Below are positions 1 through 64,000 of a stretch of 64,000 bases of DNA, in pieces. The stretch is from Alloyangia pacifica. GTDB lineage: Bacteria; Pseudomonadota; Alphaproteobacteria; Rhodobacterales; Rhodobacteraceae. The notes under the pieces are model-generated. The model worked only from the letters and a program-made list of their open reading frames with translations. It ran no database searches and was not told the DNA's origin. The stretch spans positions 1 through 64,000 of the forward strand of contig NZ_JAIVKX010000016.1 of assembly GCF_020524285.1 (NCBI RefSeq), read 5' to 3'. The position numbers and the translations under genes are program-made. The first letter of the stretch is position 1, and each line of letters opens with the position of its first letter.

Positions 1-353
1 CGCATGGCCGAGCCGTTGAAGCGCATGTCGAGGCAATGGTTGGCCAGCCCGCGCAGGCAGTATTCGCAAGCGCCGCAGGGCCGCGAGGGGTTCACCGCCA
101 CGCGGTCGCCCTCGGCCAACCCAGTCACGCCACTGCCAATCTCGGTGACGATGCCCGACACCTCGTGCCCCAACGCCATCGGCTCGCGCACCCGCACGGA
201 GCCGAAACCACCGTGATGGTAATAGTGCAGATCCGAGCCGCAGATCCCGCCGTGGCTGATTGCGACGCGCACTTCGCCCGCTGCGGGGGCAGGGGCCGAG
301 GCAATCTCGTCGACACGGAGGTCTTTTGGGGCATGAATGACGATGGCACGCAT
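1..353 (-). CDS. zinc-dependent alcohol dehydrogenase, L-idonate 5-dehydrogenase type (partial)
   Basis: Seen: the N-terminal 117 residues of a medium-chain zinc dehydrogenase; the rest lies beyond the window edge. It shows the catalytic zinc signature (GGICGSDLHYYHHGG, then GHEVSG) and the start of the structural-zinc cysteine cluster (CGACEYC). Known: this YHHGG-type subgroup includes L-idonate 5-dehydrogenases, which oxidise sugar acids with NAD(P). The start codon shares one base with the stop of the SDR gene, so the two are translationally coupled. Inference: it acts in the cytoplasm on a sugar acid with the two upstream enzymes. Substrate specificity cannot be read from sequence; L-idonate or a related hexonate is the best guess. 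Confidence 0.85.
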   Translation of the reverse strand, partial: MRAIVIHAPKDLRVDEIASAPAPAAGEVRVAISHGGICGSDLHYYHHGGFGSVRVREPMALGHEVSGIVTEIGSGVTGLAEGDRVAVNPSRPCGACEYCLRGLANHCLDMRFNGSAM

Positions 354-1120
354 CACAGCACCGAGCTCATGCCGCCATCAGCGAAGATCAGCTGCCCCGA
401 GACGTAGTTCGAGGCATCCGAGGCGAGGAAGATGGCGAGCCCGGCGAGCTCTTCGGGCTTGCCCCAGCGGCGCATCGGCGTGCGCCCCTTGACCCAGGCG
501 TCGAAATCAGGGTTCGACACCAGCGCCTCGTTCATGTCGGTAAGCATGTAGCCAGGCGCGATGGCGTTCGATTGAATGCCCAACTCGCCCCATTCAGCGG
601 CCATCGCCTTGGTCAGCATCTTGATGCCGCCCTTGGCCACCGTGTAGGGCGCGACGGTCGCGCGGGCGAGGTCAGAGGTCAGCGAGCCGATATTGATCAC
701 CTTTCCGGAGCCGCGCTGCGCCATGCGTTTTGCCGCCTCGCGGCCGATGACGAAGGCCGAGGTCAGGTTGACGTCGATGACCCGCTGCCAGTCGGCGGTG
801 TCGAGCTCGAGCATCGGCTTGCGGAACTGGATCCCGGCGTTGTTCACCAGGATGTCGATCTCGAGCCCTTCAGCATCGAAGCGGTCGAAAGCGGTGCAGA
901 TGGCCGTCTCGTCGGTCACGTCGAAGCAAGCACCCTCGGCGGCGAAGCCAGCGGCGCGCATCTCGTCCACGGCCTGCGCAAGGCGGGCCTCGTTCGAACC
1001 GTTCAGCACCACCTTGGCACCACAAGCGGCCAGCCCCTCGGCCATGGCGCGGCCGAGGCCCCGCGACGAGCCGGTGATCAGCGCCGTGCGCCCGGTGAGG
1101 TCGAAAAGTTTCAGGCTCAT
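353..1120 (-). CDS. SDR-family oxidoreductase, gluconate 5-dehydrogenase-like
   Basis: This 255-residue protein is a classical short-chain dehydrogenase. It has a Rossmann nucleotide-binding motif (TGSSRGLGRAMAEG, about residues 16-29), the NNAG motif, a catalytic serine (INIGSL), the YTVAKGG Tyr/Lys pair, and a C-terminal SGQLIFADGG typical of gluconate 5-dehydrogenase/3-oxoacyl reductase-like SDRs. Known: IdnO-type enzymes interconvert gluconate and 5-ketogluconate. Here it sits between an IdnD-like dehydrogenase and an enolase-superfamily dehydratase, overlapping the latter by 4 bases (ATGA). Inference: it reduces or oxidises an intermediate of one sugar-acid pathway. The family call is firm, the substrate is not. 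Confidence 0.85.
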   Translation of the reverse strand: MSLKLFDLTGRTALITGSSRGLGRAMAEGLAACGAKVVLNGSNEARLAQAVDEMRAAGFAAEGACFDVTDETAICTAFDRFDAEGLEIDILVNNAGIQFRKPMLELDTADWQRVIDVNLTSAFVIGREAAKRMAQRGSGKVINIGSLTSDLARATVAPYTVAKGGIKMLTKAMAAEWGELGIQSNAIAPGYMLTDMNEALVSNPDFDAWVKGRTPMRRWGKPEELAGLAIFLASDASNYVSGQLIFADGGMSSVL

Positions 1121-2322
1121 GCGCTCACCTCCGAAACACGGGTGCTGAGATCGCCGCGCTCGAAGAAGGCCGGTACCAATTCGGTGCCGAGGCCGGGCCC
1201 TTCCATCGGGTAGACATAGCCGCCTTCGATGCGCGGAACCTCCGTGACGAGCTCGCGGTACCAGCCGTTGTAGAAGGCCCGGACCGACTCTTGGATCAGC
1301 GTGTTGGGCTGGCTGAACGACATGTGGATCGCGGCGACAAAACCCACCGGCCCGATGCAGTCATGCGGGGCGAAGGGCCGGTGGTAGGTGTCGGCCATGG
1401 CGGCGATCTTGCGGCCCTCGGTCAGCCCGCCGGTCCAGCACAGGTCTGCCATCACCACATGCGTGGCGTCGCGGTCCATGTATTCCTTATAGGCAAAGCG
1501 CGAGCCCAGCGTCTCCGAGGCGCAGGTCCAGACCGGCGTCGAGCGGGCGAATTCGGCCAGCGCCTGCGCGTTGTTCATGCGGATCGGGTCCTCAAACCAG
1601 CGCGGCGCATAGGGCTCGACCGCCCGCGCGATCTCTTTGGCCGTGGGCAGGTTCCACAGCGAATGCATCTCGAGCATGATCTCCATCTTGTCGCCGACCG
1701 CCTTGCGGATCAGTTCGAAGGGCTTGATCGCGGTCTTCATCTGCTCGGCTGTGATGTACATGCCTTTGTTCTCGATCCCGGCCGGATCGAAGGGCCAGAT
1801 CTTCATCGCCGAGATGCCGTTTGACAGAAGATCCTCGGCGAGTTCATCAGCGCGATTCATGAAGGCGTCGAGATCCTCGTAGGGCGAGGGCTCGGCGTCG
1901 AGGTTCCAAGTGTCGACCGGTTTGATCTTATTGGTACGCACATAGCGAGTGCCGGCGCAGGTGTTGTAGACCCGGACCTTTTCCCAGCTCTGGCCGCCGA
2001 GCACCTTGTGGACGGGAAGGTCCGCGACCTTGCCAAAGATGTCCCAGAGCGCGATGTCCACGGCCGAGGCGGCGCGATATTCGACGCCGGTCGAAGCCTG
2101 CGCGTTGGGCAGGCTGACCATTTCCTTGTGCAGCAGTTCGATGTTCAGCGGGTCTTGACCCAGCAGCCGCACGGCAAGTGTGTTGTGTATATGGGCCTCG
2201 CAGGCCTCGGCTCCGTAGAAGGTCTCACCAAGCCCGGTGATGCCAGCGTCGGTCTCGATGTGAACCCAGAGCACGTTCGCAAATTCTTCCGCACGGAAGG
2301 TGCGGATCGCGGTGATTTTCAT
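1117..2322 (-). CDS. enolase-superfamily (mandelate racemase/muconate lactonizing) sugar-acid dehydratase
   Basis: This 401-residue protein is an enolase-superfamily member of the mandelate racemase group. Metal ligands are visible as E218 (LEMH), E244 (WFEDP) and E270 (ASETLG), and a likely His/Asp acid-base pair is H320-D321 (APHD). The usual KxK base motif appears as K174-I-W, so only one lysine is kept. The ATG at 2322 is chosen because GGAGG lies 6-7 bases upstream; a longer frame to 2379 lacks such a site. Known: these enzymes dehydrate sugar acids to 2-keto-3-deoxy acids. As first gene of the operon divergent from a FadR-type regulator it probably sets the pathway substrate, which I cannot name. 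Confidence 0.85.
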   Translation of the reverse strand: MKITAIRTFRAEEFANVLWVHIETDAGITGLGETFYGAEACEAHIHNTLAVRLLGQDPLNIELLHKEMVSLPNAQASTGVEYRAASAVDIALWDIFGKVADLPVHKVLGGQSWEKVRVYNTCAGTRYVRTNKIKPVDTWNLDAEPSPYEDLDAFMNRADELAEDLLSNGISAMKIWPFDPAGIENKGMYITAEQMKTAIKPFELIRKAVGDKMEIMLEMHSLWNLPTAKEIARAVEPYAPRWFEDPIRMNNAQALAEFARSTPVWTCASETLGSRFAYKEYMDRDATHVVMADLCWTGGLTEGRKIAAMADTYHRPFAPHDCIGPVGFVAAIHMSFSQPNTLIQESVRAFYNGWYRELVTEVPRIEGGYVYPMEGPGLGTELVPAFFERGDLSTRVSEVSA

Positions 2323-2432
2323 GATTTCCTCCAGACCCGGCGGGCCGAGCTGTCTCTCCGTGTCCCGCGCAGAGCGCATCGGCGTGATGCTTCCGTCGGG
2401 TTTCCCGGGACAAGGTGTAGACAGGCTGTTAG

Positions 2433-2470
2433 GGTATTATCAAGCTAAAATCCATTTTTGGTGTTATCAA
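2433..2470. promoter_or_regulatory. paired GGTRTTATCAA sites, putative GntR operator
   Basis: Two copies of GGT(A/G)TTATCAA lie at 2433-2443 and 2460-2470, 27 bases start to start, between the dehydratase operon and the divergent FadR-type regulator. The second sits inside TTGGTGTTATCAA, which has partly palindromic TTG.T / A.CAA arms like many FadR/GntR sites. I infer that the adjacent regulator binds here. Confidence 0.45.
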
Positions 2471-2499
2471 AATCGTGAACCTGTATGAAAGGTTGGGAA

Positions 2500-3201
2500 A
2501 TGAGCGCACAGGAGAAGGGTCTCGTAGATCGCGTCGTCGCAGACCTTCGGGCCTATATTCGCAAGGAAAACATGAAGGTTGGAGATGCTTTGCCGAGCGA
2601 GCAGGCACTGGCGACGCAGCTAGGCGTGTCGCGTACGGTGGCGCGCGAGGCGATGCGCGCACTGGCGGCGCTTGGAGTGCTGCAGCTCGGCAATGGGCGC
2701 CGCGCCCGCGTCGCCGCGATGAATGCCGACGCGATGTCGATTCTCCTCGATCACACGGTCTATACCGGGCAGCTCTCCATCCAGCAGGTGCTCGACGTGC
2801 GCCGCACGCTCGAACTTCGCACGGTCGGGCTCGCCGCGCTGCGCCGCACGGACGAACAGGCCAAGGAGCTTCTCGAGATCGTAGACCGGATGTTCACCGC
2901 ACTGCGGACGGAGCCGACGCAGATCATGGAACTCGACATTCGGTTTCACACGCTGATCGCCCGAGCTTCTGGCAACGCGCTCTACGAGCTTCTGGTAGAC
3001 AGCTACGGGGTGATCACGAGGCAGACTTGGTCGATCGGATGGCATGCACGCGCCACCGAGGCCAATCGCGAAGAGAACATTCGCTGCCACGAACGCATCG
3101 CCACCGCGATCATGATGCAGGACAGCACCAAGGCCGAAGCTGCCATGACCGAGCACTTCGAGACCGCGATTTCAGTGCTGATACGCGCAGGCGTAACCTG
3201 A
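2500..3201 (+). CDS. FadR-subfamily GntR transcriptional regulator
   Basis: The product is 233 residues. It has an N-terminal winged helix typical of GntR proteins (LPSEQALATQLGVSRTVARE, about residues 31-50 from this start) followed by an all-helical FCD effector domain (metal-type His residues in DIRFHTLIA and ENIRCHERI). The ATG at 2500 is preferred over 2485 because AAAGG lies 7 bases before it. The gene diverges from the sugar-acid operon, and two repeated GGTRTTATCAA sites occupy the shared region. Inference: it represses that operon and is relieved by a sugar acid or pathway intermediate. Confidence 0.88.
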   Translation: MSAQEKGLVDRVVADLRAYIRKENMKVGDALPSEQALATQLGVSRTVAREAMRALAALGVLQLGNGRRARVAAMNADAMSILLDHTVYTGQLSIQQVLDVRRTLELRTVGLAALRRTDEQAKELLEIVDRMFTALRTEPTQIMELDIRFHTLIARASGNALYELLVDSYGVITRQTWSIGWHARATEANREENIRCHERIATAIMMQDSTKAEAAMTEHFETAISVLIRAGVT

Positions 3202-3363
3202 AGCGCGACGTGAGCCCGGTCTTCCGGTCACTCGGTATCGAGGAGCCTGCCAACTCTTGGCGACCGCCCTTGTCTGACGTCAGGGCTTTCGCTTTCCTGG
3301 CTTAGGAACGGAGTGATGCCCGGATTGCGGTCCGGACATCCTTTCTCATTGGGCGTCAGCGCT

Positions 3364-3741
3364 TCAGGCGTGGCCGAAGGTGTTGAGCGCAGCCTCACGG
3401 ACCTTTTGCATCTCGGTGGCAAGATCGACCCTGCGGGCAAGGACGGCGTAGACAATCGAGGAGACCGGCAGCCCGACGATGAACGACACGTCGACCCCGT
3501 GCATGCTTGCCGCGAGCGGGCCGGTGTAGATGGCCGAGCTGAAGAACGGGGTCATCGCGACGAAGCCGATGGCGTAGCTCGCAATGCCGATGCCACCCCA
3601 CGCGCCGTACATTCCGCCGTCCGGGCGCATGATGTCCGTGATCGAACAGCGCCCGCGCCGCACGAGGTAATAGTCGGTCAGGTTCACCGCGGTCCACGGG
3701 ATCAGGACGTAGCCGAGAATGGCGAGGTAGGCACCGCCCAA
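3364..3741 (-). pseudogene. NCS1-type nucleobase:cation symporter, C-terminal fragment
   Basis: The 125 readable residues match the C-terminal quarter of NCS1 (purine/cytosine permease-type) transporters. The landmarks are VNLTDYYLVRRG, then SITDIMRPDG, then two hydrophobic segments and a short cytoplasmic tail. Family members usually have about 430-500 residues, and nothing resembling the missing transmembrane helices is readable upstream, where the sequence becomes AT-richer. It is therefore a 5'-truncated remnant, unlikely to be functional. It points head-on at the FadR-type gene. What removed the 5' part is not visible: no IS end was recognised at the junction near 3745. Confidence 0.75.
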
Positions 3742-3783
3742 CTCTTCAGAATTGACACATAATTATCCTTACGCGCCAACGAA

Positions 3784-3800
3784 CAAATGTCGAACATTTG
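3784..3800. promoter_or_regulatory. 17-bp perfect palindrome CAAATGT-N3-ACATTTG
   Basis: CAAATGT and ACATTTG flank a 3-base centre. The site is 184 bases before the small gene at 3984 and just past the broken permease fragment. It looks like a dimeric repressor operator; the cognate regulator is unknown. Confidence 0.35.
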
Positions 3801-3983
3801 ACTTGCCACGCCCCACTTTCGGCCTCTATTCACACGACAAGTCTCGGGCAGAAGCTAGCTCAATCTGCCTGAGGTTGAAATCTCCCCTTGCCGAGACTGG
3901 GCCCTATCGCCGACGGTGGAAGAAAGCAGAACACTGCTGCAGGCAAGACATCGAGCGACGGCATCACTGCGCTGGAGGAAGAC

Positions 3984-4178
3984 ATGTCAGCCGAATGGAT
4001 GAACATTCAGATCATGGAATGCGAAGACGTGATCGGCCGCGCCGTCACCGTGTTCAGGCAATCTAATGGAACCCACCAACGCTATGTGCTGGGCAACGGG
4101 CGCAAGGTCGAGGCGAACGCGGACGGCACCTTCGTCATCCCAGAGACCGCCACGGAATTGCGGGTCATGGGCATCTAG
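3984..4178 (+). CDS. small hypothetical protein, 64 residues
   Basis: A short frame with a convincing GGAGG at 3974-3978, five bases before the ATG, supports a real gene. The product (begins MSAEWMNIQIMECEDVIGRA) is acidic and looks like a compact all-beta protein, with alternating polar and hydrophobic stretches and a central YVLGNGRKVEANADGTFVI segment. No signal peptide or membrane span is visible. I do not recognise the family. It stands alone between a permease remnant and a convergent gene, with a 17-bp palindrome upstream that may be its operator. Confidence 0.5.
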   Translation: MSAEWMNIQIMECEDVIGRAVTVFRQSNGTHQRYVLGNGRKVEANADGTFVIPETATELRVMGI

Positions 4179-4208
4179 CGCGGTCTGCAGCGCGGGCCTG
4201 GGGCAAGG

Positions 4209-4958
4209 CTAGGCAGCTGTCCTTTTCCGGGTTCGTGCTGCGAGTCCGCGCATGACCTGCTCGAAATCGCCCTCAGCAAAACGTGCGACCCCATTGTGGG
4301 CGGCGCAGACGGACTTCGTGCCGCGCCATCGCGCCCCAATTTCCTCGAGCCAGCGGCAGAACTTCTCTTCCGCACCGTCTTCGGCATTCATCGCCGCCCC
4401 TAGCGTGGGATGCAGGACGAGCCGCGGCACGTACCCGCGCAGAGCTCCTGGCACAGGAAGAACATTCAGCGTGTCGTCAACGTGCAGAGACCCGCTGGCC
4501 GGATGAAATGCCAGAAGCGAGCCCGCGTGCACCTTCTCATTTTCAGAGAAATACTGGATGCCCGCCGGCAGCGAAAACTGCAGGTCGCGAAAATACCGAT
4601 CCGCCACCGCCGCGCTTTCCACGCGCTCGGTTTCCCAGGGCACCGAGGTACAGACACGATGGTGCCGCTCGGAGCCGTAGAACTTCGCGGTCGGAAAATC
4701 TCGTGCCATGGCAGCGCAGTGCAGCGTGTGGAACGGATGAAGATTGAGGACCGCTTCCACCATACTGCCATCCTGGGTCAGTCCCATGACGAGCTCGCGG
4801 ATTTCGCCATTCAATGTGTAGCTGTCCAGAAACACGAAACGGCCGTTCTGCAGCCGAACGATCGAGACCTGCGTCCCGACGTTGACGATTCCGGCCACCT
4901 TCATGGTGCAACGGATATTCCAGAAACCGCTCCCGAGGTTCACCAACCGTCGAGTCAA
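4209..4958 (-). CDS. metallo-beta-lactamase-fold-like hypothetical protein
   Basis: The product is 249 residues. Seen: a histidine cluster H74, H77, H80 (LHPFHTLHC), a later Asp pair D161-D162 (LHVDDTLNVLP) and H221 (AAHNGV). Their order and spacing resemble the HxHxxH, GD and distal His ligands of metallo-beta-lactamase-fold proteins, but with a PF insertion pattern rather than the strict motif. A TTG start at 4958 is chosen because AGGGAGAG precedes it at good spacing; the alternative is an ATG at 4904 (MKVAG). No signal peptide is seen. The substrate is unknown and the fold assignment is inference. Confidence 0.6.
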   Translation of the reverse strand: MTRRLVNLGSGFWNIRCTMKVAGIVNVGTQVSIVRLQNGRFVFLDSYTLNGEIRELVMGLTQDGSMVEAVLNLHPFHTLHCAAMARDFPTAKFYGSERHHRVCTSVPWETERVESAAVADRYFRDLQFSLPAGIQYFSENEKVHAGSLLAFHPASGSLHVDDTLNVLPVPGALRGYVPRLVLHPTLGAAMNAEDGAEEKFCRWLEEIGARWRGTKSVCAAHNGVARFAEGDFEQVMRGLAARTRKRTAA

Positions 4959-5190
4959 CGCTCTCTCCCTTTGAATTGGTGCGGCGATCTTTCGTAGCTT
5001 TTCCTCGCACCTAGGCCAATGACCTCGTTTGACCAGACCGGAAGAGTAAGTTCCGAGCGAGCCCAGCCGCGTTCACAGTCGTCATGGGTCGGGTGCCACC
5101 GTGCATGAGTGTGCCCTGCCACTCTCCCGAGGTCGGGCAACCTTCAGGTCCCGAAAACTGCGTTCACCTTCAGGTAGGCGATCACCGCGA

Positions 5191-5550
5191 CTAGTGCCGA
5201 AGTGTAATTTGGCTTGGGCTCTGGAGAATAATCTGCGGTCTTCCCTTGTAGAGCTGGACCGTTCCAGACAGTGCGATAGTCTGGCCCTCAAGTGCGCGAA
5301 CCTCTGAGAATTGCCTCGAATTACTCTTGAAGATCACACCATAGAACTCTTGATTGGGATACCGACCGCCGAAGTTTATGAAGATCGTCCCCCCACTGCT
5401 GACCGAAACCTGGCTAACAACACCTTCGACAGTAACTGAGCTTCCGACGTGGTGTGCTGAATCGCCGGGCGTTATAGTCTCAGCATGAGCTGACAGAGAA
5501 AGAAGAAGAACGAAGCCAATGGCCGAAATGATTTTACATGCGAAATTCAT
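5191..5550 (-). CDS. small secreted OB-fold-like protein
   Basis: The product is 119 residues. It begins with a clear Sec signal peptide (hydrophobic AIGFVLLLSLSAHA, likely cleavage after AHA) followed by about 95 residues with the strand pattern of an OB-fold (VTVEGVVSQVSVS, GTIFINFGG, ALSGTVQLYKGRPQIIL). Known: similar periplasmic OB domains occur in DNA-binding and stress proteins. The ATG at 5550 sits 8 bases after an AGG-rich site; an in-frame TTG two codons upstream is a less likely start. An inverted repeat at 5600-5619 lies 50 bases upstream. It is monocistronic and its role is unknown. Confidence 0.65.
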   Translation of the reverse strand: MNFACKIISAIGFVLLLSLSAHAETITPGDSAHHVGSSVTVEGVVSQVSVSSGGTIFINFGGRYPNQEFYGVIFKSNSRQFSEVRALEGQTIALSGTVQLYKGRPQIILQSPSQITLRH

Positions 5551-5599
5551 ACTCAATTCCTACCTAGGCCGGAAGGCATAGGGCGTCGCTATGGCTTCC

Positions 5600-5619
5600 G
5601 AATGTACACTGATACATTC
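5600..5619. promoter_or_regulatory. inverted repeat GAATGTA-N6-TACATTC upstream of OB-fold gene
   Basis: Perfect 7-base arms flank a 6-base spacer, 50 bases upstream of the start at 5550 and so within promoter range. It is a plausible operator for an unidentified repressor. Confidence 0.4.
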
Positions 5620-6425
5620 TGTATCTTCGGAAAGTTCCGCTCAAACAAGGAAAACATTCTGAATACTTCAGTCGCGCTATCTATGTCAGACCTCATCTTG
5701 AAGAGCGGCCAAAGATCTCCTGAGAAAGGTTCCCACCTATTTTTTCAATAGGATCGCGCAGCCTTCGGAGTTCCGTAGGAGTGCGCGGGACTGGATAGGT
5801 GAATTTTGGTGCTGCGCGAATTGGCTCTAAACAAGAGGTATTCTTAGAGATTGACCCACTTCATTCGACAGCGGTTGGTCCATACTACACCGTGTCTCGT
5901 GTTCGGCGCGAATGCTGTCATCTCGTGCGCACGACCCGCTTTTCAGCCCACGGAGGAGCGATCTTCATATCTTGCGTGATTGGGTAATTCATATGGTATT
6001 CAAAGTCGTCGTATCGACGATCATAAGCGCCCCACTCGCAGACATACTCTACTCGGTACCCTGCCAACTTCATGAGACCTTTGATCATCGCTCCGCCCTC
6101 GCGCTCGCTATTTGGCCGGCCACTCGCTGTTGCCGCCGGTCAGTACTTTTAGTTTGGCTGGAACAATTTTCTTAGCCCCGCGGAGGGATGTCGAGGTGGC
6201 ACCGAAGACGACGTCGCTACCCCTCAGGATAGGTTTGCGGATCAAAGGCGCCATCTGGCTTGTGCGTGCTGAAGGGAAGATGCGGGAGCAGAACCGTATT
6301 GGACGGAAACACAAAACGCCGCGGACAGCCGAAGCACAACTCACTCATCGAGCAAGCTCCAAACCTGTTCAAGGGCTCTTCGTCAGTACCAGCAACGATC
6401 TAACACGATAGAAGCGCCCCAGCCT
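5620..6425. other. about 800 bp without a supportable gene
   Basis: This stretch is AT-richer than its surroundings. The only open frames are short (about 60-100 codons), lack ribosome-binding sites and show no recognisable domain. A weak hairpin (CCTATT / AATAGG) lies near 5735-5755. No IS end, tRNA or recognisable RNA was found. It may be decayed DNA from an insertion or deletion. Confidence 0.5.
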
Positions 6426-6443
6426 GGACGGTCGAGCCCGTCC
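6426..6443 (-). terminator. hairpin at the 3' end of the molybdo-oxidoreductase operon
   Basis: GGACGG and CCGTCC pair around a 6-base loop, touching the stop codon of the last gene. No T-run follows, so it may be a transcript-end stabilising hairpin rather than an intrinsic terminator. Confidence 0.3.
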
Positions 6444-8743
6444 TAGGGGTCCGCCTGGTTCGCCTCCACCCGCACCAGCACCGATTTCGACGCCGGTGTG
6501 TCGCTGCCATCGCCGAAGACCCCATGCGGCACCAGCGCGTTCATCTCGGGGTAGTAGCCAGCCAGGCAGCCGCGTGGGATGTCGTAGGGCACCACCCGGT
6601 AGCCCTCGAGCACCCGGACGATCCCGTCGTCGTGCAGCCCGCGCAGGGTGACCGTTGCACCGAGATCCAGCTTCAGCATCCGCGCATCGGCATGGTGCAT
6701 GAAGACCACCCGGCGTTCGTTGAAGACGCCGCGATACCGGTCATCCATGGCATAGACCGTGGTGTTGTACTGGTCGTGCGACCGAAAGGTCTGCAGAACG
6801 AAGCAGCGCTCCTCGCGGCTGGCGCGCTGCCATTCCGTGGCCTCTGACAACGCGTGCCTGCCGAATTGTGCGCGGCCTGTCGGCGTTTGCCAGATGCGTT
6901 CCGCCGCGCGGTTGCGCAGGTGGAAGCCGCCGGGCTGGCGCACCTCGGCGTTGAAGTCGCCGAAGTCGGGAAGCACGCGGGCGATGCTGGCGCGGATCAA
7001 ATCGTAATCCTCGGCCATCGCCGCCCAGTCCACCACCTCGGAGCCCACCGTTGCCGCAGCGATCCCAGCGACGATGCCGACCTCGGACTTCAGCGCCGGG
7101 CTGGCGGGCGGATTGAAGCCGCCCGAGCCATGCACCATGCTCATCGAATCCTCCACCGTCACGATCTGCCGTGCGCCTTGCGCATTGCGGTCGATCTCGG
7201 TGCGCCCAAGACAGGGCAGTAGGTAGGACTGCCGTCCGGTCAGCAAGTGGCTGTGGTTGAGCTTGGTGGCGATGCTGACCGTCAGCTCGAGCCGCTGCAG
7301 CGCCTCGGCGATCAGCGCGCTGTCGGGGGTGGCACGGGCGAAGTTGCCCCCCAGCGCGACGAAGGCCCTGGCCCGCCCATCGAGCATCGCCCCGATCGCC
7401 CCTAGCACGTTGTGGCCAGGCGCGCGCGGCATCGCCACGCCGAGTTCGCGCTCCATCGCGTCGAGGAAGTCGTCCGAGGGGCGCTCGTTGATCCCGACCG
7501 TGCGGTCGCCCTGCACGTTGGAATGGCCGCGCACCGGGCAGAGTCCGGCCCCGGGCCGTCCGATATTGCCGCGCAGGAACATCACGTTGACCATCTCGCG
7601 GATCGTCGCCACCGAGTGCCGGTGCTGGGTGATGCCCATCGCCCAGGTCAGGATCACCCGCTCCGAGGACATGTAGACCTCGGCGGCATGGCGGATCTCC
7701 TCGCGGCTCAGGCCGGACTGCTCGAGCACCTGCTCCCAGGGCGTCGCCACCACCTCGGCGCGCCAGGTCTCGAGCCCGTCGCAAAACTCCGCCAGGAAGG
7801 CATCGTCGAGCACCGGCGCGCGCCCTTCGGCACGGGCCAGATCATCCTCGGCAAAGATCTCCTTGGCCATGCCGCGGAACAGCGCCATGTCGCCGCCGAG
7901 CCGCGGGCTCAGGAAGTCAGTCGAGGTCGGCTTGCTGCCACCGCTCAGCATCTCGAGCTTGTCCTGCGGGTCGGCGAAGCGCTTCAGGCCTTTTTCCTTC
8001 AGCGTGTTGACCGCCACCACCCGCGCGCCGCGTGCCGTCGCGCGGCGCAGATCGGCCAGCATCCTCGGGTGGTTGGTGCCTGGGTTCTGCCCGACCACGA
8101 AGATCGCGTCGGCGAGCTCGAAATCCTCGAGCCGCACCGTGCCCTTGCCGATGCCGATGGCCGCGCTCAGTGCGACGCCGCTGGCCTCGTGGCACATGTT
8201 CGAGCAGTCGGGGAAGTTGTTGGTCCCGTAGAGCCGCACGAAGGTCTGATAGAGGAAGGCGGCCTCGTTGCTGGCCCGGCCGGAGGTGTAGAACTCGGCC
8301 TGATCCGGGTGCTCGAGGGCGCGCAGCGCCGCGCCGATGCCCTGGAAGGCGGTCTCCCAGCTCACCGCCTCGTAGCGGTCGGTTTCCGCGTTGTAGCGCA
8401 TGGGCTCGGTCAGCCGGCCCTGGTGCTCGAGGTCATAATCGCTCCAGCTCCGCAACTCGCTTACGCTGTGCTCGGCAAAAAACTCCGGCGTCGCCCGCGC
8501 CCGTGTCGCCTCCCAGGCGACGGCCTTCACGCCGTTCTCGCAGAACTCGAAGGACGAGCGATGCTCCGGATCGCCCCAAGCGCAACCGGGGCAGTCGAAC
8601 CCGTCTTCCTGGTTGGCGCGCAGCAGGGTCTGCGCCCCGCGCAGCGGCACGCCGCTGCCCATGAGGTGCTTGCCGACGCTCTTCAGCGCGCCCCAGCCGC
8701 CCGCCGCACGAGAGGGTTTTCCGGTGAAATCGTCCTTGGCCAT
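6443..8743 (-). CDS. FdhF/YdeP-family molybdopterin oxidoreductase
   Basis: This 766-residue protein spans the bis-MGD molybdopterin oxidoreductase fold of the FdhF/YdeP (alpha-subunit) family. It carries a short N-terminal CPGCAW motif (C51, C54) and C184 in SNMCHEASG, the position of the molybdenum-ligating Cys/SeCys in formate dehydrogenase H. MGD-binding landmarks follow (FVVGQNPGTNHPRM; RGHSNVQGDRT) and a C-terminal dinucleotide-binding domain begins near VLQTFRSHDQYNTT. No Tat signal is seen, so it is cytoplasmic. GGAG lies 8 bases before the ATG. fdhD directly precedes it in the operon, as expected for an enzyme needing cofactor sulfuration. Substrate is unknown; the family includes YdeP, linked to acid resistance. 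Confidence 0.9.
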   Translation of the reverse strand: MAKDDFTGKPSRAAGGWGALKSVGKHLMGSGVPLRGAQTLLRANQEDGFDCPGCAWGDPEHRSSFEFCENGVKAVAWEATRARATPEFFAEHSVSELRSWSDYDLEHQGRLTEPMRYNAETDRYEAVSWETAFQGIGAALRALEHPDQAEFYTSGRASNEAAFLYQTFVRLYGTNNFPDCSNMCHEASGVALSAAIGIGKGTVRLEDFELADAIFVVGQNPGTNHPRMLADLRRATARGARVVAVNTLKEKGLKRFADPQDKLEMLSGGSKPTSTDFLSPRLGGDMALFRGMAKEIFAEDDLARAEGRAPVLDDAFLAEFCDGLETWRAEVVATPWEQVLEQSGLSREEIRHAAEVYMSSERVILTWAMGITQHRHSVATIREMVNVMFLRGNIGRPGAGLCPVRGHSNVQGDRTVGINERPSDDFLDAMERELGVAMPRAPGHNVLGAIGAMLDGRARAFVALGGNFARATPDSALIAEALQRLELTVSIATKLNHSHLLTGRQSYLLPCLGRTEIDRNAQGARQIVTVEDSMSMVHGSGGFNPPASPALKSEVGIVAGIAAATVGSEVVDWAAMAEDYDLIRASIARVLPDFGDFNAEVRQPGGFHLRNRAAERIWQTPTGRAQFGRHALSEATEWQRASREERCFVLQTFRSHDQYNTTVYAMDDRYRGVFNERRVVFMHHADARMLKLDLGATVTLRGLHDDGIVRVLEGYRVVPYDIPRGCLAGYYPEMNALVPHGVFGDGSDTPASKSVLVRVEANQADP

Positions 8744-8776
8744 GGTCAGGCTCCGTATCTTGTCTGGGAGGGGCTA

Positions 8777-9670
8777 TCAGGCGCTTTGCGCGACAGCGAG
8801 GGTCAGTCGGTCCGGGTGGCTGAAGAGATCCGCCGCGCCGTTGCGGGCCGATCCAATCAGCGTGATTCCGGTGCTTTCGGCGAGGCGCAGCGCATGCGCG
8901 GTCGGAGCCGAGACCCCGATCAGGCAGCCGCAGCCGGCAATGGCGGTCTTCTGCACCAGCTCCATCGACAGGCGGCTGGTCATCACGATCGCCCCCCTGC
9001 CGGGGTCGATGCCCTGCCGCAGCAGCGCGCCGAGCAGCTTGTCGAGCGCATTGTGGCGGCCAACGTCCTCGCGCAGGCAGACCATGCCGTGCCCGGGCAC
9101 GTAGAAGCCCGCCGCATGGGCGGCGCGCGTCGCTGCGTGCAGCACCTGCCCCTTGCGCAGCAGTTCCGGCGCGGTGAGCACCTCGTCGGCGCTGAGCCCG
9201 AGCGCCCGGAAGGGCACCTTGGGTAAGGGACGCATCGCCGCCTCGAGGCTTTCGATCCCGCAGAGCCCGCAGCCGACCGGACCGAGGCCCGAGCGCCGGC
9301 GGGCGGTCAGCGCGACGGAGCGGTCCTGCTGCAGCCAGATGCGCGCCTCGACCCCGCCTGCGGCGGCGTCATGTGGCACGATCTCGATCTCGCGCACATC
9401 CGTTGGACCGGTGATGATCCCTTCGGACAGGGCGAAACCCAGGGCGAAATCCTCGAGATCGCTCGGGCTGGTCATCAACACCGCCTGGGTCGCGCCGTCG
9501 AAGACCATGGCGACGGGCGTCTCTTCGATCAGCGCGCGGCGCGCGGACTGCGGGCTGCCGGGGGTAAGACGCAGGCTCGGTCGGCTTGTATGTGTCGGTC
9601 GCACGGGACTCTTTCCAAGGCGTGGCGCGGCGGGAGGGGCCGCATCGGGAGGCATGCTGCGAAGCAGCAT
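8777..9670 (-). CDS. fdhD: FdhD, formate dehydrogenase accessory sulfurtransferase
   Basis: This protein of about 297 residues is the FdhD sulfurtransferase, which moves sulfur from a cysteine desulfurase onto the Mo-bisMGD cofactor of FdhF-type enzymes. The catalytic CGLCG motif (C134 and C137 from this start) is intact, as are ETPVAMVFDG, HGMVCLREDVGRHNALDKL and TSRLSMELVQK. An AGGAG site precedes both a GTG (9673) and the ATG (9670); the ATG has the better spacing. It lies 33 bases upstream of its likely client, the YdeP-type oxidoreductase. The 67-base AT-rich gap before it may hold a separate promoter. Confidence 0.95.
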   Translation of the reverse strand: MLLRSMPPDAAPPAAPRLGKSPVRPTHTSRPSLRLTPGSPQSARRALIEETPVAMVFDGATQAVLMTSPSDLEDFALGFALSEGIITGPTDVREIEIVPHDAAAGGVEARIWLQQDRSVALTARRRSGLGPVGCGLCGIESLEAAMRPLPKVPFRALGLSADEVLTAPELLRKGQVLHAATRAAHAAGFYVPGHGMVCLREDVGRHNALDKLLGALLRQGIDPGRGAIVMTSRLSMELVQKTAIAGCGCLIGVSAPTAHALRLAESTGITLIGSARNGAADLFSHPDRLTLAVAQSA

Positions 9671-9737
9671 CACCTCTCCTATGGCCTGGATTTTAATAGG
9701 TAATCAATTTCGTTATTCCGTTTATCGATTGAGATAT

Positions 9738-10535
9738 TCAATCACAACGGATCCCTTTCTGCCTGGCCCCACCTATGTCCGGCAGGCAGACGTGCCGTCC
9801 CGACGGCGTCTCTTCCACCGTCAGCGGCACGCCGTAGATCTGGGTCAATCGCGCCGGAGTCAGAACCTCGGCCGCCGGCCCTGACGCCAGCATCCGCCCG
9901 CCCGACATCGCCAGCACCCGTGCCGAGAGCGCGAGCGCCTGATCGGGGTCATGCGTCGAGAGGATGACCCCACGGGTGCGCCCGAGGTCAGCAATTCGCT
10001 CCAGCACCACAAGGCGGTTGCCGAAGTCGAGGCTGGCGGTCGGCTCATCCATGACGATGAGCGGCGCCTCCTGCGCCAGCGCGCGGGCGATCAGCACCAG
10101 CTGCCGCTGTCCACCGGAGAGACGTTCGTAGTCCCGCCCCGCCAATTCGGCGATGCCGAGCCGCTCGAGCGCGTCGAGGGCGATTTCGCGATCCTGCCGA
10201 GAGGGTTGACCAAAAGCCCCGATCCGCGCGGTGCGCCCCATCAGCACGACCTCGAGCACCTCGAAGGGAAACGGCGGGGTATGCGCCTGCGGAACACAAG
10301 CGACCGCCCGCGCAATCTCGCGCCGAGACAGCCGCGCGATGTCCCGGACATCAAGCTCCAGCGTGCCGCCAAGCCGCGGCAGCAGCCCCAGCAGCGTCTT
10401 GAAAAGCGTGGTCTTGCCGCAACCATTCGGCCCGAGCAGACAGATCACCTCTTGCGCGCCAAGGGCCAGCGACAGGCCCTCGCCGATCCGCTGCCCGCCA
10501 TGCCCGATGGCAAGGCCGCGCGCCTCGAGCCTCAT
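9738..10535 (-). CDS. FecE/BtuD-type ABC transporter ATP-binding protein
   Basis: The product is 265 residues with a complete ABC ATPase: Walker A (GPNGCGKTT), Q-loop (VPQAHT), signature (LSGGQRQL) and Walker B (LIVMDEPTASLD). It is the type paired with FecCD/BtuC permeases. Its ATG at 10535 overlaps the permease stop by 4 bases (ATGA), so the two are co-translated. It would energise uptake of the ligand delivered by the upstream FecB-like protein. Next to a molybdo-enzyme and fdhD, a molybdate or tungstate importer (as in MolBCA) is as plausible as an iron-siderophore importer; this is inference from context. Confidence 0.88.
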   Translation of the reverse strand: MRLEARGLAIGHGGQRIGEGLSLALGAQEVICLLGPNGCGKTTLFKTLLGLLPRLGGTLELDVRDIARLSRREIARAVACVPQAHTPPFPFEVLEVVLMGRTARIGAFGQPSRQDREIALDALERLGIAELAGRDYERLSGGQRQLVLIARALAQEAPLIVMDEPTASLDFGNRLVVLERIADLGRTRGVILSTHDPDQALALSARVLAMSGGRMLASGPAAEVLTPARLTQIYGVPLTVEETPSGRHVCLPDIGGARQKGIRCD

Positions 10536-11518
10536 GTCCAACCCCTGCGTCCGCTGGAGAGCAGCCAGACGAAGACCGGCGCGCCGATCACCGCCGTCAG
10601 GATGCCGAGCGGCACCTCGGTCGGCGCGATGGTCCGCGCCGCGGTGTCGACCAACAGCATGTAACCCGCTCCGATCAGCGCCGAGGTCGGAAGCAGCCGC
10701 CCGAAGCCCGGTCCGACCAGCATCCGCGCTATGTGCGGGATGACCAGGCCGACCCAGCCGACCACCCCGGCGACCGCTGTCACCGACGCCGTCACCAGCG
10801 TCGCCGCGCAGATCGCCAGCGCCCTTGTTCGGCCCGCCTCGACGCCGAGCGCGCGGGCCTCCTCATCGCCCATCGACAGCACGTTGACCCGCCAGCGCAA
10901 CAGGATCAGCGGCACGAGGCCAATCAGCACCGCCGGAAGCGCCGGCGTGATGTCGGCGGCGGTTACAGACGCCAGCGAGCCGAGCAGCCAGAAGGTTATC
11001 GCGGGCAACTGGTCGTAGGGATCGGCCAGCACCTTCAACAGCGAAGTGGCCGCCCCCGCCAGCGCACCGATGACAACACCCGTCAACACCAGCGTCAGCA
11101 CCCGGTCCGCCCCGCGCACAGCCGCGGCAACGGCCATGACCAGCGCGACGGCGAGCAGCCCTCCGGCAAAGGCCGAAAGCTGGATGAGCGCGACCGGCAG
11201 CGCCAGGAAGATCCCCGCCACCGCGCCAAGCCCAGCTCCGGCGGAGACGCCGAGAATATCTGGCGAGACCAGCGGGTTGCGGAAAAGCGCCTGGTAGGTG
11301 GCCCCAGCCGAAGCGAGCGCTGCGCCGACCAGGCAAGCCCCCGCGACGCGCGGCAGGCGGATATTCCAGACCACGATCGACGCCTGCTCGCCGCCGCGCC
11401 CGATCAGCGCCGAGACAACCTGTCCGGACGTTAGCCCGACCGGGCCGATAAGCAGCGCGACGAAAGCCAGCAGAAGCAGCACCGCACCCAATGCTGTGGT
11501 CAGTCCGATGCGGCTCAT
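10532..11518 (-). CDS. FecCD/BtuC-type ABC importer permease
   Basis: This protein of about 328 residues is a FecCD-family inner-membrane permease with around ten hydrophobic helices and the conserved family segments LPRVAGACLVGAALASAGA, NPLVSPDILGVSAGAG and VGWVGLVIPHIARMLVGP. The ATG at 11518 is 8 bases past the point where the binding-protein gene would end if its internal amber codon were sense. Known: this class imports siderophores, haem, cobalamin or molybdate. It is followed by its ATPase with an ATGA overlap. Function depends on a binding protein whose gene appears shortened here. Confidence 0.88.
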   Translation of the reverse strand: MSRIGLTTALGAVLLLLAFVALLIGPVGLTSGQVVSALIGRGGEQASIVVWNIRLPRVAGACLVGAALASAGATYQALFRNPLVSPDILGVSAGAGLGAVAGIFLALPVALIQLSAFAGGLLAVALVMAVAAAVRGADRVLTLVLTGVVIGALAGAATSLLKVLADPYDQLPAITFWLLGSLASVTAADITPALPAVLIGLVPLILLRWRVNVLSMGDEEARALGVEAGRTRALAICAATLVTASVTAVAGVVGWVGLVIPHIARMLVGPGFGRLLPTSALIGAGYMLLVDTAARTIAPTEVPLGILTAVIGAPVFVWLLSSGRRGWT

Positions 11519-11525
11519 GCGGGGC

Positions 11526-11654
11526 TCATTGCGGCGGTCGCCCCTCGGCCCATTCGAGCAGCCGGTCGAGCAGCCGGTCGAGCTCGGCGTCATCGAGATC
11601 GACCTGGTACCATGCCTTGTAGAAGGCCGCGGTGTCCTCGCGCAGATCGCCACC
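11526..11654 (-). pseudogene. detached C-terminal coding tail of the binding protein, after an in-frame TAG
   Basis: Directly after the TAG at 11657-11655 the same frame stays open for 42 codons, to a TGA at 11528-11526. It encodes GGDLREDTAAFYKAW, then YQVDLDDAELDRLLDRL. Known: FecB/TroA-type binding proteins often end in a helical stretch of the form LxEDxxxFYxxFYxVDLxxxELDxLL, so this is the natural C-terminus. The corrected gene would end 7 bases before the permease start, normal operon spacing. Either a nonsense mutation, a base-call error or amber readthrough explains it. Confidence 0.7.
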
Positions 11655-12569
11655 CTAGCGCTCGGGGTAGAACAGGCGGGCCATCCAGCGCAGCCCCATC
11701 ATGCGATTGAGCGAGGGCGGCCGGTCGATCCAGCCGAAGGGTGCGGTGGGCGACAGATAGACCTGCCCTGCCCTCACCGCCGCCACCCCGCGCCAGACCG
11801 GATCGCTCCAGACTCGATCGTAGAACTGCGGATCCCATGTCACCACGACCTCGGGATCGGCGACGATGATCTGCTCGGGCGAGGCCTGTACCAGCCCGCG
11901 CGTGCGCCCGCCGTCGTCGGCGACGTTCACGCCCCCCGCCCGCTCGATGAATTCGGTGTTGATCGAGCCCTTCATGCCGGTCTCGAGCCCATCTGGCCCC
12001 CGCGCCAGGTAGGTGCGCGGTCGCTGCGCCTCGGGCACCTCGGCCAGGATCGCGTCGAGCCGGGCAAAGGTCGCCTCGGCATCGCGGGCCAGCATCTCGC
12101 CTCGCTCCGGCACACCGAGCACCTCGCCCAGTAGGCGCAGCGCCTCAGGGGTGTTCTCGAAGCGCCCGTCGATGAGCACGTAGGGGATGCCGGTCTGCGC
12201 CTGCACCCGGTCGGCAAGGTCGATATAGGTGTCGCGCACCGAGCCGAAATCGAGGATCAGGTCAGGCGCGATCTCGAGCAGCCGCTCGAGGTTGACCTCG
12301 CCGCCGCGCCCGGTGAGCCGCCCGGTTTCGGGCAGGTCGCGATAGGGTTCGGCGATATAGTCGCGCTCCTCGGGACGCAGCGCACGGGGCCAGCCGGTCA
12401 GCGTCTCGGGCGCCACCACATAGACCAGAACCGAGGCCGGCGGGCCGGCGGCGAAGACCGTCTCGATCCGCTCGGGCAGCTCCACGACGCGGCCGGCGCT
12501 ATCGGTCACGCTGCGCGCAAGTGCGGGCGACGCTGCGAGGCAGGCGAACAGGAAGGCCCTGAGGATCAT
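11655..12569 (-). CDS. FecB/TroA-like periplasmic ABC substrate-binding protein, amber-truncated
   Basis: The product is 304 residues, starting at the ATG at 12569 (GGAG upstream) with a Sec signal peptide (MILRAFLFACLAASPALA). The body is a helical-backbone periplasmic binding protein: two lobes with NLERLLEIAPDLILDFG and PEQIIVADPEVVVTWDP. It would bind a metal chelate or oxyanion and deliver it to the FecCD permease. The frame stops at a TAG after LFYPER, removing about 42 residues that continue in the same frame. Loss of the C-terminal helix may weaken folding or docking. It follows the truncated ModA-like gene by four bases. Confidence 0.8.
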   Translation of the reverse strand: MILRAFLFACLAASPALARSVTDSAGRVVELPERIETVFAAGPPASVLVYVVAPETLTGWPRALRPEERDYIAEPYRDLPETGRLTGRGGEVNLERLLEIAPDLILDFGSVRDTYIDLADRVQAQTGIPYVLIDGRFENTPEALRLLGEVLGVPERGEMLARDAEATFARLDAILAEVPEAQRPRTYLARGPDGLETGMKGSINTEFIERAGGVNVADDGGRTRGLVQASPEQIIVADPEVVVTWDPQFYDRVWSDPVWRGVAAVRAGQVYLSPTAPFGWIDRPPSLNRMMGLRWMARLFYPER

Positions 12570-12573
12570 TGGC

Positions 12574-13233
12574 TCACTCCCCGACCATGCCCGGCGCGTC
12601 GAAGCCGTAGCTTGCAAGCACGCGCTGACCATCGGGCGACAGGATGTGGAATGCCAGATCCCAGGCCGAGGGCGGCGCATCCTCGAGCACGATCAGGCCA
12701 TAGTCGGCACCAACCGAGAGCGCTTGCGGCACCGTCACGACTTGCAGCTCTGGAAGCTCGCGCTGCGCCAGCACCGCATTGGTGCAATAGGTCAGGAAAA
12801 GATCGGCCCGGTCGTTTTCCATCATCCAGGCGTAGGTGTTACGCCCTTCCGGGGCCGCCTCGCTCTCTGGTCCACCGGTCAGCTGCAGCGCCTTGCTTTC
12901 CAACTCGGCTCGCGCGCCGGGACGGAGCTCATCAGCCTTGCCGAAGAGCTGCCAGGCATAGTCCCCGGACGGATCAGCCCCCGGTGTCGAGGTGCCGAGA
13001 CGGGTGGTCTGCGCCAGCATCACGTCAAGCAGGGTATCGCCGGAGACCTCCAGTCCGGGCCGCGCAAGGCCGCAGAGGCGATTGCGGGCGAACAGCACCA
13101 CCGGCCCGCCCCTGCCGGCCTCCGCGAGGGCTTCCGGATGCGCCATGTTGGCCGAGGCAAAGACATGCGCGGACGCGCCGTCTTCGATCGACTGGCGCAT
13201 GAGCCCCGAAGGCCCGAAAGTCGTCTCGACAGC
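12574..13233 (-). pseudogene. ModA-like substrate-binding protein, 5' end lost to an IS3 insertion
   Basis: The frame reads ETTFGPSGLMRQSIEDGAS, then HVFASANMAHPEALAEAG, the oxyanion-binding core of ModA-family periplasmic molybdate/tungstate-binding proteins. It continues about 208 residues to a stop four bases from the next gene. The signal peptide and first strand (usually some 50 residues with an AAASL motif) are missing because the sequence abuts the IS3 end at 13234. The frame is otherwise clean, so the interruption is recent. The other IS flank holds an unrelated integrase, so this is more than a simple insertion. Loss of the first gene also removes the operon's native promoter. Confidence 0.8.
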
Positions 13234-13267
13234 TGAGCTGACCCCATCGAGTGGTCCGGGTTAAATG

Positions 13268-14092
13268 CTAATGCATCGTCGGCCTTCGATCTATGGGGAT
13301 GAAGACCTCGGGTGCCGGCGCCCGATACCCGAGGGCACTATGCGGGCGCTCCATGTTGTAGTGTTTTCGCCATCTTTCGATGAGGATTTGCGCCTCCCTC
13401 AACGAGTAGAAGACCTCGCCATTCAGCAGCTCGTCCCGGAAGCGCGCATTGAAGCTCTCGCAATAGCCGTTCTCCCAGGGTGACCCCGGCTCGATGTAGG
13501 CGGTCTTCGCCCCCACCAGCTCGATCCAGTCGCGCACCTTCTGCGCGACGAACTCCGGGCCGTTGTCGGACCGGATGAACTGCGGCGGGCCGCGCTGGAT
13601 GAAGAGGTCCGTCAGCGCGTCCAGAACATCGGTGGAGTTCAGCCGTCTGTCGACACGGATCATTAACGCCTCCCGCGTATATTCATCGAGGATGTTGAGC
13701 GTCCGGTAGGCTCGGCCGTCACTGGTCCGGTCCTGCACGAAGTCGTAGGACCAGACGTGATTGGGGTGCTCGGGCTTCAGCCGCACGCAAGAGCCGTCGT
13801 TCAGCCAGAGCCGGCCGCGCTTCTTCTGCTTGTGTGGGACCTTGAGCCCTTCGCGCCGCCAAATGCGCGCCACCCGCTTATGGTTCACCTGCCAGCCGGC
13901 ACGCCGCAGCAGCACGGCGACCCGGCGGTAGCCGTAGCGGCCATACTCCCGGGCCAGTTCGATGACGTCGGCGGTCAGCCGCGCCTCGTCTTCCCGGCCC
14001 TGGGGCGGCTTGCGCTGCGTGGAGCGGTGCTGGCCGAGCACCCGGCAGGCGCGGCGTTCGGAGATGCAGAGTGTCTCGCACACATGCTCCAC
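13268..14092 (-). CDS. IS3-family transposase OrfB (DDE integrase core)
   Basis: This 274-residue integrase-core transposase has a DDE triad visible as SYDFVQDR, IRSDNGPEF and ENGYCESFNARFRDEL. N-terminal HTH_21-like residues (REYGRYGYRRVAVLL) and a C-terminal NMERPHSALGYRAPAPE complete the family pattern. The listed start is a GTG, but the frame stays open upstream through LLSPSRRREC and overlaps the end of orfA. The active enzyme is therefore probably an OrfAB fusion made by programmed frameshifting. Frames are intact, so the element may still be mobile. Confidence 0.92.
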   Translation of the reverse strand: MEHVCETLCISERRACRVLGQHRSTQRKPPQGREDEARLTADVIELAREYGRYGYRRVAVLLRRAGWQVNHKRVARIWRREGLKVPHKQKKRGRLWLNDGSCVRLKPEHPNHVWSYDFVQDRTSDGRAYRTLNILDEYTREALMIRVDRRLNSTDVLDALTDLFIQRGPPQFIRSDNGPEFVAQKVRDWIELVGAKTAYIEPGSPWENGYCESFNARFRDELLNGEVFYSLREAQILIERWRKHYNMERPHSALGYRAPAPEVFIPIDRRPTMH

Positions 14093-14115
14093 GCACTCCC
14101 GGCGGCGCGAAGGGC

Positions 14116-14394
14116 TTAGAAGTTTCCCCGTGCAGCCTCAGTCAGGATCAGCTTCTCGAGCGTCAGGTCAGATACCGCCCGCCGCAGCCTCAGGTTCTCC
14201 TTCTCGAGGTCCTTCAGCCGCGACAACTGTGCCCGGTTCATCCCGCCATACTGCTTCCGCCACCGGTAGAACGTATGCTGCGATATCCCGATCTGCCGCA
14301 CCGCATCGGCCATCGACAGGCCCTGGCCGTGCAGCACCTCGACCTGGCGCAGCTTGGTGACAATGTCTTCCGGCTTCTCTCGCTTTCCAGCCAT
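14116..14394 (-). CDS. IS3-family transposase OrfA
   Basis: The 92-residue OrfA has an N-terminal helix-turn-helix (SMADAVRQIGISQHTFYRW) and a leucine-zipper-like coiled coil (LKDLEKENLRLRRAVSDLTL). It binds the inverted repeats and supplies the N-terminus of the OrfAB fusion. It stops at a TAA a few codons into the open OrfB frame, near GGAAACTTCTAA, where a -1 shift would join the two. Confidence 0.92.
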   Translation of the reverse strand: MAGKREKPEDIVTKLRQVEVLHGQGLSMADAVRQIGISQHTFYRWRKQYGGMNRAQLSRLKDLEKENLRLRRAVSDLTLEKLILTEAARGNF

Positions 14395-14471
14395 TCCGTA
14401 GTCCTCCTGTTCGCCGAAATCCTATCCGATTTCACGCTTCGTGGGTGGACCACTTCAAAGGGGCTGGCTCA

Positions 14472-15226
14472 CCGAGGCAGCGCCAAGGTCGCTCCGACTG
14501 GATGCGACTGCTGTCCCACGCGTGCCGAAAGGCCATCCGCAAGATGCTGAGCAGCGAGTTGAACGTCCTCTTTCGTCTGCGCAGCACATCGACGGACACT
14601 TCCTGCACCTCTTCGCGCGATGAGTATGGCATAAAGCCAAAACGTGGCGGCGTTTCGATCACCTGTTTGGCGAGAGCGAGTACGTCAGTTGCGTCAAAGT
14701 CTTCGAGGGGCAGATGCGCAAAGCTCGGAACCAAATGGTAGTTGATAAGGATAAGGTTGTTGTAATGGCCGCCAGGAGAGCGCGCCAAGCGAGTCCAGTC
14801 TGTGTAGTCGCGAAGAGCATGGCCCACCGTGTAAACATCCCCGATGGGGCATATGCTGATTTCTCGGGTCCTGCCGGTTGGCTTCGGTTCATTCGAGATT
14901 CTCTGCACATCAGCCTGTGCGAACCACGCGAAGGCACGCTCCACAGCAAGAGCAAAGGTAACCTGCCCGCGTCCAAGGTTTAAGGCGGGTCCTAAACATT
15001 TTTGAATGTAGCGCTTGTCCTTGGTCAGAATACGAGCAGTCCAGTTGCAGGTCCGGCCGTCCGGCCGATGAATCCCAAGGCGTCTACATTTGAGAAGAGA
15101 ATGCCAATATGGCGTATCTCGATACCGCAGGCCGGCGATTGCCCCTTCGTCGGCAAACGGACACTCTTTGATCGCTGCGCGGGCCATATACTGAATATGC
15201 TCTGATGAGTTCAGAGAAGACGTCAT
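14472..15226 (-). pseudogene. tyrosine-recombinase/integrase, N-terminal part only
   Basis: About 251 codons run from an ATG with strong GGAGG to the IS3 right end, where the frame is cut after PWRCL. Seen: a basic N-terminus, an Arm/core-binding-like region (RILTKDKRYIQKCLGPAL; LILINYHLVPSFAHLPLEDF) and RRRKRTFNSLLSILRMAFRHA, a pattern typical of SAM-like core-binding domains of phage/ICE integrases. The catalytic R-H-R-Y domain is missing. The integrase assignment is moderate because no catalytic residues remain. A 54-residue small gene lies just upstream on the same strand. Confidence 0.6.
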
Positions 15227-15344
15227 GCGAAGCCTCCTTTGGCCATCTGTCAGCCAAAGAAATCCTACGCAGCTTTGGCACCACCGTCTCTCCCGAAAAC
15301 GACAAATTTGCCGGCCAGTTTCGGCAAAGGAGCGGACTTCTTCA

Positions 15345-15509
15345 TCACTTTGAAGAGAGATTCTCCTGCTCTTCGGCGCGCCGCAAGCCCTCCGAAAAAG
15401 CCACTTCCTCCACGCGCTCAAGAAAAAAACTCCGCGCCTTTTCGGTAAGTCCGTACCGGCTGATGTAGTCCGTCACTACGTCGCCCAAAGACACAGTTTT
15501 CGTCATCAT
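15345..15509 (-). CDS. 54-residue small protein, copy 1 of 2 in this window
   Basis: The ATG at 15509 is preceded by AAAGGAGTGCC. The product (starts MMTKTVSLGDVVTDYISRYG) is charged, probably helical, with a strongly amphipathic ARSFFLERVEEVAF segment and no membrane span. A second gene at 35086-35250 encodes a 54-residue homologue identical at 38 positions, so this is a real and selected gene family. Here it lies 118 bases upstream of a truncated integrase on the same strand. I do not recognise it; a small DNA-binding, antitoxin-like or element-regulatory protein is possible but unproven. Confidence 0.75.
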   Translation of the reverse strand: MMTKTVSLGDVVTDYISRYGLTEKARSFFLERVEEVAFSEGLRRAEEQENLSSK

Positions 15510-15797
15510 GGCACTCCTTTCTCTCGGCACATCATACAAATGAATTGCTGAATGAAAGGTTAAGGCTGCGCCTCAATGCGTCGCCCCGCGAACACCGGGA
15601 CTACCGAATGCCTGCCTAAGGCCTTCGAGGCCAAGCTCGTCGAGCTCCAGAACTGACTTACGTAGAATAGAAAGTCAGACTTTGCGGTCCGGCGTGAATT
15701 CACGACCTGAGCCAGACAAATCAGCGCCATCCCAGGAAGCCTGAGAGCCCCATGGCAAAGCAAAATGCTTAGCCATGAAATCGGGTCTGCCACATCT

Positions 15798-17171
15798 TTA
15801 TCCTAGGACGGCGCAGCGCAGTTCTACCAGCCCGCGCTCCATCAACTCCTCGGCTCCGGCCCTGTCCGAGGCCTCGACGTAGAGCCGCAGTTCCGGCGCG
15901 TTGCCCGAGGGGCGCACATGGACGATGCGGCCATCGGGCAGCGTCATGCGCACACCGTCGGTGAGATCGCAGGCGGCCTCCGCGGCGCTGAGCTGCGACA
16001 GGAACTCCGCCCGCGCGCCGGCATCCTCGCGCAGCTTCGCCACGAAGGGCTGCGAGGCCTCTTGCGGCACCTCCTGCAGCCGGTCGGCCATGGTGACCAC
16101 CGGCGGCTCGGCGGCGACGCGGGCCGAGACCGGGCCCTTCCCGGCGGCGATCAGCACCGTGATCAGCGGCAGCATGCAATCGCGCGTGGGCAGCGGCGCC
16201 AGAGTGCCGTCGGGCCCGGCGGCCTCGAACCCCAGCAGAAAGCCGCCGTTGGCCTCATAGCCCACCACCTTGCCGCCCAGCTCTTCCATACCGGCGATGA
16301 CGAAGGGCGAGCCGATGCGGGTGGTCAGCACCTTGCCAAAGCCCTTGCGGGTGACGCCGGAGTTCGAAGAGATCGGGGTGACTACGGCCTCCGCCCCCAG
16401 CGCTTCGGCGGTGATCTGGCCCATGATGTCGCCGGGCACGATTGTGCCGGTCTCATCGGCCAGCAGCGGCCGGTCGCTGTCGCCATCGGTCGACACCAGC
16501 GCGTCGAGCCCATGCTCGGCGACCCAGGCCTTGATCTGCGCGCGGGTCTCGGGGTCCACCGCCTCGGTGTCGACGGGGATGAAATGCTCGGAGCGGCCCA
16601 GTTCCAGGACCTCGGCGCCGAGGCCTTCCAGCATCGCCCGCAGATCGTCGCGGCCGACGGCGGAATGGGCATAAAGGCCGATGCGCTTGCCCGCCAGCGC
16701 CGTGCTCCCGAGCGTGCCGGTGTAGCGCGCGACGAAACGGGCGGCGGCCTGCGGGTCCTGCTCCAGCGTGCCTTCCGCGCTGCCCGCCGGGCGCCCGAGC
16801 GCCGCCGAGATCGCCGCCTCGTCGGCCTTGGTGATCTCGCCGGAGCGGGTGTAGAACTTCAGCCCGTTGCGGTCGGCGGGGATGTGACTGCCGGTGACCA
16901 TGATCGCCCCGGCGCCCATCTCCAGCGCGGCCAGCGCCAGCGCCGGGGTCGGCAGCGCGCCGCAGTCGATCACCCGCAGCCCTTCGGCGCGGGCGGCAGC
17001 GATGATGTCACCGGCGATGCGCGGGCTGGAGGGGCGCAGGTCCTGCCCGACGCAGAGCGTGCCGCCGTGATCGCAGGCGCTGGCAAAGGCGCGCACGTGA
17101 TCCGCCACCAGCTCGCGCGTCAACTCTACCACCAGGCCGCGCAGGCCGCTGGTTCCAAATTTGGCTGCCAT
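15798..17171 (-). CDS. phosphomannomutase/phosphoglucomutase
   Basis: This 457-residue alpha-D-phosphohexomutase carries the phosphoserine loop VTGSHIPADRNG (S95), the metal-binding TDGDSDRP, the sugar-binding GYEANGGF and a C-terminal phosphate-binding RPSGNAPELR. It interconverts hexose 6- and 1-phosphates in the cytoplasm, feeding nucleotide-sugar synthesis. The ATG at 17171 is chosen over an in-frame one 15 bases upstream because GAGAGG precedes it. It closes the kdsB-kdsA-mutase set, so it probably supplies mannose- or glucose-1-phosphate for the same surface polysaccharide. Mannose versus glucose specificity cannot be decided here. Confidence 0.9.
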   Translation of the reverse strand: MAAKFGTSGLRGLVVELTRELVADHVRAFASACDHGGTLCVGQDLRPSSPRIAGDIIAAARAEGLRVIDCGALPTPALALAALEMGAGAIMVTGSHIPADRNGLKFYTRSGEITKADEAAISAALGRPAGSAEGTLEQDPQAAARFVARYTGTLGSTALAGKRIGLYAHSAVGRDDLRAMLEGLGAEVLELGRSEHFIPVDTEAVDPETRAQIKAWVAEHGLDALVSTDGDSDRPLLADETGTIVPGDIMGQITAEALGAEAVVTPISSNSGVTRKGFGKVLTTRIGSPFVIAGMEELGGKVVGYEANGGFLLGFEAAGPDGTLAPLPTRDCMLPLITVLIAAGKGPVSARVAAEPPVVTMADRLQEVPQEASQPFVAKLREDAGARAEFLSQLSAAEAACDLTDGVRMTLPDGRIVHVRPSGNAPELRLYVEASDRAGAEELMERGLVELRCAVLG

Positions 17172-17216
17172 CTTCAACCTCTCCATGTCCGATGCCCGGC
17201 AGCCAGGGGCCGCGCC

Positions 17217-18038
17217 TCAGCCTACCTTGGCGATCTCGTCGAGCGCGCGCAGCTTGGCCAGCAGGCCGCCCAACTGATCGATCGGCACCATATTGGGACC
17301 GTCCGAGGGGGCGTTGTCTGGATCCTCATGGGTTTCAATGAAGACCGCGGCGCAGCCGACGGCGACGGCGGCACGGGCCAGCGTCGGCACGAACTGCCGC
17401 TGGCCGCCCGAGGAACTGCCCTGCCCGCCCGGCAGCTGCACCGAATGGGTCGCGTCAAAGACCACCGGGTAGCCGGTCTCCGCCATGATCGGCAGGCTGC
17501 GCATGTCCGAGACCAGCATATTGTAGCCAAAGCTCGCGCCGCGCTCGCAGAGCAGCAAGCGCTCGTTGCCGGTGCTGGCGATCTTGGCGGCCACATTGGC
17601 CATGTCCCAGGGCGCGAGGAACTGGCCCTTCTTGACGTTGATCGCCGCCCCGGTCTCGCCTGCGGCCAGCAGCAGATCGGTCTGGCGCGACAGGAACGCG
17701 GGGATCTGCAGGATGTCCACCGCCTGCGCCACCGCGGCGCATTGCTCGGCGGTGTGGATGTCGGTGAGCACCGGCACGCCGAACTCGGCGCCGATCTGCG
17801 ACAGGATCGTGAGGCCCGCCTCCATGCCGAGCCCGCGCTTGCCCGAGAGCGACGAGCGGTTGGCCTTGTCGAAACTGCCCTTGAACACCCAAGGCGTGCG
17901 CGCGGCCTCGGCGACGGCGGCGATCTTTTCGGCCAGCATGCGCGCGTGATCGAGGCTTTCGAGCTGGCAGGGCCCGGCGATCAGCGCCAGCGGCGCGTCA
18001 TTGGCAAAGGTGACGTCTTTGACCGTTACGGGTTTCAT
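17217..18038 (-). CDS. kdsA: 3-deoxy-8-phosphooctulonate (Kdo8P) synthase KdsA
   Basis: This 273-residue KdsA condenses phosphoenolpyruvate with arabinose 5-phosphate to give Kdo-8-phosphate. Diagnostic segments are present: LIAGPCQLES, FKGSFDKANRSS, VLTDIHTAEQC, PAFLSRQTDLL, NVKKGQFLAPWDM and FDATHSVQLPGGQG. The metal-type versus non-metal-type question turns on the residue before the KANRSS region and was not resolved. The start overlaps the kdsB stop as ATGA, so the pair is co-translated. Kdo is required for LPS core and for many capsules. Confidence 0.96.
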   Translation of the reverse strand: MKPVTVKDVTFANDAPLALIAGPCQLESLDHARMLAEKIAAVAEAARTPWVFKGSFDKANRSSLSGKRGLGMEAGLTILSQIGAEFGVPVLTDIHTAEQCAAVAQAVDILQIPAFLSRQTDLLLAAGETGAAINVKKGQFLAPWDMANVAAKIASTGNERLLLCERGASFGYNMLVSDMRSLPIMAETGYPVVFDATHSVQLPGGQGSSSGGQRQFVPTLARAAVAVGCAAVFIETHEDPDNAPSDGPNMVPIDQLGGLLAKLRALDEIAKVG

Positions 18039-18823
18039 GCGATGCCTTCCTTTTGCAGCACGGCCTCGATGCGGGCCACGTCGACGGGGTTGTTGAGCTC
18101 CCAGAACACCCGGCCGCGCGCCTCGACCGCAACGCAGGTGACCGGCGTGCCGTTCTCCAAAAACCGCAGCTGCTCGAGTCCCTCGGCGCGCTCCAGCGGA
18201 CCCTCGGGCCAGGTGGCGTAACGGGCCAGCGCGTCGGGGCGATAGCCGTAGACCCCCACATGATGCCAAACCTCGGGCGGGGTTTCGAGGTTGCCCACAT
18301 AGGGCAGCACTTCTTTGGAGAAATAGAGCGCCGTGCCATCGCTGCGCATCACCGCGGTGGTGCCCCCCACCCGGCCCGCGTGACGGTCCGAGACGAAATT
18401 GGCCAGCGTCTCGGGATCGGTCTTCAGCACCGGGGTGGCCATTTCGACCGCCGGGTTCTGCATGGCCTCGATCAGCGCCTCGATGAACCACGGCGGGGTC
18501 AGCGGCGCGTCGCCCTGCAGGTTGATGATGATGTCCGGCGCCTTCTCCAGCTGCGCCACGCCCTCGGCGCAGCGTTCGGTGCCGTTGCGCGCCGTCTCCG
18601 AGGTCATCAGCACCTCGGCGCCAAAGCCGCGCGCCGCCTCGGCGATGCGGTCATCATCGGTCAGCACATAAACCGCCGAGACACCTTTGACGCTCTGCGC
18701 CGCGTCCCAGGCGCGCTCGATCAGCGATTTCTTCTCGCCATTGGCGCCGGTCAGCTCGACCAGCGGTTTACCAGGGTAACGCGACGAGGCGTAGCGGGCG
18801 GGGATGAAGATGACAGCGCTCAT
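18035..18823 (-). CDS. kdsB: CMP-Kdo synthetase (3-deoxy-manno-octulosonate cytidylyltransferase) KdsB
   Basis: This 262-residue cytidylyltransferase activates Kdo with CTP before transfer to lipid A or capsule. The N-terminal nucleotide-binding sequence (IPARYASSRYPGKPL), the VYVLTDDDRI and IINLQGDAPL Asp motifs and the HHVGVYGYR segment match KdsB. It opens the kdsB-kdsA-mutase operon, 38 bases after a minus-strand hairpin with a T-rich tail, so its promoter must lie very close or transcription must pass that terminator from the rfb genes. Confidence 0.94.
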   Translation of the reverse strand: MSAVIFIPARYASSRYPGKPLVELTGANGEKKSLIERAWDAAQSVKGVSAVYVLTDDDRIAEAARGFGAEVLMTSETARNGTERCAEGVAQLEKAPDIIINLQGDAPLTPPWFIEALIEAMQNPAVEMATPVLKTDPETLANFVSDRHAGRVGGTTAVMRSDGTALYFSKEVLPYVGNLETPPEVWHHVGVYGYRPDALARYATWPEGPLERAEGLEQLRFLENGTPVTCVAVEARGRVFWELNNPVDVARIEAVLQKEGIA

Positions 18824-18860
18824 GGCCGCGCCCCGGCGCAGCGCAGTTGTACGGAAAAGA

Positions 18861-18875
18861 CCGCCCGGAGGGCGG
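18861..18875 (-). terminator. intrinsic terminator or attenuator between rfbA and kdsB
   Basis: On the minus strand CCGCCC-TCC-GGGCGG forms a perfect 6-base stem followed by TCTTTTCC. It lies 126 bases after the rfbA stop and just before the kdsB start, so it may end the rfb transcript or attenuate expression of the kds genes. Confidence 0.55.
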
Positions 18876-19000
18876 CGGAGTAAGATTGACGCATCGGGAC
18901 CACCCGCCTCGAGAAATTTCCTGCTGGATAGCCCGGGCGCAGGCGGCGGATCAACCGAAACCGCCGTTTGAGTTGCTTTGCGGGATGATGCGGCCGCAAG

Positions 19001-19879
19001 TCATGAGCTCAGCAGCGCCTCAAGATAGGCACCATAGCCGTTCTTGCGGAATTTTTCGGCGCGTGCCGCCAGCGCTGCGCGGTCGAGCCAGCCCATCTGG
19101 AAGGCGATCTCATCGGGGCTGCCCACCTGCTGGCCCTGGCGCTCGGTGAGCGTGCGCACGAAGTTGCCCGCGTCCAGCAGAGAGCCATGCGTGCCGGTGT
19201 CGAGCCAAGCATAGCCGCGGCCCATGCGCTTCACGTCGAGCGCGCCCTCGTGCAGATACATCTCCAGAAGCGTGGTGATCTCCAACTCGCCGCGCGGCGA
19301 GGGCTGCACCTGACGCGCCCGCTCGGGGGCCGTGCCGTCGAGGAAGTAGAGCCCGGTCACCGCGTAGTTCGACGGCGGCACCGCGGGTTTTTCGATGATC
19401 GAGGTGGCGCGGAAATCCTCGTCGAAATCCACCACGCCGTAGCGCTCGGGATCAGCCACGTGATAGCCGAAGACCGTGCCGCCGCTCTCTCGCGCATCGG
19501 CCTCGGCCATCATGTCCGGCAGCCCGTGGCCGAAGAAGATATTGTCGCCCAGCACCAGCGCCGAGGGCGCGCCATCAAGGAAGTCTTCGGCCAGCAGATA
19601 GGCCTGCGCCAGCCCGTCGGGGCTGGGCTGCACCACATAGGTCAGCGAAATGCCCCATTGGCTGCCATCGCCCAGCGTGCGCTGGAACTGCGCCTGATCC
19701 TGCGGCGTGGTGATCAGGCAGATCTCGCGGATCCCGGCCAGCATCAGAACGCTCAGCGGATAGTAGATCATCGGCTTGTCATAGACCGGCAGCAGCTGTT
19801 TCGACACGCCGATGGTGATCGGATAGAGCCGCGTGCCCGAGCCGCCGGCGAGAATGATGCCCTTGCGTTGCTGTGCCAT
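19001..19879 (-). CDS. rfbA: glucose-1-phosphate thymidylyltransferase RfbA/RmlA
   Basis: This 292-residue enzyme makes dTDP-glucose from glucose-1-phosphate and dTTP, the first dTDP-rhamnose step. The nucleotidyltransferase signature is clear ([75 protein letters not shown]). AAGGGG lies upstream of the ATG at 19879. It is the last gene of rfbC-rfbB-rfbA, two bases after rfbB. Confidence 0.95.
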
Positions 19880-19881
19880 GT

Positions 19882-20928
19882 TTACCCCTTCCCCAGCCGC
19901 TGCCCGACGCCGTGCCGCGCCTGCAGCGGGCGCCACCAAGCCTCGTTGTTGAGATACCATTCCACGGTCTTCTCGAGGCCCTCCTCGACCGTCACCGAGG
20001 GGCGCCAGCCCAGCTCGTCCCTGATGCGGCTCGGGTCGATCGCGTAACGCGCATCATGGCCCGGGCGGTCGGTGACGAAGCAAATCTGATCGGCGTAGGA
20101 GCCGCTCTCCTTCGGGCGTTTGCTATCAAGAATGGCGCAGAGCGTTTTCACCAGCTCGAGGTTGCTGCGCTCGTTCTCGCCGCCGATGTTGTAGCTGCGC
20201 CCCAGCGCGCCCTTCTCCACCACCAGCAGCAGCGCGTCGGCGTGATCCTCGACGTAGAGCCAGTCGCGGATGTTCTCGCCCGTGCCGTAGATCGGCAGCG
20301 GCTTTCCGGCCAGCGCGTTCAGGATCACCACCGGAATGAGTTTTTCCGGGAAATGATAGGGTCCGTAGTTGTTGCTGCAGTTGGTCAGCACCACCGGCAG
20401 CCCGTAGGTCTCGTGCCAGGCGCGCACCAGATGGTCCGAGCTGGCCTTGGAGGCCGAATAGGGCGAGCGCGGATCATAGGGCGTGTCTTCGGTGAACTGG
20501 ACCTCCGAGTCGGCGGGCAGCGAGCCGAAGACCTCATCGGTGGAAATATGGTGGAATCGGAAGCTCTCGGGCTTGCCCTGCTGGGTCCAATAGGCCCGCG
20601 CGGCTTCCAGCATATTGAAGGTGCCGGTGATATTGGTCTCGATGAAATCGCCCGGCCCGTCGATCGAGCGGTCGACATGGCTCTCGGCGGCGAGATGCAT
20701 CACCGCGTCGGGGGTGTGCGCCGCAAACACCCGGTCGAGCGCCGCGCGGTCGCGGATGTCGGCCTGCTCGAAGGCATAGGCCGGGCTGTCGGCGGCTTCG
20801 GCCACGTTGTCGAGGCATGCGGCATAGGTCAGCGCGTCGAGGTTCACCACCTCATGACCGCGCGCCACCGCCAGCCGCACCACGGCCGATCCGATGAAGC
20901 CGGCGCCGCCGGTGATCAGCAGTTTCAT
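19882..20928 (-). CDS. rfbB: dTDP-glucose 4,6-dehydratase RfbB/RmlB
   Basis: This 348-residue extended SDR has an NAD-binding GGAGFIGS at its N-terminus, [12 protein letters not shown], the catalytic STDEVFGSL region, [10 protein letters not shown] (Tyr/Lys) and [17 protein letters not shown]. It converts dTDP-glucose to dTDP-4-keto-6-deoxyglucose. The ATG at 20928 is preferred to a TTG 18 bases upstream. It lies seven bases after rfbC and two before rfbA. The C-terminus ([19 protein letters not shown]) is complete. Confidence 0.95.
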
Positions 20929-20935
20929 CTGGGTC

Positions 20936-21499
20936 TTATCCTTCAAAGGTGAACGGGCTGTTGAAATCCTTCAGGAAGGGCGCGGCGGCGTCCTTCTCCG
21001 ACAGCACAGCGTCCGAAAGGTCCACGCCCCAGTCGATGCCGATGTCCGGATCGTCGAAGCGCACCGCACCGTCGCACTCGGGGGCGTAGTAATCGGTGCA
21101 TTTGTAGATGATCTCGGTGTCCGGCTCGAGCGTGGTAAAGCCGTGCAGAAAGCCTGCCGGGATCATCAGCTGACGGCCGTTCTCGAAGCTCAGCTCCTCG
21201 CCGACCCATTGGCCATAGGTGGGCGAGCCTTTGCGGATGTCGACGGCGACATCGAAGAGCCGACCCTTGCCGCAGCGCACCAGCTTGGCCTGCGCATGCG
21301 GCGGCGCTTGAAAATGCAGCCCGCGCACGGTGCCCACTTTAGCCGACAACGAGTGGTTGTCCTGCACGAACGCGATGTCGATGCCCGCCTCGGCGAAGGC
21401 CTTGCGGCTGTAGCTTTCAGAAAAAAATCCGCGGTGGTCGCCGAACCGGCGCGGGGTCAGAACCATAACGCCCTGCAGTTTCGTCGGTTCGATTTTCAC
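20936..21499 (-). CDS. rfbC: dTDP-4-dehydrorhamnose 3,5-epimerase RfbC/RmlC
   Basis: This 187-residue cupin epimerase has [39 protein letters not shown] (catalytic His) and [12 protein letters not shown]. It epimerises the 4-keto sugar made by RfbB. The start is GTG at 21499 with AAGGG about 8 bases upstream. It leads the rfb operon. The fourth enzyme of dTDP-L-rhamnose synthesis, RfbD/RmlD reductase, is not in the window, so it is elsewhere or the sugar made is different. Confidence 0.94.
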
Positions 21500-21776
21500 C
21501 CGTCGCGCCCTTCAAATCAGAAAACACCGAGTGACTAACACAACTCCGATCCTGTTTCCCGTACCGCTCCCAACAAAATGAACAGCGTGTCTTCTTGGCA
21601 TGTTCAGAAAAGTCTCCCCACTAACCTCCAACGGAAACATGCACATTCGCGCTGGCTCGCGCTCCATCGCACGGCCATTACTGCAAGGTTCGAGAAGCGT
21701 CTTAGGTAGGCAGGCTGCTCATTGAGCTGGTGAGCAAACAAAAGATCGACGGCGTCTATGTCGTACAGCATTTCAC

Positions 21777-21780
21777 TTAG
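21777..21780. repeat. target-site duplication TTAG, left copy
   Basis: TTAG at 21777-21780 is repeated at 23133-23136, immediately outside the two inverted repeats of the adjacent IS. This marks simple transposition and fixes the element ends. Confidence 0.85.
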
Positions 21781-23132
21781 CAGGCTGCTGAAAAACTCCG
21801 GTCTCGACGCGCATCGAGGAACATGATTCATCGCCACCATGGTATGACGGAGGTGGCGATGCGCGGATCGGACGAGGTGACGGGGTCACTGTTCAGCTAT
21901 ATCGATCTTGAGGAGCGCATCCCGTCCCGGCATCCGCTGCGCAAGATCAGATCCGTCGTCAACGATGCCCTGCGTTCACTGGATGCCGAGTTCGATCGAC
22001 TTTATGCGGGTGAAGGCCGTCCTTCCATTGCGCCGGAACGCTTGATCCGCGCCAGCCTGTTGCAAATCCTCTACTCAATACGATCCGAGCGGCAGCTCGT
22101 GGAGCAGATGGACTACAACTTGCTGTTCCGGTGGTTCGTAGGCCTCGGAATAGATGACGCGGTGTGGGTCCCCACGGTGTTCACGAAGAACCGCGACCGG
22201 CTGCTGAGCACGGACATGTCCCGCAAGATCATGGCCGCCATCCTGGCGCATCGCGAGGTCGCGCCGCTGCTGTCCGACGATCATTTCTCGGTCGACGGAA
22301 CGCTGGTGAAGGCCTGGGCATCCATGAAGAGCTTCCAGCCGAAGGACAGTGCGATGCCCGACCGGGACGACGATCCGGGTGATCCGCCAGATGACCGTGT
22401 ATCGCCAACATCGTCTCCTGACCAATCCACTGCCGAGCCCAAACCCATGCCCCGTCCCGCGCGCCGCAGCCGCAATGCCGAAGTCGATTTTCGTGGCGAA
22501 CGTCGGTCGAACGCGACGCACGCGTCGATGACTGATCCCGAGGCCCGGCTGTTCAAGAAGTCGCCCGGCGCTGGCGCGGTGCTATGCTTCATGGGGCATA
22601 GCCTGATGGAGAACCGTTCCGGCCTGATCGTGCAGGCCGACCTCACGCAAGCTGACGGGCACGCCGAGCGCCGTGCCGCCATCGACATGCTCCATCGGCA
22701 CTCGCCCGGATCGACGCGGCGTCTGACCCTGGCAGCGGATCGTGGCTACGACAGCGCCGACTTCGTCGCCGAACTGCGCCAGATGGTGGTGACGCCGCAT
22801 GTCGCCCAGAAGTCCCGCCATTCTGCCATCGACGGTCTGACCACCCGACATCCCGGCTATGCCAAATCCCAGCGATGCCGAAAGAAGATCGAGGAACCCT
22901 TCGGCTGGGCCAAGACCGTCGGCGGCCTGACACAGACCATGTATCGCGGCATAGAGCGCGTGCGCGCCCGCTTTACGCTGACAATGGCGGCCTGCAATCT
23001 CGCAAGGCTGCCGAAACTGCTGGCGGCCTGACCGGGGAAGCCGCAGTCAGGTCTGCCTGCGCATGCTCCAGCCCCACCCAGCATCCGCGTCGAGGGAAAC
23101 CATCCCTCACGCGGGCGTTTTTCAGCGGCCTG
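21781..23132 (+). mobile_element. IS5/IS1182-like insertion sequence, 1352 bp, intact
   Basis: Terminal inverted repeats start CAGGCTGCTGAAAAACTCC on the left and CAGGCCGCTGAAAAACGCC (reverse complement) on the right, 17 of 19 bases identical. A single transposase gene fills the element. Both ends are bordered by TTAG, a 4-bp target duplication. Removing the element restores a small frame on the minus strand, but that host frame is not a recognised gene. Confidence 0.88.
21859..23031 (+). CDS. IS5/IS1182-like DDE transposase
   Basis: This protein of about 390 residues has the N-terminal region typical of the group (HPLRKIRSVVNDALRSLD; ERLIRASLLQILYSIRSERQ) and DDE-type acidic motifs: DDHFSVDGTLVKAW, LAADRGYDSADF and a late ...KKIEEPFGWAKTVGG. 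The ATG at 21859 follows GGAGGTGGCG, better than the ATG at 21823. A central low-complexity Asp/Pro-rich stretch links the two halves, as is usual here. The gene is intact, so the element is probably active or recently active. Confidence 0.9.
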   Translation: MRGSDEVTGSLFSYIDLEERIPSRHPLRKIRSVVNDALRSLDAEFDRLYAGEGRPSIAPERLIRASLLQILYSIRSERQLVEQMDYNLLFRWFVGLGIDDAVWVPTVFTKNRDRLLSTDMSRKIMAAILAHREVAPLLSDDHFSVDGTLVKAWASMKSFQPKDSAMPDRDDDPGDPPDDRVSPTSSPDQSTAEPKPMPRPARRSRNAEVDFRGERRSNATHASMTDPEARLFKKSPGAGAVLCFMGHSLMENRSGLIVQADLTQADGHAERRAAIDMLHRHSPGSTRRLTLAADRGYDSADFVAELRQMVVTPHVAQKSRHSAIDGLTTRHPGYAKSQRCRKKIEEPFGWAKTVGGLTQTMYRGIERVRARFTLTMAACNLARLPKLLAA

Positions 23133-23136
23133 TTAG
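23133..23136. repeat. target-site duplication TTAG, right copy
   Basis: This is the partner of TTAG at 21777-21780 and borders the right inverted repeat of the IS. Confidence 0.85.
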
Positions 23137-23288
23137 CACGACGTGCGTCGAGTGCATGAAGCGAAAGACCTGGTGTTCCCGGATTCTCCTAGCAAGGCAT
23201 GCGGCGCGCACAACCCTCTGATGGCTGACAGCTTTTCACCTGCACGCCCTTGCTCAGCGAAGGGACATGTTCCTCGCCGTGAAACGGC

Positions 23289-23334
23289 TTCGACACTTCA
23301 CACACGAATGACAATGTTTCGACACTTCGCACAC
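23289..23334. repeat. two 17-bp direct repeats TTCGACACTTC(A/G)CACAC
   Basis: Copies at 23289-23305 and 23318-23334 match at 16 of 17 positions, 29 bases apart. Tandem spaced repeats of this kind occur at the ends of IS21-like elements, where the transposase binds. No istA/istB remnant is seen nearby, so an orphan element end is only a guess. Confidence 0.4.
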
Positions 23335-23435
23335 ACCGACGCGCATCATGCGTTTCAGGCCGCCATGCGGCGTCCGCCATACCCTGCTCTGGATTCCCAT
23401 ATGCGCTGACCTGCTCCCCATAGAGTCCGCGGTTA

Positions 23436-23627
23436 TTAGTTCGCTCTGTTCAGGGTTTGGTCCTCTACTGACCGTTGGTGATACTCCCACGGGGTGAGCC
23501 CGTCGAGGCTCGTGTGATCCACGCCGATAGACACGCGGATCAATCCCGGCCAAGGCACAGGCCCGCCGCTGGTTGTAGCTCTTCTCTGTCATGGCCCAGT
23601 CCACTGCTCGTCGCCTTGCACCGGGCT
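23436..23627 (-). pseudogene. IS3 OrfB remnant with its catalytic core deleted
   Basis: The N-terminal OrfB piece (AVDWAMTEKSYNQRRACALA, then GIDPRVYR) joins abruptly, in a different frame, to the C-terminal piece (HTSLDGLTPWEYHQRSVED, ending QTLNRAN and stop). The whole DDE core between them is missing. The junction is near 23519-23525. Upstream, GGGAAAAAACTTC at the orfA end is a classic slippery region for the usual -1 frameshift. Confidence 0.8.
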
Positions 23628-23894
23628 TCAGAAGTTTTTTCCCAGCATCTCCTTGAGCGTGGCCACATCCAGCATCTGCTCCGCGAGCATCTTCTTGAGC
23701 TTCGCGTTCTCAGCCTCCAAGGTCTTCAGCCGTTTGGCCTCCGACACCTCCATGCCGCCATACTTCGAGCGCCACTTGTAGAATGTGCCCTCACTGATGC
23801 CATGCTTCCGGCAGAGCTCCTTGGCGCCTATCCCGGCCTGGTGCTCTTTCAGGATGCCAATGATCTGCTCTTCGCTGAAACGGCTTTTCCGCAT
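23628..23894 (-). CDS. IS3-family transposase OrfA in the deleted element
   Basis: An intact 88-residue OrfA has the helix-turn-helix FSEEQIIGILKEHQAG to GISEGTFYKWRSKYGG and a leucine-rich coiled coil (LKTLEAENAKLKKMLAEQML). GGAG lies 9 bases before the ATG. Because orfB is gutted, this OrfA cannot form an active OrfAB transposase, but it can still bind the inverted repeats and may inhibit transposition of full-length copies elsewhere. Confidence 0.88.
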   Translation of the reverse strand: MRKSRFSEEQIIGILKEHQAGIGAKELCRKHGISEGTFYKWRSKYGGMEVSEAKRLKTLEAENAKLKKMLAEQMLDVATLKEMLGKNF

Positions 23895-24123
23895 TGTCTG
23901 TCTCCTCGTTTGGAGAACAGGCTAACTTCAAAACGCGGACTTTTCAGGGGAGCAGGTCAGCAGCTGCTCGCCATGGGTACGGCACGCTTCACCGCCGCAA
24001 GCGCACTCGGAGCCCTTTCCAGTCGCTCCGACTACCTATGTTGTGCCGGATGCAGAATTTTTGGATGCGTCGGAATTGGCCCTATATCCACATCACCCGA
24101 TGAAACGCGAAGGAGGCGCCTGC

Positions 24124-25236
24124 ATGGCCACCACCGGAAAACAGCTGTTCACCACGCTCGAGGCCGACGGCACGCTGACCGTCGCGCTTGAAGACGTTTC
24201 ATTTGCCGACCCCACCCACAACCAGGTGCTGGTGCGGATGGAAGCCGCACCGATCAATCCCTCGGACCTAGCCATTCTCGTCGGCGGCGCCGACATGGAG
24301 AACGCGGATTACACGCCGGGCAAGTTCGTGGCCCGGGTGCCCGATGCAGCAAATGCCGCATCGAAGGCCCGTCACGGTTTGAAATTGCCCGCTGGTAACG
24401 AAGGCGCAGGCACGGTGATCGCCGCTGGCGACAGTGCTGCTGCGCAGGCGCTGGTAGGGCAGCGCGTCTCCTGCGTCCCGGGCAACGCCTACAGCCAGTA
24501 TTGCCTCTCCGACGCGGACATGTGCCTCCCGCTGGGCGAGCATTCCGCCGAAGAAGGCGCCAGCGCCTTCGTCAACCCGATGACCGCCCTCGGCTTTGTG
24601 GAGACTGCCAGGGCCGACGGACAGAACGCCATCTTGCACACTGTCGGGGCCTCGAACCTCGGCCAGATGCTGACGCGCATCTGCGCAGAGGATGGCATCG
24701 GGCTGGTGAACATCGTGAGAAAGAGCGATCAGGTGGAGCTGCTGAAGGGGCTTGGCTCCGAGCATGTGGTCAACTCTTCCGAAGACGATTTCATGGACAA
24801 GCTGACCGACGCAATTCGTGAGACAGGCGCCTTCTACGGCTTCGATCCCGTGGGAGGCGGTACGCTGGTCGATACCGCATTTCGGGCGATGGAGAGGGTC
24901 GCAAGGGAGCATATGGCCGAGTATTCGCGCTACGGATCGAACCAGCCGAAACGCATGTTCATCTACGGCCGCCTCGACACCAGCCCTACCATCCTGACAC
25001 CCAGCTACGGGTTCGGCTGGACCTTATCTGGCTGGCTTCTGTTCCCATTCCTGCAGTCGATTGGGCAGGAGCCCATGGGCCGGATGCGTCAGCGCGTACG
25101 TGACAACCTCACCAGCACCTTTGCCAGCAGCTACAAATCTCGCGTCACGTTGGAGGAAATGCTGACCAAGGACGCCGTGCTGGACTACCGCGCCATGCGC
25201 ACGGGCGAGAAATACCTCGTCACGCCCTGGGCCTGA
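24124..25236 (+). CDS. zinc-independent MDR-family alcohol dehydrogenase/quinone oxidoreductase
   Basis: This 370-residue medium-chain dehydrogenase/reductase has a GroES-like N-terminal half (VLVRMEAAPINPSDLAIL; LPAGNEGAGTVIAAGDSA) and a Rossmann half (ILHTVGASNLGQMLTRIC), with FYGFDPVGGGTLVDTAF. Zinc-ligand cysteines are absent, so it belongs with the quinone-oxidoreductase/enoyl-reductase-like branch that reduces reactive carbonyls with NADPH. AGGAGG at 24111-24116 fixes the ATG at 24124. It converges with the DJ-1/PfpI gene 50 bases away; both could belong to an electrophile or aldehyde response, but this is inference. Confidence 0.85.
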   Translation: MATTGKQLFTTLEADGTLTVALEDVSFADPTHNQVLVRMEAAPINPSDLAILVGGADMENADYTPGKFVARVPDAANAASKARHGLKLPAGNEGAGTVIAAGDSAAAQALVGQRVSCVPGNAYSQYCLSDADMCLPLGEHSAEEGASAFVNPMTALGFVETARADGQNAILHTVGASNLGQMLTRICAEDGIGLVNIVRKSDQVELLKGLGSEHVVNSSEDDFMDKLTDAIRETGAFYGFDPVGGGTLVDTAFRAMERVAREHMAEYSRYGSNQPKRMFIYGRLDTSPTILTPSYGFGWTLSGWLLFPFLQSIGQEPMGRMRQRVRDNLTSTFASSYKSRVTLEEMLTKDAVLDYRAMRTGEKYLVTPWA

Positions 25237-25285
25237 CCCGCAGGGCAGAGAGGCGCCGCCCGTCGCCGGGCAGCGCCACATAAGG

Positions 25286-25966
25286 TTACAGAAGCTCGAG
25301 GACCTTCTTCGCCGCCGCCTCCGACGAAGCCGGGTTCTGCCCCGTCACCAGCCGGCCATCGGACACGGCATGAGGCTGCCAGTCGCCGACGCTCTCGAAG
25401 TCAGCCCCCAGCTCGCGCAGCTTCGTCTCCAGCAGGAACGGCACTGCCTCCACCAGCCCCACGGCCTCTTCCTCGCTGTCCGTGAAGGCCGTGACCTTGC
25501 GGCCCTTCACGATGGGATCGCCATTCGCATCCACGACTTTGGCAAAGGCCGCCGGACCATGACAGACCGAGGCGACGACCTTGCCGCTATCCCAAGCCTT
25601 GCCAATGACCTTGGCTGCAAGCGCGCTTTCCGCAAGGTCGCACATCGCGCCGTGGCCGCCCGGTATGTAGAGCGCGTCGTAGGTTGTGACGTCCTCGTCC
25701 TCGAGGCGGCCGGGGTTGGACAGAAGCGCCGTTGCCTCCGTATCTGCGCGGAACCTTGTGACCGAGGCCGGGGCCTCCTCACCAGTCACGTCGGAATTCG
25801 GGTCAATGGGAACAGGTTTTCCGCCAAGCGTCACCAGCGTGACCTCATGGCCCGCATCAAGGAAAGCGTAATACGGACTCGCCAACTCTTCGTACCAAAC
25901 GCCGGTGGGGTTGCCGGTATCGCCAAGGACATCGGCCGCAGTGGACAGGATCAAAATACGTGCCAT
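25286..25966 (-). CDS. DJ-1/PfpI-family protein (class I glutamine amidotransferase-like)
   Basis: This 226-residue protein of the DJ-1/PfpI superfamily, Hsp31-like group, carries a nucleophile elbow SVCHGPAAF (C135-H136) and an upstream acidic residue in WYEELASPYYAF. The oxyanion glycines are in IPGGHGAMCD. Known members act as glyoxalases, deglycases or chaperones against reactive carbonyls. AAGGAGAC lies before two in-frame ATGs (25972, 25966); the second gives better spacing. It is divergent from a LysR-type regulator, with a dyad between them. Confidence 0.88.
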   Translation of the reverse strand: MARILILSTAADVLGDTGNPTGVWYEELASPYYAFLDAGHEVTLVTLGGKPVPIDPNSDVTGEEAPASVTRFRADTEATALLSNPGRLEDEDVTTYDALYIPGGHGAMCDLAESALAAKVIGKAWDSGKVVASVCHGPAAFAKVVDANGDPIVKGRKVTAFTDSEEEAVGLVEAVPFLLETKLRELGADFESVGDWQPHAVSDGRLVTGQNPASSEAAAKKVLELL

Positions 25967-26007
25967 TTTCATGTCTCCTTGCGTTGTCTCGGAACGTCCC
26001 GCGAGGG

Positions 26008-26033
26008 TCACTGCAGGAACGTCTCCGCAGTGA
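26008..26033. promoter_or_regulatory. TCACTGC-N12-GCAGTGA dyad in the pfpI/lysR intergenic region
   Basis: Perfect 7-base arms lie midway between the DJ-1/PfpI start (25966) and the divergent LysR start (26099). The position and dyad symmetry fit a LysR-type binding site serving both promoters. Confidence 0.45.
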
Positions 26034-26098
26034 TATGGGACGAATTTGCAAATCGAGAAATTGATGCGCAGCATGTCAGATATCGGTAAGCTGGACAC

Positions 26099-27016
26099 AT
26101 GACCCCGGACATATCTCTTCTTCGCGTCTTCCACGCCGTGATGGAAGAACGCAATGTCACTGCTGCGGCGCGACGCCTCGGCCAGTCGCAAAGCACTGTC
26201 AGCGCGGCACTTGCGCGGCTGCGCGTCGCCTTGGGGGATGAGCTTTTCTTGCGCGCCAGATATGGCGTCGAGCCGACCGAGAAAGCGTTGCAGATCGCGC
26301 CGGACGTCGCGGCCGGGCTGAACCGGCTCGAACGGGCGTTCCGTGCCGCCGAGCCTTTCGACCCCGCCCAAAGCACGCGGCGCTTCCGGCTGTTGCTGGG
26401 TCCTTACGCAGAGGTCGTGCTCGCCCCGCCTCTGGCCGCCGCCTTCGCGCGTCACGCCCCCGAGGCCGAGCTCGAAATCGCCCCGATCGGCCCGGACCTG
26501 GATCCGCGCTCCCTTGCCGGGCAAAGCTTCGATCTCGCCATCGGACGGTTCTCCCCTCCACCGGAGGACCTGGTCGTCTCGGAACTGTTCAATGACGGAT
26601 TCCGCTGCATCGTAGCCCCCGAGGCTTTGGCAGACGTCGCGACCCTGGATCGCGACCTTTATGAGCGGCTTCCGCATGTGGTGGTGGCGCCGCCCGGAAA
26701 ATGGCGCACCGGATTGCACAAACTAACCGCCGACACAGGCCTGCGCCGGAACACCGCAGTGATCGTCTCCCATTTCATGACGGCAGCGCCGACAGTCGCT
26801 CGCATCGGAGGCATCGCCACTGTCCCTGCGCGTATCGCGGCCCTGATCGCCGAACCTCACGGGCTTCGGGACATGCCGGTCCCACTGAACCTGGGAACAT
26901 TCCCGACCCAGGTCGCCTGGCACCCACATGACCGGAGCGACGCGCGCCACATCTGGCTGCGAGACCTTCTGAACCATATTGCATTTGGAAAAAAGGAGAG
27001 GAGCCGAGACACGTGA
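26099..27016 (+). CDS. LysR-family transcriptional regulator
   Basis: This 305-residue LysR-type regulator has an N-terminal winged HTH (SLLRVFHAVMEERNVTAAAR, then RLGQSQSTVSAALARLR) and a linker helix. The effector-binding domain begins near RRFRLLLGPYAEVV and resembles the NodD/NahR-like group. It is divergent from the DJ-1/PfpI gene, with a TCACTGC/GCAGTGA dyad in between, which suggests local control of that gene and possibly of the MDR dehydrogenase beyond. Effector unknown. Confidence 0.9.
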   Translation: MTPDISLLRVFHAVMEERNVTAAARRLGQSQSTVSAALARLRVALGDELFLRARYGVEPTEKALQIAPDVAAGLNRLERAFRAAEPFDPAQSTRRFRLLLGPYAEVVLAPPLAAAFARHAPEAELEIAPIGPDLDPRSLAGQSFDLAIGRFSPPPEDLVVSELFNDGFRCIVAPEALADVATLDRDLYERLPHVVVAPPGKWRTGLHKLTADTGLRRNTAVIVSHFMTAAPTVARIGGIATVPARIAALIAEPHGLRDMPVPLNLGTFPTQVAWHPHDRSDARHIWLRDLLNHIAFGKKERSRDT

Positions 27017-27160
27017 CCACAAAGTCATTGGCAGCTCGTTGCGCCTGCCTGCCGTCCCGGTCGTGAGCAACGTCTGACCGCGTCTACCACCTCGCCACCC
27101 GGGTAATCCCCAAGACCTGACTGTCAGGGACTCCTGGCGCGGCCCGTAGTGTTGTGCGGC

Positions 27161-27409
27161 TCAGTGTAGCCGAGCGCGCACGAAATGGGCCAGCACGGAC
27201 TCCTCTCCCAGCACCCGAAGCGCCTCTAGTCGGTGGAGACCTTCGATCACCACGTAGCCGTATCCGTCAGGCTGGAGCTGAATTGGGGTGGTGTGCCCGT
27301 CCTCCAAAATGCTCTCGGCGAGCTTGCGGACTTTGTCCTCGCAGAGCGTCATTTTTTGCTTGAGCGAAACCCTATTGTCGCTGATCGCAACGGTATGCTT
27401 TTCCAACAT
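27161..27409 (-). CDS. small ParB/sulfiredoxin-like domain protein
   Basis: The product is about 82 residues (start MLEKHTVAISDNRVSLKQKM). It matches the N-terminal ParB-like (ParB/Srx) fold: KVRKLAESILEDGHTTPIQL, then the hallmark VVIEGLHRLEALRVLG. No partition HTH or dimer domain follows, so it is not a chromosome-partition ParB. Known: stand-alone ParB-like domains occur as nucleases, CTPases or phage/plasmid regulators. The frame stays open upstream to 27508, but that part looks non-coding and no clear ribosome site marks the start. It is isolated in a repeat-bearing stretch, suggesting mobile ancestry. Confidence 0.6.
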   Translation of the reverse strand: MLEKHTVAISDNRVSLKQKMTLCEDKVRKLAESILEDGHTTPIQLQPDGYGYVVIEGLHRLEALRVLGEESVLAHFVRARLH

Positions 27410-28147
27410 CGGTGGAGCATGGGGCAGATTGGCATCAGGCGCGAGTCCTGTCGAAGCTGGGGCGCGTGTCAATGATGTCCAAGTCATCGGGCGGGCCACC
27501 AAACGCAATACGCACTTTGCATGCGACCAGTGTCACGCCGCTATCTCGGCGTCCCTTGCCTGCGCTGAGCCGACCCACCCAGTTTTTTTTGGACAGGGCC
27601 GTTTGGCTACTTGAGCCCAAACGCGACCTTCGCCCCGAGATGCGTATGCGGCGAAGCGGACCTTCACGCCAAGAGCATGGGGCGGCAGTGGTGCGGACTT
27701 TCCGGCCATTCGGCGATTAGCTGGTGCAATCGCAGTATGACGAAGGAATTACTCGCAGCCGCAGCAAGCAGGGTTCTGCGCCGCAGCGCAGATCACGATA
27801 GCGGTCGTTCAAGGCCGCACCAAACCCGGGAGCCACAACCCACCATTCGCTGCGCCTTGCCGCAGCGCCGATGCGGACTTTTCTAACGTTCGCTGTGGCT
27901 ACCAAGGCGACCTGCCTCATCTTCAACTTGCGTCGCAAAGGCGCGGAAACGCCAGCCTTGCGATTAGAGGCAGACCCTGGAGCTGCCGCACCCCGAAACG
28001 GTCCGCGGAACATCAAATTGCCACTGCGGTCCCGCGTTCCGCCTGTTCGCCAGTAGCCGATCGAGCGCCAAGCTTTTCGGATTGGGCCGTCGCTGAACCT
28101 GCGCGAAGGCTCAGTGCACGTCTCCAATGGCGCCTTTTAACTGGATG
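27410..28147. other. about 740 bp of non-coding DNA with a dispersed repeat
   Basis: No frame here has both a start signal and a recognisable domain. The stretch contains the 64-bp repeat at 27625-27688 and GCGGACTTT-type segments near 27692 and 27870. It separates the ParB-like gene from the end of the stressosome operon. Confidence 0.5.
27625..27688. repeat. 64-bp dispersed intergenic repeat, copy A
   Basis: The copy is 59/64 identical and equal in length to 61212-61275, in the same orientation. Both contain CTTCGCC ... GGCGAAG arms that could form a 7-base stem, followed by the invariant AGCATGGGGCGGCAG. Both copies lie between genes. Confidence 0.8.
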
Positions 28148-29284
28148 TCAGGATTGCGCTGGGAACTTGATGTGCACGCGCAGTCCATCCGAACCGTCCA
28201 CGGTCAGGGTCGCGTCGTGCTGGAAGGTCAGGGTCCGGATCATCCGCCAGCCGAGAGAATTCGACCGCTCGGGACGCTCGGCATCCGGCGGCAGGCCGAC
28301 ACCATTGTCTGACACGAGCAGCGCTATGCCCTGTTTCAGATCGCCGGACACCTCGACCCGGATGAGCCCTTTGTCGCGGCCGACGAAGGCATATTTGAAC
28401 GCATTGGTGATGAGTTCACCAACGATAAGTCCGGTGTCGACAGCAAACTTGCTGTCGAGCTGTAGCGCTTCGCAGGATACGTCGATCTTGGCCGTGAGCC
28501 CGCCGCCGCTGAAGGCCCGCTCCGACGTTCTCGCGACTTCGTCCAGCATCTCCGACAGGTCGACCTGGCTGGCGTCCGTCCCGCGCTGCATCAATTCGTG
28601 GGCCTTGGCGAGCGATCCGACGCGAACTTCGAGTTCGGTCAGGACCTGGTGGGTTTCAGCCTGCTCGGCCTGCGACTTGCTCATCCGGATCAGCGCGACG
28701 ATGAGTGCCAGGTTGTTGCCGGTCCGGTGATGAAGCTCCTGCATGAGCAGGTCGCGGTCGGCGATCCCTTCGGCCAATTCGCGGTTCTGCTCGCTGAGTG
28801 CAGCGGTGGGATCCTTTGCGCTGAGATCACTCAGCGCTTCCGTCGCCTGGTCGATCAGCTGGGGACCGGCGGGCAAGATCGCAGACGGCAGGAACGCCGC
28901 GTCGATCCGCGTGCCCTCGTGCCCTGTCTCGACGTCGAAGCGCGTGGCAATCCTCTGCACGCCGCGCAGTCCCAGCCCCATGCCCGCCGAGGAGGACCGC
29001 GGGCCGTCCGGCTCGAGGTTCTCTTTCGGGATCCCGCGCCCCTGGTCGGTCACCAGAAGGCCGAGCGCGGGCTTGCCGTTCACCTCGGTGAGCGAGAAGG
29101 TCGCGCGCCCCTTCTGGCCATGCTCTATCGCGTTGCGGCCAAGCTCGACGACGGCGGTCACCGTCCGCGTTCGCTCGAACGAGCCGAACTGCAGGACGTT
29201 GGTCAGCGTCATCGCTACCTCGCGCAACCGCGCCACGTCGGCGCTCTTCTCCAGGGTCACGGTGGTAAGCTTGGCCGCCTTCAT
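28148..29284 (-). CDS. double-ATPase sensor histidine kinase of the stressosome operon
   Basis: The product is 378 residues with an unusual two-ATPase layout. Residues 1-135 form an RsbT/RsbW-like GHKL domain (VVELGRNAIEHG; VTDQGRGIP; GMGLGLRGVQRIATRF). Residues 160-250 form a HisKA_2 dimer/phosphoacceptor domain (MQELHHRTGNNLALI, H186 likely phosphorylated). The C-terminus is a second HATPase (LIVGELITNAFKYAF; VSDNGVGLP; GWRMIRTLT). No membrane segment or PAS domain is present, so input probably comes through the N-terminal module or protein partners. It overlaps the previous gene by ATGA and no response regulator is adjacent. Inference: it is an output of the stressosome. Confidence 0.88.
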   Translation of the reverse strand: MKAAKLTTVTLEKSADVARLREVAMTLTNVLQFGSFERTRTVTAVVELGRNAIEHGQKGRATFSLTEVNGKPALGLLVTDQGRGIPKENLEPDGPRSSSAGMGLGLRGVQRIATRFDVETGHEGTRIDAAFLPSAILPAGPQLIDQATEALSDLSAKDPTAALSEQNRELAEGIADRDLLMQELHHRTGNNLALIVALIRMSKSQAEQAETHQVLTELEVRVGSLAKAHELMQRGTDASQVDLSEMLDEVARTSERAFSGGGLTAKIDVSCEALQLDSKFAVDTGLIVGELITNAFKYAFVGRDKGLIRVEVSGDLKQGIALLVSDNGVGLPPDAERPERSNSLGWRMIRTLTFQHDATLTVDGSDGLRVHIKFPAQS

Positions 29285-30291
29285 TGCTCGCGCTCCCGGT
29301 TGATCCGAATGACGACGATGCTGGCGTCGTCGCGACCCCGGAAGGCCCGGTCCAGAAAGAAGCCGGCGATCAAAAGAAGGCTCTTTTTGAGCAGCCCCGG
29401 CGGGAAATGCGCTTCTCGAAGCGTTTTCAGCCCGTCGCTGTGCAGGATCACCATGTCGCCTGCCTCCAGCTGCACCGTTTCCTCGTAGCCGCGCGTCGCT
29501 GTACCGCCGATGCGGCCGTCCCGAACCGCCATGCGGCGTACGCCCTGTGCCCCGATCAGCAGCGTCGAGATATTTCCGAGACCCGTGTAGCGCAGTTCCA
29601 TCTGCGGCTGCGCGACGTGCACCAGCGCCGCCACCGCGCCGCGCCGACCGACGAGCTGCTCGGTGATCTGGCGCATCAGCTTGCCTGGCTCGGAGGACAA
29701 ACCGCCCGCGGCGAAGGCGGCGTCGGTGACTTCGGCGGCGGCCTCGGCAGCGGCGGGGCCATGGCCGAGACCATCGCAGAGCAGCACGTCGGTCGCCCGC
29801 GGGGTCTGCCGGATCTGGAAATCGTCGCCGCAGGAGTCCTCATGCGGATGGCACACCCGCAGGCCGACCGCCTCGACACCGATGTCGGACCCGTCGCCGC
29901 GCCCGCCGAAGGTGCAGACGATGGTGGTCCCGTTCTCCGGCGAGCTGAAGATGTCGAAGGTGTCTGACAGACGAACGATGGCCCCGAGGCCAAGCCCTGC
30001 GGACTCCGTGGAGCTTTCGCCGTCCTGGAACATCCGGTCGATATCCGGGATGCCCGGCCCGCGATCGGTGAAGATCATGGTGATGAGTTCGGCACCGGGG
30101 GTCCGCACGAGTTCGATCAACGCCCGGCCGCGATCGGCGTAGCGCAGGATATTCGTAGTGGCCTCTGTCGCGACGATCGCGAGTTCGTCCAGACGTGTCT
30201 CGGGCAGGCCGATCTCGGCGCCATGGCGCCGCGCCAGCCGTCGCACCACGGCGACGGCGCTCCGATCATCAATCTCGACCCACTGGTTCAT
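29281..30291 (-). CDS. RsbT-like kinase domain fused to SpoIIE/RsbX-type PP2C phosphatase
   Basis: The product is 336 residues. The first 125 or so form a GHKL anti-sigma-kinase-like domain (LDELAIVATEATTNILRYAD; FTDRGPGIPDI; GLGLGAIVRLSDTFDIF). The rest is a SpoIIE/PP2C phosphatase with metal-binding DVLLCDGLGHGPAAAEAA and a late GRDDASIVVIRI. Known: RsbX dephosphorylates RsbR/RsbS to reset the stressosome. The fused kinase domain is an addition to the Bacillus RsbX plan. It overlaps rsbT by ATGA upstream and the histidine kinase by ATGA downstream, so the four products should be made in balance. Confidence 0.88.
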   Translation of the reverse strand: MNQWVEIDDRSAVAVVRRLARRHGAEIGLPETRLDELAIVATEATTNILRYADRGRALIELVRTPGAELITMIFTDRGPGIPDIDRMFQDGESSTESAGLGLGAIVRLSDTFDIFSSPENGTTIVCTFGGRGDGSDIGVEAVGLRVCHPHEDSCGDDFQIRQTPRATDVLLCDGLGHGPAAAEAAAEVTDAAFAAGGLSSEPGKLMRQITEQLVGRRGAVAALVHVAQPQMELRYTGLGNISTLLIGAQGVRRMAVRDGRIGGTATRGYEETVQLEAGDMVILHSDGLKTLREAHFPPGLLKKSLLLIAGFFLDRAFRGRDDASIVVIRINREREQ

Positions 30292-30707
30292 AGCTTCACG
30301 CTCATGGAAACGGTTGTACCCTTCCCGGGCGCGGACCGGACCTCGAACCCGTGTGAGAGCCGCTTGGCGCCGCCAAGCCCCCTGCCCAGCCCTCCCGCGG
30401 TCGTGTATCCCTCGGTCATGGCCAGCGTCACATCTTCGATCCCCGGACCGTCGTCCCGGCATTCGACGCGCAGATACTCGTTACGTGTATCGAGATAAAT
30501 CGAAATCCGGCCACCACCACCGTGCACGATGGCGTTGCGAGCAATTTCGCTCACCGCTGTCGCGAACCGCGTGATGCGCATCACCGAGAGCCCGCGTTCC
30601 TTGAGCATTCGCGCGACCGCCTGACGCGCAGCGACAACGTCCCGGCTGGTTGCGAGCGTGATCTCCGCGAGCGCGGGCGTGTCTGATGTCCCTTCGGGAT
30701 CAGGCAC
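30288..30707 (-). CDS. rsbT: RsbT-type serine kinase
   Basis: This 139-residue GHKL kinase has N-box FATAVSEIARNAIVHG, G1 DDGPGIED and G2 GGLGRGLGGAKRLSH. Known: RsbT is held by RsbR/RsbS and on stress phosphorylates both, is released and activates a partner. Here the usual partner RsbU is absent; the downstream phosphatase fusion and histidine kinase are the candidates. The start is GTG at 30707, overlapping the rsbS end by 8 bases. Confidence 0.92.
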   Translation of the reverse strand: MPDPEGTSDTPALAEITLATSRDVVAARQAVARMLKERGLSVMRITRFATAVSEIARNAIVHGGGGRISIYLDTRNEYLRVECRDDGPGIEDVTLAMTEGYTTAGGLGRGLGGAKRLSHGFEVRSAPGKGTTVSMSVKL

Positions 30708-31053
30708 GCCGCAACTGGGAAAGCGCGTGGGTCAGGCTGAGCGCCGTGCGGATCTCGGGCAGGTACATCCCCAGTTCGACCAGGGTCACGGCCACCGCCG
30801 GGCGCATCCCGACAACGTAGGTCTCGGCCGCCAGCAGACGCGAGATCCCCGCAAGCTGGGCGATGACGCGCCCGACAAACGTATCGACGATCTCCAGCGA
30901 ACTGATGTCGAGGATCACGCCCTTGACGTTCTCCTTGGCAATCCGGTTCGAGAGGGTCTCCTGCAACTCCACGATTTCGGTATCGGTGACGTCGTCCTGA
31001 ATGGACACGAGAAGTGCGTTCTCGACCAGGTTGATGGACGTCACTCCCGACAC
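30700..31053 (-). CDS. rsbS: RsbS-type stressosome scaffold, STAS domain
   Basis: This 117-residue single-domain STAS protein has the conserved phosphorylation loop LDISSLEIVDTFVGR, matching the RsbS serine phosphorylated by RsbT. Known: RsbS and RsbR build the pseudo-icosahedral stressosome core. The start is GTG at 31053, one base after the rsbR stop. The central TYVVGMRPAVAVTLVELG and C-terminal helix complete the fold. Confidence 0.92.
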   Translation of the reverse strand: MSGVTSINLVENALLVSIQDDVTDTEIVELQETLSNRIAKENVKGVILDISSLEIVDTFVGRVIAQLAGISRLLAAETYVVGMRPAVAVTLVELGMYLPEIRTALSLTHALSQLRRA

Positions 31054-31054
31054 G

Positions 31055-31930
31055 TCAGGAAGCCTCGCTGGTCTTGATCACATAGCCGACCTTCTGCAGC
31101 GCATCGGACAGCGCCGTGCGGATGCTCGACCGGGTCGACACGGTGCCCACGTCGATGCCGAGCTGGACCATGGTCTGGGCGATCATCGGGCTGATGCCGC
31201 TGATGATGCATTCGGCCCCCATCAGACGCACGGCGGCTGCAGCCCGCAGAAGGTGCTGCGCCACTTGCGTGTCGACGGTGCCGACACCGGTGATGTCCAT
31301 GATCACCACCTCGGCCTGACGCTCGAGGATGGTCTGGAGCAGGTTCTCCATGACCTCCTGCGCCCGGGCGGAATCCAGCGTGCCGATCAGCGGCAACGTG
31401 AGAACCCGGTCCCAGAGTTCGACCACGGGTGTCGACAGTTCGAGCATTTCCTGGCGCTGACGCTCGATGATCTGGTCGCGCTCGCCGATGAAAATCTCGT
31501 TGGTATAGATCGCGAAGGCATCGACGAGGCGGGTCACCATGAGAACGTCGCGAATGAGCTTTCCGCCCTCGACGCCGGGCATGGCCTCGAGCCGCTTGAA
31601 CAGCGGCGCCTTGAGCGCCAGCACGAAGGTCGCCATCTCGGTCGGCGTGACGCCGCGACCGACGCGCTCCTTGCTGACGTCGGCCAGAACCGCGCGCAGG
31701 TCTTCCCAGGCATCATCGTCGAGGCTGAATTCCTCGTTCACGACACCAGCCCGAATGCCTTTGACAAAGGCTTTCAGGAGTTCCTGGTTCTGCCCACGAC
31801 TTTCAGAGTCGGAGAACAAGTCCGAGCGCTTCACGCCCTCCTTGACCTGGGTGCCAAGCCACTCTTCCACGACACCGGAGAAATCGGTTTCGAGGATGGT
31901 CAGGATGTTTGCCGTCGCGGTTTGCGGCAT
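31055..31930 (-). CDS. RsbR-type stressosome sensor/scaffold protein
   Basis: The product is 291 residues. An N-terminal, all-helical sensory region (about 1-150) has the pattern of the globin-like RsbR sensor domain. It is joined by a helix (RDQIIERQRQEMLELSTPVV) to a C-terminal STAS domain (LPLIGTLDSARAQEVMENLL; MDITGVGTVDTQVAQ). Both threonine positions phosphorylated by RsbT in Bacillus RsbRA are kept (ELSTPVV and DITGV). The ATG at 31930 has GAGG upstream; the frame extends 14 codons further without a site. As first gene it sets the operon's input. The signal sensed is unknown. Confidence 0.9.
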   Translation of the reverse strand: MPQTATANILTILETDFSGVVEEWLGTQVKEGVKRSDLFSDSESRGQNQELLKAFVKGIRAGVVNEEFSLDDDAWEDLRAVLADVSKERVGRGVTPTEMATFVLALKAPLFKRLEAMPGVEGGKLIRDVLMVTRLVDAFAIYTNEIFIGERDQIIERQRQEMLELSTPVVELWDRVLTLPLIGTLDSARAQEVMENLLQTILERQAEVVIMDITGVGTVDTQVAQHLLRAAAAVRLMGAECIISGISPMIAQTMVQLGIDVGTVSTRSSIRTALSDALQKVGYVIKTSEAS

Positions 31931-32375
31931 TTGCGGGAACCTCGGTTCATTGTGATGCGACCTGTAAGCCAATTAATGGGAATAAAGTCAACGGCAACGG
32001 TAACGTAGCCTGTCGCAGCGTCAGGTGGAAGGATACGTCATCAACTGACGCTGGCGGAGCCGGGGCTATTCAGTGCCTATCCCTTTGGTTAGCGCTGCCA
32101 TGCTCTTGCAAGTCTGCTGATAGAGTTCCAGGCACAGGTCAGCTGCGCTCCTATCAAGCCCGCTGGTACGAGACCCGAATTCAGGATCCGCGGCGCACGG
32201 CAACGAAGTTCGCTGTCCTACTGCAGGAGTTGATCCTGCGCGCCGCAAGGCTTCAACTCGGCAATCCTGTGAGGCAGAAGATTTCTCGACGAGCCCACTG
32301 TCGAGCTCTTGAATGGCATCCCGGGAAGCGCCACGTGCGTCCCAATGCGACGCCTTTGCGACGCTGGAGTTTGAC
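31931..32375. other. 445-bp intergenic region between rsbR and the CaCA-like gene
   Basis: This divergent promoter region has no supportable gene. No sigma-B-type or ECF-type promoter or perfect dyad was identified by eye. The stretch 32130-32330 shows coding-like base composition but no complete frame. Confidence 0.4.
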
Positions 32376-32816
32376 ATGTCCGAGACTTGGATGCCGCTTA
32401 TCGCGGGGTTTGTGCTGCTGGTGGTCGGCGGTGAACTGTTGGTGCGAGGAGCGGTGCAGGCCGCGGAGCGGATGGATGTCTCACCTCTGGTCATCGGGCT
32501 CACGCTTGTCGGCTTCGGAACCTCGATGCCGGAGCTTGTGACCTCGGTGCAGGCCGGGCTCAGTGGCTCGCCCGGCATTGCCTATGGCAATATCGTCGGC
32601 TCCAACATTGCCAACATCCTGGTGATCGGCGGCATCTCGGCGTTGATCTTCCCGGTGATCGTTGCTGAGGCCGCGCTCCGGCGTGATGCGGCGCTGATGG
32701 TGGGCGTGAGTGCGCTTCTCGTGATCTTCGCAGCGACCGCGCGCCGCATCGACCGCTGGGAGCGGCTGGCGCTGCTCGCGGGCTACGGCGCCTATCTCTA
32801 CCTGCTCTGGCCCTGA
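32376..32816 (+). CDS. half-size CaCA-family cation antiporter (single alpha-repeat)
   Basis: This 146-residue membrane protein carries one alpha repeat of calcium/sodium antiporters: GGELLVRGAVQAAERMDVSP, GFGTSMPELVTSVQAGLSG and GNIVGSNIANILVIGG. It stops after the fifth predicted helix (ALLAGYGAYLYLLWP), where full-length YrbG-like proteins of about 320 residues would enter their second repeat. GGAG lies 7 bases before the ATG and the frame is clean. It is either a truncated gene or a stand-alone half-transporter that could work as a dimer. The stop lies 4 bases from the convergent permease gene. Confidence 0.75.
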   Translation: MSETWMPLIAGFVLLVVGGELLVRGAVQAAERMDVSPLVIGLTLVGFGTSMPELVTSVQAGLSGSPGIAYGNIVGSNIANILVIGGISALIFPVIVAEAALRRDAALMVGVSALLVIFAATARRIDRWERLALLAGYGAYLYLLWP

Positions 32817-32820
32817 GCTC

Positions 32821-34599
32821 CTACGGCTGCAGCGGCCAGAACACCGGGGCCAGCAGCACCGTCACCACGCCGGCCATGATGTTCATCGGCAGGCCGAGCC
32901 GCAGGAAGTCGGTAAAGCGGTAGCCGCCAGCATTGTAGACCATCGTGTTGGTCTGGTAGCCGATCGGGGTCGCGAAGCTGGCGCTGGCGCCGAACATCAC
33001 GACCACGACGAAGGCGCGCGGGTCCAGCCCCAGTGCCTGTGCCACGCCGACGGCAATCGGGGTCATGATCACCGCGACAGCATTGTTGGTCACCACCTCG
33101 GTCAGAACCGAGGTCACCGCGTAGATCAGCGCCAGTGCGAGGATCGGGCTCAACTGCGCCAGTGGCCCCGAAATCCCGTCCACGATCAGCGCCATGGCCC
33201 CGCTGCGCTCCATCGCGGTGCCCAGCACCAGCATGCTGACGATCAGCAGCAGCAGGCGGCCGTCGATGGCGCCGATGCCCTCGTCCGGCTCGACGCAGCG
33301 GGTCAGCAGGACGATGGCGGCACCGATGATCGCCAGCGGCAGGATCGGCGCAAGCTCAAGCGCCGCGGCCAGCACGACCATGGCCAACACCGCCAGCGCG
33401 ATCGGTGCCTTGCTGCGCCGGAATGCGCGGGCCTGCAACGGTGCCAGCAGGATCAGATCCTCGTCCCGCGCGAGGCGCGCGATGTCCTCGGCGGGCCCAT
33501 CCAGAAGCACCGTATCGCCCGGGTTCAGCTGCAGCCGGTCCTCCAGCAGATCACGCGCGCTGCCCTTGCGGTGCAGGGCGATGGGGTAGACGCCGTGGCT
33601 GCGCCGCCAGCCAAGCTCCGCGACCGCGCCCTTGCGCTCCTTCACCAATGCTTCGACCACTTGATGACGCCGCGCATTCGCGGGCTCGAGACCGGCAATA
33701 GCAAGGCTGCGCGAGCTCTCGCCCCGGTAGCCCGCCACCTCTGTGTCGGAGGTATGCAGCACCACCCGGTCGCCGGGGTGCAGCAGCTCGGCCTGAAGGC
33801 TGTGCCGCAGCGAGACATCCTCGCGGATCAGGTCCACCAGCCGGGTGGCGCTGCGCCTGAAATCGGGAATGTCACTCACTTTCCGGCCGATCAGCGGCGA
33901 GGTTGCGGGCACGAAGAGCTCGACCCGCCATGACCGTCCGCTGCGCGGCGCCTGCATCTCGGCCAAAGCCATCCGCTCGGGCAGCAGGCGCGGCGCGGCC
34001 ACGGCAAGAAAGAGGCCGCCCAGCAAAGCCAGCGCGATGCCGAGCGGGGCGATCTCAAAGAGCGAGAAAGGCGCGAGATCGAGATCGCGGGCGACCCCGT
34101 CCACAAGGATGTTTGTCGAGGTGCCGATGAGCGTGCAGGTGCCGCCCATGATCACCACGAAGCTGAGCGGCATGAGGAACCGCGAGGCGCTGGTGCCAAG
34201 CTGGCGGGCCAGTCCGAAGACTACCGGGATCAGGATCATCACCACCGGTGTGTTGTTCATGAAAGCCGAGGCAATCGCCGCCAGCGCAAAGAAGAGCAGG
34301 ATCGTCCGCCGCGGATGCCGGAGCATGCCGCGCCCCAGCCATTCGGCCACCGCCTCGAGCACCCCGGTGCGCACCAGCGCGGCGCTCAGCACGAACATCG
34401 CGCCGATGGTGGCTGGGGCGGAGTTGCTCAGCGCCTTGAGCACATCGTCGGTGCTTACAAGGCCGAGCAGCAGCGCCACGGCCACACCGCCAAGGGCGGT
34501 GACCTCGGCAGCGAAGCGCTCGGTCAGGAACAGGGCAAAGACGGCAGCCACCAGAAGAAGGGCGCCCTGAGGCGCGTAGGAACCGAGATCGAAAAGCAT
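32821..34599 (-). CDS. SLC13/DASS-family permease with two TrkA-C domains
   Basis: The product is 592 residues. Two blocks of hydrophobic helices (about residues 5-190 and 370-592) flank a cytoplasmic pair of TrkA-C/RCK_C domains (VELFVPATSPLIGRKVSDI; GDTVLLDGPAEDIARLA). Re-entrant hairpin motifs of the family are clear: ASAFMNNTPVVMILIPV with TCTLIGTSTNILV, and VVTNNAVAVIMTPIA with SFATPIGYQTNTMVY. Members import sulfate, dicarboxylates or other anions with sodium. The ATG at 34599 gives a hydrophobic N-terminus but lacks a good ribosome site. With sulfatases nearby, sulfate is an attractive but unproven substrate. Confidence 0.88.
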   Translation of the reverse strand: MLFDLGSYAPQGALLLVAAVFALFLTERFAAEVTALGGVAVALLLGLVSTDDVLKALSNSAPATIGAMFVLSAALVRTGVLEAVAEWLGRGMLRHPRRTILLFFALAAIASAFMNNTPVVMILIPVVFGLARQLGTSASRFLMPLSFVVIMGGTCTLIGTSTNILVDGVARDLDLAPFSLFEIAPLGIALALLGGLFLAVAAPRLLPERMALAEMQAPRSGRSWRVELFVPATSPLIGRKVSDIPDFRRSATRLVDLIREDVSLRHSLQAELLHPGDRVVLHTSDTEVAGYRGESSRSLAIAGLEPANARRHQVVEALVKERKGAVAELGWRRSHGVYPIALHRKGSARDLLEDRLQLNPGDTVLLDGPAEDIARLARDEDLILLAPLQARAFRRSKAPIALAVLAMVVLAAALELAPILPLAIIGAAIVLLTRCVEPDEGIGAIDGRLLLLIVSMLVLGTAMERSGAMALIVDGISGPLAQLSPILALALIYAVTSVLTEVVTNNAVAVIMTPIAVGVAQALGLDPRAFVVVVMFGASASFATPIGYQTNTMVYNAGGYRFTDFLRLGLPMNIMAGVVTVLLAPVFWPLQP

Positions 34600-35085
34600 G
34601 GGAGGCACCCGGATAAACGCCGCGCTGGAAGGGCGCCGTCGGCAAGGCGCAGGTGGCGCGGGCTCTCGACCCACCGCACCCTCTTTGTGACGATCAACCA
34701 TGCCACCGATTGAGGTACGCGAGAATAGGGATTCTCAGCGCTCGCGATGCGGGATCTCAAGCCTACCTTTTGCGGGAGCATATGCCCTCGTCCATGCCGT
34801 GTTGGTCAGCGCCTCGGTCGGATAGTTGCCCCGCAAAGCATCCCGCGAAGAGCAATCGCTCCGGCGCTTCCCATTGCCGCCTTTGAAGCTGCATTGTCGA
34901 CTTTGCTAACCAAGATCAACTGGAGCCTTTACGGCGGGAAGAGACCGCGAGAACGCAGTAGGCTGTCTTGCCAAGTCTTCCCGTAGCCTTGCCAGCCGCC
35001 CGCCGCACAAGCAATACCGCGCAATTTCAACGCGAGCCAAGGAAGCTCTCTAACTGCTGTTTGCCACCGACAGCCGACTTCTCGA
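34600..35085. other. 486 bp without a supportable gene, downstream of small-gene copy 2
   Basis: In copy 1 of the 54-residue gene family the equivalent downstream position holds an integrase start. Here no integrase frame or IS end is visible, only short frames without start signals. Confidence 0.4.
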
Positions 35086-35250
35086 TCATTTCGACAAGGA
35101 TTTGTCTTGTTCCTCAGCCCGGCTCCAGCCTTCCGATGCGGCCTCTCGTTCCACCCGTTCCAGAAAAAACCTTCTGGCTGTTTCCGTCAGACCATACCGG
35201 CTGATGTAATCGGAGGTCACATCGCTCAAGGAAACGGAAGTTGTCATCAT
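35086..35250 (-). CDS. 54-residue small protein, copy 2 of 2 in this window
   Basis: Same length and layout as the gene at 15345-15509: it starts MMTTSVSLSDVTSDYISRYG, continues LTETARRFFLERVE, and is identical at 38 of 54 positions. GAAGGAGAAGGAG precedes the ATG at 35250. The most constant part is DYISRYGLTE.AR.FFLERVE, with a RAEEQ tail; differences elsewhere look like ordinary divergence, so both copies have been under selection. It is monocistronic and close to no recognisable mobile gene. Function unknown. Confidence 0.75.
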   Translation of the reverse strand: MMTTSVSLSDVTSDYISRYGLTETARRFFLERVEREAASEGWSRAEEQDKSLSK

Positions 35251-35512
35251 GGCGCTCCTTCTCCTTCGCCCAGCATACCCGAAAGTGGTGACCAGAAAGT
35301 TAACGCAGAGTGCGGTCTGATCCCGCAGGCGCGATGGCAATGGCTCGCAGAGTTCAGCGACAGAAAGCGACGCTTGATGGCGTCTTGGCTGAGCCTGTCC
35401 TGCGCTTAACGTTCCTTTCTCGCGGGAGACTTTGTGCCACGCCGACTTGCGCCCGAGTTCCGTTGCGTTAAACCCGGTCCCTAAGACCTCGATCCCATGG
35501 AAACGCCTCTAC

Positions 35513-35689
35513 ATGACACTTCATTTTCCAAGACTTGGGATCGTCATCGCGATTCTGGTTGCGCTCTTTTCGTGGCGAATGGCGGGCGTCTGGGACGCAG
35601 TGAAATGCCGCGATGCGCGAAAGTCTTGGTTTAGCGAACCAGACAACGATGACCGTCATCAACTCTTGAACGACGCATGTGAGTGGTGA
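35513..35689 (+). CDS. putative 58-residue membrane peptide
   Basis: A short frame encodes one N-terminal hydrophobic segment (RLGIVIAILVALFSW) followed by a charged tail with two cysteines. The ribosome-binding site is weak and the coding signal is poor, so it may be chance. It stands alone on the plus strand. Confidence 0.25.
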   Translation: MTLHFPRLGIVIAILVALFSWRMAGVWDAVKCRDARKSWFSEPDNDDRHQLLNDACEW

Positions 35690-35876
35690 GATTCTTGAAG
35701 AAATTACGTTCCCGCTCCGGCACCGCAATATTTCAAGAAAAGCATACAATATGATTGTATAACAATACCTTAAATCCCCAAAGCGGAAACGCTTGGAGCG
35801 ATAGGGCACAAGGCCTACGACGGTATTTGCCGCGACGCGTAGGGGGTCGCAGGATCCGCCCACCGGGTCCCCCATT

Positions 35877-35999
35877 TCACCCCAGTGGCAGGCTTGGGAG
35901 TGAACCAGAGTTGACAGAGGATTCCGCCAAAGCCGAGATCACCAGACAAAGCCCTATCGCGGCCAGAAGCGTGGCGCCCAGGATCACTCCCCGGGCCAT
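35877..35999 (-). CDS. putative 40-residue signal-peptide-like small protein
   Basis: GGAGCAAGGT precedes an ATG at 35999 that overlaps the last codons of the HAD phosphatase in another frame, so translation could be coupled. The peptide begins MARGVILGATLLAAIGLCLV and has the look of a Sec signal or single membrane anchor, ending in SGSLPSLPLG. It may be the stump of a longer exported protein whose remainder is lost; nothing recognisable follows. Confidence 0.35.
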   Translation of the reverse strand: MARGVILGATLLAAIGLCLVISALAESSVNSGSLPSLPLG

Positions 36000-36955
36000 A
36001 CCTTGCTCCAATCCTGTGCCATGTCGACGATCAGCCAGCCGCGGTCTTCGCCCTCATCGAGGCCGCGGGCGAGTTGGCCGACATGGCTGTCCCGGTCATA
36101 GGCAAACTCCCGATCCGCGTCGGTGTGATGGACCAGAATCCCGAACCGGGCACCATCGCCAGCCGTCGTGTATTCGAGCATCTGGAAGTCACCATCCGAG
36201 TTGCCCGCAGCAAAGATCGGGCGCTGCCCGATGTGGCGCATGATCCCGACCGGCTTGCCTTCCTTGTCGTCGAGGAACGTGATGCCGCCATTCTTCGTCA
36301 AGGCGGGCCCGCCATCGGCCACCTCGTAGGTGGTGTCGCCCTCAGTCCCGACGACCTGCCAGGGCGGGATGCCATAGGTGTCCTCGGCAAAGGCGCGGAT
36401 GAAGTCGATGCCGCCGCCCGAAACGATGTAGGTGGTGAACCCCTCGTCGCGCAGGTAGCTCAGAAGCTCGAGCATGGGCTGGTAGATCATCTCGCCGAAG
36501 GGCATGTCCGTCGTTGGGTGCATGGCGCTTTCCAGCCACGCGCCCGCGCTGGATTGGAAGTCTTCGACGGTGACACCTGAGTGAGAGACGTTGATCACGT
36601 CAAGCAGCCCCTCCATGCCGCCCGCAAGGATGCCTTCGAGGTCGCCCTCTGCGCCTGCCTTCAGGGCATCTGAGGTCAGGATCGAAGGGTCGCTCCCGGC
36701 CTTCTCCTTCAGCACGTCGATGGCGTAGAGGAGTTGGAAGTAGACCGGCTGTTCAGCCCAGAGGCAGCCGTCGTTGTCGAAAGTGGCAATGCGGTCTGCT
36801 TGAGGAACGAAGTCCTCTGAAGCCGGGTCGGTGACCGTCTCCACAAAGTCAATGATCGCCGACTTCGCCTCGGTGTCATTCCACGACGGCAATGGGTCGG
36901 CGTACGCAGCAACGGCCAGAAGCGTCAGGCAGGTGGTAGCGGTGAACAGGCGCAT
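35984..36955 (-). CDS. secreted HAD-family phosphatase
   Basis: This 323-residue protein has a Sec signal peptide (MRLFTATTCLTLLAVAAYA) and a HAD hydrolase core: nucleophile TFDNDGCLW (D60, D62), motif II YIVSGGGIDF, and motif III/IV FAAGNSDGDFQML. A large cap domain lies between motifs I and II, as in periplasmic phosphoserine-phosphatase-like enzymes. Predicted to hydrolyse phosphomonoesters in the periplasm. It follows the arylsulfatase gene by about 100 bases on the same strand, suggesting joint processing of phosphorylated and sulfated organic matter. Confidence 0.85.
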   Translation of the reverse strand: MRLFTATTCLTLLAVAAYADPLPSWNDTEAKSAIIDFVETVTDPASEDFVPQADRIATFDNDGCLWAEQPVYFQLLYAIDVLKEKAGSDPSILTSDALKAGAEGDLEGILAGGMEGLLDVINVSHSGVTVEDFQSSAGAWLESAMHPTTDMPFGEMIYQPMLELLSYLRDEGFTTYIVSGGGIDFIRAFAEDTYGIPPWQVVGTEGDTTYEVADGGPALTKNGGITFLDDKEGKPVGIMRHIGQRPIFAAGNSDGDFQMLEYTTAGDGARFGILVHHTDADREFAYDRDSHVGQLARGLDEGEDRGWLIVDMAQDWSKVWPGE

Positions 36956-37054
36956 GGAAAACGACCTTTCGAATGAATTCGATGTGGTGGAATCGGAGGC
37001 CGGCCCTGCGCTCGCTGCACAGGGCCGACGTTCTCAAACATCACGAGCCAGCGG

Positions 37055-38665
37055 TCATTGCGTGCCGCCTGCTTGCGAGAGCTTCTCCATAACCTTGTCG
37101 AGGCTGAAGGAGGCCGCTTCTTGACGCGGCGGGAATTCCTGGAAGGTTTCGAGGAAGTTCGCCACATAGGACTGTGCCGGCACCAGCATGTAGGCGCGGT
37201 CGAGCATCCAATCGTAGTAGGTGTTCGAGGTCCGGTAGCCACGCTCGTAGGGATCGCGGCGCAGGTTGAAGATCAGCGGCGTGCGCAGGGGCGTCAGCGG
37301 CTCGATCCAGGCGCGGAACGTGCTCCAAGCCTTTTGCTCCAGGAAGGTGATCTTCCAATCGGCATAGCGCAGAGCCATCAGGTCGCCATCATCGGAGAAA
37401 TAGAAGATCTCCTTTCGCGGGCTCTCCTCGGTTTCACCGGTCAGCAATGGCAGGATGTTGTAGCCGTCGAGGTGGACCTTGTAGTCACGACCCTCGCCCA
37501 CTTCGGCGACAGTGATGCCGTCGAGCAGGTCGTCCTTGATCGTTTCGTTCCCGGCGGCGGCCAGGAAGGTCGGCAGCCAGTCCATGTGATGGACGATCTC
37601 GTTGACGACCTCGTCCTCAGGAATATGACCCGGCCAGCGCACCATCGCGGGCACACGCCAGGCGCCTTCCCAGTTGGTGTTCTTTTCACCCCAGAATGGC
37701 GTCATCCCGGCATCCGGCCAGGTGTTCATATGCGGGCCGTTGTCGGTGGAGTAGAAGACGATGGTGTTGTCGGCGATACCAAGCTCATCGAGCTTGTCGA
37801 GGAACACGCCGATATCAGCATCATGCTCGAGCATGCCGGCGGTGTATTCGTCGACCGGTTTGCCGACGATCTCGTTGGCCAGTGCCCGGTTCTCTTCACT
37901 GACGTGCGTGCGGAAGTGCATGCGGGTGCCGCTCCACCACACGAACCAAGGCGTACCCTGCTCGTTGGCGCGTTCGATGAAATCGATCGCCGCAGCAGAG
38001 GTCTCGTCATCCACGGTTTCCATACGCGTCTTCGTCAGCGGTCCGGTGTCCTCGATTTCACCGTCAGCGTAGGAGTGAATGACGCCACGGGGGCCGAAGG
38101 CTTCCCGGAAAGTCTGTCCGTCGCCGATCATCATGTCGGCCGGGTAGTCCTCGTTCTCGGGCTCTTCCTCGGCGTTGAGGTGGTAGAGGTTGCCGAAGAA
38201 CTCATCGAACCCATGGTTGGTCGGCAGGTGCTCGTCGCGGTCGCCGAGGTGGTTTTTTCCGAACTGACCGGTGGCGTACCCCTCGGCCTTGAGCAGGCCC
38301 GCGATGGTTGGATCTTCGACCTGCATCCCTTCCTGTGCGCCGGGCAGACCCACTTTGGACAGGCCGGTGCGGAACACCGACTGGCCCATGATGAAGGAGG
38401 AACGGCCGGCGGTGCAGGATTGCTCACCGTAGTAGTCGGTGAAGATCATGCCCTCTTTGGCGATCCGGTCGATGTTGGGCGTCTCGTAGCCCATCAGCCC
38501 CCGCGTGTATGCGGAAATGTTAGACTGGCCGACATCATCGCCCCAGATCACCAGAATGTTCGGTTTTGTGGCGGTGGCTGCGTCTTGAGCCGCAACTGGC
38601 ACGCTCGACACCACGACTGCGGCCAAGGTGGCTAACAATCTATGTGTTTGGTTTTTTGGTAACAT
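37055..38665 (-). CDS. periplasmic arylsulfatase (type I, formylglycine-dependent)
   Basis: The product is 536 residues with a Sec signal peptide (LLATLAAVVVSSVPVAAQ). Sulfatase landmarks are metal-binding WGDDVG (D43, D44), the modification site C84 in SCTAGRSS (C-x-A-x-R form), FGKNHLGDRDEHLPT and the distal STDNGP. C84 must be converted to formylglycine; no FGE gene is in the window. The ATG at 38665 follows GGGAG. It hydrolyses an unknown sulfate ester outside the cytoplasm and lies with the HAD phosphatase and a two-component system. Confidence 0.92.
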   Translation of the reverse strand: MLPKNQTHRLLATLAAVVVSSVPVAAQDAATATKPNILVIWGDDVGQSNISAYTRGLMGYETPNIDRIAKEGMIFTDYYGEQSCTAGRSSFIMGQSVFRTGLSKVGLPGAQEGMQVEDPTIAGLLKAEGYATGQFGKNHLGDRDEHLPTNHGFDEFFGNLYHLNAEEEPENEDYPADMMIGDGQTFREAFGPRGVIHSYADGEIEDTGPLTKTRMETVDDETSAAAIDFIERANEQGTPWFVWWSGTRMHFRTHVSEENRALANEIVGKPVDEYTAGMLEHDADIGVFLDKLDELGIADNTIVFYSTDNGPHMNTWPDAGMTPFWGEKNTNWEGAWRVPAMVRWPGHIPEDEVVNEIVHHMDWLPTFLAAAGNETIKDDLLDGITVAEVGEGRDYKVHLDGYNILPLLTGETEESPRKEIFYFSDDGDLMALRYADWKITFLEQKAWSTFRAWIEPLTPLRTPLIFNLRRDPYERGYRTSNTYYDWMLDRAYMLVPAQSYVANFLETFQEFPPRQEAASFSLDKVMEKLSQAGGTQ

Positions 38666-38827
38666 AACTGTCTCCCTGTCTGCGAAATTCTTTCGGTGCA
38701 GCCCTGGGGCCGACGTCAAACACACCGATGCCACCAAACAGATCTTGCACCGTATGCGCAGCTTGGCTGCCGCAGCGTCAGCGGAATAGTTGGACCAAGT
38801 ACCTACCTCGCCCGCGGGCGGGTGGCT

Positions 38828-39187
38828 TCAGACGTCGAGCAGCGCCGCGAGCACAGTCCGCGAAATCGGCTTGGCGATGTAGGTAGTGGCCCCTGCATTG
38901 AGACAGGCTTCTCGCGCTCCGCCGATGTCGCGACCCGTCATCACAGCGATACGCAGGTCGGGCGTACGCGCCACGAGCTTTGAAATAAGGTCGGCCCCGC
39001 CGATCCCGGGCAGGTGGAGGTCGAGTAACATGACCGCCGGAGATTGGGGCACCTCGCTGGCAAGCAGAGCTTCTCCACTGTCGAAGGTGTAGACGGAAAA
39101 GCCCAGAGATCGGACGGCACGGGACAGCGCCCGGCTGACGGCCGCGTCATCTTCGACGATCAGGACAACTCTGGGTTTCAGCTCCAT
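38828..39187 (-). CDS. single-domain response regulator
   Basis: This 119-residue receiver-only protein has the acidic pair E12-D13-D14, phosphoacceptor D56 (MLLDLHLPG), T84 (AVMTGRD) and K106 (YIAKPIS). With no output domain it is CheY-like and may serve as a phosphate sink or shuttle for the neighbouring sensor kinase. It is 54 bases downstream of the FixJ-like regulator on the same strand. Confidence 0.9.
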   Translation of the reverse strand: MELKPRVVLIVEDDAAVSRALSRAVRSLGFSVYTFDSGEALLASEVPQSPAVMLLDLHLPGIGGADLISKLVARTPDLRIAVMTGRDIGGAREACLNAGATTYIAKPISRTVLAALLDV

Positions 39188-39241
39188 TCGGCAACTCTAC
39201 GCAGTGCCGACCGATCCTCATAGTTGCCCTCTGGGCCTACA

Positions 39242-39871
39242 TCATGGCGCATCAATTCGTCTGGTGACGCTGACGCGTACGAGCTCGGCAATCGTGCGCA
39301 CTCCCATCTTCTTCATCACCCGGGCCCGGTGGACCTTTACCGTCTTCTCGGCGAGGCCAAGCTCATGCGCGATTTGCTTGTTCAGACTGCCGGCAACCAC
39401 CGCTTCCAGCACTTCCGTCTCGCGGGGCGTTAGACTCTGAAGCCGCTGCTCGTACCTCGCGGTGCCGTGCGTGTCTGCCTGCGTCTCGCTCACCCGCGTT
39501 TTGGCGGCGGCAATCGCGTCCAGGAGCTGGTCCGTCTGCACGGGCTTCGTCAGGAAATCGAAGGCCCCCTCCTTCATGGCCTTAACCCCCATGCCGATGT
39601 CACCGCGCCCGGTGAGAAACATCACCGGAAACGCCGGCAGGATCGCCGCAATCTTTTCCTGAAGTTCGAAGCCGTTCATCCGCGGCAGGTACATGTCGAG
39701 GATGGCACAGCCCGGAACATCGTGATCGAAATCGTTGAGAAACGCCTCGGCGCTCGCATGGGAACGGACGTCATATCCCGCGATCGAGACCAGCCGTGAG
39801 AGGGCCCGGCGGATGCTCTCGTCGTCGTCCACGATATGAACGAGGAAGGGTTCAGTCGCGTCCTCGCTCAT
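39242..39871 (-). CDS. FixJ/NarL-type response regulator
   Basis: This 209-residue protein has a receiver domain with D59 (AILDMYLPRM), T87 and K109 (FDFLTKP), a linker, and a LuxR-type HTH (LTPRETEVLEAVVAGSLNKQ; KTVKVHRARVMKKMGVRT). It is the direct partner of the sensor kinase, overlapping it by four bases (ATGA). Predicted to activate promoters in this sulfatase/phosphatase region when phosphorylated. Confidence 0.93.
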   Translation of the reverse strand: MSEDATEPFLVHIVDDDESIRRALSRLVSIAGYDVRSHASAEAFLNDFDHDVPGCAILDMYLPRMNGFELQEKIAAILPAFPVMFLTGRGDIGMGVKAMKEGAFDFLTKPVQTDQLLDAIAAAKTRVSETQADTHGTARYEQRLQSLTPRETEVLEAVVAGSLNKQIAHELGLAEKTVKVHRARVMKKMGVRTIAELVRVSVTRRIDAP

Positions 39872-41784
39872 GTCGGCGGCAGGGCAAGTTCGATGCGCGC
39901 CCCGTCCCTTGTGCTGCTGGCGAAGCGGAGCGTGCCGCCATGCGCTTCGGCAATTGACTGGCTGATCGAAAGGCCCAGCCCCATGCCCTGCGACTTGGAC
40001 GTCGCGAAGGGCTTGAATGGATTGTCTCGCAAGTCCTCAGGCAGGCCGGGGCCGTTGTCGGCCACCGAGAGCACGCGCCGGTCGAGTGCATCAAGACCGG
40101 TGGAAATGGTCATTTGCCGATTATCCTGTTCGGCCATCGCATCTGCCGCGTTGATGACGAGATTGAGCAGCACCTGCTGCAACTGCTGGACGTCCGCCTT
40201 TACCATGAGCGGCTCCCGAGACAGCCGCAACTGCACCGTGACGCCACGCGCAAGCATCTCATTGGAGACGAGCCTCAAGGTCGATTGCACCACCTTGTTG
40301 AGATCTGCGTCCTCGAAGCCGCCGGCACCGCTTCCCATGAGGCGCCGCAGGTTGACGATCACATCCGCGGCACGCCGGTCATCCTCGGCGATGTCACGGA
40401 GCACCTCACCAACTTCGGTCAGGTCCAGCGGGTCCTGCGCGAGCAGGGCCGAGCCCGCCTCGGCATTGGCGAGGATCGAGGTCAGGGGCTGGTTGAGCTC
40501 ATGCGCGATCGCGCCGGACAGCTCACCAAGCTGGGCGATACGCGATAGCCTCGCCATTTCAATGCGGCGCCGGGAGAGTTCTTCGGCGCTTCGGCGCCGG
40601 CGGCGGTCCATGACGATCAGCGCCGCGATCGTGCTGGACTGGAGCAGAATGATCGCCAGGGCTCCGATGATCTGCAGCCTGTAGCGCTGCCAGACGCCCG
40701 GATCGTAGTACAGAAGAACGCTCTCCGGCGGGCGCCGTTCAGGATCAAGTCCGTACCGCCTGAGCTGGCGCCAATCGAGAACGTCTGACACCGGCACCTC
40801 TACGGTATGGTTTGTGCCAGCGGGGCCTTCGAAGATCTTCAGGGCCTTATCCGCTATCGCGGCCCCTGTCTCCTCGAAGGTCGAGAAGCTGCCACCGACG
40901 ACGCCGCGCCCGATGTTGGAACTGTAGACGCCGTAGGTGGGCGCGGCCGAGACCTCGGCAATTGTCGCAAGCGCATCCGCGGGCACAAAGCGGCGACCGT
41001 CAGCATCCTCGAAGATCGTCAGAATGATCAGGATATCAGAGGGGTCGAGCGCCGCCGCCCGGTCTCGAAACTCCTGCAGGGACAGACCGGAGACAAAGTC
41101 GACTTCTATATCGCGGACATCCGACAGTCCGCCCTCCGCGAAGGACTTCCATCGCTCATCGAACACCGCCGATCCGGTGAAGATCACCGCCCGTTCCGAG
41201 TTCGGTTGTAGTTGCCGCGCCAGTTCGAAAGTCCCGCGCAGGTCATATCGCGACACGACCGCATAAAGACCCTCGACCTTCGCAAATTCTTCGCGAGTGG
41301 AGTCGAGTATACCACCGAGCACCACAGGAGCACCGGGCGCTATGCGCTCTCTGACGTTGACTGCGAGGGGCACGGCCTCCGGCCCGATGGTCAGGATCAC
41401 GTCGATGGTCTGATCACGGTATTTCGTGGCAAGCGCATCCACAAAGCGCTCCGCATCTACCTCACTCGGAAAGCGCTGAGCGTCCCGGTATTCTCCATAT
41501 ACCTCATATCTCGAGTACCTTTCCGCACCAGAAAAGACCGAAGCAATTCCGGACGCCACCGCAACGTTAGCAGCGAGGGTACTGGCGCCAGAATAGATCG
41601 CCAGGATACGAAGCTGCCTGGAAGCGTCGTCGCCCTGCGCCATCGCAGGGCAAGACCAAAGCACGATCAACAAGATGCTCATCGCAACACGCAGGCCGAA
41701 CCTGGATCGGCGCTCCAAAAACACTTTACCGGCTTCGCGTAGCGTCGTCGTAGTCAAAACCCAGGCCCCGAACTCGTGCCTCAT
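39868..41784 (-). CDS. sensor histidine kinase with ABC-substrate-binding sensor domain
   Basis: The product is 638 residues. A hydrophobic signal segment (about 33-50, ending in AMAQ) exports residues 55-345, which match the ABC_sub_bind (type 1 periplasmic binding-like) fold (ILAIYSGASTLAAN; DVILTIGPEAVPLAV; YGVYSSNIGRGVVGGSF). One membrane helix (about 370-393) leads to a HisKA domain with H428 (AIAHELNQPL) and a FixL-type HATPase (NLVINAADAM; DNGPGLP; GMGLGLSIS). A binding-protein fold as sensor suggests direct sensing of a small periplasmic ligand. The start is uncertain: an ATG at 41682 would shorten the n-region. Confidence 0.9.
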   Translation of the reverse strand: MRHEFGAWVLTTTTLREAGKVFLERRSRFGLRVAMSILLIVLWSCPAMAQGDDASRQLRILAIYSGASTLAANVAVASGIASVFSGAERYSRYEVYGEYRDAQRFPSEVDAERFVDALATKYRDQTIDVILTIGPEAVPLAVNVRERIAPGAPVVLGGILDSTREEFAKVEGLYAVVSRYDLRGTFELARQLQPNSERAVIFTGSAVFDERWKSFAEGGLSDVRDIEVDFVSGLSLQEFRDRAAALDPSDILIILTIFEDADGRRFVPADALATIAEVSAAPTYGVYSSNIGRGVVGGSFSTFEETGAAIADKALKIFEGPAGTNHTVEVPVSDVLDWRQLRRYGLDPERRPPESVLLYYDPGVWQRYRLQIIGALAIILLQSSTIAALIVMDRRRRRSAEELSRRRIEMARLSRIAQLGELSGAIAHELNQPLTSILANAEAGSALLAQDPLDLTEVGEVLRDIAEDDRRAADVIVNLRRLMGSGAGGFEDADLNKVVQSTLRLVSNEMLARGVTVQLRLSREPLMVKADVQQLQQVLLNLVINAADAMAEQDNRQMTISTGLDALDRRVLSVADNGPGLPEDLRDNPFKPFATSKSQGMGLGLSISQSIAEAHGGTLRFASSTRDGARIELALPPT

Positions 41785-42296
41785 GAAAAAATTGAACTAA
41801 CAGGCAACAGAAAAAACGCTCGGTACTCAATCACCTGCGCAAGGCAAGCATGGTCGTTTCCACCCCTCGGTCAAGGCTTTGATTGCTGTGAGCGTTACGC
41901 CCCCGCTCTTCTTGCAAAACCACGGGATGATGGTCCGCCCAGCTCAGTACGTCTCTGCAGGATCGACGGTTATCCGACATCTTGCAGGTGCCGCGAAAGT
42001 CCGGAAGAGCCGCGTGTCGTTCATCCGGTTTGTCCGGTCTTCGCAGACGCCGCGAACGGCCGATTTTGCAATGCTGCACCGCTTCATGACGGCTTTGAGC
42101 GATCTTCGCTTGGGGCAGCCCCTTCTATGGCCAATGCAGTCAGCGGCTCTTCGCGTGCGAGGAATTGGCCGTTGATTTTTCGAGCTAAATCGAAATCATG
42201 ATGCACGTATAGATTGCGGACGACTCGCATTGGCCCGTGGCCGCGATATTCAAACACCGATTTTGACATGAACCTTATCCGCAGAAAGGCCGTCAC
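41785..42296. other. 512-bp intergenic region between the sensor kinase and the DUF3604 gene
   Basis: This divergent promoter region has no supportable gene. It contains GC-rich CGCGAA/TTCGCAG-type segments near 42000-42060 that resemble dispersed-repeat debris, and an AT-rich part just before the DUF3604 ribosome site. Confidence 0.4.
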
Positions 42297-44216
42297 ATGG
42301 CACGCCATTTCGCCTCTGTCCTGCTCTCCACCACATTGCTTGCCACACCACTTCTGGCTCAGGTGAACACCGACGCCGGCACCATCATGCCCGAGAAGAT
42401 CGAGCGCTTTTTCAATCAGCCGGGATACTCGCCCTACGCCGGTCGCACCTTCCCCACGTTGCCGCTGTGGGGGGAAATCCACCTGCACACCAGTTGGTCG
42501 CCGGACGCGATCGCTGGTGGCACCCGGGTCGGCCCCGAAGAGGCCCTTCAATATGCCAAAGGTGGCGAAATCACCTCGAGCACCGGCCAGAAGGTGAGGC
42601 TGTCACGCCCCTATGACTTCATGATGGTCGCGGACCATTCGGACTCCATGGGCGTGATGAACGGCGTTCTGGAGGGCGATCCAAAACTTCTGGCAGACCC
42701 GACCCTGAAGAAATGGAGCGACGGCATGAGTGCCGGAGGCGAGGCGGCCACCGCCGTGGTCATGGAGATGATCACCATGCAGGGCCTTGGAACGCTGCCC
42801 GAAGCCGTCACCGACCGCGAGGTGATGTACGCCATGTGGCACAAGATGACCGACATCGTCGAACGCGCAAACGATCCCGGCAATTTCACTGCGCTGATCG
42901 GTTACGAATGGACCTCGAACTTTGGCGGCGGCAACAACCTTCACCGCAACGTCGTCTATCGTGACGGCAAGGCCAAGGCCGACATGATGGCGCCGATGAC
43001 CACCTATGACAGTGACATCCCCAACAAGCTCTGGGACTGGATGGAGGCCTACGAGGAGAAGACCGGCGGCAAGGTGCTGGCGGTGCCGCACAACGGCAAC
43101 CTGTCGAACGGGCTGATGTTCGCGACCGAAACGCCCGATGGCAACCCGATCGATCAAGGCTGGGTTGAGACCCGCGCGAAATGGGAACCGCTGTTCGAGG
43201 TCACCCAAAGCAAGGGTACATCCGAGCAGCACCCCTCGCTGGCACCCTCGGACGAGTTCGCGAATTTCGAGATTTGGGACAAGGGCAATCTTAACGTGGT
43301 GCCGAAGGAGCCCGGGATGCTCCAGTACGAATACGCTCGCGAAGCCCTGAAGCGTGGCCTCAAGCTGGAAGATGAGTTCGGCACGAACCCCTTCAAATTC
43401 GGCCTGGTGGGCTCGACGGACGACCATACGGGTATTTCCTCGAACGAGGAGAACAACTTCTTCGGCAAGTTCCCGTCGAGCGAGCCGGGGCCGGAGCGGT
43501 CCACGGGCAACGCCTTCGATTTCGAGGGACGCACGGTCAAGGACTGGCAACTCGGCGCCTCGGGCCTGATGGCGGTCTGGGCACATGAAAACACCCGCGA
43601 GTCGATCTGGGATGCGATGGAGCGCAAGGAAGTCTATGGCACCACCGGCCCGCGCATCGCTGTGCGCTTCTTCGGAGGCTGGGACTTCGTCGAGGCAGAT
43701 GCGCTTGGACGTACGCCCGCGACCATCGGATATGCCAAGGGCGTGCCCATGGGAGGTGACCTGCTACCTGCACCAGAGGGGGCCGCGGCACCGAACTTCC
43801 TCGTCGGAGCTCTGAAGGACGCCTTCTCGGGCAATCTCGACCGCATTCAGATCATCAAAGGCTGGATCGATGCGGATGGAGAGATGCAGGAAAAGGTGTA
43901 CGACGTGGCATGGTCTGGGGACCGCGAGCCCGGAGAGGACGGAAAGTTGCCCCCAGTGGGCGACACGGTGGACGTCGCGACGGCCTCCTTCACCAACACC
44001 ATTGGCGCCCCGGAGCTGATCACCGTCTGGACCGATCCCGACTTCGACCCGGCGCTCGATGCCTTCTATTACGCTCGGGTAATCGAGATCCCGACTCCTC
44101 GCTGGACAGCCTATGACGCCGCCTACTTCGAAGAGTCAGCTTTTCCGGAAGATGCGGTGATGGAAGTCACCGAGCGCGCCTACAGCTCGCCAATCTGGTA
44201 CAGCCACGGCGAGTGA
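42297..44216 (+). CDS. secreted DUF3604 protein
   Basis: The product is 639 residues with a Sec signal peptide (FASVLLSTTLLATPLLAQ). It shows the DUF3604 pattern of PHP-like metal-binding residues: WGEIHLHTSWSPDA, MMVADHSDSMG, LIGYEWTS, VPHNGN and VGSTDDHTG. Known: DUF3604 proteins often accompany sulfatases but their reaction is not firmly established; a metal-dependent hydrolase is likely. AAAGG lies 8 bases before the ATG. A strong hairpin closes the gene at 44265-44291. Its place between two sulfatase genes points to the same substrate class. Confidence 0.88.
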   Translation: MARHFASVLLSTTLLATPLLAQVNTDAGTIMPEKIERFFNQPGYSPYAGRTFPTLPLWGEIHLHTSWSPDAIAGGTRVGPEEALQYAKGGEITSSTGQKVRLSRPYDFMMVADHSDSMGVMNGVLEGDPKLLADPTLKKWSDGMSAGGEAATAVVMEMITMQGLGTLPEAVTDREVMYAMWHKMTDIVERANDPGNFTALIGYEWTSNFGGGNNLHRNVVYRDGKAKADMMAPMTTYDSDIPNKLWDWMEAYEEKTGGKVLAVPHNGNLSNGLMFATETPDGNPIDQGWVETRAKWEPLFEVTQSKGTSEQHPSLAPSDEFANFEIWDKGNLNVVPKEPGMLQYEYAREALKRGLKLEDEFGTNPFKFGLVGSTDDHTGISSNEENNFFGKFPSSEPGPERSTGNAFDFEGRTVKDWQLGASGLMAVWAHENTRESIWDAMERKEVYGTTGPRIAVRFFGGWDFVEADALGRTPATIGYAKGVPMGGDLLPAPEGAAAPNFLVGALKDAFSGNLDRIQIIKGWIDADGEMQEKVYDVAWSGDREPGEDGKLPPVGDTVDVATASFTNTIGAPELITVWTDPDFDPALDAFYYARVIEIPTPRWTAYDAAYFEESAFPEDAVMEVTERAYSSPIWYSHGE

Positions 44217-44264
44217 GCATGATCAGCATCGGGCGTGTTCTTGCCCGGAGGACATGAAATCAAC

Positions 44265-44291
44265 AAGGGCAGCAAGCCTCTTGCTGCCCTT
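44265..44291 (+). terminator. 12-bp perfect hairpin after the DUF3604 gene
   Basis: AAGGGCAGCAAG pairs perfectly with CTTGCTGCCCTT around a 3-base loop, 48 bases past the stop. The tail is ACTCC rather than a T-run on the plus strand, so termination may be bidirectional or Rho-assisted. Confidence 0.65.
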
Positions 44292-44440
44292 ACTCCAACT
44301 TCTGGACTGAATCGAATTGAAGCGCCGCGTCATGCGCGACGCGGTCCTTTTGCCGCGATGCCTTATGCGGCGCCAAAGTGAAGAGCAGCTTGATCACCAG
44401 AGGATGACGCCGCTCGTTCTGACAGTAGGCGCTTACGCGA

Positions 44441-45145
44441 TCACTGCCCGCCACGGGTCAATCTCGCCTCCATCACTTTCGAAAGCCGCATCGGGTTGAA
44501 ATGGATCAAGCCATATCGCCCCCGCCAGATCAGCCCATCGCGTTCGAGTCCTCGGAAGGCCGGGCCAACGCTGTTTCGGGAAAGGCCGGCCATCTCGCCA
44601 AGGTCCTGTTGCGAGCAGGGGATTGAGATCTCAGCATCAAACAGCATTTCGGGGCCTGCAAGCCGCACGAGCGTGCTGGCGATCTTGGTCCGGGCATCCC
44701 CCTTGAGCAGCGAAGCTGCATACATGAGCGCGTTGTCGAGATGGAGCACGGTCAACTGCCCCAGAAAGCGCCACATGTTCGGAAAGACCTCTTCCAGGTC
44801 TTCGAGGCGCTGCAGCGAGACATAACAGACGCGGAGGTCCGTTCGGGCCCGGATTTCGACGCGACGGGGCGTTCCGGTGACCGCAGCCCCTTCTCCGACC
44901 CACCAGCCCGGTCGGGCGATATGGCCGAGCACGGGCGCCTCGTAGCCCGAGGCGACCAGCACGTCGGCAAAGCCCTCGGCGATGCCGTAGACGCCGCCGG
45001 GCGGGTCACCCAACGAGTAGAGCCGGTCTCCTCGCGCGATGCCGCGGAACTCCGCCACTTCCATCCAAGCCTTTCGGAACGGCTCAGGCTGCGCGGCCAG
45101 CCATCCGCGTAGGTGAAAAATCGCTCCCAGCTCGCCTTTTGTCAT
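44441..45145 (-). CDS. Crp/Fnr-family transcriptional regulator
   Basis: This 234-residue protein has an N-terminal cyclic-nucleotide-binding-like beta barrel (GDRLYSLGDPPGGVYGIAEG; PGWWVGEGAAVTG), a long dimer helix and a C-terminal winged HTH (SQQDLGEMAGLSRNSVGPAF). The Fnr cysteine cluster is missing, so it is not an Fe-S oxygen sensor. It is divergent from the large sulfatase gene, with the GGTTTGGA/TCCAAACC dyad between them. It probably controls that gene and itself; the effector is unknown. Confidence 0.88.
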   Translation of the reverse strand: MTKGELGAIFHLRGWLAAQPEPFRKAWMEVAEFRGIARGDRLYSLGDPPGGVYGIAEGFADVLVASGYEAPVLGHIARPGWWVGEGAAVTGTPRRVEIRARTDLRVCYVSLQRLEDLEEVFPNMWRFLGQLTVLHLDNALMYAASLLKGDARTKIASTLVRLAGPEMLFDAEISIPCSQQDLGEMAGLSRNSVGPAFRGLERDGLIWRGRYGLIHFNPMRLSKVMEARLTRGGQ

Positions 45146-45229
45146 GATGAATCCGCAACCGATGCACAGTACTGGGCAGGTTATTGCCTGGCGCCATGCT
45201 AATCAATTGCAGTGACGCGAGGCAAACCA

Positions 45230-45252
45230 GGTTTGGAAATTTGGTCCAAACC
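45230..45252. promoter_or_regulatory. GGTTTGGA-N7-TCCAAACC dyad in the crp/sulfatase intergenic region
   Basis: Perfect 8-base arms flank a 7-base spacer. An extra CAAACC at 45223-45228 forms a second tight palindrome with the left arm. The site lies 51 bases before the sulfatase start and 85 bases before the divergent regulator, a good position for an operator. Confidence 0.55.
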
Positions 45253-45302
45253 ATTTGAGACACCCATCGTCAGATGCGCGAATTTAATGAAAAGGTACTG
45301 AC

Positions 45303-47636
45303 ATGAAGAGATTTTTCATTGCGGTTGCCGTGCTGGTGCTTGCGAGCCAGGCCCACGCCCAGGACTGGCCCGACCGCAACAAGCTGCCGGTTCCGCTCGC
45401 CCCTTTTGAGGGCACCATCGGCGAGACCTACGAGGACTCCGAGCCCGACTGGCAGGATCCAGTCGCAGCGCCTGATGACGCGCCCAACGTCATCGTCATC
45501 CTCCTCGACGACGTGGGATTTGGTCAGACCTCAACCTTCGGCGGGCTGATCCCGACCCCAGCGCTTGACCAACTCGCCGATGAGGGGCTGCGCTTTACTC
45601 GTTTCCACACGACCGCCATCTGCGGCCCTTCGCGCGCGGCGCTGCTTACCGGGCGCAACCACCACAGCGCGGGCAACGGTTTCCTCATGGAGTGGGCGAC
45701 GGGCTTTCCGAGCTACTCGACCATGCTGCCGAAGGAGACGGCGACCATCGCCGAAATCCTCAAGGACAACGGCTACGCCACCTGGTGGTTCGGCAAAAAT
45801 CACAACACGCCGGACTGGGAACAGACGGTCGCCGGTCCCTTCGACCGCTGGCCCACCGGCATGGGCTTCGACTATTTCTATGGCTTCAATTCCGGAGAGA
45901 CGCACCAATACTATCCGGTGCTCTTCGAGAACACCGTCCCGGTCGAACCCGATAAGACGCCGGAAGAAGGCTACCACTTCATGACCGACATGACGGACCG
46001 AGCCATTGCGCGAATGAAGTTCTCGAAGTCGGTCGCCCCAGAAAAGCCGTTCTTCATGTATTTTGCCCCCGGCGCCATGCACGCACCGCACCATGTCACC
46101 GCCGAGTGGCGCCAGCAATTCGACGGCGCCTTTGACATGGGCTGGGAGGAGTACCGAAATCAGGTCTTCGCCCGCCAGCAGGAAATGGGAATTGTCCCCG
46201 AAGGTACCGAGCTGACGCCTCGCCCCGACTGGGTACCCGCCTGGGACACGCTGAGTGAGGACCAGAAGGACGTCTACAACGCGCTCTTCGAGAATTTCGC
46301 CGGCTATTTTGCTTTTACCGACCACGAGGTCGGGAGGCTGCTTGATGCGGTTAAGGAGCTACCAGACGCCGAGAACACCATGGTGGTCTACATCGTCGGC
46401 GACAACGGCGCGTCCTCTGAAGGCGGGCCAGACGGCACGCTCAACGAGATCATGAATCTCAACGGAATCCCCACCGAGATCGAGGACATCATCGCCAATC
46501 TCGACAAGCTGGGCGGGCCGGAGTCCGAACCGCACTATCCGGTCGGCTGGGCCTGGGCGGGCAACACGCCGTTCCAGTGGGTCAAGCAGGTGGCCTCGCA
46601 CCTCGGCGGCACGCGCAACCCGATGGTGATCAGCTGGCCCGCGCGGATCGAACATGACGACGCGCCGCGCACTGCCTTCCTGCACCTCGTGGACGTGGTG
46701 CCGACCATCCTCGAGGCGGCACATATCCCCATGCCTGACACCGTCAACGGCATCGACCAGAAGCCGCTCGAGGGGGAGAGCTTCCTCGCCAGCTTCGCCG
46801 ACGGCAGTTACGTGGGTCGCACCCAGCAGTATTTCGAAGTGCTCTCCAACCGCTCGATGTACGCCGACGGATGGAAAGCCAACGCGCAGCACACCTTGCC
46901 TTGGCGGCAAGACCTGGCGCCCGGCAACTGGGATCAGGACAAGTGGGAACTCTACAACCTTGACGAGGACTTCTCGGAAGCCAATGACCTTGCCGCCGAT
47001 AACCCCGAGAAGCTGGAGGAGTTGAAGGCGATGCTGGACGACGCGTTCGAGAAATACGGTGTTCTGCCTCTGGACGACCGCGGGGCGGGCAGGCTCAGCA
47101 TTCCGAAGCCGCCGGTGCCCGGCACGGTGAAGGGCAACAAGACTTTCAGCTACTCTACGGGGGCCATCCGCATCCCTGAGCCCGCCGCGCCGCCGATGAA
47201 GAACACCTCCTGGACGCTGACAGCCAAGGTCGAGACGGAAGGCCCGCAGACTGAGGGCGTGATCATGGGCTTCGGCGGTGTCGCCGCCGGCATCGTCCTC
47301 TATCTCGACGCAGGTGTTCCCGTGTTCGACTACAACCTCTTCGAAGCACATACAGTGCTGAAGGGCACCGAACCGCTTCCCGAGGGCGAGGCTGAGATCA
47401 CCCTCGACTTCGCCTACCTCGGTGCTGAGGGGGAGGCCGGCAAGGGTGCCGAGATCACGCTTTACGTCGACGGCACCGAAGTTGCCAAAGGCGGCATGGA
47501 ATCGACCGTCGCGGGTCGCTTCGGTGTCGACACCTTCGGCATCGGAGAAGACAGCGGGCAACCCGTGACGACGGCCTACAAGGCGCCTTTCAAGTTCACT
47601 GGTGGGATCGAGAGCGTGGTAGTCGAGGTTAAGTGA
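45303..47636 (+). CDS. large secreted arylsulfatase (AtsA-like) with C-terminal beta domain
   Basis: The product is 777 residues with a Sec signal peptide ([17 protein letters not shown]). The N-terminal 570 residues form a type I sulfatase: LLDDVGFG (D69, D70), modification site C107 in [13 protein letters not shown] (C-x-P-x-R), GKNH and [10 protein letters not shown]. After a helical stretch the last 150 residues look like an added beta-sandwich ([29 protein letters not shown]). The two sulfatases in this window differ in length and motif, so their substrates probably differ. It is divergent from a Crp-like regulator. Confidence 0.92.
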
Positions 47637-47830
47637 CCGAAGAGCAGCCATCCTGGCAGCCTCTTTGCGGCAGGAATGCAGCGTTTCCAAAGCGTGTATC
47701 ACGCACCTGAGCTGAGATGTTGTGGTAAAAACCTCAGCTTCCTACCTTCTTGGTGAGCTGCGATATTCCGTTTTCTTTTTCTGCAGCTGACATCAGCGAG
47801 GCGCATACACGCTCGCGAGGATGTCTACTC

Positions 47831-47856
47831 GCCCGGCCTTGAGCCGGGCCTTTTCT
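47831..47856 (+). terminator. intrinsic terminator downstream of the large sulfatase
   Basis: GCCCGGC-CTTGA-GCCGGGC is followed by CTTTTCTTT, a textbook rho-independent terminator on the plus strand. It lies 195 bases past the sulfatase stop, so the transcript has a long 3' leader or an unrecognised small RNA ends here. Confidence 0.75.
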
Positions 47857-49343
47857 TTCCACGCGCTTCACCTGCCCAACCGCCGGGTCATTTATTCGAG
47901 CACGCCGATTTCGATTTGCGCGCGAAAGCTCTGACCGCCTTCCGGCACAAACCTCTGAATCTGAAAGGCGAGCAGATCCGGGGCGATCTAAGCGCCGTTC
48001 TCAAATATTTGTCCGGGAAGGTGAAATTATGAGAGAAGAGACCGGAGCTAAAAAGAGGCTCTGAAGGCGAAGCGAACATGGTTTCGGATCGCACATGTTC
48101 GCCGCTCTCAGAGGCGCCCCTGCGGCCCCCGCCAACGAGAGACACGCGCAGCGCGCAAAGTCTTTCGGCACGGGAAATTTCCTTGGCGGTTTTATCCGCC
48201 AAGGAAGAACATGCTTAAATGCAAGACGGCTACGCCACTCACGGAAGAAGCCGAGGGGACGCTAACATCGGCACTCGCCATAACCAAGACTTTATCAATT
48301 TGATAGCTTTGAGCACTTCCTTCCCGGAGGCTTTTCGCCTGTTTTAGAAGCCCTAACGTAGAAGGGAATGTCTCTCAGAGCCGAGTGGGGACCGAGATAC
48401 CCCTAAATTACCCGAACACAACCTCAGAGGGCTCGACTTGCGCTCCGAAGAAGCCTCAAACGAAAAATTCGAACATGCAACGACTGGCGTGTTATCGCTT
48501 GTCTGCCAGTATGATACGAGATTTCTTGCGCGGACTATCGGCCGGAAGCATCGTGAATCTGGAACGTGTCTTCTTCGCTCACGGAACGTTCAGCACGGGG
48601 GCGCACTTCCCAATTGCGGGAAGTGCGCCCTATCCTGATTATTGGCGGCCTTCGGGTCGTACGCTCCGACGAACACCCGCAAATAGGCCCTATGAAGTCC
48701 AGAGCAAGATCGCACGAGAGACCGGGAGCCGGCTTGGAAACCCGCTCCTGTTTAGTCCAGTGATGCCACCCCGATCACCAGTAGGTCCAGTGCGATCAGG
48801 CGTACGGCTCTGGCGAGGGCCGTCTTACGGGGATTGGGGCGTGATGCTAAGTCCGACCCTATGGTCGACCTTTAGTTCATTACCGAGATCGAGCTCCTGG
48901 CAGCCGGGGATGTTTCGCGTCGGCGGCACTGGGACGATGCAGAAAAGCTTCGAGTCATGAAGGAAAGCTATCTGTGACACCGCCAGGCCACTGCGACGGC
49001 GCGGCGGCAGGAAACCGGCCCCCTCCCTGAATCCGCATAAGCGCCAATCTGGTGCAGCCATAGTGGTTATAGAGAGACCTCCCCCCAAAGTAGAAGCCCG
49101 TGTTGAGGAGAATCCTTCGCGTAGAAGTCGGCCCCTTGCACTCCCTACCTCGTGGTGACGGCACAACTCCGTCAATGCCTTGCCCACGGCGCTCGCAAGC
49201 GCTTCCTCACAATATTGCACAGGGTCCTGCCCAGACGGCAGCACTAAGGGCAGTCTTCGAGCGCACCCCATGGACCGGATCGCAAGCGGTACCGGCTTCG
49301 GACAGCGTTGGCGAGAGACCACCCCACCAACGCGCCTGCGCGC
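47857..49343. other. about 1.5 kb without a supportable gene
   Basis: Short frames on both strands lack start signals and domains. The stretch holds a 13-bp perfect hairpin at 48599-48630. No tRNA, tmRNA, RNase P or IS signature was recognised. Base composition is lower in GC than the flanking operons, consistent with decayed or foreign DNA. Confidence 0.5.
48599..48630. repeat. 13-bp perfect inverted repeat, GGGCGCACTTCCC-N6-GGGAAGTGCGCCC
   Basis: It is the strongest dyad in the gene-poor stretch and would form a very stable hairpin on either strand. No T-run follows on the plus strand. It could be a terminator-like, RNA or small-repeat element; no gene lies within 600 bases on either side. 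Confidence 0.6.
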
Positions 49344-49790
49344 TTACCGAGCGTTGTCCATGTCATGCAGCATTGCCACGCGGCGGCGGAAATCCTCGTC
49401 GGTCGAGAATTCGGCGGTGAGGAAGGCGTCGATCAGGTCCAGCGCCAGCCACGGCCCGACGATCTGCGCACCGATGCAAAGCACGTTCACGTCGTCATGC
49501 TCGACGCATTGATGCGCGGAATGCACGTCGTGGCCGACGGCAGCGCGGATGCCCTTGACCTTGTTCGCGGCGATAGAGGCGCCGACGCCGGTGCCGCAGA
49601 CCAGCAGCCCGCGCTCAGCCGAGCCGTCGGTGACCGCGCGGGTTACTGCCTGGGCAATCTCGGGAAAGTCGACCGGCTTGTCGTCGTAGGAGCCGACGTC
49701 GCTCACCTCGTGACCGAGGCGCTTGAGGTGTTCAACGACAGTAGCCTTGAGCGGGAAGCCCGCGTGATCGGAGCCAATGACAAGACGCAT
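49344..49790 (-). CDS. rpiB: RpiB/LacAB-family sugar-phosphate isomerase
   Basis: This 148-residue RpiB-family isomerase has IGSDHAGFPLK at its N-terminus, the catalytic base C65 in LLVCGTGVGASIAANK, and HSAHQCVEHDDVNVLCIG. Family members isomerise ribose-5-phosphate or related aldose phosphates (allose-, galactose- or tetrose-phosphates). As the last gene of a TRAP importer operon under a FadR-type regulator, a catabolic isomerase for the imported sugar is more likely than housekeeping ribose metabolism. Confidence 0.88.
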   Translation of the reverse strand: MRLVIGSDHAGFPLKATVVEHLKRLGHEVSDVGSYDDKPVDFPEIAQAVTRAVTDGSAERGLLVCGTGVGASIAANKVKGIRAAVGHDVHSAHQCVEHDDVNVLCIGAQIVGPWLALDLIDAFLTAEFSTDEDFRRRVAMLHDMDNAR

Positions 49791-49814
49791 TGTGGGAACC
49801 TTTCGAAGTTGGAG

Positions 49815-51089
49815 TTAGCGAAGCAGTTTCGGCAGGGCCAGCACGAGCCCGTCGGCGAAGGTGATGATCGCCAGCGTGAGCAGCAGCGGCACGTAGAAGG
49901 GCAGCAGGGCCTTCAGAAGCTGGCGCAGCGTGACCTTGGCAATCGACGAGACGAGGAACAGCGACAGGCCCATCGGCGGCGTCAGCAGCCCGAGCATCAG
50001 GTTGAAGATCACCACGATGCCAAGATGCACTGGATCGATCCCGGCCATCACCATTGGCGGCGCGATCACTGGAACGACCAGCAACGTGGCGGTCGTGGAA
50101 TCGAGAAACATGCCGGCGATAAAGAAGATCAGGTTGGCGATCAGGAGCAGCACGAAGGGATCACTCGAGATCGTCAGGATCAGCTTCGAAAAATTCTGTG
50201 GAATTTGCTCCACCGCGAGGATCCAGCCGAAGAGCGAAGCTGCGGCAACAATGATCAGAATAGCGCTGGTGCTGCGCAGTGTCGTCAGCATAGCGTTCCA
50301 GAGGTGGTCGAGGGTCAGTTCCCGGTAAATCAGCCCGCTGATCGCGATGACATAGACCGCCGTCACCGCCGCTGCCTCTGTCGGCGTGAAGAGCCCCAGC
50401 AGCATGCCCGAGATCATCAGCACCGGGGCCAGCAACGCCGGCAGTGCCGGAATGAGGCTCTCGCCGACTTCGCGCGGTGTCGACCAGCGCTCGGCGCGCG
50501 GCATGTCCTTGCGCACCGCGATGATCGCGGCGGTCACCATGAGCAGCGCGATGCAGATAAGCGCGGGCACGATGCCGGCCATCAGCAGTTGGATGATCGA
50601 AACCGATGTCACGGACCCATAGACGATAAGCGGGATGCTCGGCGGGAAGATCGGACCGACCACCGCGGAACTGGCGGTCACCGCCGCGGCGAAGGGCGCA
50701 TCGAAGCCGCGGCGCTTCATGGCCTCGATCTCGATCTTTCCCAAGCCGCCGACGTCGGCGAGCGCCGCGCCCGACATGCCTGAGAAGATCAGGCTCGAGA
50801 AGATGTTCACCTGCGCCAGTCCGCCTGGGATGCGGCCGACCAGCGTGTCGGCGAAGCGAAAGATGCGATCGGTCACCCCGGCGAGGTTCATAAGGTTTCC
50901 GACGAAGATGAACAGCGGCACAGCCACAAGCGGGAAGCTGTCGAGCGCATAGGTGATGCGCTGCGTCAGCAACCCCATCGGCAGGCCCTCGAAGACCACG
51001 TAGAAGATCCCGGGAAGCAAGATCGCGTAGACGACGGGAAAACCCAGGACGAAGAGCGCCAAGAACAGGACGATCAAAACTAGACCCAT
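49815..51089 (-). CDS. TRAP transporter large permease (DctM family)
   Basis: This 424-residue DctM-type protein has about twelve hydrophobic helices and the family segments FPLVAVPLFIFVGNLMNLAG, GGLAQVNIFSSLIFSGMSGA, FPPSIPLIVYG, FLDSTTATLLVVPVIAP and LTPPMGLSLFLVSSIAK. It is the ion-coupled transport subunit, working with DctQ and DctP for high-affinity uptake of an acid or sugar. It begins one base after the dctQ stop and ends 25 bases before rpiB. Confidence 0.94.
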   Translation of the reverse strand: MGLVLIVLFLALFVLGFPVVYAILLPGIFYVVFEGLPMGLLTQRITYALDSFPLVAVPLFIFVGNLMNLAGVTDRIFRFADTLVGRIPGGLAQVNIFSSLIFSGMSGAALADVGGLGKIEIEAMKRRGFDAPFAAAVTASSAVVGPIFPPSIPLIVYGSVTSVSIIQLLMAGIVPALICIALLMVTAAIIAVRKDMPRAERWSTPREVGESLIPALPALLAPVLMISGMLLGLFTPTEAAAVTAVYVIAISGLIYRELTLDHLWNAMLTTLRSTSAILIIVAAASLFGWILAVEQIPQNFSKLILTISSDPFVLLLIANLIFFIAGMFLDSTTATLLVVPVIAPPMVMAGIDPVHLGIVVIFNLMLGLLTPPMGLSLFLVSSIAKVTLRQLLKALLPFYVPLLLTLAIITFADGLVLALPKLLR

Positions 51090-51090
51090 C

Positions 51091-51585
51091 TCAGAGGCTC
51101 ACCGATTTGGGTTCCGGCTTCTTGCGCAGCTGAAGCACGTGGAAAATGCCCGCGCCAGCGAAGCCTACAAAGCAGGCGCCGAGGAATATCCAGAAGGGGA
51201 TTTTCAGCGTGGGCGTTGCGTTCCGGAGATTGTCCGAAATGTTCAGCGCGGTCACCACGGCAATGGTGACGCAGGCGCCGAGCGACATCAGAGTGATGAC
51301 AAGCCCCATCCAGTTTTGCGCACGTTCCGGAAGCATCGCGCGGAACTCACCCATAACGATGTTCTCACCCGAGCGCACGACCAGCGGATATGCGACGAAG
51401 ACGGTGCAGATGAGCAGGAACCGGGTCAACTCTTCAACGCCAACGATGGCGGAGCCGAAGACATCGCGCATGATGACCTGCAGAAACGGCAGCCCGATCA
51501 GCGAGGCAAGCATGGCAACACATAGAATGCGGAGGATCTTGAGCATGAGGCCGGGTTTCCGGGACTTGGGGAAATACTGGGGCAC
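51091..51585 (-). CDS. TRAP transporter small permease (DctQ family)
   Basis: The product is about 164 residues with four hydrophobic segments and the DctQ marker FGSAIVGVEELTRFLLIC, then RSGENIVMGEF. It pairs with the large permease. The start is uncertain: a GTG at 51585 gives a normal 15-20-residue cytoplasmic lead, while the ATG at 51546 would begin almost inside the first helix; neither has a clear ribosome site. Confidence 0.9.
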   Translation of the reverse strand: MPQYFPKSRKPGLMLKILRILCVAMLASLIGLPFLQVIMRDVFGSAIVGVEELTRFLLICTVFVAYPLVVRSGENIVMGEFRAMLPERAQNWMGLVITLMSLGACVTIAVVTALNISDNLRNATPTLKIPFWIFLGACFVGFAGAGIFHVLQLRKKPEPKSVSL

Positions 51586-51635
51586 TTGAAGTGTCGAAAC
51601 GGCGCGGACAAGTCATGTGCCCGCGCCGCGACTGA

Positions 51636-52625
51636 TCACTTCATCGACATGATCTGCTGGATGTACGGCTCGAAATCCGGGAAATCTGCGTTGATCTGCG
51701 CCAGAACCTTCTCGCGGAAGGCGGTGAGATCGAGGCCATTCTCCTCGGTGGTAAAGGTCATGCCCTTGCCGGTGAGTTCCTCAACGAGCGCCTGCTCGGA
51801 CTCCTGCGCCCAGCCGAGCGACTCCATCGCCTTGGCGTCAAGCACCGCGGTGATCGCCGCGCGGTTCTCTTCGGAGAGCTCCTGCCACGCCTTCTCGTTG
51901 ACGAAGACCGCAAGCACCGATTGCATGTGGCCGGTCATTGCGACGTGGCTCTGCACCTCGTTGAGCTTGTTGGCCGAAATCATGGTCAGTGGATTCTCCT
52001 GTCCCACCACCATGCCGGTCATCAGCGCCGTCGGCAGTTCCGAGACCTCAACAGGGGTCGGCGTCGCGCCGAAGCCTTTGACCATCGACACCCACAGGTC
52101 GAGCGGGACGGCGCGGAACGGCTTGCCTGCCATGTCATCCGGCGACTTGATCTCGAAATTCGAGGAGATGTGGCGCGCGCCGCGATACATACGACCGATA
52201 ATCCGTACCCCGCCTTCTTCGATCAGTCGGGCATTAATCTCTTGCAGAGCCTCGGATTTCGCCGGGTCGGTGGCGCGCATGGCATGCTCAGCGTTCTCGT
52301 AGACGAAGGGGGCGTTGAAAACCGCAACCTCCGGCGCGATACGGGCCAGCGAGGCGAAGTCGTGATGCCCCATCTGGATCGTGCCCATACGCACCCCGTC
52401 CACCATTTCGGCAACATTGCCGAGCTGGCTGGCCGGGAACACCTGCACCGTCACCTCGCCGCCGGTCTCCTCCTCTATGGCGGCGGCGGCCTCTGCGGCG
52501 AAACGGGTCTGGAAATCCCCCTCCGCGCCCACGTGGGCATACCGCAGTTCAGCCGCTGCGGCGGGCAGCGCGCACAGGCTGAGTGTCGCGACAGCCAGAA
52601 GCTGCCGAGCAGAAAAAGCGAACAT
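51636..52625 (-). CDS. TRAP transporter substrate-binding protein (DctP family)
   Basis: This 329-residue periplasmic protein has a Sec signal (LLAVATLSLCALPAAAA) and a DctP fold: TGGEVTVQVFPASQLGN, MGTIQMGHHDFASLA, MAGKPFRAVPLDLWVSMVKG (ligand-arginine region) and TALMTGMVVGQENPL. It captures the substrate for the DctQM permease. Binding residues resemble those of sugar-acid or sugar binders as much as of C4-dicarboxylate binders, so the ligand is open. It follows the FadR-type regulator by 24 bases. Confidence 0.93.
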   Translation of the reverse strand: MFAFSARQLLAVATLSLCALPAAAAELRYAHVGAEGDFQTRFAAEAAAAIEEETGGEVTVQVFPASQLGNVAEMVDGVRMGTIQMGHHDFASLARIAPEVAVFNAPFVYENAEHAMRATDPAKSEALQEINARLIEEGGVRIIGRMYRGARHISSNFEIKSPDDMAGKPFRAVPLDLWVSMVKGFGATPTPVEVSELPTALMTGMVVGQENPLTMISANKLNEVQSHVAMTGHMQSVLAVFVNEKAWQELSEENRAAITAVLDAKAMESLGWAQESEQALVEELTGKGMTFTTEENGLDLTAFREKVLAQINADFPDFEPYIQQIMSMK

Positions 52626-52649
52626 GTTCTCCTCCCTTCGCTTGTCGTC

Positions 52650-53390
52650 TTAGGCCTTTCTGAGCCCTTTCCGATAACTGTCGATCAGGCTCCGGCGACG
52701 CAGCTCGTCGCCGATGGCGAAGTGCTCCCGCAGCCGCTTGTCCGCGGCCTCCGGGTCCTTCGCAACGATCGAGAGGAACACCTCTCGATGTGCTTCCACG
52801 AGGTCTCCGACCACGGATCGCTCATGATAAACCGTCTTTCGGCGCTGTACGTGGCTGCGCCGAAGCAGCTCCGACAGGGCGCCGTACAGGGTGATGAGCG
52901 AGCTGCTGTGGCTCGCTGCCACGATGGAGCGGTGGAACATGAAGTCCGCCCGCCCCCCCGCCTCGGGATCATCCAGCGTGTCGACGAGCGAACCGAACCA
53001 CTGGCCGATGCGCGCGAGATCCACCTCGTTCGCCCGGGTGCAGGCGAGCCGGATCGCCTGGCATTCTATCCCGATCCGCGCTTCCATCACGTCATCGAGC
53101 ATGTCCTGCTGCTGAGCGAGGCAGAAGGTGAAGAAGTCCGACACGGTCCCGAGATTGGCCTGCCGCACGTAAGTGCCGCTGCCGTGGCGGACGTCGAGCA
53201 TCCCGAGCATGGCGAGCGAGCGGATCACTTCGCGCAGCAGCGGGCGGCCCACCTCGAGTTCGCTCGCAAGGTCGCGTTCCGACTTCAGCCTGTCACCGAC
53301 CCGCAGCTCACCGGACATCAGAGCGTCCTTGAAATACGCAATGACGCGATCCGTCCCCTTCTGCGATTGAGGCTGATCCCCCTCGCTCAT
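52650..53390 (-). CDS. FadR-subfamily GntR regulator of the TRAP operon
   Basis: This 246-residue protein has an N-terminal winged HTH (RLKSERDLASELEVGRPLLR) and an FCD effector domain with metal-type His positions (DFMFHRSIVAASHSS; DLVEAHREVFLSI). AGGAGG lies upstream of the ATG. It is the first gene of the regulator-DctP-DctQ-DctM-RpiB transcript, so it probably autoregulates through the GTTGGC/GCCAAC palindrome 41 bases upstream. Confidence 0.9.
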   Translation of the reverse strand: MSEGDQPQSQKGTDRVIAYFKDALMSGELRVGDRLKSERDLASELEVGRPLLREVIRSLAMLGMLDVRHGSGTYVRQANLGTVSDFFTFCLAQQQDMLDDVMEARIGIECQAIRLACTRANEVDLARIGQWFGSLVDTLDDPEAGGRADFMFHRSIVAASHSSSLITLYGALSELLRRSHVQRRKTVYHERSVVGDLVEAHREVFLSIVAKDPEAADKRLREHFAIGDELRRRSLIDSYRKGLRKA

Positions 53391-53430
53391 CCCTTTGGCC
53401 TCCTCCTAGCTGACCAAAGTGAACCTCTGG

Positions 53431-53447
53431 GTTGGCTTCTTGCCAAC
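53431..53447. promoter_or_regulatory. GTTGGC-N5-GCCAAC palindrome upstream of the TRAP operon
   Basis: This perfect 6-base-arm, 17-bp palindrome lies 41 bases before the FadR-type regulator start. TTGGC/GCCAA arms are common in FadR-subfamily operators, so it is the likely autoregulatory site. Confidence 0.5.
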
Positions 53448-53648
53448 TAATATCTGACACCCTGGCGAGCTTCGCCGATATTCTCGGAGCAAGATCGGAG
53501 AGATCTCCGATTATCATGTTGTATTTAATCAGAATATTCACAGCGATTGGATCTCTCACCTTGATGAAAGAGGTCTTACCACTTTTGGAAACATGGTGCG
53601 CCCACCGGGCTTTAGGAGCGACGGGATTGACACCGCAAGGACGCAAGA

Positions 53649-54071
53649 ATGGTGCCCGTGACCAAGCTAGATCACACGCCTGTCTCGGACCGAATGGCGC
53701 GGTGGCCCATCGACGCCTTGCAGGAAGAGGGCTTCGCGCGTAGCGCGATCAGCCTCGCCGGCTTCAGCCAGGGCGGCTGCCTTGCACTGGAGTTCGCCGC
53801 GCGCGAGGGCGCGGGCCTCTCCGCCGTCTTCGGCCTCTCCGCCGGCCTCATCGGCAGCGGTGATGGCGAGGGGCCGCCTCGCGACGATCTCTATGGCTTC
53901 CCGCCCAAGCGCCTTGACTACCGGCAGCGGCTCGACGGGCTCAGACTGGACATGAGCGTGCACGACCTCGACGCACATCCCGCTCGCCCGCTTCGTCCAG
54001 AGCGCGGCGCATCAAAGCCCTCGGCGCCGAGGTCCCACAGCGGGTCTAAGCCGGTCCAGGCCATGCGCTGA
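53649..54071 (+). pseudogene. phospholipase/carboxylesterase remnant
   Basis: Part of the frame reads as the middle of a small alpha/beta hydrolase: SLAGFSQGGCLALEFAARE (nucleophile GFSQG) and LYGFPPKRLDYRQRLDGL. Before it there is no proper N-terminal half, and after SVHDLDAH the natural continuation (IPLARFVQSAA) moves to another frame and then decays. The catalytic His region is missing. The gene is thus both 5'-truncated and frameshifted, a relic of a YpfH/EstB-like esterase. No IS end is visible at its margins. Confidence 0.65.
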
Positions 54072-54150
54072 CCCAGCAGGATGTCAACGCACTCCGGCAG
54101 CACCTCAACACCCCCGCTCGGATCGGTGAAAGAGCTTCGGAACGCCGCAG

Positions 54151-54621
54151 CTAGGCGGAGACCGTGTTGATCGGCAGAACCGTTTGTGCCTTCAACCGCC
54201 GCAGCGCGAAGTTCACCGAGAGGTCTCGCACCGGGATCGCCTCGGTGATCTGTCGGCGGATTCGCTCGAACTCGACCATGTCGCGCACCACGATCCGAAG
54301 CGCGTAGTCGTGACTCCCGGCCAGCTGGTAGGCCTCCATGACCTCGGGCATGGCATCGACGATGACTTCGAACTTCCGCTGCCAATCCGCGCTCTGCTCC
54401 GGTGCGGAAACCGCGGCGAAAACGGTCAGGCCGAGCCCTAGACGCTCGGGATCAACGAGCGCGACACGGCCCCTGATCACGCCGTTATCCTCCAGTTTGC
54501 GCACCCGCTTCCAGCAGGGAGTCTGCGACAGGCCGACCATGTCCGCCAGCCGTGCCAGTGGCACAGTCGCATCGGCCATCAGCGTCGCGACGATCTTGCG
54601 GTCAATGCGGTCGAGTTCCAT
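54151..54621 (-). CDS. Lrp/AsnC-family transcriptional regulator
   Basis: This 156-residue protein has an N-terminal HTH (LARLADMVGLSQTPCWKRVR) and a C-terminal RAM ligand-binding domain (EVMEAYQLAGSHDYALRIVV). The ATG at 54621 follows AGGAGG at ideal spacing; a longer in-frame extension is spurious. It is divergent from the Rrf2 gene (128-base gap) and convergent with the esterase remnant. Targets are unknown; its former partner may have been removed by the decay next door. Confidence 0.9.
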   Translation of the reverse strand: MELDRIDRKIVATLMADATVPLARLADMVGLSQTPCWKRVRKLEDNGVIRGRVALVDPERLGLGLTVFAAVSAPEQSADWQRKFEVIVDAMPEVMEAYQLAGSHDYALRIVVRDMVEFERIRRQITEAIPVRDLSVNFALRRLKAQTVLPINTVSA

Positions 54622-54702
54622 CCGGGTCCCTCCTGCGACTCGGGTTACCGGCTCAGCATGTCGCATTTTAACAATATGTCTACCGTCTTTGTCGTGATTA
54701 AT

Positions 54703-54719
54703 GGAAAGACGACTTCTCC
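54703..54719. promoter_or_regulatory. GGAAAG-N5-CTTCTCC dyad before the Rrf2 gene
   Basis: It lies 30 bases before the rrf2 ATG. Its arms (GGA.A ... TTCTCC) resemble the perfect GGAGAAT/ATTCTCC palindrome before the sulfate operon, suggesting autoregulation by the same protein. Confidence 0.35.
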
Positions 54720-54748
54720 CGCCGTGAATTTGGTGATTTACTGGCCCC

Positions 54749-55252
54749 ATGATCACGCAAAAGACCAAGTATGCCCTCAAGTCTCTCATGGCTCTCGGAG
54801 CGCTCGAAGATGGCGCGGCGCTGACCATCGAGGAGGTCGCACAGCGGTCCGGCGCGCCAAAGCGCTTTCTCGAGCACATTCTGCTCGATCTGCGCAAATC
54901 GGGGTATCTTGGGGCCAAGCGGGGCCGCTCCGGAGGCTATTTCCTGATCCGCGAGCCCTCGAAAATCTCGCTCGGCGAGCTGCTTCAACAGATCGACGGT
55001 CCCATCGCCCCCCTGCCCTGCCTCTCGCGCCGTGCCTACCGCCGCTGCGAGGATTGCACCGACGAGCAGAGCTGCCAGCTGCGCCGGGTTTTCGGCGAGG
55101 TCTTCTACAGCTACCTGCTGCTGATCGAATCGCTGACCCTGCAGGATTTGCTGAAAGATCCTGCGATGGCAGCAAAAACCTTCGGAACCGGCGCGCCTGG
55201 AACGGCGGCGCAGGAAAGTGGATCGTCACGGCAGTCGGTCGCCGGAGAATAA
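54749..55252 (+). CDS. Rrf2-family transcriptional regulator
   Basis: The product is 167 residues. Its Rrf2 winged HTH (YALKSLMALGALEDGAALTI; EHILLDLRKSGYLGAKRGRS) is followed by a dimer helix and four cysteines, C91, C100, C103 and C109, enough for an Fe-S cluster or redox switch. The family includes IscR and CymR, the latter a sulfur-metabolism regulator. It lies immediately upstream of the sulfate ABC operon on the same strand with a palindrome at its stop codon, so control of sulfate uptake is a strong inference. Confidence 0.88.
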   Translation: MITQKTKYALKSLMALGALEDGAALTIEEVAQRSGAPKRFLEHILLDLRKSGYLGAKRGRSGGYFLIREPSKISLGELLQQIDGPIAPLPCLSRRAYRRCEDCTDEQSCQLRRVFGEVFYSYLLLIESLTLQDLLKDPAMAAKTFGTGAPGTAAQESGSSRQSVAGE

Positions 55253-55261
55253 AATTCTCCG
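55243..55261. promoter_or_regulatory. CGGAGAAT-AAA-ATTCTCCG palindrome, candidate Rrf2 operator
   Basis: Perfect 8-base arms flank a 3-base centre, overlapping the rrf2 stop codon and about 100 bases before the first gene of the sulfate operon. A related dyad precedes rrf2 itself. Confidence 0.5.
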
Positions 55262-55364
55262 AAGGCGGCGCAGAACGCTGAACCCCTTCTCTCGAAAACA
55301 CGACTAAGGCGGTGGATATTTAGGTCATTGGGCGTTCCCGCCCGTTTCCTAAAGGAGGACCTGA

Positions 55365-55574
55365 ATGCCGAACGCTCTTCACACCAGGCCCACAGGCCGG
55401 GTCCACGTGCTGCATCTCGTGGCCCGCGACACCGGCCTGCCGCTGCTTGTCGGCGGGCGCGAACTGACCGTGCTCGCCAGCGATCCCGCCTTCGCCGCCC
55501 GCGAACTGATGCGCGGCCGCAACCCCGCTCATTGGAGGGTCCGCGTGACCCGGCCCGGGCAACTGCCCGCCTGA
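55365..55574 (+). CDS. 69-residue small protein leading the sulfate ABC operon
   Basis: AAAGGAGG lies 6 bases before the ATG, so the gene is well supported. The product (MPNALHTRPTGRVHVLHLVA start) is basic, soluble and probably a small beta/alpha domain; no membrane span or signal peptide is seen. It stops 24 bases before the sulfate-binding protein. I do not recognise the family. Its position suggests a regulatory or accessory role in sulfate uptake. Confidence 0.6.
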   Translation: MPNALHTRPTGRVHVLHLVARDTGLPLLVGGRELTVLASDPAFAARELMRGRNPAHWRVRVTRPGQLPA

Positions 55575-55598
55575 CTTCCCCTCAAGGAGAGACCCGAC

Positions 55599-56621
55599 AT
55601 GACCCTTGCCTTCCGTCGCACCCCCGCCCCCCTGCTCGCCGCACTTCTGGCCAGCAGCGCGGTCATGGGCCCCAGCCTTGCGGCCGCCGAGACCCGGCTG
55701 CTCAATGTCTCCTACGATCCCACACGCGAATTCTACCGCGCCTACAACGCGCTCTTTGCCGAGTGGTGGCAGGCGCAGGGCCACGAGCCCGTGACCCTCG
55801 AGCAGAGCCACGGCGGCTCTGGCGCGCAGGCCCGCGCGGTGATCGACGGGCTCGAGGCGCAGGTCGTCACGCTGGCGCTGGCCTCGGACATCGACGCCAT
55901 CGCCGCGCGCTCGGAGGTGCTGCCAAAGGACTGGCAGGCCGGCCTGCCGCACAATTCCGCGCCCTATACCTCGACCATCGTGTTCCTCGTGCGCGAGGGG
56001 AACCCCAAGGGCATCGCCGACTGGGACGACCTGATCCGCGACGACGTGCAGGTGATCACCCCCAACCCCAAGACCTCGGGCGGGGCGCGCTGGAACTTCC
56101 TGGCCGCCTGGGGCTGGGCGCTGAACCAGCCCGGCGGCAGCGAGGAGAGCGCGCGCGACTACGTGACCGAGCTTTTCAAGCATGTGCCCGTGCTCGACAC
56201 CGGCGCGCGCGGGGCGACCACCACCTTCACCCGGCGCGGCGTCGGCGACGTGCTGCTGGCCTGGGAGAACGAGGCCTTCCTCGCGCTCGACGAACTGGGC
56301 GAGGACAGTTTCGAGATCGTCGTGCCCTCGGTCTCGATCCTTGCCGAGCCGTCTGTGGCGCTGGTGCCGGGCAATATCGAGGACGAGGCGCAGCGCGAAG
56401 TGGCGCAGGCCTATCTCGACTATCTCTACAGCCCCGAGGCGCAGGCGCTGGCGCTCGCCAACTACTACCGCGCCTGGGACACCTCGCTGGCCGCGGATGA
56501 CGACATCGAGCGTTTCCCCGACCTCGAGCTGGTCAACATCGCCGATTTTGGCGGCTGGACCGAGGCGCAGCCACGCTTCTTCGGCGATGGCGGCATCTTC
56601 GACCAGATCACCGCGGAGTGA
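55599..56621 (+). CDS. periplasmic sulfate/thiosulfate-binding protein (Sbp/CysP)
   Basis: This 340-residue protein has a Sec signal (LLAALLASSAVMGPSLAAA) and the Sbp pattern: NVSYDPTREFYRAYN, EQSHGGSGAQARAVIDGL, LASDIDAIA and TPNPKTSGGARWNFLAAWG. These segments form the anion site that binds sulfate without metal. AAGGAGA precedes the ATG. It delivers sulfate to the CysT/CysW/CysA complex encoded downstream. Sulfate versus thiosulfate preference is not decidable from sequence. Confidence 0.94.
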   Translation: MTLAFRRTPAPLLAALLASSAVMGPSLAAAETRLLNVSYDPTREFYRAYNALFAEWWQAQGHEPVTLEQSHGGSGAQARAVIDGLEAQVVTLALASDIDAIAARSEVLPKDWQAGLPHNSAPYTSTIVFLVREGNPKGIADWDDLIRDDVQVITPNPKTSGGARWNFLAAWGWALNQPGGSEESARDYVTELFKHVPVLDTGARGATTTFTRRGVGDVLLAWENEAFLALDELGEDSFEIVVPSVSILAEPSVALVPGNIEDEAQREVAQAYLDYLYSPEAQALALANYYRAWDTSLAADDDIERFPDLELVNIADFGGWTEAQPRFFGDGGIFDQITAE

Positions 56622-56626
56622 GCCTA

Positions 56627-57454
56627 ATGCTGCGCGTAGCCTCGCCCCTGCCCGGCTTCGGCCTCGGCATGGGGATCCTGCTCGTCACCCTGACCGGGGT
56701 CGTGCTGCTGCCGCTCGCGGCGCTGCTCGGGCAGGGCATCCTCATGGGGCCGGTGGAGATTTCCGGTCACCTCGCCCCGGCGCGGGTGCGCGCTGCACTG
56801 CTGCTGTCGTTCCGTGCGGCACTGGTCGCCTCGCTGTTCAACCTGGTCTTCGGCCTCGCACTGGCCTGGGTGCTGACGCGCTACCGCTTCCCCGGCCGCC
56901 GCCTTATCGACGCGGCGGTGGACCTGCCCTTTGCGCTGCCGACAGCGGTGGCGGGGATCGCGCTGACCACGCTCTACGCGCCGAGCGGTGTCTTCGGCCA
57001 AGCGCTGGCCCCCTTCAGGATCAGCATCGCCTACACAGAGGTGGGCATCTGGCTGGCGCTGGTCTTCGTCGGGCTGCCCTTCGTGGTGCGCACCGTCCAG
57101 CCGGTGATCGACGAGATCGACCCGGAGTGGGAGGAAGCCTCAGCCACGCTCGGCGGCTCGCGCCTGCGCACGCTGCGCCGCGTGGTGCTGCCTGTGCTGA
57201 CGCCCTCGCTGCTGACCGGCTTCGCGCTGGCACTGGCGCGCTCGGTCGGCGAGTTCGGCTCGGTCATCTTCATTGCCGGCAACCTGCCGGGAAAGACCGA
57301 GATCGCGCCGCTGCTGATCGTCATCCGGCTCGAGGAATACGACTACGACGCGGCCGCCGCCATCGGCCTCGCCATGCTCGGCATCTCGTTTGCGATGCTG
57401 CTCTTCATTAACGCCACACAGGTCTGGACCCGCAGGAGGATCGGCCATGTCTGA
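56627..57454 (+). CDS. cysT: sulfate ABC transporter permease CysT
   Basis: The product is about 275 residues with six hydrophobic helices and the ABC-permease EAA loop (EEASATLGGSRLRTLRRVVL). DLPFALPTAVAGIALTTLY and ARSVGEFGSVIFIAGNLPGK are CysT-type markers. The ATG at 56627 has GGAG 9 bases upstream; a GTG at 56618 overlapping the binding-protein stop is an alternative. The stop overlaps the next small gene by 8 bases. Confidence 0.93.
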   Translation: MLRVASPLPGFGLGMGILLVTLTGVVLLPLAALLGQGILMGPVEISGHLAPARVRAALLLSFRAALVASLFNLVFGLALAWVLTRYRFPGRRLIDAAVDLPFALPTAVAGIALTTLYAPSGVFGQALAPFRISIAYTEVGIWLALVFVGLPFVVRTVQPVIDEIDPEWEEASATLGGSRLRTLRRVVLPVLTPSLLTGFALALARSVGEFGSVIFIAGNLPGKTEIAPLLIVIRLEEYDYDAAAAIGLAMLGISFAMLLFINATQVWTRRRIGHV

Positions 57455-57734
57455 ACGAAACCTCTCTAGCCCGACCCCGCCGTGCGCCTGCCGCGGCACG
57501 GTGCGGACGGGCAGCCTTCCCCCCGGCAGCGGCTTTGCCATCGGCGGTGCCTTCGGCACGCTCGGCCTCGCAATCGCGCTGGTACTCTGGAACGCGGGCG
57601 CGCCGCTCTGGGTCGTGCTGCTCGCCTACCTGACCCTGCCCGGCGCGCTGCTTGCCGCGCTGTTCCTCGCCACCCGCCCCCTGCCTCCACGGACCCGAGT
57701 GCGCAGCCTGCACGAGGAGAACCGCCATGTCTGA
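57447..57734 (+). CDS. 95-residue two-helix membrane protein between cysT and cysW
   Basis: AGGAGG precedes the ATG and the ends overlap cysT and cysW by 8 bases each, so it is a genuine operon member. Two hydrophobic segments (FAIGGAFGTLGLAIALVL; WVVLLAYLTLPGALLAALF) lie between a proline- and cysteine-containing N-terminus and a basic tail (RPLPPRTRVRSL). Standard CysPTWA operons lack such a gene. It may be an accessory subunit of the importer or an unrelated passenger; I do not recognise it. Confidence 0.7.
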   Translation: MSERNLSSPTPPCACRGTVRTGSLPPGSGFAIGGAFGTLGLAIALVLWNAGAPLWVVLLAYLTLPGALLAALFLATRPLPPRTRVRSLHEENRHV

Positions 57735-58584
57735 GTCCAGCCCGCCACATCCGGTCACCACGGAGGCACCGCCGATCCGCGCCCTGTTGACCCTCGCGGT
57801 ACTGGCGCTGACCCTGGTGCTGCTGATCGCGCCGCTCGCCGTGGTCTTCGCCGAGGCGCTGCGCGACGGGCTCTCCGCCGCGCTCGCCTCGCTGACCGAG
57901 CGCGACGCTTGGTCGGCGATCCGGCTCACCCTGTTCGTTGCCGCGGTCTCGGTGCCGCTCAACGCCATCGTCGGCCTCGCCGCCGCTTGGGCCATCGCCA
58001 AGTTCGACTTCCGCGGCAAGGCCGTGCTGATCACCCTCATCGACCTCCCCTTCTCAGTCTCGCCGGTGGTCGCGGGCCTTGCACTGGTGCTGCTCTACGG
58101 CTCGCACGGCTGGCTCGGGGTCTGGCTGCAGGCGCATGAGCTGAAGATCGTCTTCGCCTTCCCCGGGCTCTTGCTGGCGACGCTCTTCATCACCTTCCCC
58201 TTCGTGGCGCGCGAGCTCATCCCGGTGATGACCGAGCAGGGCCGCGCCGAGGAGGAGGCAGCGCTGACACTCGGCGCCTCGGGCTGGCACATGTTCCGCA
58301 CCGTGACCCTGCCCAACGTCCACTGGGCGCTGCTCTACGGCGTGCTGCTCTGCAATGCGCGCGCCATGGGAGAGTTTGGCGCGGTGGCGGTGATCTCCGG
58401 CAAGATCCGCGGCCAGACCACCACCATGCCGATCATGATCGAGATGCTCTACAACGAGTATCTCTCGGTCGCCGCCTTTTCGATGGCGGCGCTCTTGGCC
58501 GCGCTCGCGCTGCTGACGCTTGCCCTGAAATCCCTGCTGGAATGGCGCCACGCGGACCTTCTGTCCGCCACCCGCCGGCATTGA
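57727..58584 (+). CDS. cysW: sulfate ABC transporter permease CysW
   Basis: The product is 285 residues with six helices, the EAA loop (EEEAALTLGASGWHMFRTVT) and CysW markers LIDLPFSVSPVVAGLALVLL and ARAMGEFGAVAVISGKIRG. GAGGAG precedes the ATG at 57727. It forms the membrane channel with CysT. Twelve bases separate it from the ATPase gene. Confidence 0.94.
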   Translation: MSESSPPHPVTTEAPPIRALLTLAVLALTLVLLIAPLAVVFAEALRDGLSAALASLTERDAWSAIRLTLFVAAVSVPLNAIVGLAAAWAIAKFDFRGKAVLITLIDLPFSVSPVVAGLALVLLYGSHGWLGVWLQAHELKIVFAFPGLLLATLFITFPFVARELIPVMTEQGRAEEEAALTLGASGWHMFRTVTLPNVHWALLYGVLLCNARAMGEFGAVAVISGKIRGQTTTMPIMIEMLYNEYLSVAAFSMAALLAALALLTLALKSLLEWRHADLLSATRRH

Positions 58585-58596
58585 GAGGAGACCCCC

Positions 58597-59376
58597 ATGC
58601 ATATCGACATCGACGAGATCTCCAAGAGCTTCGGCACCACCCCCGCGCTGCACCCGGTATCCCTGTCCATCCCCTCAGGCGCCATGGTCTCGCTGCTCGG
58701 CCCCTCCGGCTCCGGCAAGACCACGCTGCTGCGCATCCTTGCCGGGCTCGAACAGCCAAGCGCCGGGCGGGTACTTCTCGACGGCAGAGATGCCACCGGC
58801 ACTCCGGTGCAGCAGCGCCGCACCGGCTTCGTGTTCCAGAGCTACGCGCTCTTCCGGCACATGACCGTCTTCGAGAACATCGCCTATGGCCTGCGCGCCC
58901 GGCCACGCCGCGCGCGCCCCCGCAGTGCCGAGATCACCCGCCGCGTCGAGCGCCTGCTAGAACTGATCCAGCTTCCGCAGATCGCCGCGCGTTACCCTAG
59001 TCAGCTGTCGGGTGGCCAGCGCCAGCGGGTCGCGCTCGCCCGGGCGCTGGCCACCGAGCCACGCATGCTGCTGCTCGACGAGCCCTTCGGCGCGCTCGAC
59101 GCGCGGGTGCGGCGCGAGCTGCGGGCAGGTCTGCGCGAGATCCACGACGCCACCGGGCTGACCACGGTCTTCGTGACCCACGACCAGGAGGAGGCGATGA
59201 CCCTCGCCGACCGCGTCGCGGTCATGTCGATGGGTCGGATCGAGCAGGTCGGAGCGCCGGCCGAAATCCGCAACCGTCCCGCCACCGATTTCGTCCGGAG
59301 GTTCGTCGCCCCCTCGGCGGACATTGCACCTGCGGTCGGCCGTGCGATCCTCGACAGCACGACGGCACCACGATAG
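58597..59376 (+). CDS. cysA: sulfate ABC transporter ATP-binding protein CysA, without TOBE domain
   Basis: This 259-residue ABC ATPase has Walker A (GPSGSGKTT), Q-loop (VFQSYALF), signature (LSGGQRQR), Walker B ([12 protein letters not shown]) and H-loop (VTHDQEEA). It ends soon after FVRRFVAPS. CysA of enteric bacteria is about 360 residues and carries a C-terminal TOBE/regulatory domain; here that part is missing. The protein should still power CysTW but may lack its usual regulatory contact. Confidence 0.92.
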
Positions 59377-59481
59377 CACAAGCGCGCAGCGCGGCCCGGG
59401 GCACCCCGCCTTCAGGGCCGCGCGCCGAGCACGATTCTCACGAGGCCCCATGCCTGCCCCTCACCCCGTCTTGCCCGCCCG

Positions 59482-60999
59482 ATGAGAAGCCCGCTTCTCC
59501 GAGGTATCCTGTCGGTTGGCAGTTGGACCCTTGCCAGCCGTCTCTTCGGCTTCCTGCGCGACCTGATGATCGCCGCCTACCTTGGCACCGGACCGGTCGC
59601 ACAAGCTTACCTTGTCGCCTTCAGCCTGCCCAACATGTTCCGCCGGTTCTTTGCCGAGGGCGCGTTCAACACCGCCTTCGTCCCGATGTTCGCGCGGCGT
59701 CTCGAGGGCGGCGACAACCCGCGCGGCTTCGCCGAAGAGGCGTACTCCGGTCTCTTCACCGTGGTGCTCGCGGTGTCGCTGCTGGCGCATCTGGCGATGC
59801 CCTGGCTGGTGGCGCTCCAGGCCAGCGGCTTTCTTGGCGATCAGAGGTTTGACCTTGCAGTGATCTACGGGCGTATCTGCTTTCCCTACATCCTGTTCAT
59901 TTCGCTCACGGCCCTGCTCTCGGGCCTGCTGAACGCGGGCGGTCGCTTCGTAGCCGCCGCCGCCGCGCCGGTGCTGATGAACCTCGTGCTAATCGCCGCG
60001 ATGCTGCTGGCGAACCGGCGCGGCTGGGACATGGGGCTAACGATGGCATGGTCGACCCCGGTGTCGGGGCTGGCGCAGCTGGCGATGGTCTGGTTGGCGG
60101 CAAAGCGCATGGGCTTTGCGCTGAGCCTGCGCCGCCCTCGGCTGAGCCCCGACATGCGCCGCCTGCTCGCGGTTGCCGCGCCCGCGGTGCTGGCCGGAGG
60201 GGTGGTGCAGGTCAACCTGCTGGTGGGACGTCAGGTCGGCTCCTTCTTCGAGCACGGCATCGCCTGGCTGACCAATGCCGACCGGCTCTACCAGCTGCCT
60301 CTCGGGGTCGTTGGCATCGCCATCGGCATTGTCCTGCTGCCCGAGATCGCGAGGCGGCACAAGGCGGGCGACACGGCGGGAGCCCGCCACGCCTTCAACC
60401 GTGCGGCCGAACTTGCCCTGCTGCTGACGGTGCCCGCCTCGGTCGCCCTGGTGGTCATGGCCGAGCCGCTGATCTCGGTGCTGTTCCGTCGCGGCGCCTT
60501 TCTCGAGAGCGACGTCGGGCCGACCGCGCTTGCACTGGCAATCTACGGCGCGGGGCTGCCAGCCTTCGTGCTGCAGAAGGTGCTGCAGCCGCTCTATTTC
60601 GCGCGCGAGGACACAGGCCGCCCGTTCCGCTTCGCGCTGTGGTCGATGGCGGTCAATGCGGTGGTGGCGCTTGGCCTCGCACCGGTCCTAGGCTTCTCTG
60701 CCGCCGCGCTCGGCACCACGGTCGCTGGCTGGACCATGGCGCTACAGCTCTGGCGGGGAACGCGCGCCTTTGGCACCGCGGTACAGCTCGACACCCGGTT
60801 GCGGCGTCGTCTTCTACGGATACTTCTCGCCTCGGCGGTCTTGGGCGGTGTGGTTTCGGGCGTGCAACACTCGCTCGGCGGCGCGCTGGAAGCGGAAGGC
60901 ATCCGGTATATCGCGCTCGGCGCTTTGGTGCTGTTAGGAGGCTGCAGTTACCTCGGCAGCTACTGGATACTTGGCGCCCTAAATCACCGTCGCAGCTGA
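59482..60999 (+). CDS. murJ: MurJ-family lipid II flippase
   Basis: This 505-residue MOP-superfamily protein has about fourteen helices and MurJ hallmarks: LASRLFGFLRDLMIAAYLGT, FSLPNMFRRFFAEGAFNTAF, an internal NADRLYQLPLGVVGIAIGIV, and LPAFVLQKVLQPLYFAREDT. It flips lipid-linked peptidoglycan precursors, or in paralogues other polyprenyl-linked glycans, across the inner membrane. It is 105 bases after cysA and lacks an obvious ribosome site. It could be the main MurJ or a second copy; nearby genes do not decide this. Confidence 0.92.
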   Translation: MRSPLLRGILSVGSWTLASRLFGFLRDLMIAAYLGTGPVAQAYLVAFSLPNMFRRFFAEGAFNTAFVPMFARRLEGGDNPRGFAEEAYSGLFTVVLAVSLLAHLAMPWLVALQASGFLGDQRFDLAVIYGRICFPYILFISLTALLSGLLNAGGRFVAAAAAPVLMNLVLIAAMLLANRRGWDMGLTMAWSTPVSGLAQLAMVWLAAKRMGFALSLRRPRLSPDMRRLLAVAAPAVLAGGVVQVNLLVGRQVGSFFEHGIAWLTNADRLYQLPLGVVGIAIGIVLLPEIARRHKAGDTAGARHAFNRAAELALLLTVPASVALVVMAEPLISVLFRRGAFLESDVGPTALALAIYGAGLPAFVLQKVLQPLYFAREDTGRPFRFALWSMAVNAVVALGLAPVLGFSAAALGTTVAGWTMALQLWRGTRAFGTAVQLDTRLRRRLLRILLASAVLGGVVSGVQHSLGGALEAEGIRYIALGALVLLGGCSYLGSYWILGALNHRRS

Positions 61000-61440
61000 C
61001 CCGCTCCAAGTTCTTCGCGTATCCACGGATATGCGTTTCAAGGACAGACACCGAATTAGAGAGTCGGCAACACAACACCGATACTTTCCTTCATGCCGAG
61101 TCAGACGGTAGCTGTTATCTGCATTGCCGAAAGGCGCCACCTAACCCAGATCTGTGCTTGCCAAGCGGCTCCCTCGCTGCGCGTGCATTCGGCTGGTGTC
61201 AGCCCTTCCGCGACCTTCGCCCCGAGTTGCCTACGCGGCGAAGCGGACCTTCACCCCGAGAGCATGGGGCGGCAGCAGCGCGGGACAAAGCTGCCATTGC
61301 CCATCCGCAGTCACGCCGATGCTGTCAGGATCAGGCCGTCAGCCCGGGCTTAGCACCTTCCTCAATCCAAAAAGAGTTTTGCGACCTGCCGCTCCTTCTC
61401 TACCCCTATAGGGCAGACATCGCTTCGCGAGGGAGAAAAC
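61000..61440. other. 441-bp intergenic region with a dispersed repeat
   Basis: No gene is supportable. The stretch contains repeat copy B at 61212-61275 and a purine-rich ribosome site (GAGGGAGAAAAC) just before the LtrA-like gene. Confidence 0.5.
61212..61275. repeat. 64-bp dispersed intergenic repeat, copy B
   Basis: 59 of 64 positions match copy A (27625-27688), in the same orientation. The CTTCGCC/GGCGAAG stem and the AGCATGGGGCGGCAG end are conserved, and the differences lie mainly in the loop. Confidence 0.8.
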
Positions 61441-62646
61441 ATGCCGCTCAAAGACTTTCCGATCTGGACCCGCCCACGGCACCATCTGGATGTCGAGGGG
61501 GGCGCAAGCAACCACGTGCATTGGGTCGAGCTCTTCTACGACCTCGTTCATGTGGTGACGATCTTCCTGCTCGGGAACTACCTGTCGCATCACCTCGACT
61601 GGGCCGGGTTCTGGACCTACAGCTTCCTCTTCATCGCGATCTTCTTCGCCTGGGCCGACAATTCGGTCTACAACTCGCTCTACATCTCGACCGACATCCC
61701 GCACCGCGTGGCCATGGCGGTGCAGATCGTCACCATGATGTTCATCGCCGCGGCGATCCCCGAGATCACCCACGGGGGCTGGCCGTTCTTCGCGCTCGGC
61801 TACGCGCTTAACCGGGCGCTCACCGCATGGCTCTACTGGCGGGCGCGGCATCTCGGGGCCGAGAGCACCTCGCTGGCCTCCGAGATGGGACGGAACTTCT
61901 TCATCCTTGCTGCGGTCTTCGCGGTCTCCGCCTTCCTGCCGCGGCCGCAGGCCTACTGGGTGTTCGGCGCGGGGATCGTGATGATCCAGCTGATGTACCT
62001 GCTGCCTGGCATCGGCACGCTGCGCTTCGAGCGCTTCCTGCCTCGGCTTGGCCACCTGTCGGAACGCTTCGGTCTGCTGATGCTGATCCTGCTCGGGGAG
62101 GGCTTCTTCAAACTCTGCGTCACGCTCGCCGACAAGGGCATCGACGAGGCCTATCCCGGCACGTTTTTCAACATTGCCATGGGTGGGCTGTCGCTCTTTG
62201 CCTTGGCGTGGATCTACTTTGACAGCGCGGGCATGGCCAAGCTGAAGACACGCAAGGTGCCGCTGATGCTGTGCTACTGGTTCGCGCATATCGTCATCCT
62301 CTGGGCCGCGGTGACCATTGGCGTGGCACTGGCGGGCGAAGTCTATGTCGGCTTTCTCGAGCCCTATCCGCCGGGCTATGGGGCGCTTGGCACGATCGGG
62401 CTGGCCGTGTTTCTGGCCGCGCTCTGGGTGCTGCAGCTGCTGGTCGAGGGCCGCGACGAGACCCGGCGCTACCATAGCGGTGGTCTGCGGCTCTTCGGGG
62501 TGGCCATGGCGATCTTCATGTTCTTCATCCACTCCTACGTGCCCGCGATCATCGGCAACCTCGGCTGGGGCATCGCGCTCTTCTCGCAGATCGGCGTGCC
62601 GCTCTACCGCGCAGTCCGTGACCTGCGCGCCACCCCGGCATCGTGA
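61441..62646 (+). CDS. LtrA-family (low temperature requirement A) membrane protein
   Basis: This 401-residue polytopic membrane protein carries the LtrA signature near its N-terminus (HVHWVELFYDLVHVVTIFLL), about ten hydrophobic helices and LGEGFFKLCV with the acidic-glycine pattern of the family. Known: LtrA was named from a cold-sensitivity phenotype in Listeria; its activity is not firmly defined. GAGGGAG precedes the ATG. It overlaps the ion-channel gene by four bases (GTGA), so the two are co-translated. Confidence 0.82.
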   Translation: MPLKDFPIWTRPRHHLDVEGGASNHVHWVELFYDLVHVVTIFLLGNYLSHHLDWAGFWTYSFLFIAIFFAWADNSVYNSLYISTDIPHRVAMAVQIVTMMFIAAAIPEITHGGWPFFALGYALNRALTAWLYWRARHLGAESTSLASEMGRNFFILAAVFAVSAFLPRPQAYWVFGAGIVMIQLMYLLPGIGTLRFERFLPRLGHLSERFGLLMLILLGEGFFKLCVTLADKGIDEAYPGTFFNIAMGGLSLFALAWIYFDSAGMAKLKTRKVPLMLCYWFAHIVILWAAVTIGVALAGEVYVGFLEPYPPGYGALGTIGLAVFLAALWVLQLLVEGRDETRRYHSGGLRLFGVAMAIFMFFIHSYVPAIIGNLGWGIALFSQIGVPLYRAVRDLRATPAS

Positions 62647-63677
62647 GCCACGGCAAGGAAAGCCTTCGGCGGCGGGCCTATCTGCTGCTCGAACACCCCG
62701 GGACCGGGCCGAGGCTGGCGCGGGTGCTCGACGTCGCGCTCATCCTGCTGATCATCGCCAATGTGATCGCCGTGGCGCTGGAGACCGTGCCGCGCATCTA
62801 CGCCGCGCATCACGCCAGCTTCCGTGCCTTCGACACGATCTCGGTCTCGATCTTCTCGGTCGAATACATGCTACGGGTCTGGGCCAGCGCCGAGCGTGAA
62901 CCCAGGCTGCCGCCTTGGCGCGCCCGGCTGCGCTACATGCGCAGCCCGATGGCGCTGATCGATCTCGGCGCGGTGCTGCCCTTCTTCATCGGGCTCGTCT
63001 TCACTTCGGACCTGCAGATGCTGCGCATCCTGCGGCTCTTCCGCATCTACAAGCTGACGCGCTATTCCCCGGCGCTGTCGGTGCTGATCTCGGTGATCCG
63101 CGAGGAAGCGGGCGCGTTGGTGGCCGCCTTCTCGATCCTGACGATCCTGCTCGTCTTCGCGGCGACCGGCGCCTATCTCGTCGAGCACGAGGCGCAGCCT
63201 TCGGAGTTCGGCTCGATCCCCGCCGCCATGTGGTGGGCACTGGTGACGCTGACCACGGTGGGCTACGGCGACGTGACGCCGATCACGCCTCTGGGCAAGG
63301 TCTTCGGCGGGTTCATCACGGTGCTCGGCGTCGGCATGGCGGCACTGCCCGCCGGTATCATCGCCAGCGGCCTTGCCGATCACCTGCACCGCCGCCGCGA
63401 TCACCTGCGCAACGAGTTTCGGCTGGCGCTGGAGGACGGCAAGATCGACCTCGAGGAAGGCCGCCAGATCGAGCGGCTGCGGCGCGAGCTCGGCATCAGC
63501 CGCGACATCGCCCATGCCATCCTCTCGGAGGTCCGGCTGCGGCAGGTGCCACGCGGGGAGTGCTGCTGTCCCGCCTGCGGCCATGTCTTTGACAGCCGCA
63601 AGATGGCCAGCGCCAGATCAGCCGAGCCGTCGCAGCCGGACCTTCAACGCGTCGACGACAAGCCGGAACGCCGGTGA
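62643..63677 (+). CDS. Kv-type voltage-gated potassium channel with C-terminal zinc-ribbon-like motif
   Basis: The product is 344 residues. Six helices are readable, with an S4 segment bearing regularly spaced positive charges (R128, R131, R134, K137, R140) and the potassium filter TTVGYGD (205-210). After S6 comes a charged coiled region (RRDHLRNEFRLALEDGKIDL) and a C-terminal CCCPACGH cluster that could bind zinc. The start is GTG overlapping the LtrA-like stop. The last 60 bases overlap the convergent LysR gene. Predicted inner-membrane K+ channel; gating is unknown. Confidence 0.88.
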   Translation: MSHGKESLRRRAYLLLEHPGTGPRLARVLDVALILLIIANVIAVALETVPRIYAAHHASFRAFDTISVSIFSVEYMLRVWASAEREPRLPPWRARLRYMRSPMALIDLGAVLPFFIGLVFTSDLQMLRILRLFRIYKLTRYSPALSVLISVIREEAGALVAAFSILTILLVFAATGAYLVEHEAQPSEFGSIPAAMWWALVTLTTVGYGDVTPITPLGKVFGGFITVLGVGMAALPAGIIASGLADHLHRRRDHLRNEFRLALEDGKIDLEEGRQIERLRRELGISRDIAHAILSEVRLRQVPRGECCCPACGHVFDSRKMASARSAEPSQPDLQRVDDKPERR

Positions 63678-64000
63678 GCTGTGCCGCCGGTTCGGGTAGT
63701 AGAGATGATACCCCGGCAGCGCAGGCGTCCAGTCTGCCAGCACTTGGCTCAGAGTGCCCCGTGCCAGATCGTCCTCGACCTGGTCTCGCGGGAGATAGGC
63801 CAGACCTTGCCCCAGAAGAGCGCTTTTCCGGATCAGCTCGACGGTGTTGAAGCTGAGCGCGCCCTCGACCCGGACCCGCTTTGCCTCGCCATTCTTTGAC
63901 AGCCGCCAGGCGTTGATCGTCTCGGATGACGGCAGGCGCAGATTGATCGCCCGGTGCTCGACGAGGTCCTCGGGGGTCTTCGGCACGGGATGCTGCGCGA
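63618..64000 (-). CDS. LysR-family transcriptional regulator, C-terminal part (partial)
   Basis: About 127 residues of a LysR-type effector-binding domain run off the window edge: EHRAINLRLPSSETINAWRL, ALLGQGLAYLPRDQVEDDLA, and the end YHLYYPNRRHSSPAFRLVVD. The DNA-binding half lies outside. The phrase YYPNRRHSSPAFR is typical of the PecT/CrgA-like group. It converges with the channel gene and overlaps its end by 60 bases. Confidence 0.88.
   Translation of the reverse strand, partial: AQHPVPKTPEDLVEHRAINLRLPSSETINAWRLSKNGEAKRVRVEGALSFNTVELIRKSALLGQGLAYLPRDQVEDDLARGTLSQVLADWTPALPGYHLYYPNRRHSSPAFRLVVDALKVRLRRLG

Follow-up and report, generated by a model that had tools for sequence, protein, structure and literature searches.

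A stressosome operon of Alloyangia pacifica with an RsbT-like domain on both its phosphatase and its output histidine kinase

Alloyangia pacifica carries a complete stressosome module, in which genes for RsbR, RsbS and RsbT are followed by those for a phosphatase (X) and a histidine kinase. Its unusual feature is an RsbT-like domain fused to both of the last two proteins. A tentative reading, to which we give a little less than an even chance, is an RsbT-mimic stressosome: the RsbT-like domain of the kinase (H) would dock it on the STAS shell, stress would release it, and a PhyR-type receiver would obtain the phosphate.

Organization and conservation of the operon

The five genes occupy positions 28148–31930 on the minus strand of the window, a stretch of 64,000 nucleotides from contig NZ_JAIVKX010000016.1, and all features of the operon given below lie on that strand. 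Pfam domains bear out the gene order read in the first-pass annotation. The product of rsbR (31055–31930) consists of an RsbRD_N sensor domain and a STAS domain, as also seen by alignment to solved structures, rsbS (30700–31053) encodes a STAS scaffold, and rsbT (30288–30707) encodes a switch serine/threonine kinase of the SpoIIAB/RsbT-type GHKL group (HATPase_c_2). Next to rsbT lies the gene for the rsbX-like PP2C feedback phosphatase (29281–30291), in which an additional N-terminal RsbT-like HATPase_c_2 domain (about 29902–30291) precedes the SpoIIE/PP2C domain (about 29425–29796). The last gene (28148–29284) encodes the output histidine kinase, with HATPase_c_2, HisKA_2/HWE and HATPase_c domains. 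The tight coupling described earlier also holds: rsbR and rsbS are 1 base apart, rsbS and rsbT overlap by 8 bases, and the rsbT/X and X/kinase pairs each overlap at ATGA. This contiguous arrangement supports a complete RST-plus-phosphatase module. A sigma70-like promoter precedes rsbR (31963–31991), with TTGACT at 31986–31991, a 17-base spacer and CTTACA at 31963–31968; of 24 other loci, 18 likewise have TTGAC 57–61 bases upstream of the gene. As previously noted, no RsbU-, RsbV- or RsbW-like gene is seen in the rest of the window, all listed STAS, HATPase_c_2 and SpoIIE matches on its contig being within the operon.

The phosphoacceptor positions of RsbR and RsbS are conserved, at other sites than those first assigned. 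Alignment to solved RsbR shows that the segments ELSTPVV and DITGV, originally taken to hold the phosphorylatable residues, are not the phosphosites; the predicted ones are S187 (LDSARA, 31370–31372) and T221 (VDTQVA, 31268–31270). In RsbS, the proposed segment DISSLEIVD ends one residue before the phosphosite predicted by alignment to solved RsbS, T58 (VDTF, 30880–30882). Reference phosphosites described for these proteins are Thr175, Thr209 and Ser56 in Listeria and S59 in B. subtilis (PMC9237128).

A second complete operon is present in the same genome (contig C13, 8164–11946). The two copies share 88–95% DNA identity per gene and show purifying selection. A recent duplication is rejected, because dS between the copies is 0.14–0.49 and the window copy is closer to that of A. 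pacifica DSM 26894 than to its own paralogue, clearly so for X and the kinase; for the same reasons an older duplication or a transfer is likelier. The lower dS of rsbR, rsbS and rsbT could reflect gene conversion. The five-gene order is found in 26/26 full-length alphaproteobacterial loci, including the second copy, and the kinase occupies the same position in 3/3 annotated plasmid records. In Phaeobacter, the operon is located on plasmids such as pPGA1_262, where P. inhibens DSM 17395 carries it. Two outcomes had been named that would speak against the kinase as the output, an RsbU branch and a kinase missing from most orthologous operons; neither is seen in close orthologues, but outputs do vary across a wider survey of 38 loci.

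The RsbT-like domain of the kinase

The N-terminus of the kinase is an RsbT/SpoIIAB-type domain (Pfam HATPase_c_2) that the first-pass annotation missed. This H domain spans residues 1–135 (28880–29284) and is proposed here as a docking module for the STAS shell. Predicted alone (AF2, pLDDT 86.7), it adopts a SpoIIAB/RsbW-type fold, with SpoIIAB (Z 16.1), RsbW (Z 15.1), UsfX (14.4), LvrC (11.8) and SiaB (11.7) as matches of the model; the best histidine-kinase domain among the matches listed reaches Z 8.7. Searching solved structures by sequence, using H alone, gave nothing at 0.001, whereas the fold comparison did match. In the tree of RsbT-like domains, H forms a single clade (23/23, ultrafast bootstrap 100), whose C-terminal partners are HisKA_2 kinases, HisKA-receiver hybrids and one PAS-GGDEF-HD protein. 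This tree covers 14 of 33 seed loci (13 for H) and 30 of 38 survey loci, leaving out L134, L135, L143, L144, L148, L153, L154, L163 and the L145 output, and is read as bipartitions only, the RbaW outgroup having been dropped as unmatched by the profiles used. Outputs bearing H are found in Pseudomonadota and, within Bacillota, at one locus from a metagenome bin.

The arginine aligned to SpoIIAB R20, a position with a functional role, is retained in 22/23 H, 32/35 X and 37/41 RsbT domains. The GHKL ATP motifs of H are kept as well (N-box Glu in 23/23, N-box Asn in 22/23 and the G2 glycines in 22–23 of 23), so that catalysis by H may be conceivable in most members. H might thus be an active anti-sigma-type kinase with a sigma factor or some other STAS protein as its target, which would give the system an additional Ser/Thr branch next to the His-Asp one. 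The fold of H would suit such a role, SpoIIAB having been solved with both sigma-F and SpoIIAA. We regard it as quite improbable, since H-like domains that have lost the ATP motifs persist at the same operon position in L145 (E 3e-22) and L140 (E 5e-12), where they form the N-terminal part of the output. These degenerate domains keep the arginine helix, which agrees with a docking role. L162 and L166 also gave weak H-like matches (E 3e-4 and 4e-4), which are distrusted, as an ordinary kinase region of L154 matched at E 5e-4 in the same search.

Outputs with and without RsbU_N

The genome contains no match to RsbU_N, the known RsbT-binding domain, in a search whose control was positive in B. 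subtilis; no RsbU-type target for RsbT was therefore found, and an output through RsbU is rejected. The kinase N-terminus likewise holds HATPase_c_2 instead of RsbU_N, and H and RsbU_N co-occur in no scanned locus. The architecture of X differs between the two output types. All four loci with RsbU_N outputs (L137, L138, L157 and L160) have a one-domain X, whereas all 11 with clear H outputs have a two-domain X (Fisher p = 0.0007, with loci treated as independent, although they are related). The rule is not strict, since L140 pairs an H-like domain with a one-domain X; with L145 and L140 included, p is 0.0021 under the same treatment of related loci. Nor does a two-domain X always come with an H output. 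Of the 26 loci that combine such an X with an output, H is clear in 11 and degenerate in one (L145), while in 14 neither H nor a clearly H-like domain is seen (12 if the weak traces in L162 and L166 are counted). Outputs in the survey were classed by Pfam in most loci and by our own profiles only in L143, L144, L148, L150 and L151; contig ends truncate L134 and L135.

These results bear on a classical relay, in which free RsbT would bind or phosphorylate the kinase, and H would be a receiving site for RsbT, for instance through RsbT–H pairing, instead of a docking module for the shell. SpoIIAB-type proteins dimerise, which would favour such a pairing. In B. subtilis, free RsbT is described as activating RsbU through RsbU_N (PMC12143880), and Heinz et al. 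propose that downstream kinases are phosphorylated in an RsbT-dependent manner (PMC9237108). On the other side, the kinase has no Pfam match to RsbU_N, and H itself resembles a STAS-binding partner and keeps the equivalent of SpoIIAB R20. A relay of this kind is unlikely, if still a serious contender.

The kinase core and the general stress response

By its C-terminal part, the kinase is a member of the HWE/HisKA_2 family: HisKA_2 with its histidine and HATPase_c both score above the Pfam cut-offs. The dimerisation and phosphoacceptor region (residues 183–252, 28529–28738) holds two histidines, H185 and H186, that are invariant (19/19). EL346 is the closest fold match of the core and Brucella LOV-HK another of its top matches; the best NCBIfam match of the kinase is PhyK, far below the cut-off. 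The first-pass annotation held that the module must report to something other than PhyR/NepR/EcfG. That view is not supported: the genome carries a PhyR-NepR-EcfG locus and the kinase falls in the HWE/HisKA_2 family, a family linked to the PhyR system in published accounts (PMC12148442, PMC5964349), and for these two reasons the general stress response (GSR) becomes a leading candidate output instead of an excluded one.

NepR is present in 7/7 operon-bearing against 82/191 other genomes of the family (Fisher p = 0.003, with genomes treated as independent, although they are related; 2 of the 89 NepR-positive genomes fall below the curated cut-off). Relatedness or genome size may account for this association. 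Within the genus, NepR occurs in 20/20 genomes, with or without the operon, and G310 (L131), a HisKA_2-type genome, has no NepR match. NepR also accompanies other output types, for example RsbU_N loci (G460, G568 and G899) and hybrids (G275, G692, G718 and G725) (12/20 genomes), and so does not single out the HisKA_2 kinase type. A PhyR-REC-like single-domain regulator lies upstream of rsbR in three distinct loci. Together with the kinase family and the co-occurrence of NepR, this points to PhyR-type receivers as possible targets of the kinase. An EcfG-type promoter upstream of rsbR, through which the general stress sigma factor would exert feedback, is rejected: the motif occurs in 0/25 upstream regions (0.1–0.35 expected by chance) and a single time at phyR-nepR in this genome.

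Among the neighbouring genes scanned, no receiver adjoins the window operon or the second copy. The two-component genes at 38828–41784, whose two receivers lie at 38828–39871, were rejected as a partner, since a kinase of their own is among them and a second Alloyangia plasmid bears a similar cluster in a 16-kb stretch devoid of stressosome genes. The lack of a receiver in or beside the window operon would fit a kinase that serves as input or forms an independent module on the same transcript, with the stressosome reporting to an unlinked partner. Both the constant place of the kinase in the alphaproteobacterial loci and plasmid records and the fact that H marks output proteins across Pseudomonadota and at a Bacillota locus speak against this, and we consider it very improbable. 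Alternatively, the kinase might phosphorylate the receiver of a REC-PP2C protein of the RbaY type, which would dephosphorylate RbaV in an RbaY-RbaV-RbaW partner switch. The genome does encode a REC-SpoIIE protein (C7, L026:877–2118), along with STAS and HATPase genes resembling RbaV and RbaW on C3, and an N-terminal REC domain is described for R. capsulatus RbaY (PMC3999984). However, where loci were scanned for receivers, none showed a REC-PP2C gene beside the operon, three loci have a PhyR-REC-like receiver as neighbour, and the reported link of HWE/HisKA_2 kinases is to PhyR; this route thus appears improbable.

Proposed mechanism

In the RsbT-mimic reading that we favour, RsbR and RsbS would, by homology, form a STAS shell with RsbT as its switch kinase, and X and the output kinase would each bring their own RsbT-like domain. 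H would bind the shell as RsbT does, keeping the kinase inactive or in a fixed arrangement. Upon stress sensed by RsbR, RsbT would phosphorylate RsbS at T58 and RsbR at S187 and T221, and the phosphorylated shell would release both RsbT and H. The freed HisKA_2 kinase could then autophosphorylate and pass its phosphate in trans to a receiver, the likeliest being PhyR or a PhyR-REC-like single-domain regulator, by which the stressosome would feed the alphaproteobacterial general stress response. X, guided by its own RsbT-like domain, would reset the shell. It is possible, if doubtful, that such systems make up a separate stressosome class, in which the shell captures and releases interchangeable RsbT-mimic effectors directly, bypassing free RsbT and RsbU_N, the alphaproteobacterial effector being a GSR kinase that would link a Bacillus-type stressosome to PhyR-NepR-EcfG.

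Comparison with known systems

The output arrangement had been singled out as worth a closer look; RST modules with two-component outputs are, however, already published. The stressosome locus of Vibrio vulnificus, RSTX-D1-D2, lacks sigma-B and, like the Alloyangia operon, has two-component genes directly downstream of an RSTX core (PMC9237108; PMC10014275). The sensors differ, RsbR being of a haem-globin type in V. vulnificus and of the RsbRD_N type in Alloyangia, and the published descriptions of D1 report no RsbU_N (PMC9237108; PMC10014275). The V. vulnificus X is described as a single-domain PP2C, whereas in Alloyangia both X and the kinase carry the RsbT-like domain. The RsbU_N-coupled outputs, including B. 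subtilis RsbU, Moorella MtG and proteobacterial RsbU_N kinases, offer a parallel in that an N-terminal module couples interchangeable effectors, reported as phosphatase, GGDEF and kinase (PMC12143880); in Alloyangia, the coupling module is RsbT-like and not the RsbT-binding RsbU_N. The kinase core shares its family and fold with the GSR kinases PhyK, LOV-HK and EL346 (HWE/HisKA_2), from which it differs by an RsbT-like domain in place of the sensor part and by its location in a stressosome operon. Genes similar to the STAS, HATPase and REC-PP2C genes of Rhodobacter capsulatus RbaV-RbaW-RbaY exist elsewhere in the Alloyangia genome; they are unlinked to the operon, and RbaY is described with REC, not RsbU_N (PMC3999984). 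RsbT-mimic coupling was not found in the literature searched, and RsbT-like fusions may have been mentioned before.

Implications

How the signal leaves stressosomes without sigma-B is the question to which these results speak. In the work of Heinz et al., RsbU_N was not found in most of the downstream proteins under consideration, and their account gives no positive result for an RsbT-D1 interaction (PMC9237108). The monophyletic N-terminal RsbT-like domain of one output class is a concrete candidate for the coupling device, and it predicts stressosome effectors from sequence. In the marine bacterium A. pacifica, the module is present twice, and the RsbT-like domain on the kinase suggests that stress sensors may be plugged directly into different outputs. 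If the alphaproteobacterial version does feed PhyR, two separately studied general stress systems would form a single pathway in marine roseobacters, Phaeobacter among them.

Operon structure and distribution

The first-pass annotation had described a five-gene operon at 28148-31930, and this was confirmed: rsbR, rsbS, rsbT, a gene for an RsbX-like phosphatase (X) and one for an output histidine kinase all lie on the - strand as described, with neighbouring start and stop codons either overlapping or 1 base apart. Their products match Pfam families over the cut-offs, namely RsbRD_N and STAS (RsbR), STAS (RsbS), HATPase_c_2 (RsbT), HATPase_c_2 and SpoIIE (X), and HATPase_c_2, HisKA_2/HWE and HATPase_c (kinase). 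Solved structures matching the window RsbR are RsbR-type proteins, and those matching RsbS are named RsbS or RsbT antagonist. Alignment to solved proteins and to the known phosphosites, given in the available text of PMC9237128 as Thr175, Thr209 and Ser56 of Listeria and S59 of B. subtilis, predicts phosphorylation at S187 and T221 of RsbR and T58 of RsbS. The sites are kept, as had been claimed, but the motifs quoted for them miss these residues. The RsbS column holds Thr in 21 of 22 alignment rows and Ser in L072, a Syntrophomonadaceae locus. A TTGAC box recurs 57-61 bases 5' of rsbR in 18 of 24 other loci; the operon therefore has a conserved sigma70-like promoter of its own, at window 31963-31991.

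Several neighbouring features were recorded. A small ORF 3' of the operon (27161-27508), which by eye we take to be ParB-like, has no Pfam match at 0.001. Two genes look sulfatase-like by eye (37055-38737 and 45303-47636), and plasmid-record matches across the first are annotated arylsulfatase. A separate two-component cluster (38828-41784) comprises a single REC, a LuxR-type regulator and a kinase that seems to have a signal or membrane part; a similar cluster occurs on another Alloyangia pacifica plasmid (L167), with its kinase annotated in pieces.

The operon is scattered among genomes and often plasmid-borne. Searches for RsbS gave hits in 7 of 198 genomes of the family (counting the source genome), in 14 of 385 at class level and in 29 of 398 at phylum level, these sets overlapping and the weakest matches being partly RsbR or other STAS proteins; the kinase occurs in 9 of 20 genus genomes, again counting the source genome. 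A scan of named RsbR-bearing genomes gave 20 loci, from Alloyangia, Salipiger, Thioclava, Sulfitobacter, Pseudooceanicola, Pseudoruegeria, Tropicimonas, Roseibium, Pacificimonas, uncultured Rhodobacteraceae and Sphingomonadaceae, and one Syntrophomonadaceae bin. Synteny of the kinase, proposed earlier as a check, held throughout: it is present, in the same R-S-T-X-kinase order, in 26/26 full-length alphaproteobacterial loci (L009, the second copy in the same genome; L037-L042; L053-L071; L037 and L057 are probably one contig). Eight short loci (L044-L051) all show the order T-X-kinase. The kinase appears in 60 plasmid records, 58 of them from Phaeobacter, and all three records read carry the five genes, among them a Phaeobacter inhibens DSM 17395 plasmid of 262 kb (L073, NC_018291 79498-83316).

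A second copy in the same genome

The genome assembly (5.7 Mb, 49 contigs), which operon identity places probably near Alloyangia/Salipiger, holds a second complete operon, L009 (contig C13, 8164-11946), 88-95% identical to the window copy in DNA per gene and 91-99% in protein. Given a dN/dS of 0.02-0.15, both copies appear to be maintained by selection. Synonymous divergence is lower in R, S and T (0.14-0.26) than in X and the kinase (0.49), possibly reflecting gene conversion. Similarity extends over 125 bases upstream (80% identical) and 248 bases after the kinase stop (78%); the latter stretch (window 27887-28134, L009 12037-12284) appears non-coding despite its identity. Elsewhere, contig C3 encodes STAS and HATPase proteins resembling RbaV/RbaW, and contig C7 a REC-SpoIIE protein. 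An RsbU branch elsewhere in the genome had been named as a competing output; no protein with RsbU_N, the known RsbT-binding domain, was found there, by a search whose control was positive in B. subtilis only.

An RsbT-like domain at the head of the kinase

The kinase begins with an RsbT-like domain of ~135 residues (H domain), which we propose binds the STAS shell of RsbR and RsbS. Predicted alone (pLDDT 86.7), it is closest to SpoIIAB (Z 16.1, rmsd 2.7, 130 aligned), followed by RsbW (15.1), UsfX (14.4), LvrC (11.8) and SiaB (11.7), versus 8.7 for the best histidine-kinase domain among the matches listed; Foldseek ranks them in the same order. In a tree of 101 domains, H forms one clade (23/23, bootstrap 100), X another (32/35, support 96), and 30 of 41 RsbT group at 98 (31 at 62), so that by sequence H, X and T are distinct lines. 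The N-box Glu/Asn and the Arg equivalent to SpoIIAB R20 are nearly always present in all three.

Since one H clade carries differing C-terminal partners, the H line has switched partners. In L072 it is fused to PAS-GGDEF-HD. Among 38 survey loci fetched and domain-mapped, 11 have a clear H-domain output, joined to HisKA_2 (L129, L131) or to other kinases (L130, L133, L146-L150, L152, L155), with HisKA and receivers in all seven scanned by Pfam (L148 and L150 left out). Four have RsbU_N outputs (L137, L138, L157, L160), and no survey locus scanned combines H with RsbU_N; the remaining outputs start with a coiled coil, start without a recognised domain, or are truncated at contig ends. A two-domain X (RsbT-like plus PP2C/SpoIIE) accompanies every one of the 11 clear H outputs, and a one-domain X (PP2C alone) is found in all four RsbU_N loci (p = 0.0007, relatedness ignored). 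Degenerate H-like domains that lost the ATP motifs and kept the Arg helix occur in L145 (about 4154-5482, E 3e-22), beside a two-domain X, and in L140 (3918-6893, E 5e-12), beside a one-domain X; that of L145 slightly favours docking to the shell. Weak H-like traces in the outputs of L162 (3624-5618) and L166 (2547-5036) are not trusted. A free second RsbT-like gene lies between rsbT and a one-domain rsbX in L139 (3195-3608) and L157 (3159-3632).

Published RST modules already include ones whose outputs are two-component, c-di-GMP or phosphatase proteins, and RsbU_N-bearing kinases are likewise described, according to the available text of PMC9237108 and PMC12143880. Our literature search, its scope excluding older surveys, turned up no description of an output kinase with a fused RsbT-like domain, apparently the new element here.

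Candidate receiver of the kinase

The H-box His, the N-box and the G1 residues do not vary among the 19 kinase sequences aligned, so the kinase should be active. It carries no receiver itself, and its core resembles those of EL346 and Brucella LOV-HK. One candidate target is the PhyR-NepR-EcfG general stress response: contig C32 encodes PhyR (over the cut-off), a NepR match and what by eye is an ECF-sigma-like ORF, together with a HisKA_2 kinase that among NCBIfam families matches PhyK best, below the cut-off. NepR occurs in 7/7 operon-bearing family genomes versus 82/191 others (p = 0.003), in 20/20 genus genomes with or without the operon, and in 12 of 20 survey genomes tested. This association is not specific, since NepR is absent from genome G310 although the operon there is of HisKA_2 type, and present in several survey genomes with hybrid or RsbU_N outputs; the detail slightly lowers support for a PhyR link. 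A receiver scan of 35 sources, some duplicating one locus, found three distinct loci (L053/L077, L054/L082, L081/L169) in which a single-domain receiver lies 5' of rsbR in the same orientation, with a hybrid kinase in between in L053. All three receivers best match a PRK13435 regulator family, with PhyR second or third, all below cut-offs. HWE/HisKA_2 kinases are reported to coordinate the alphaproteobacterial general stress response (PMC12148442). Confidence in the mechanism is moderate, because we infer binding, release and phosphotransfer alike; the kinase-core likeness, the upstream PhyR-like receivers and the reported role of HWE/HisKA_2 kinases together make PhyR or a PhyR-like regulator the best candidate for the receiver of this kinase.
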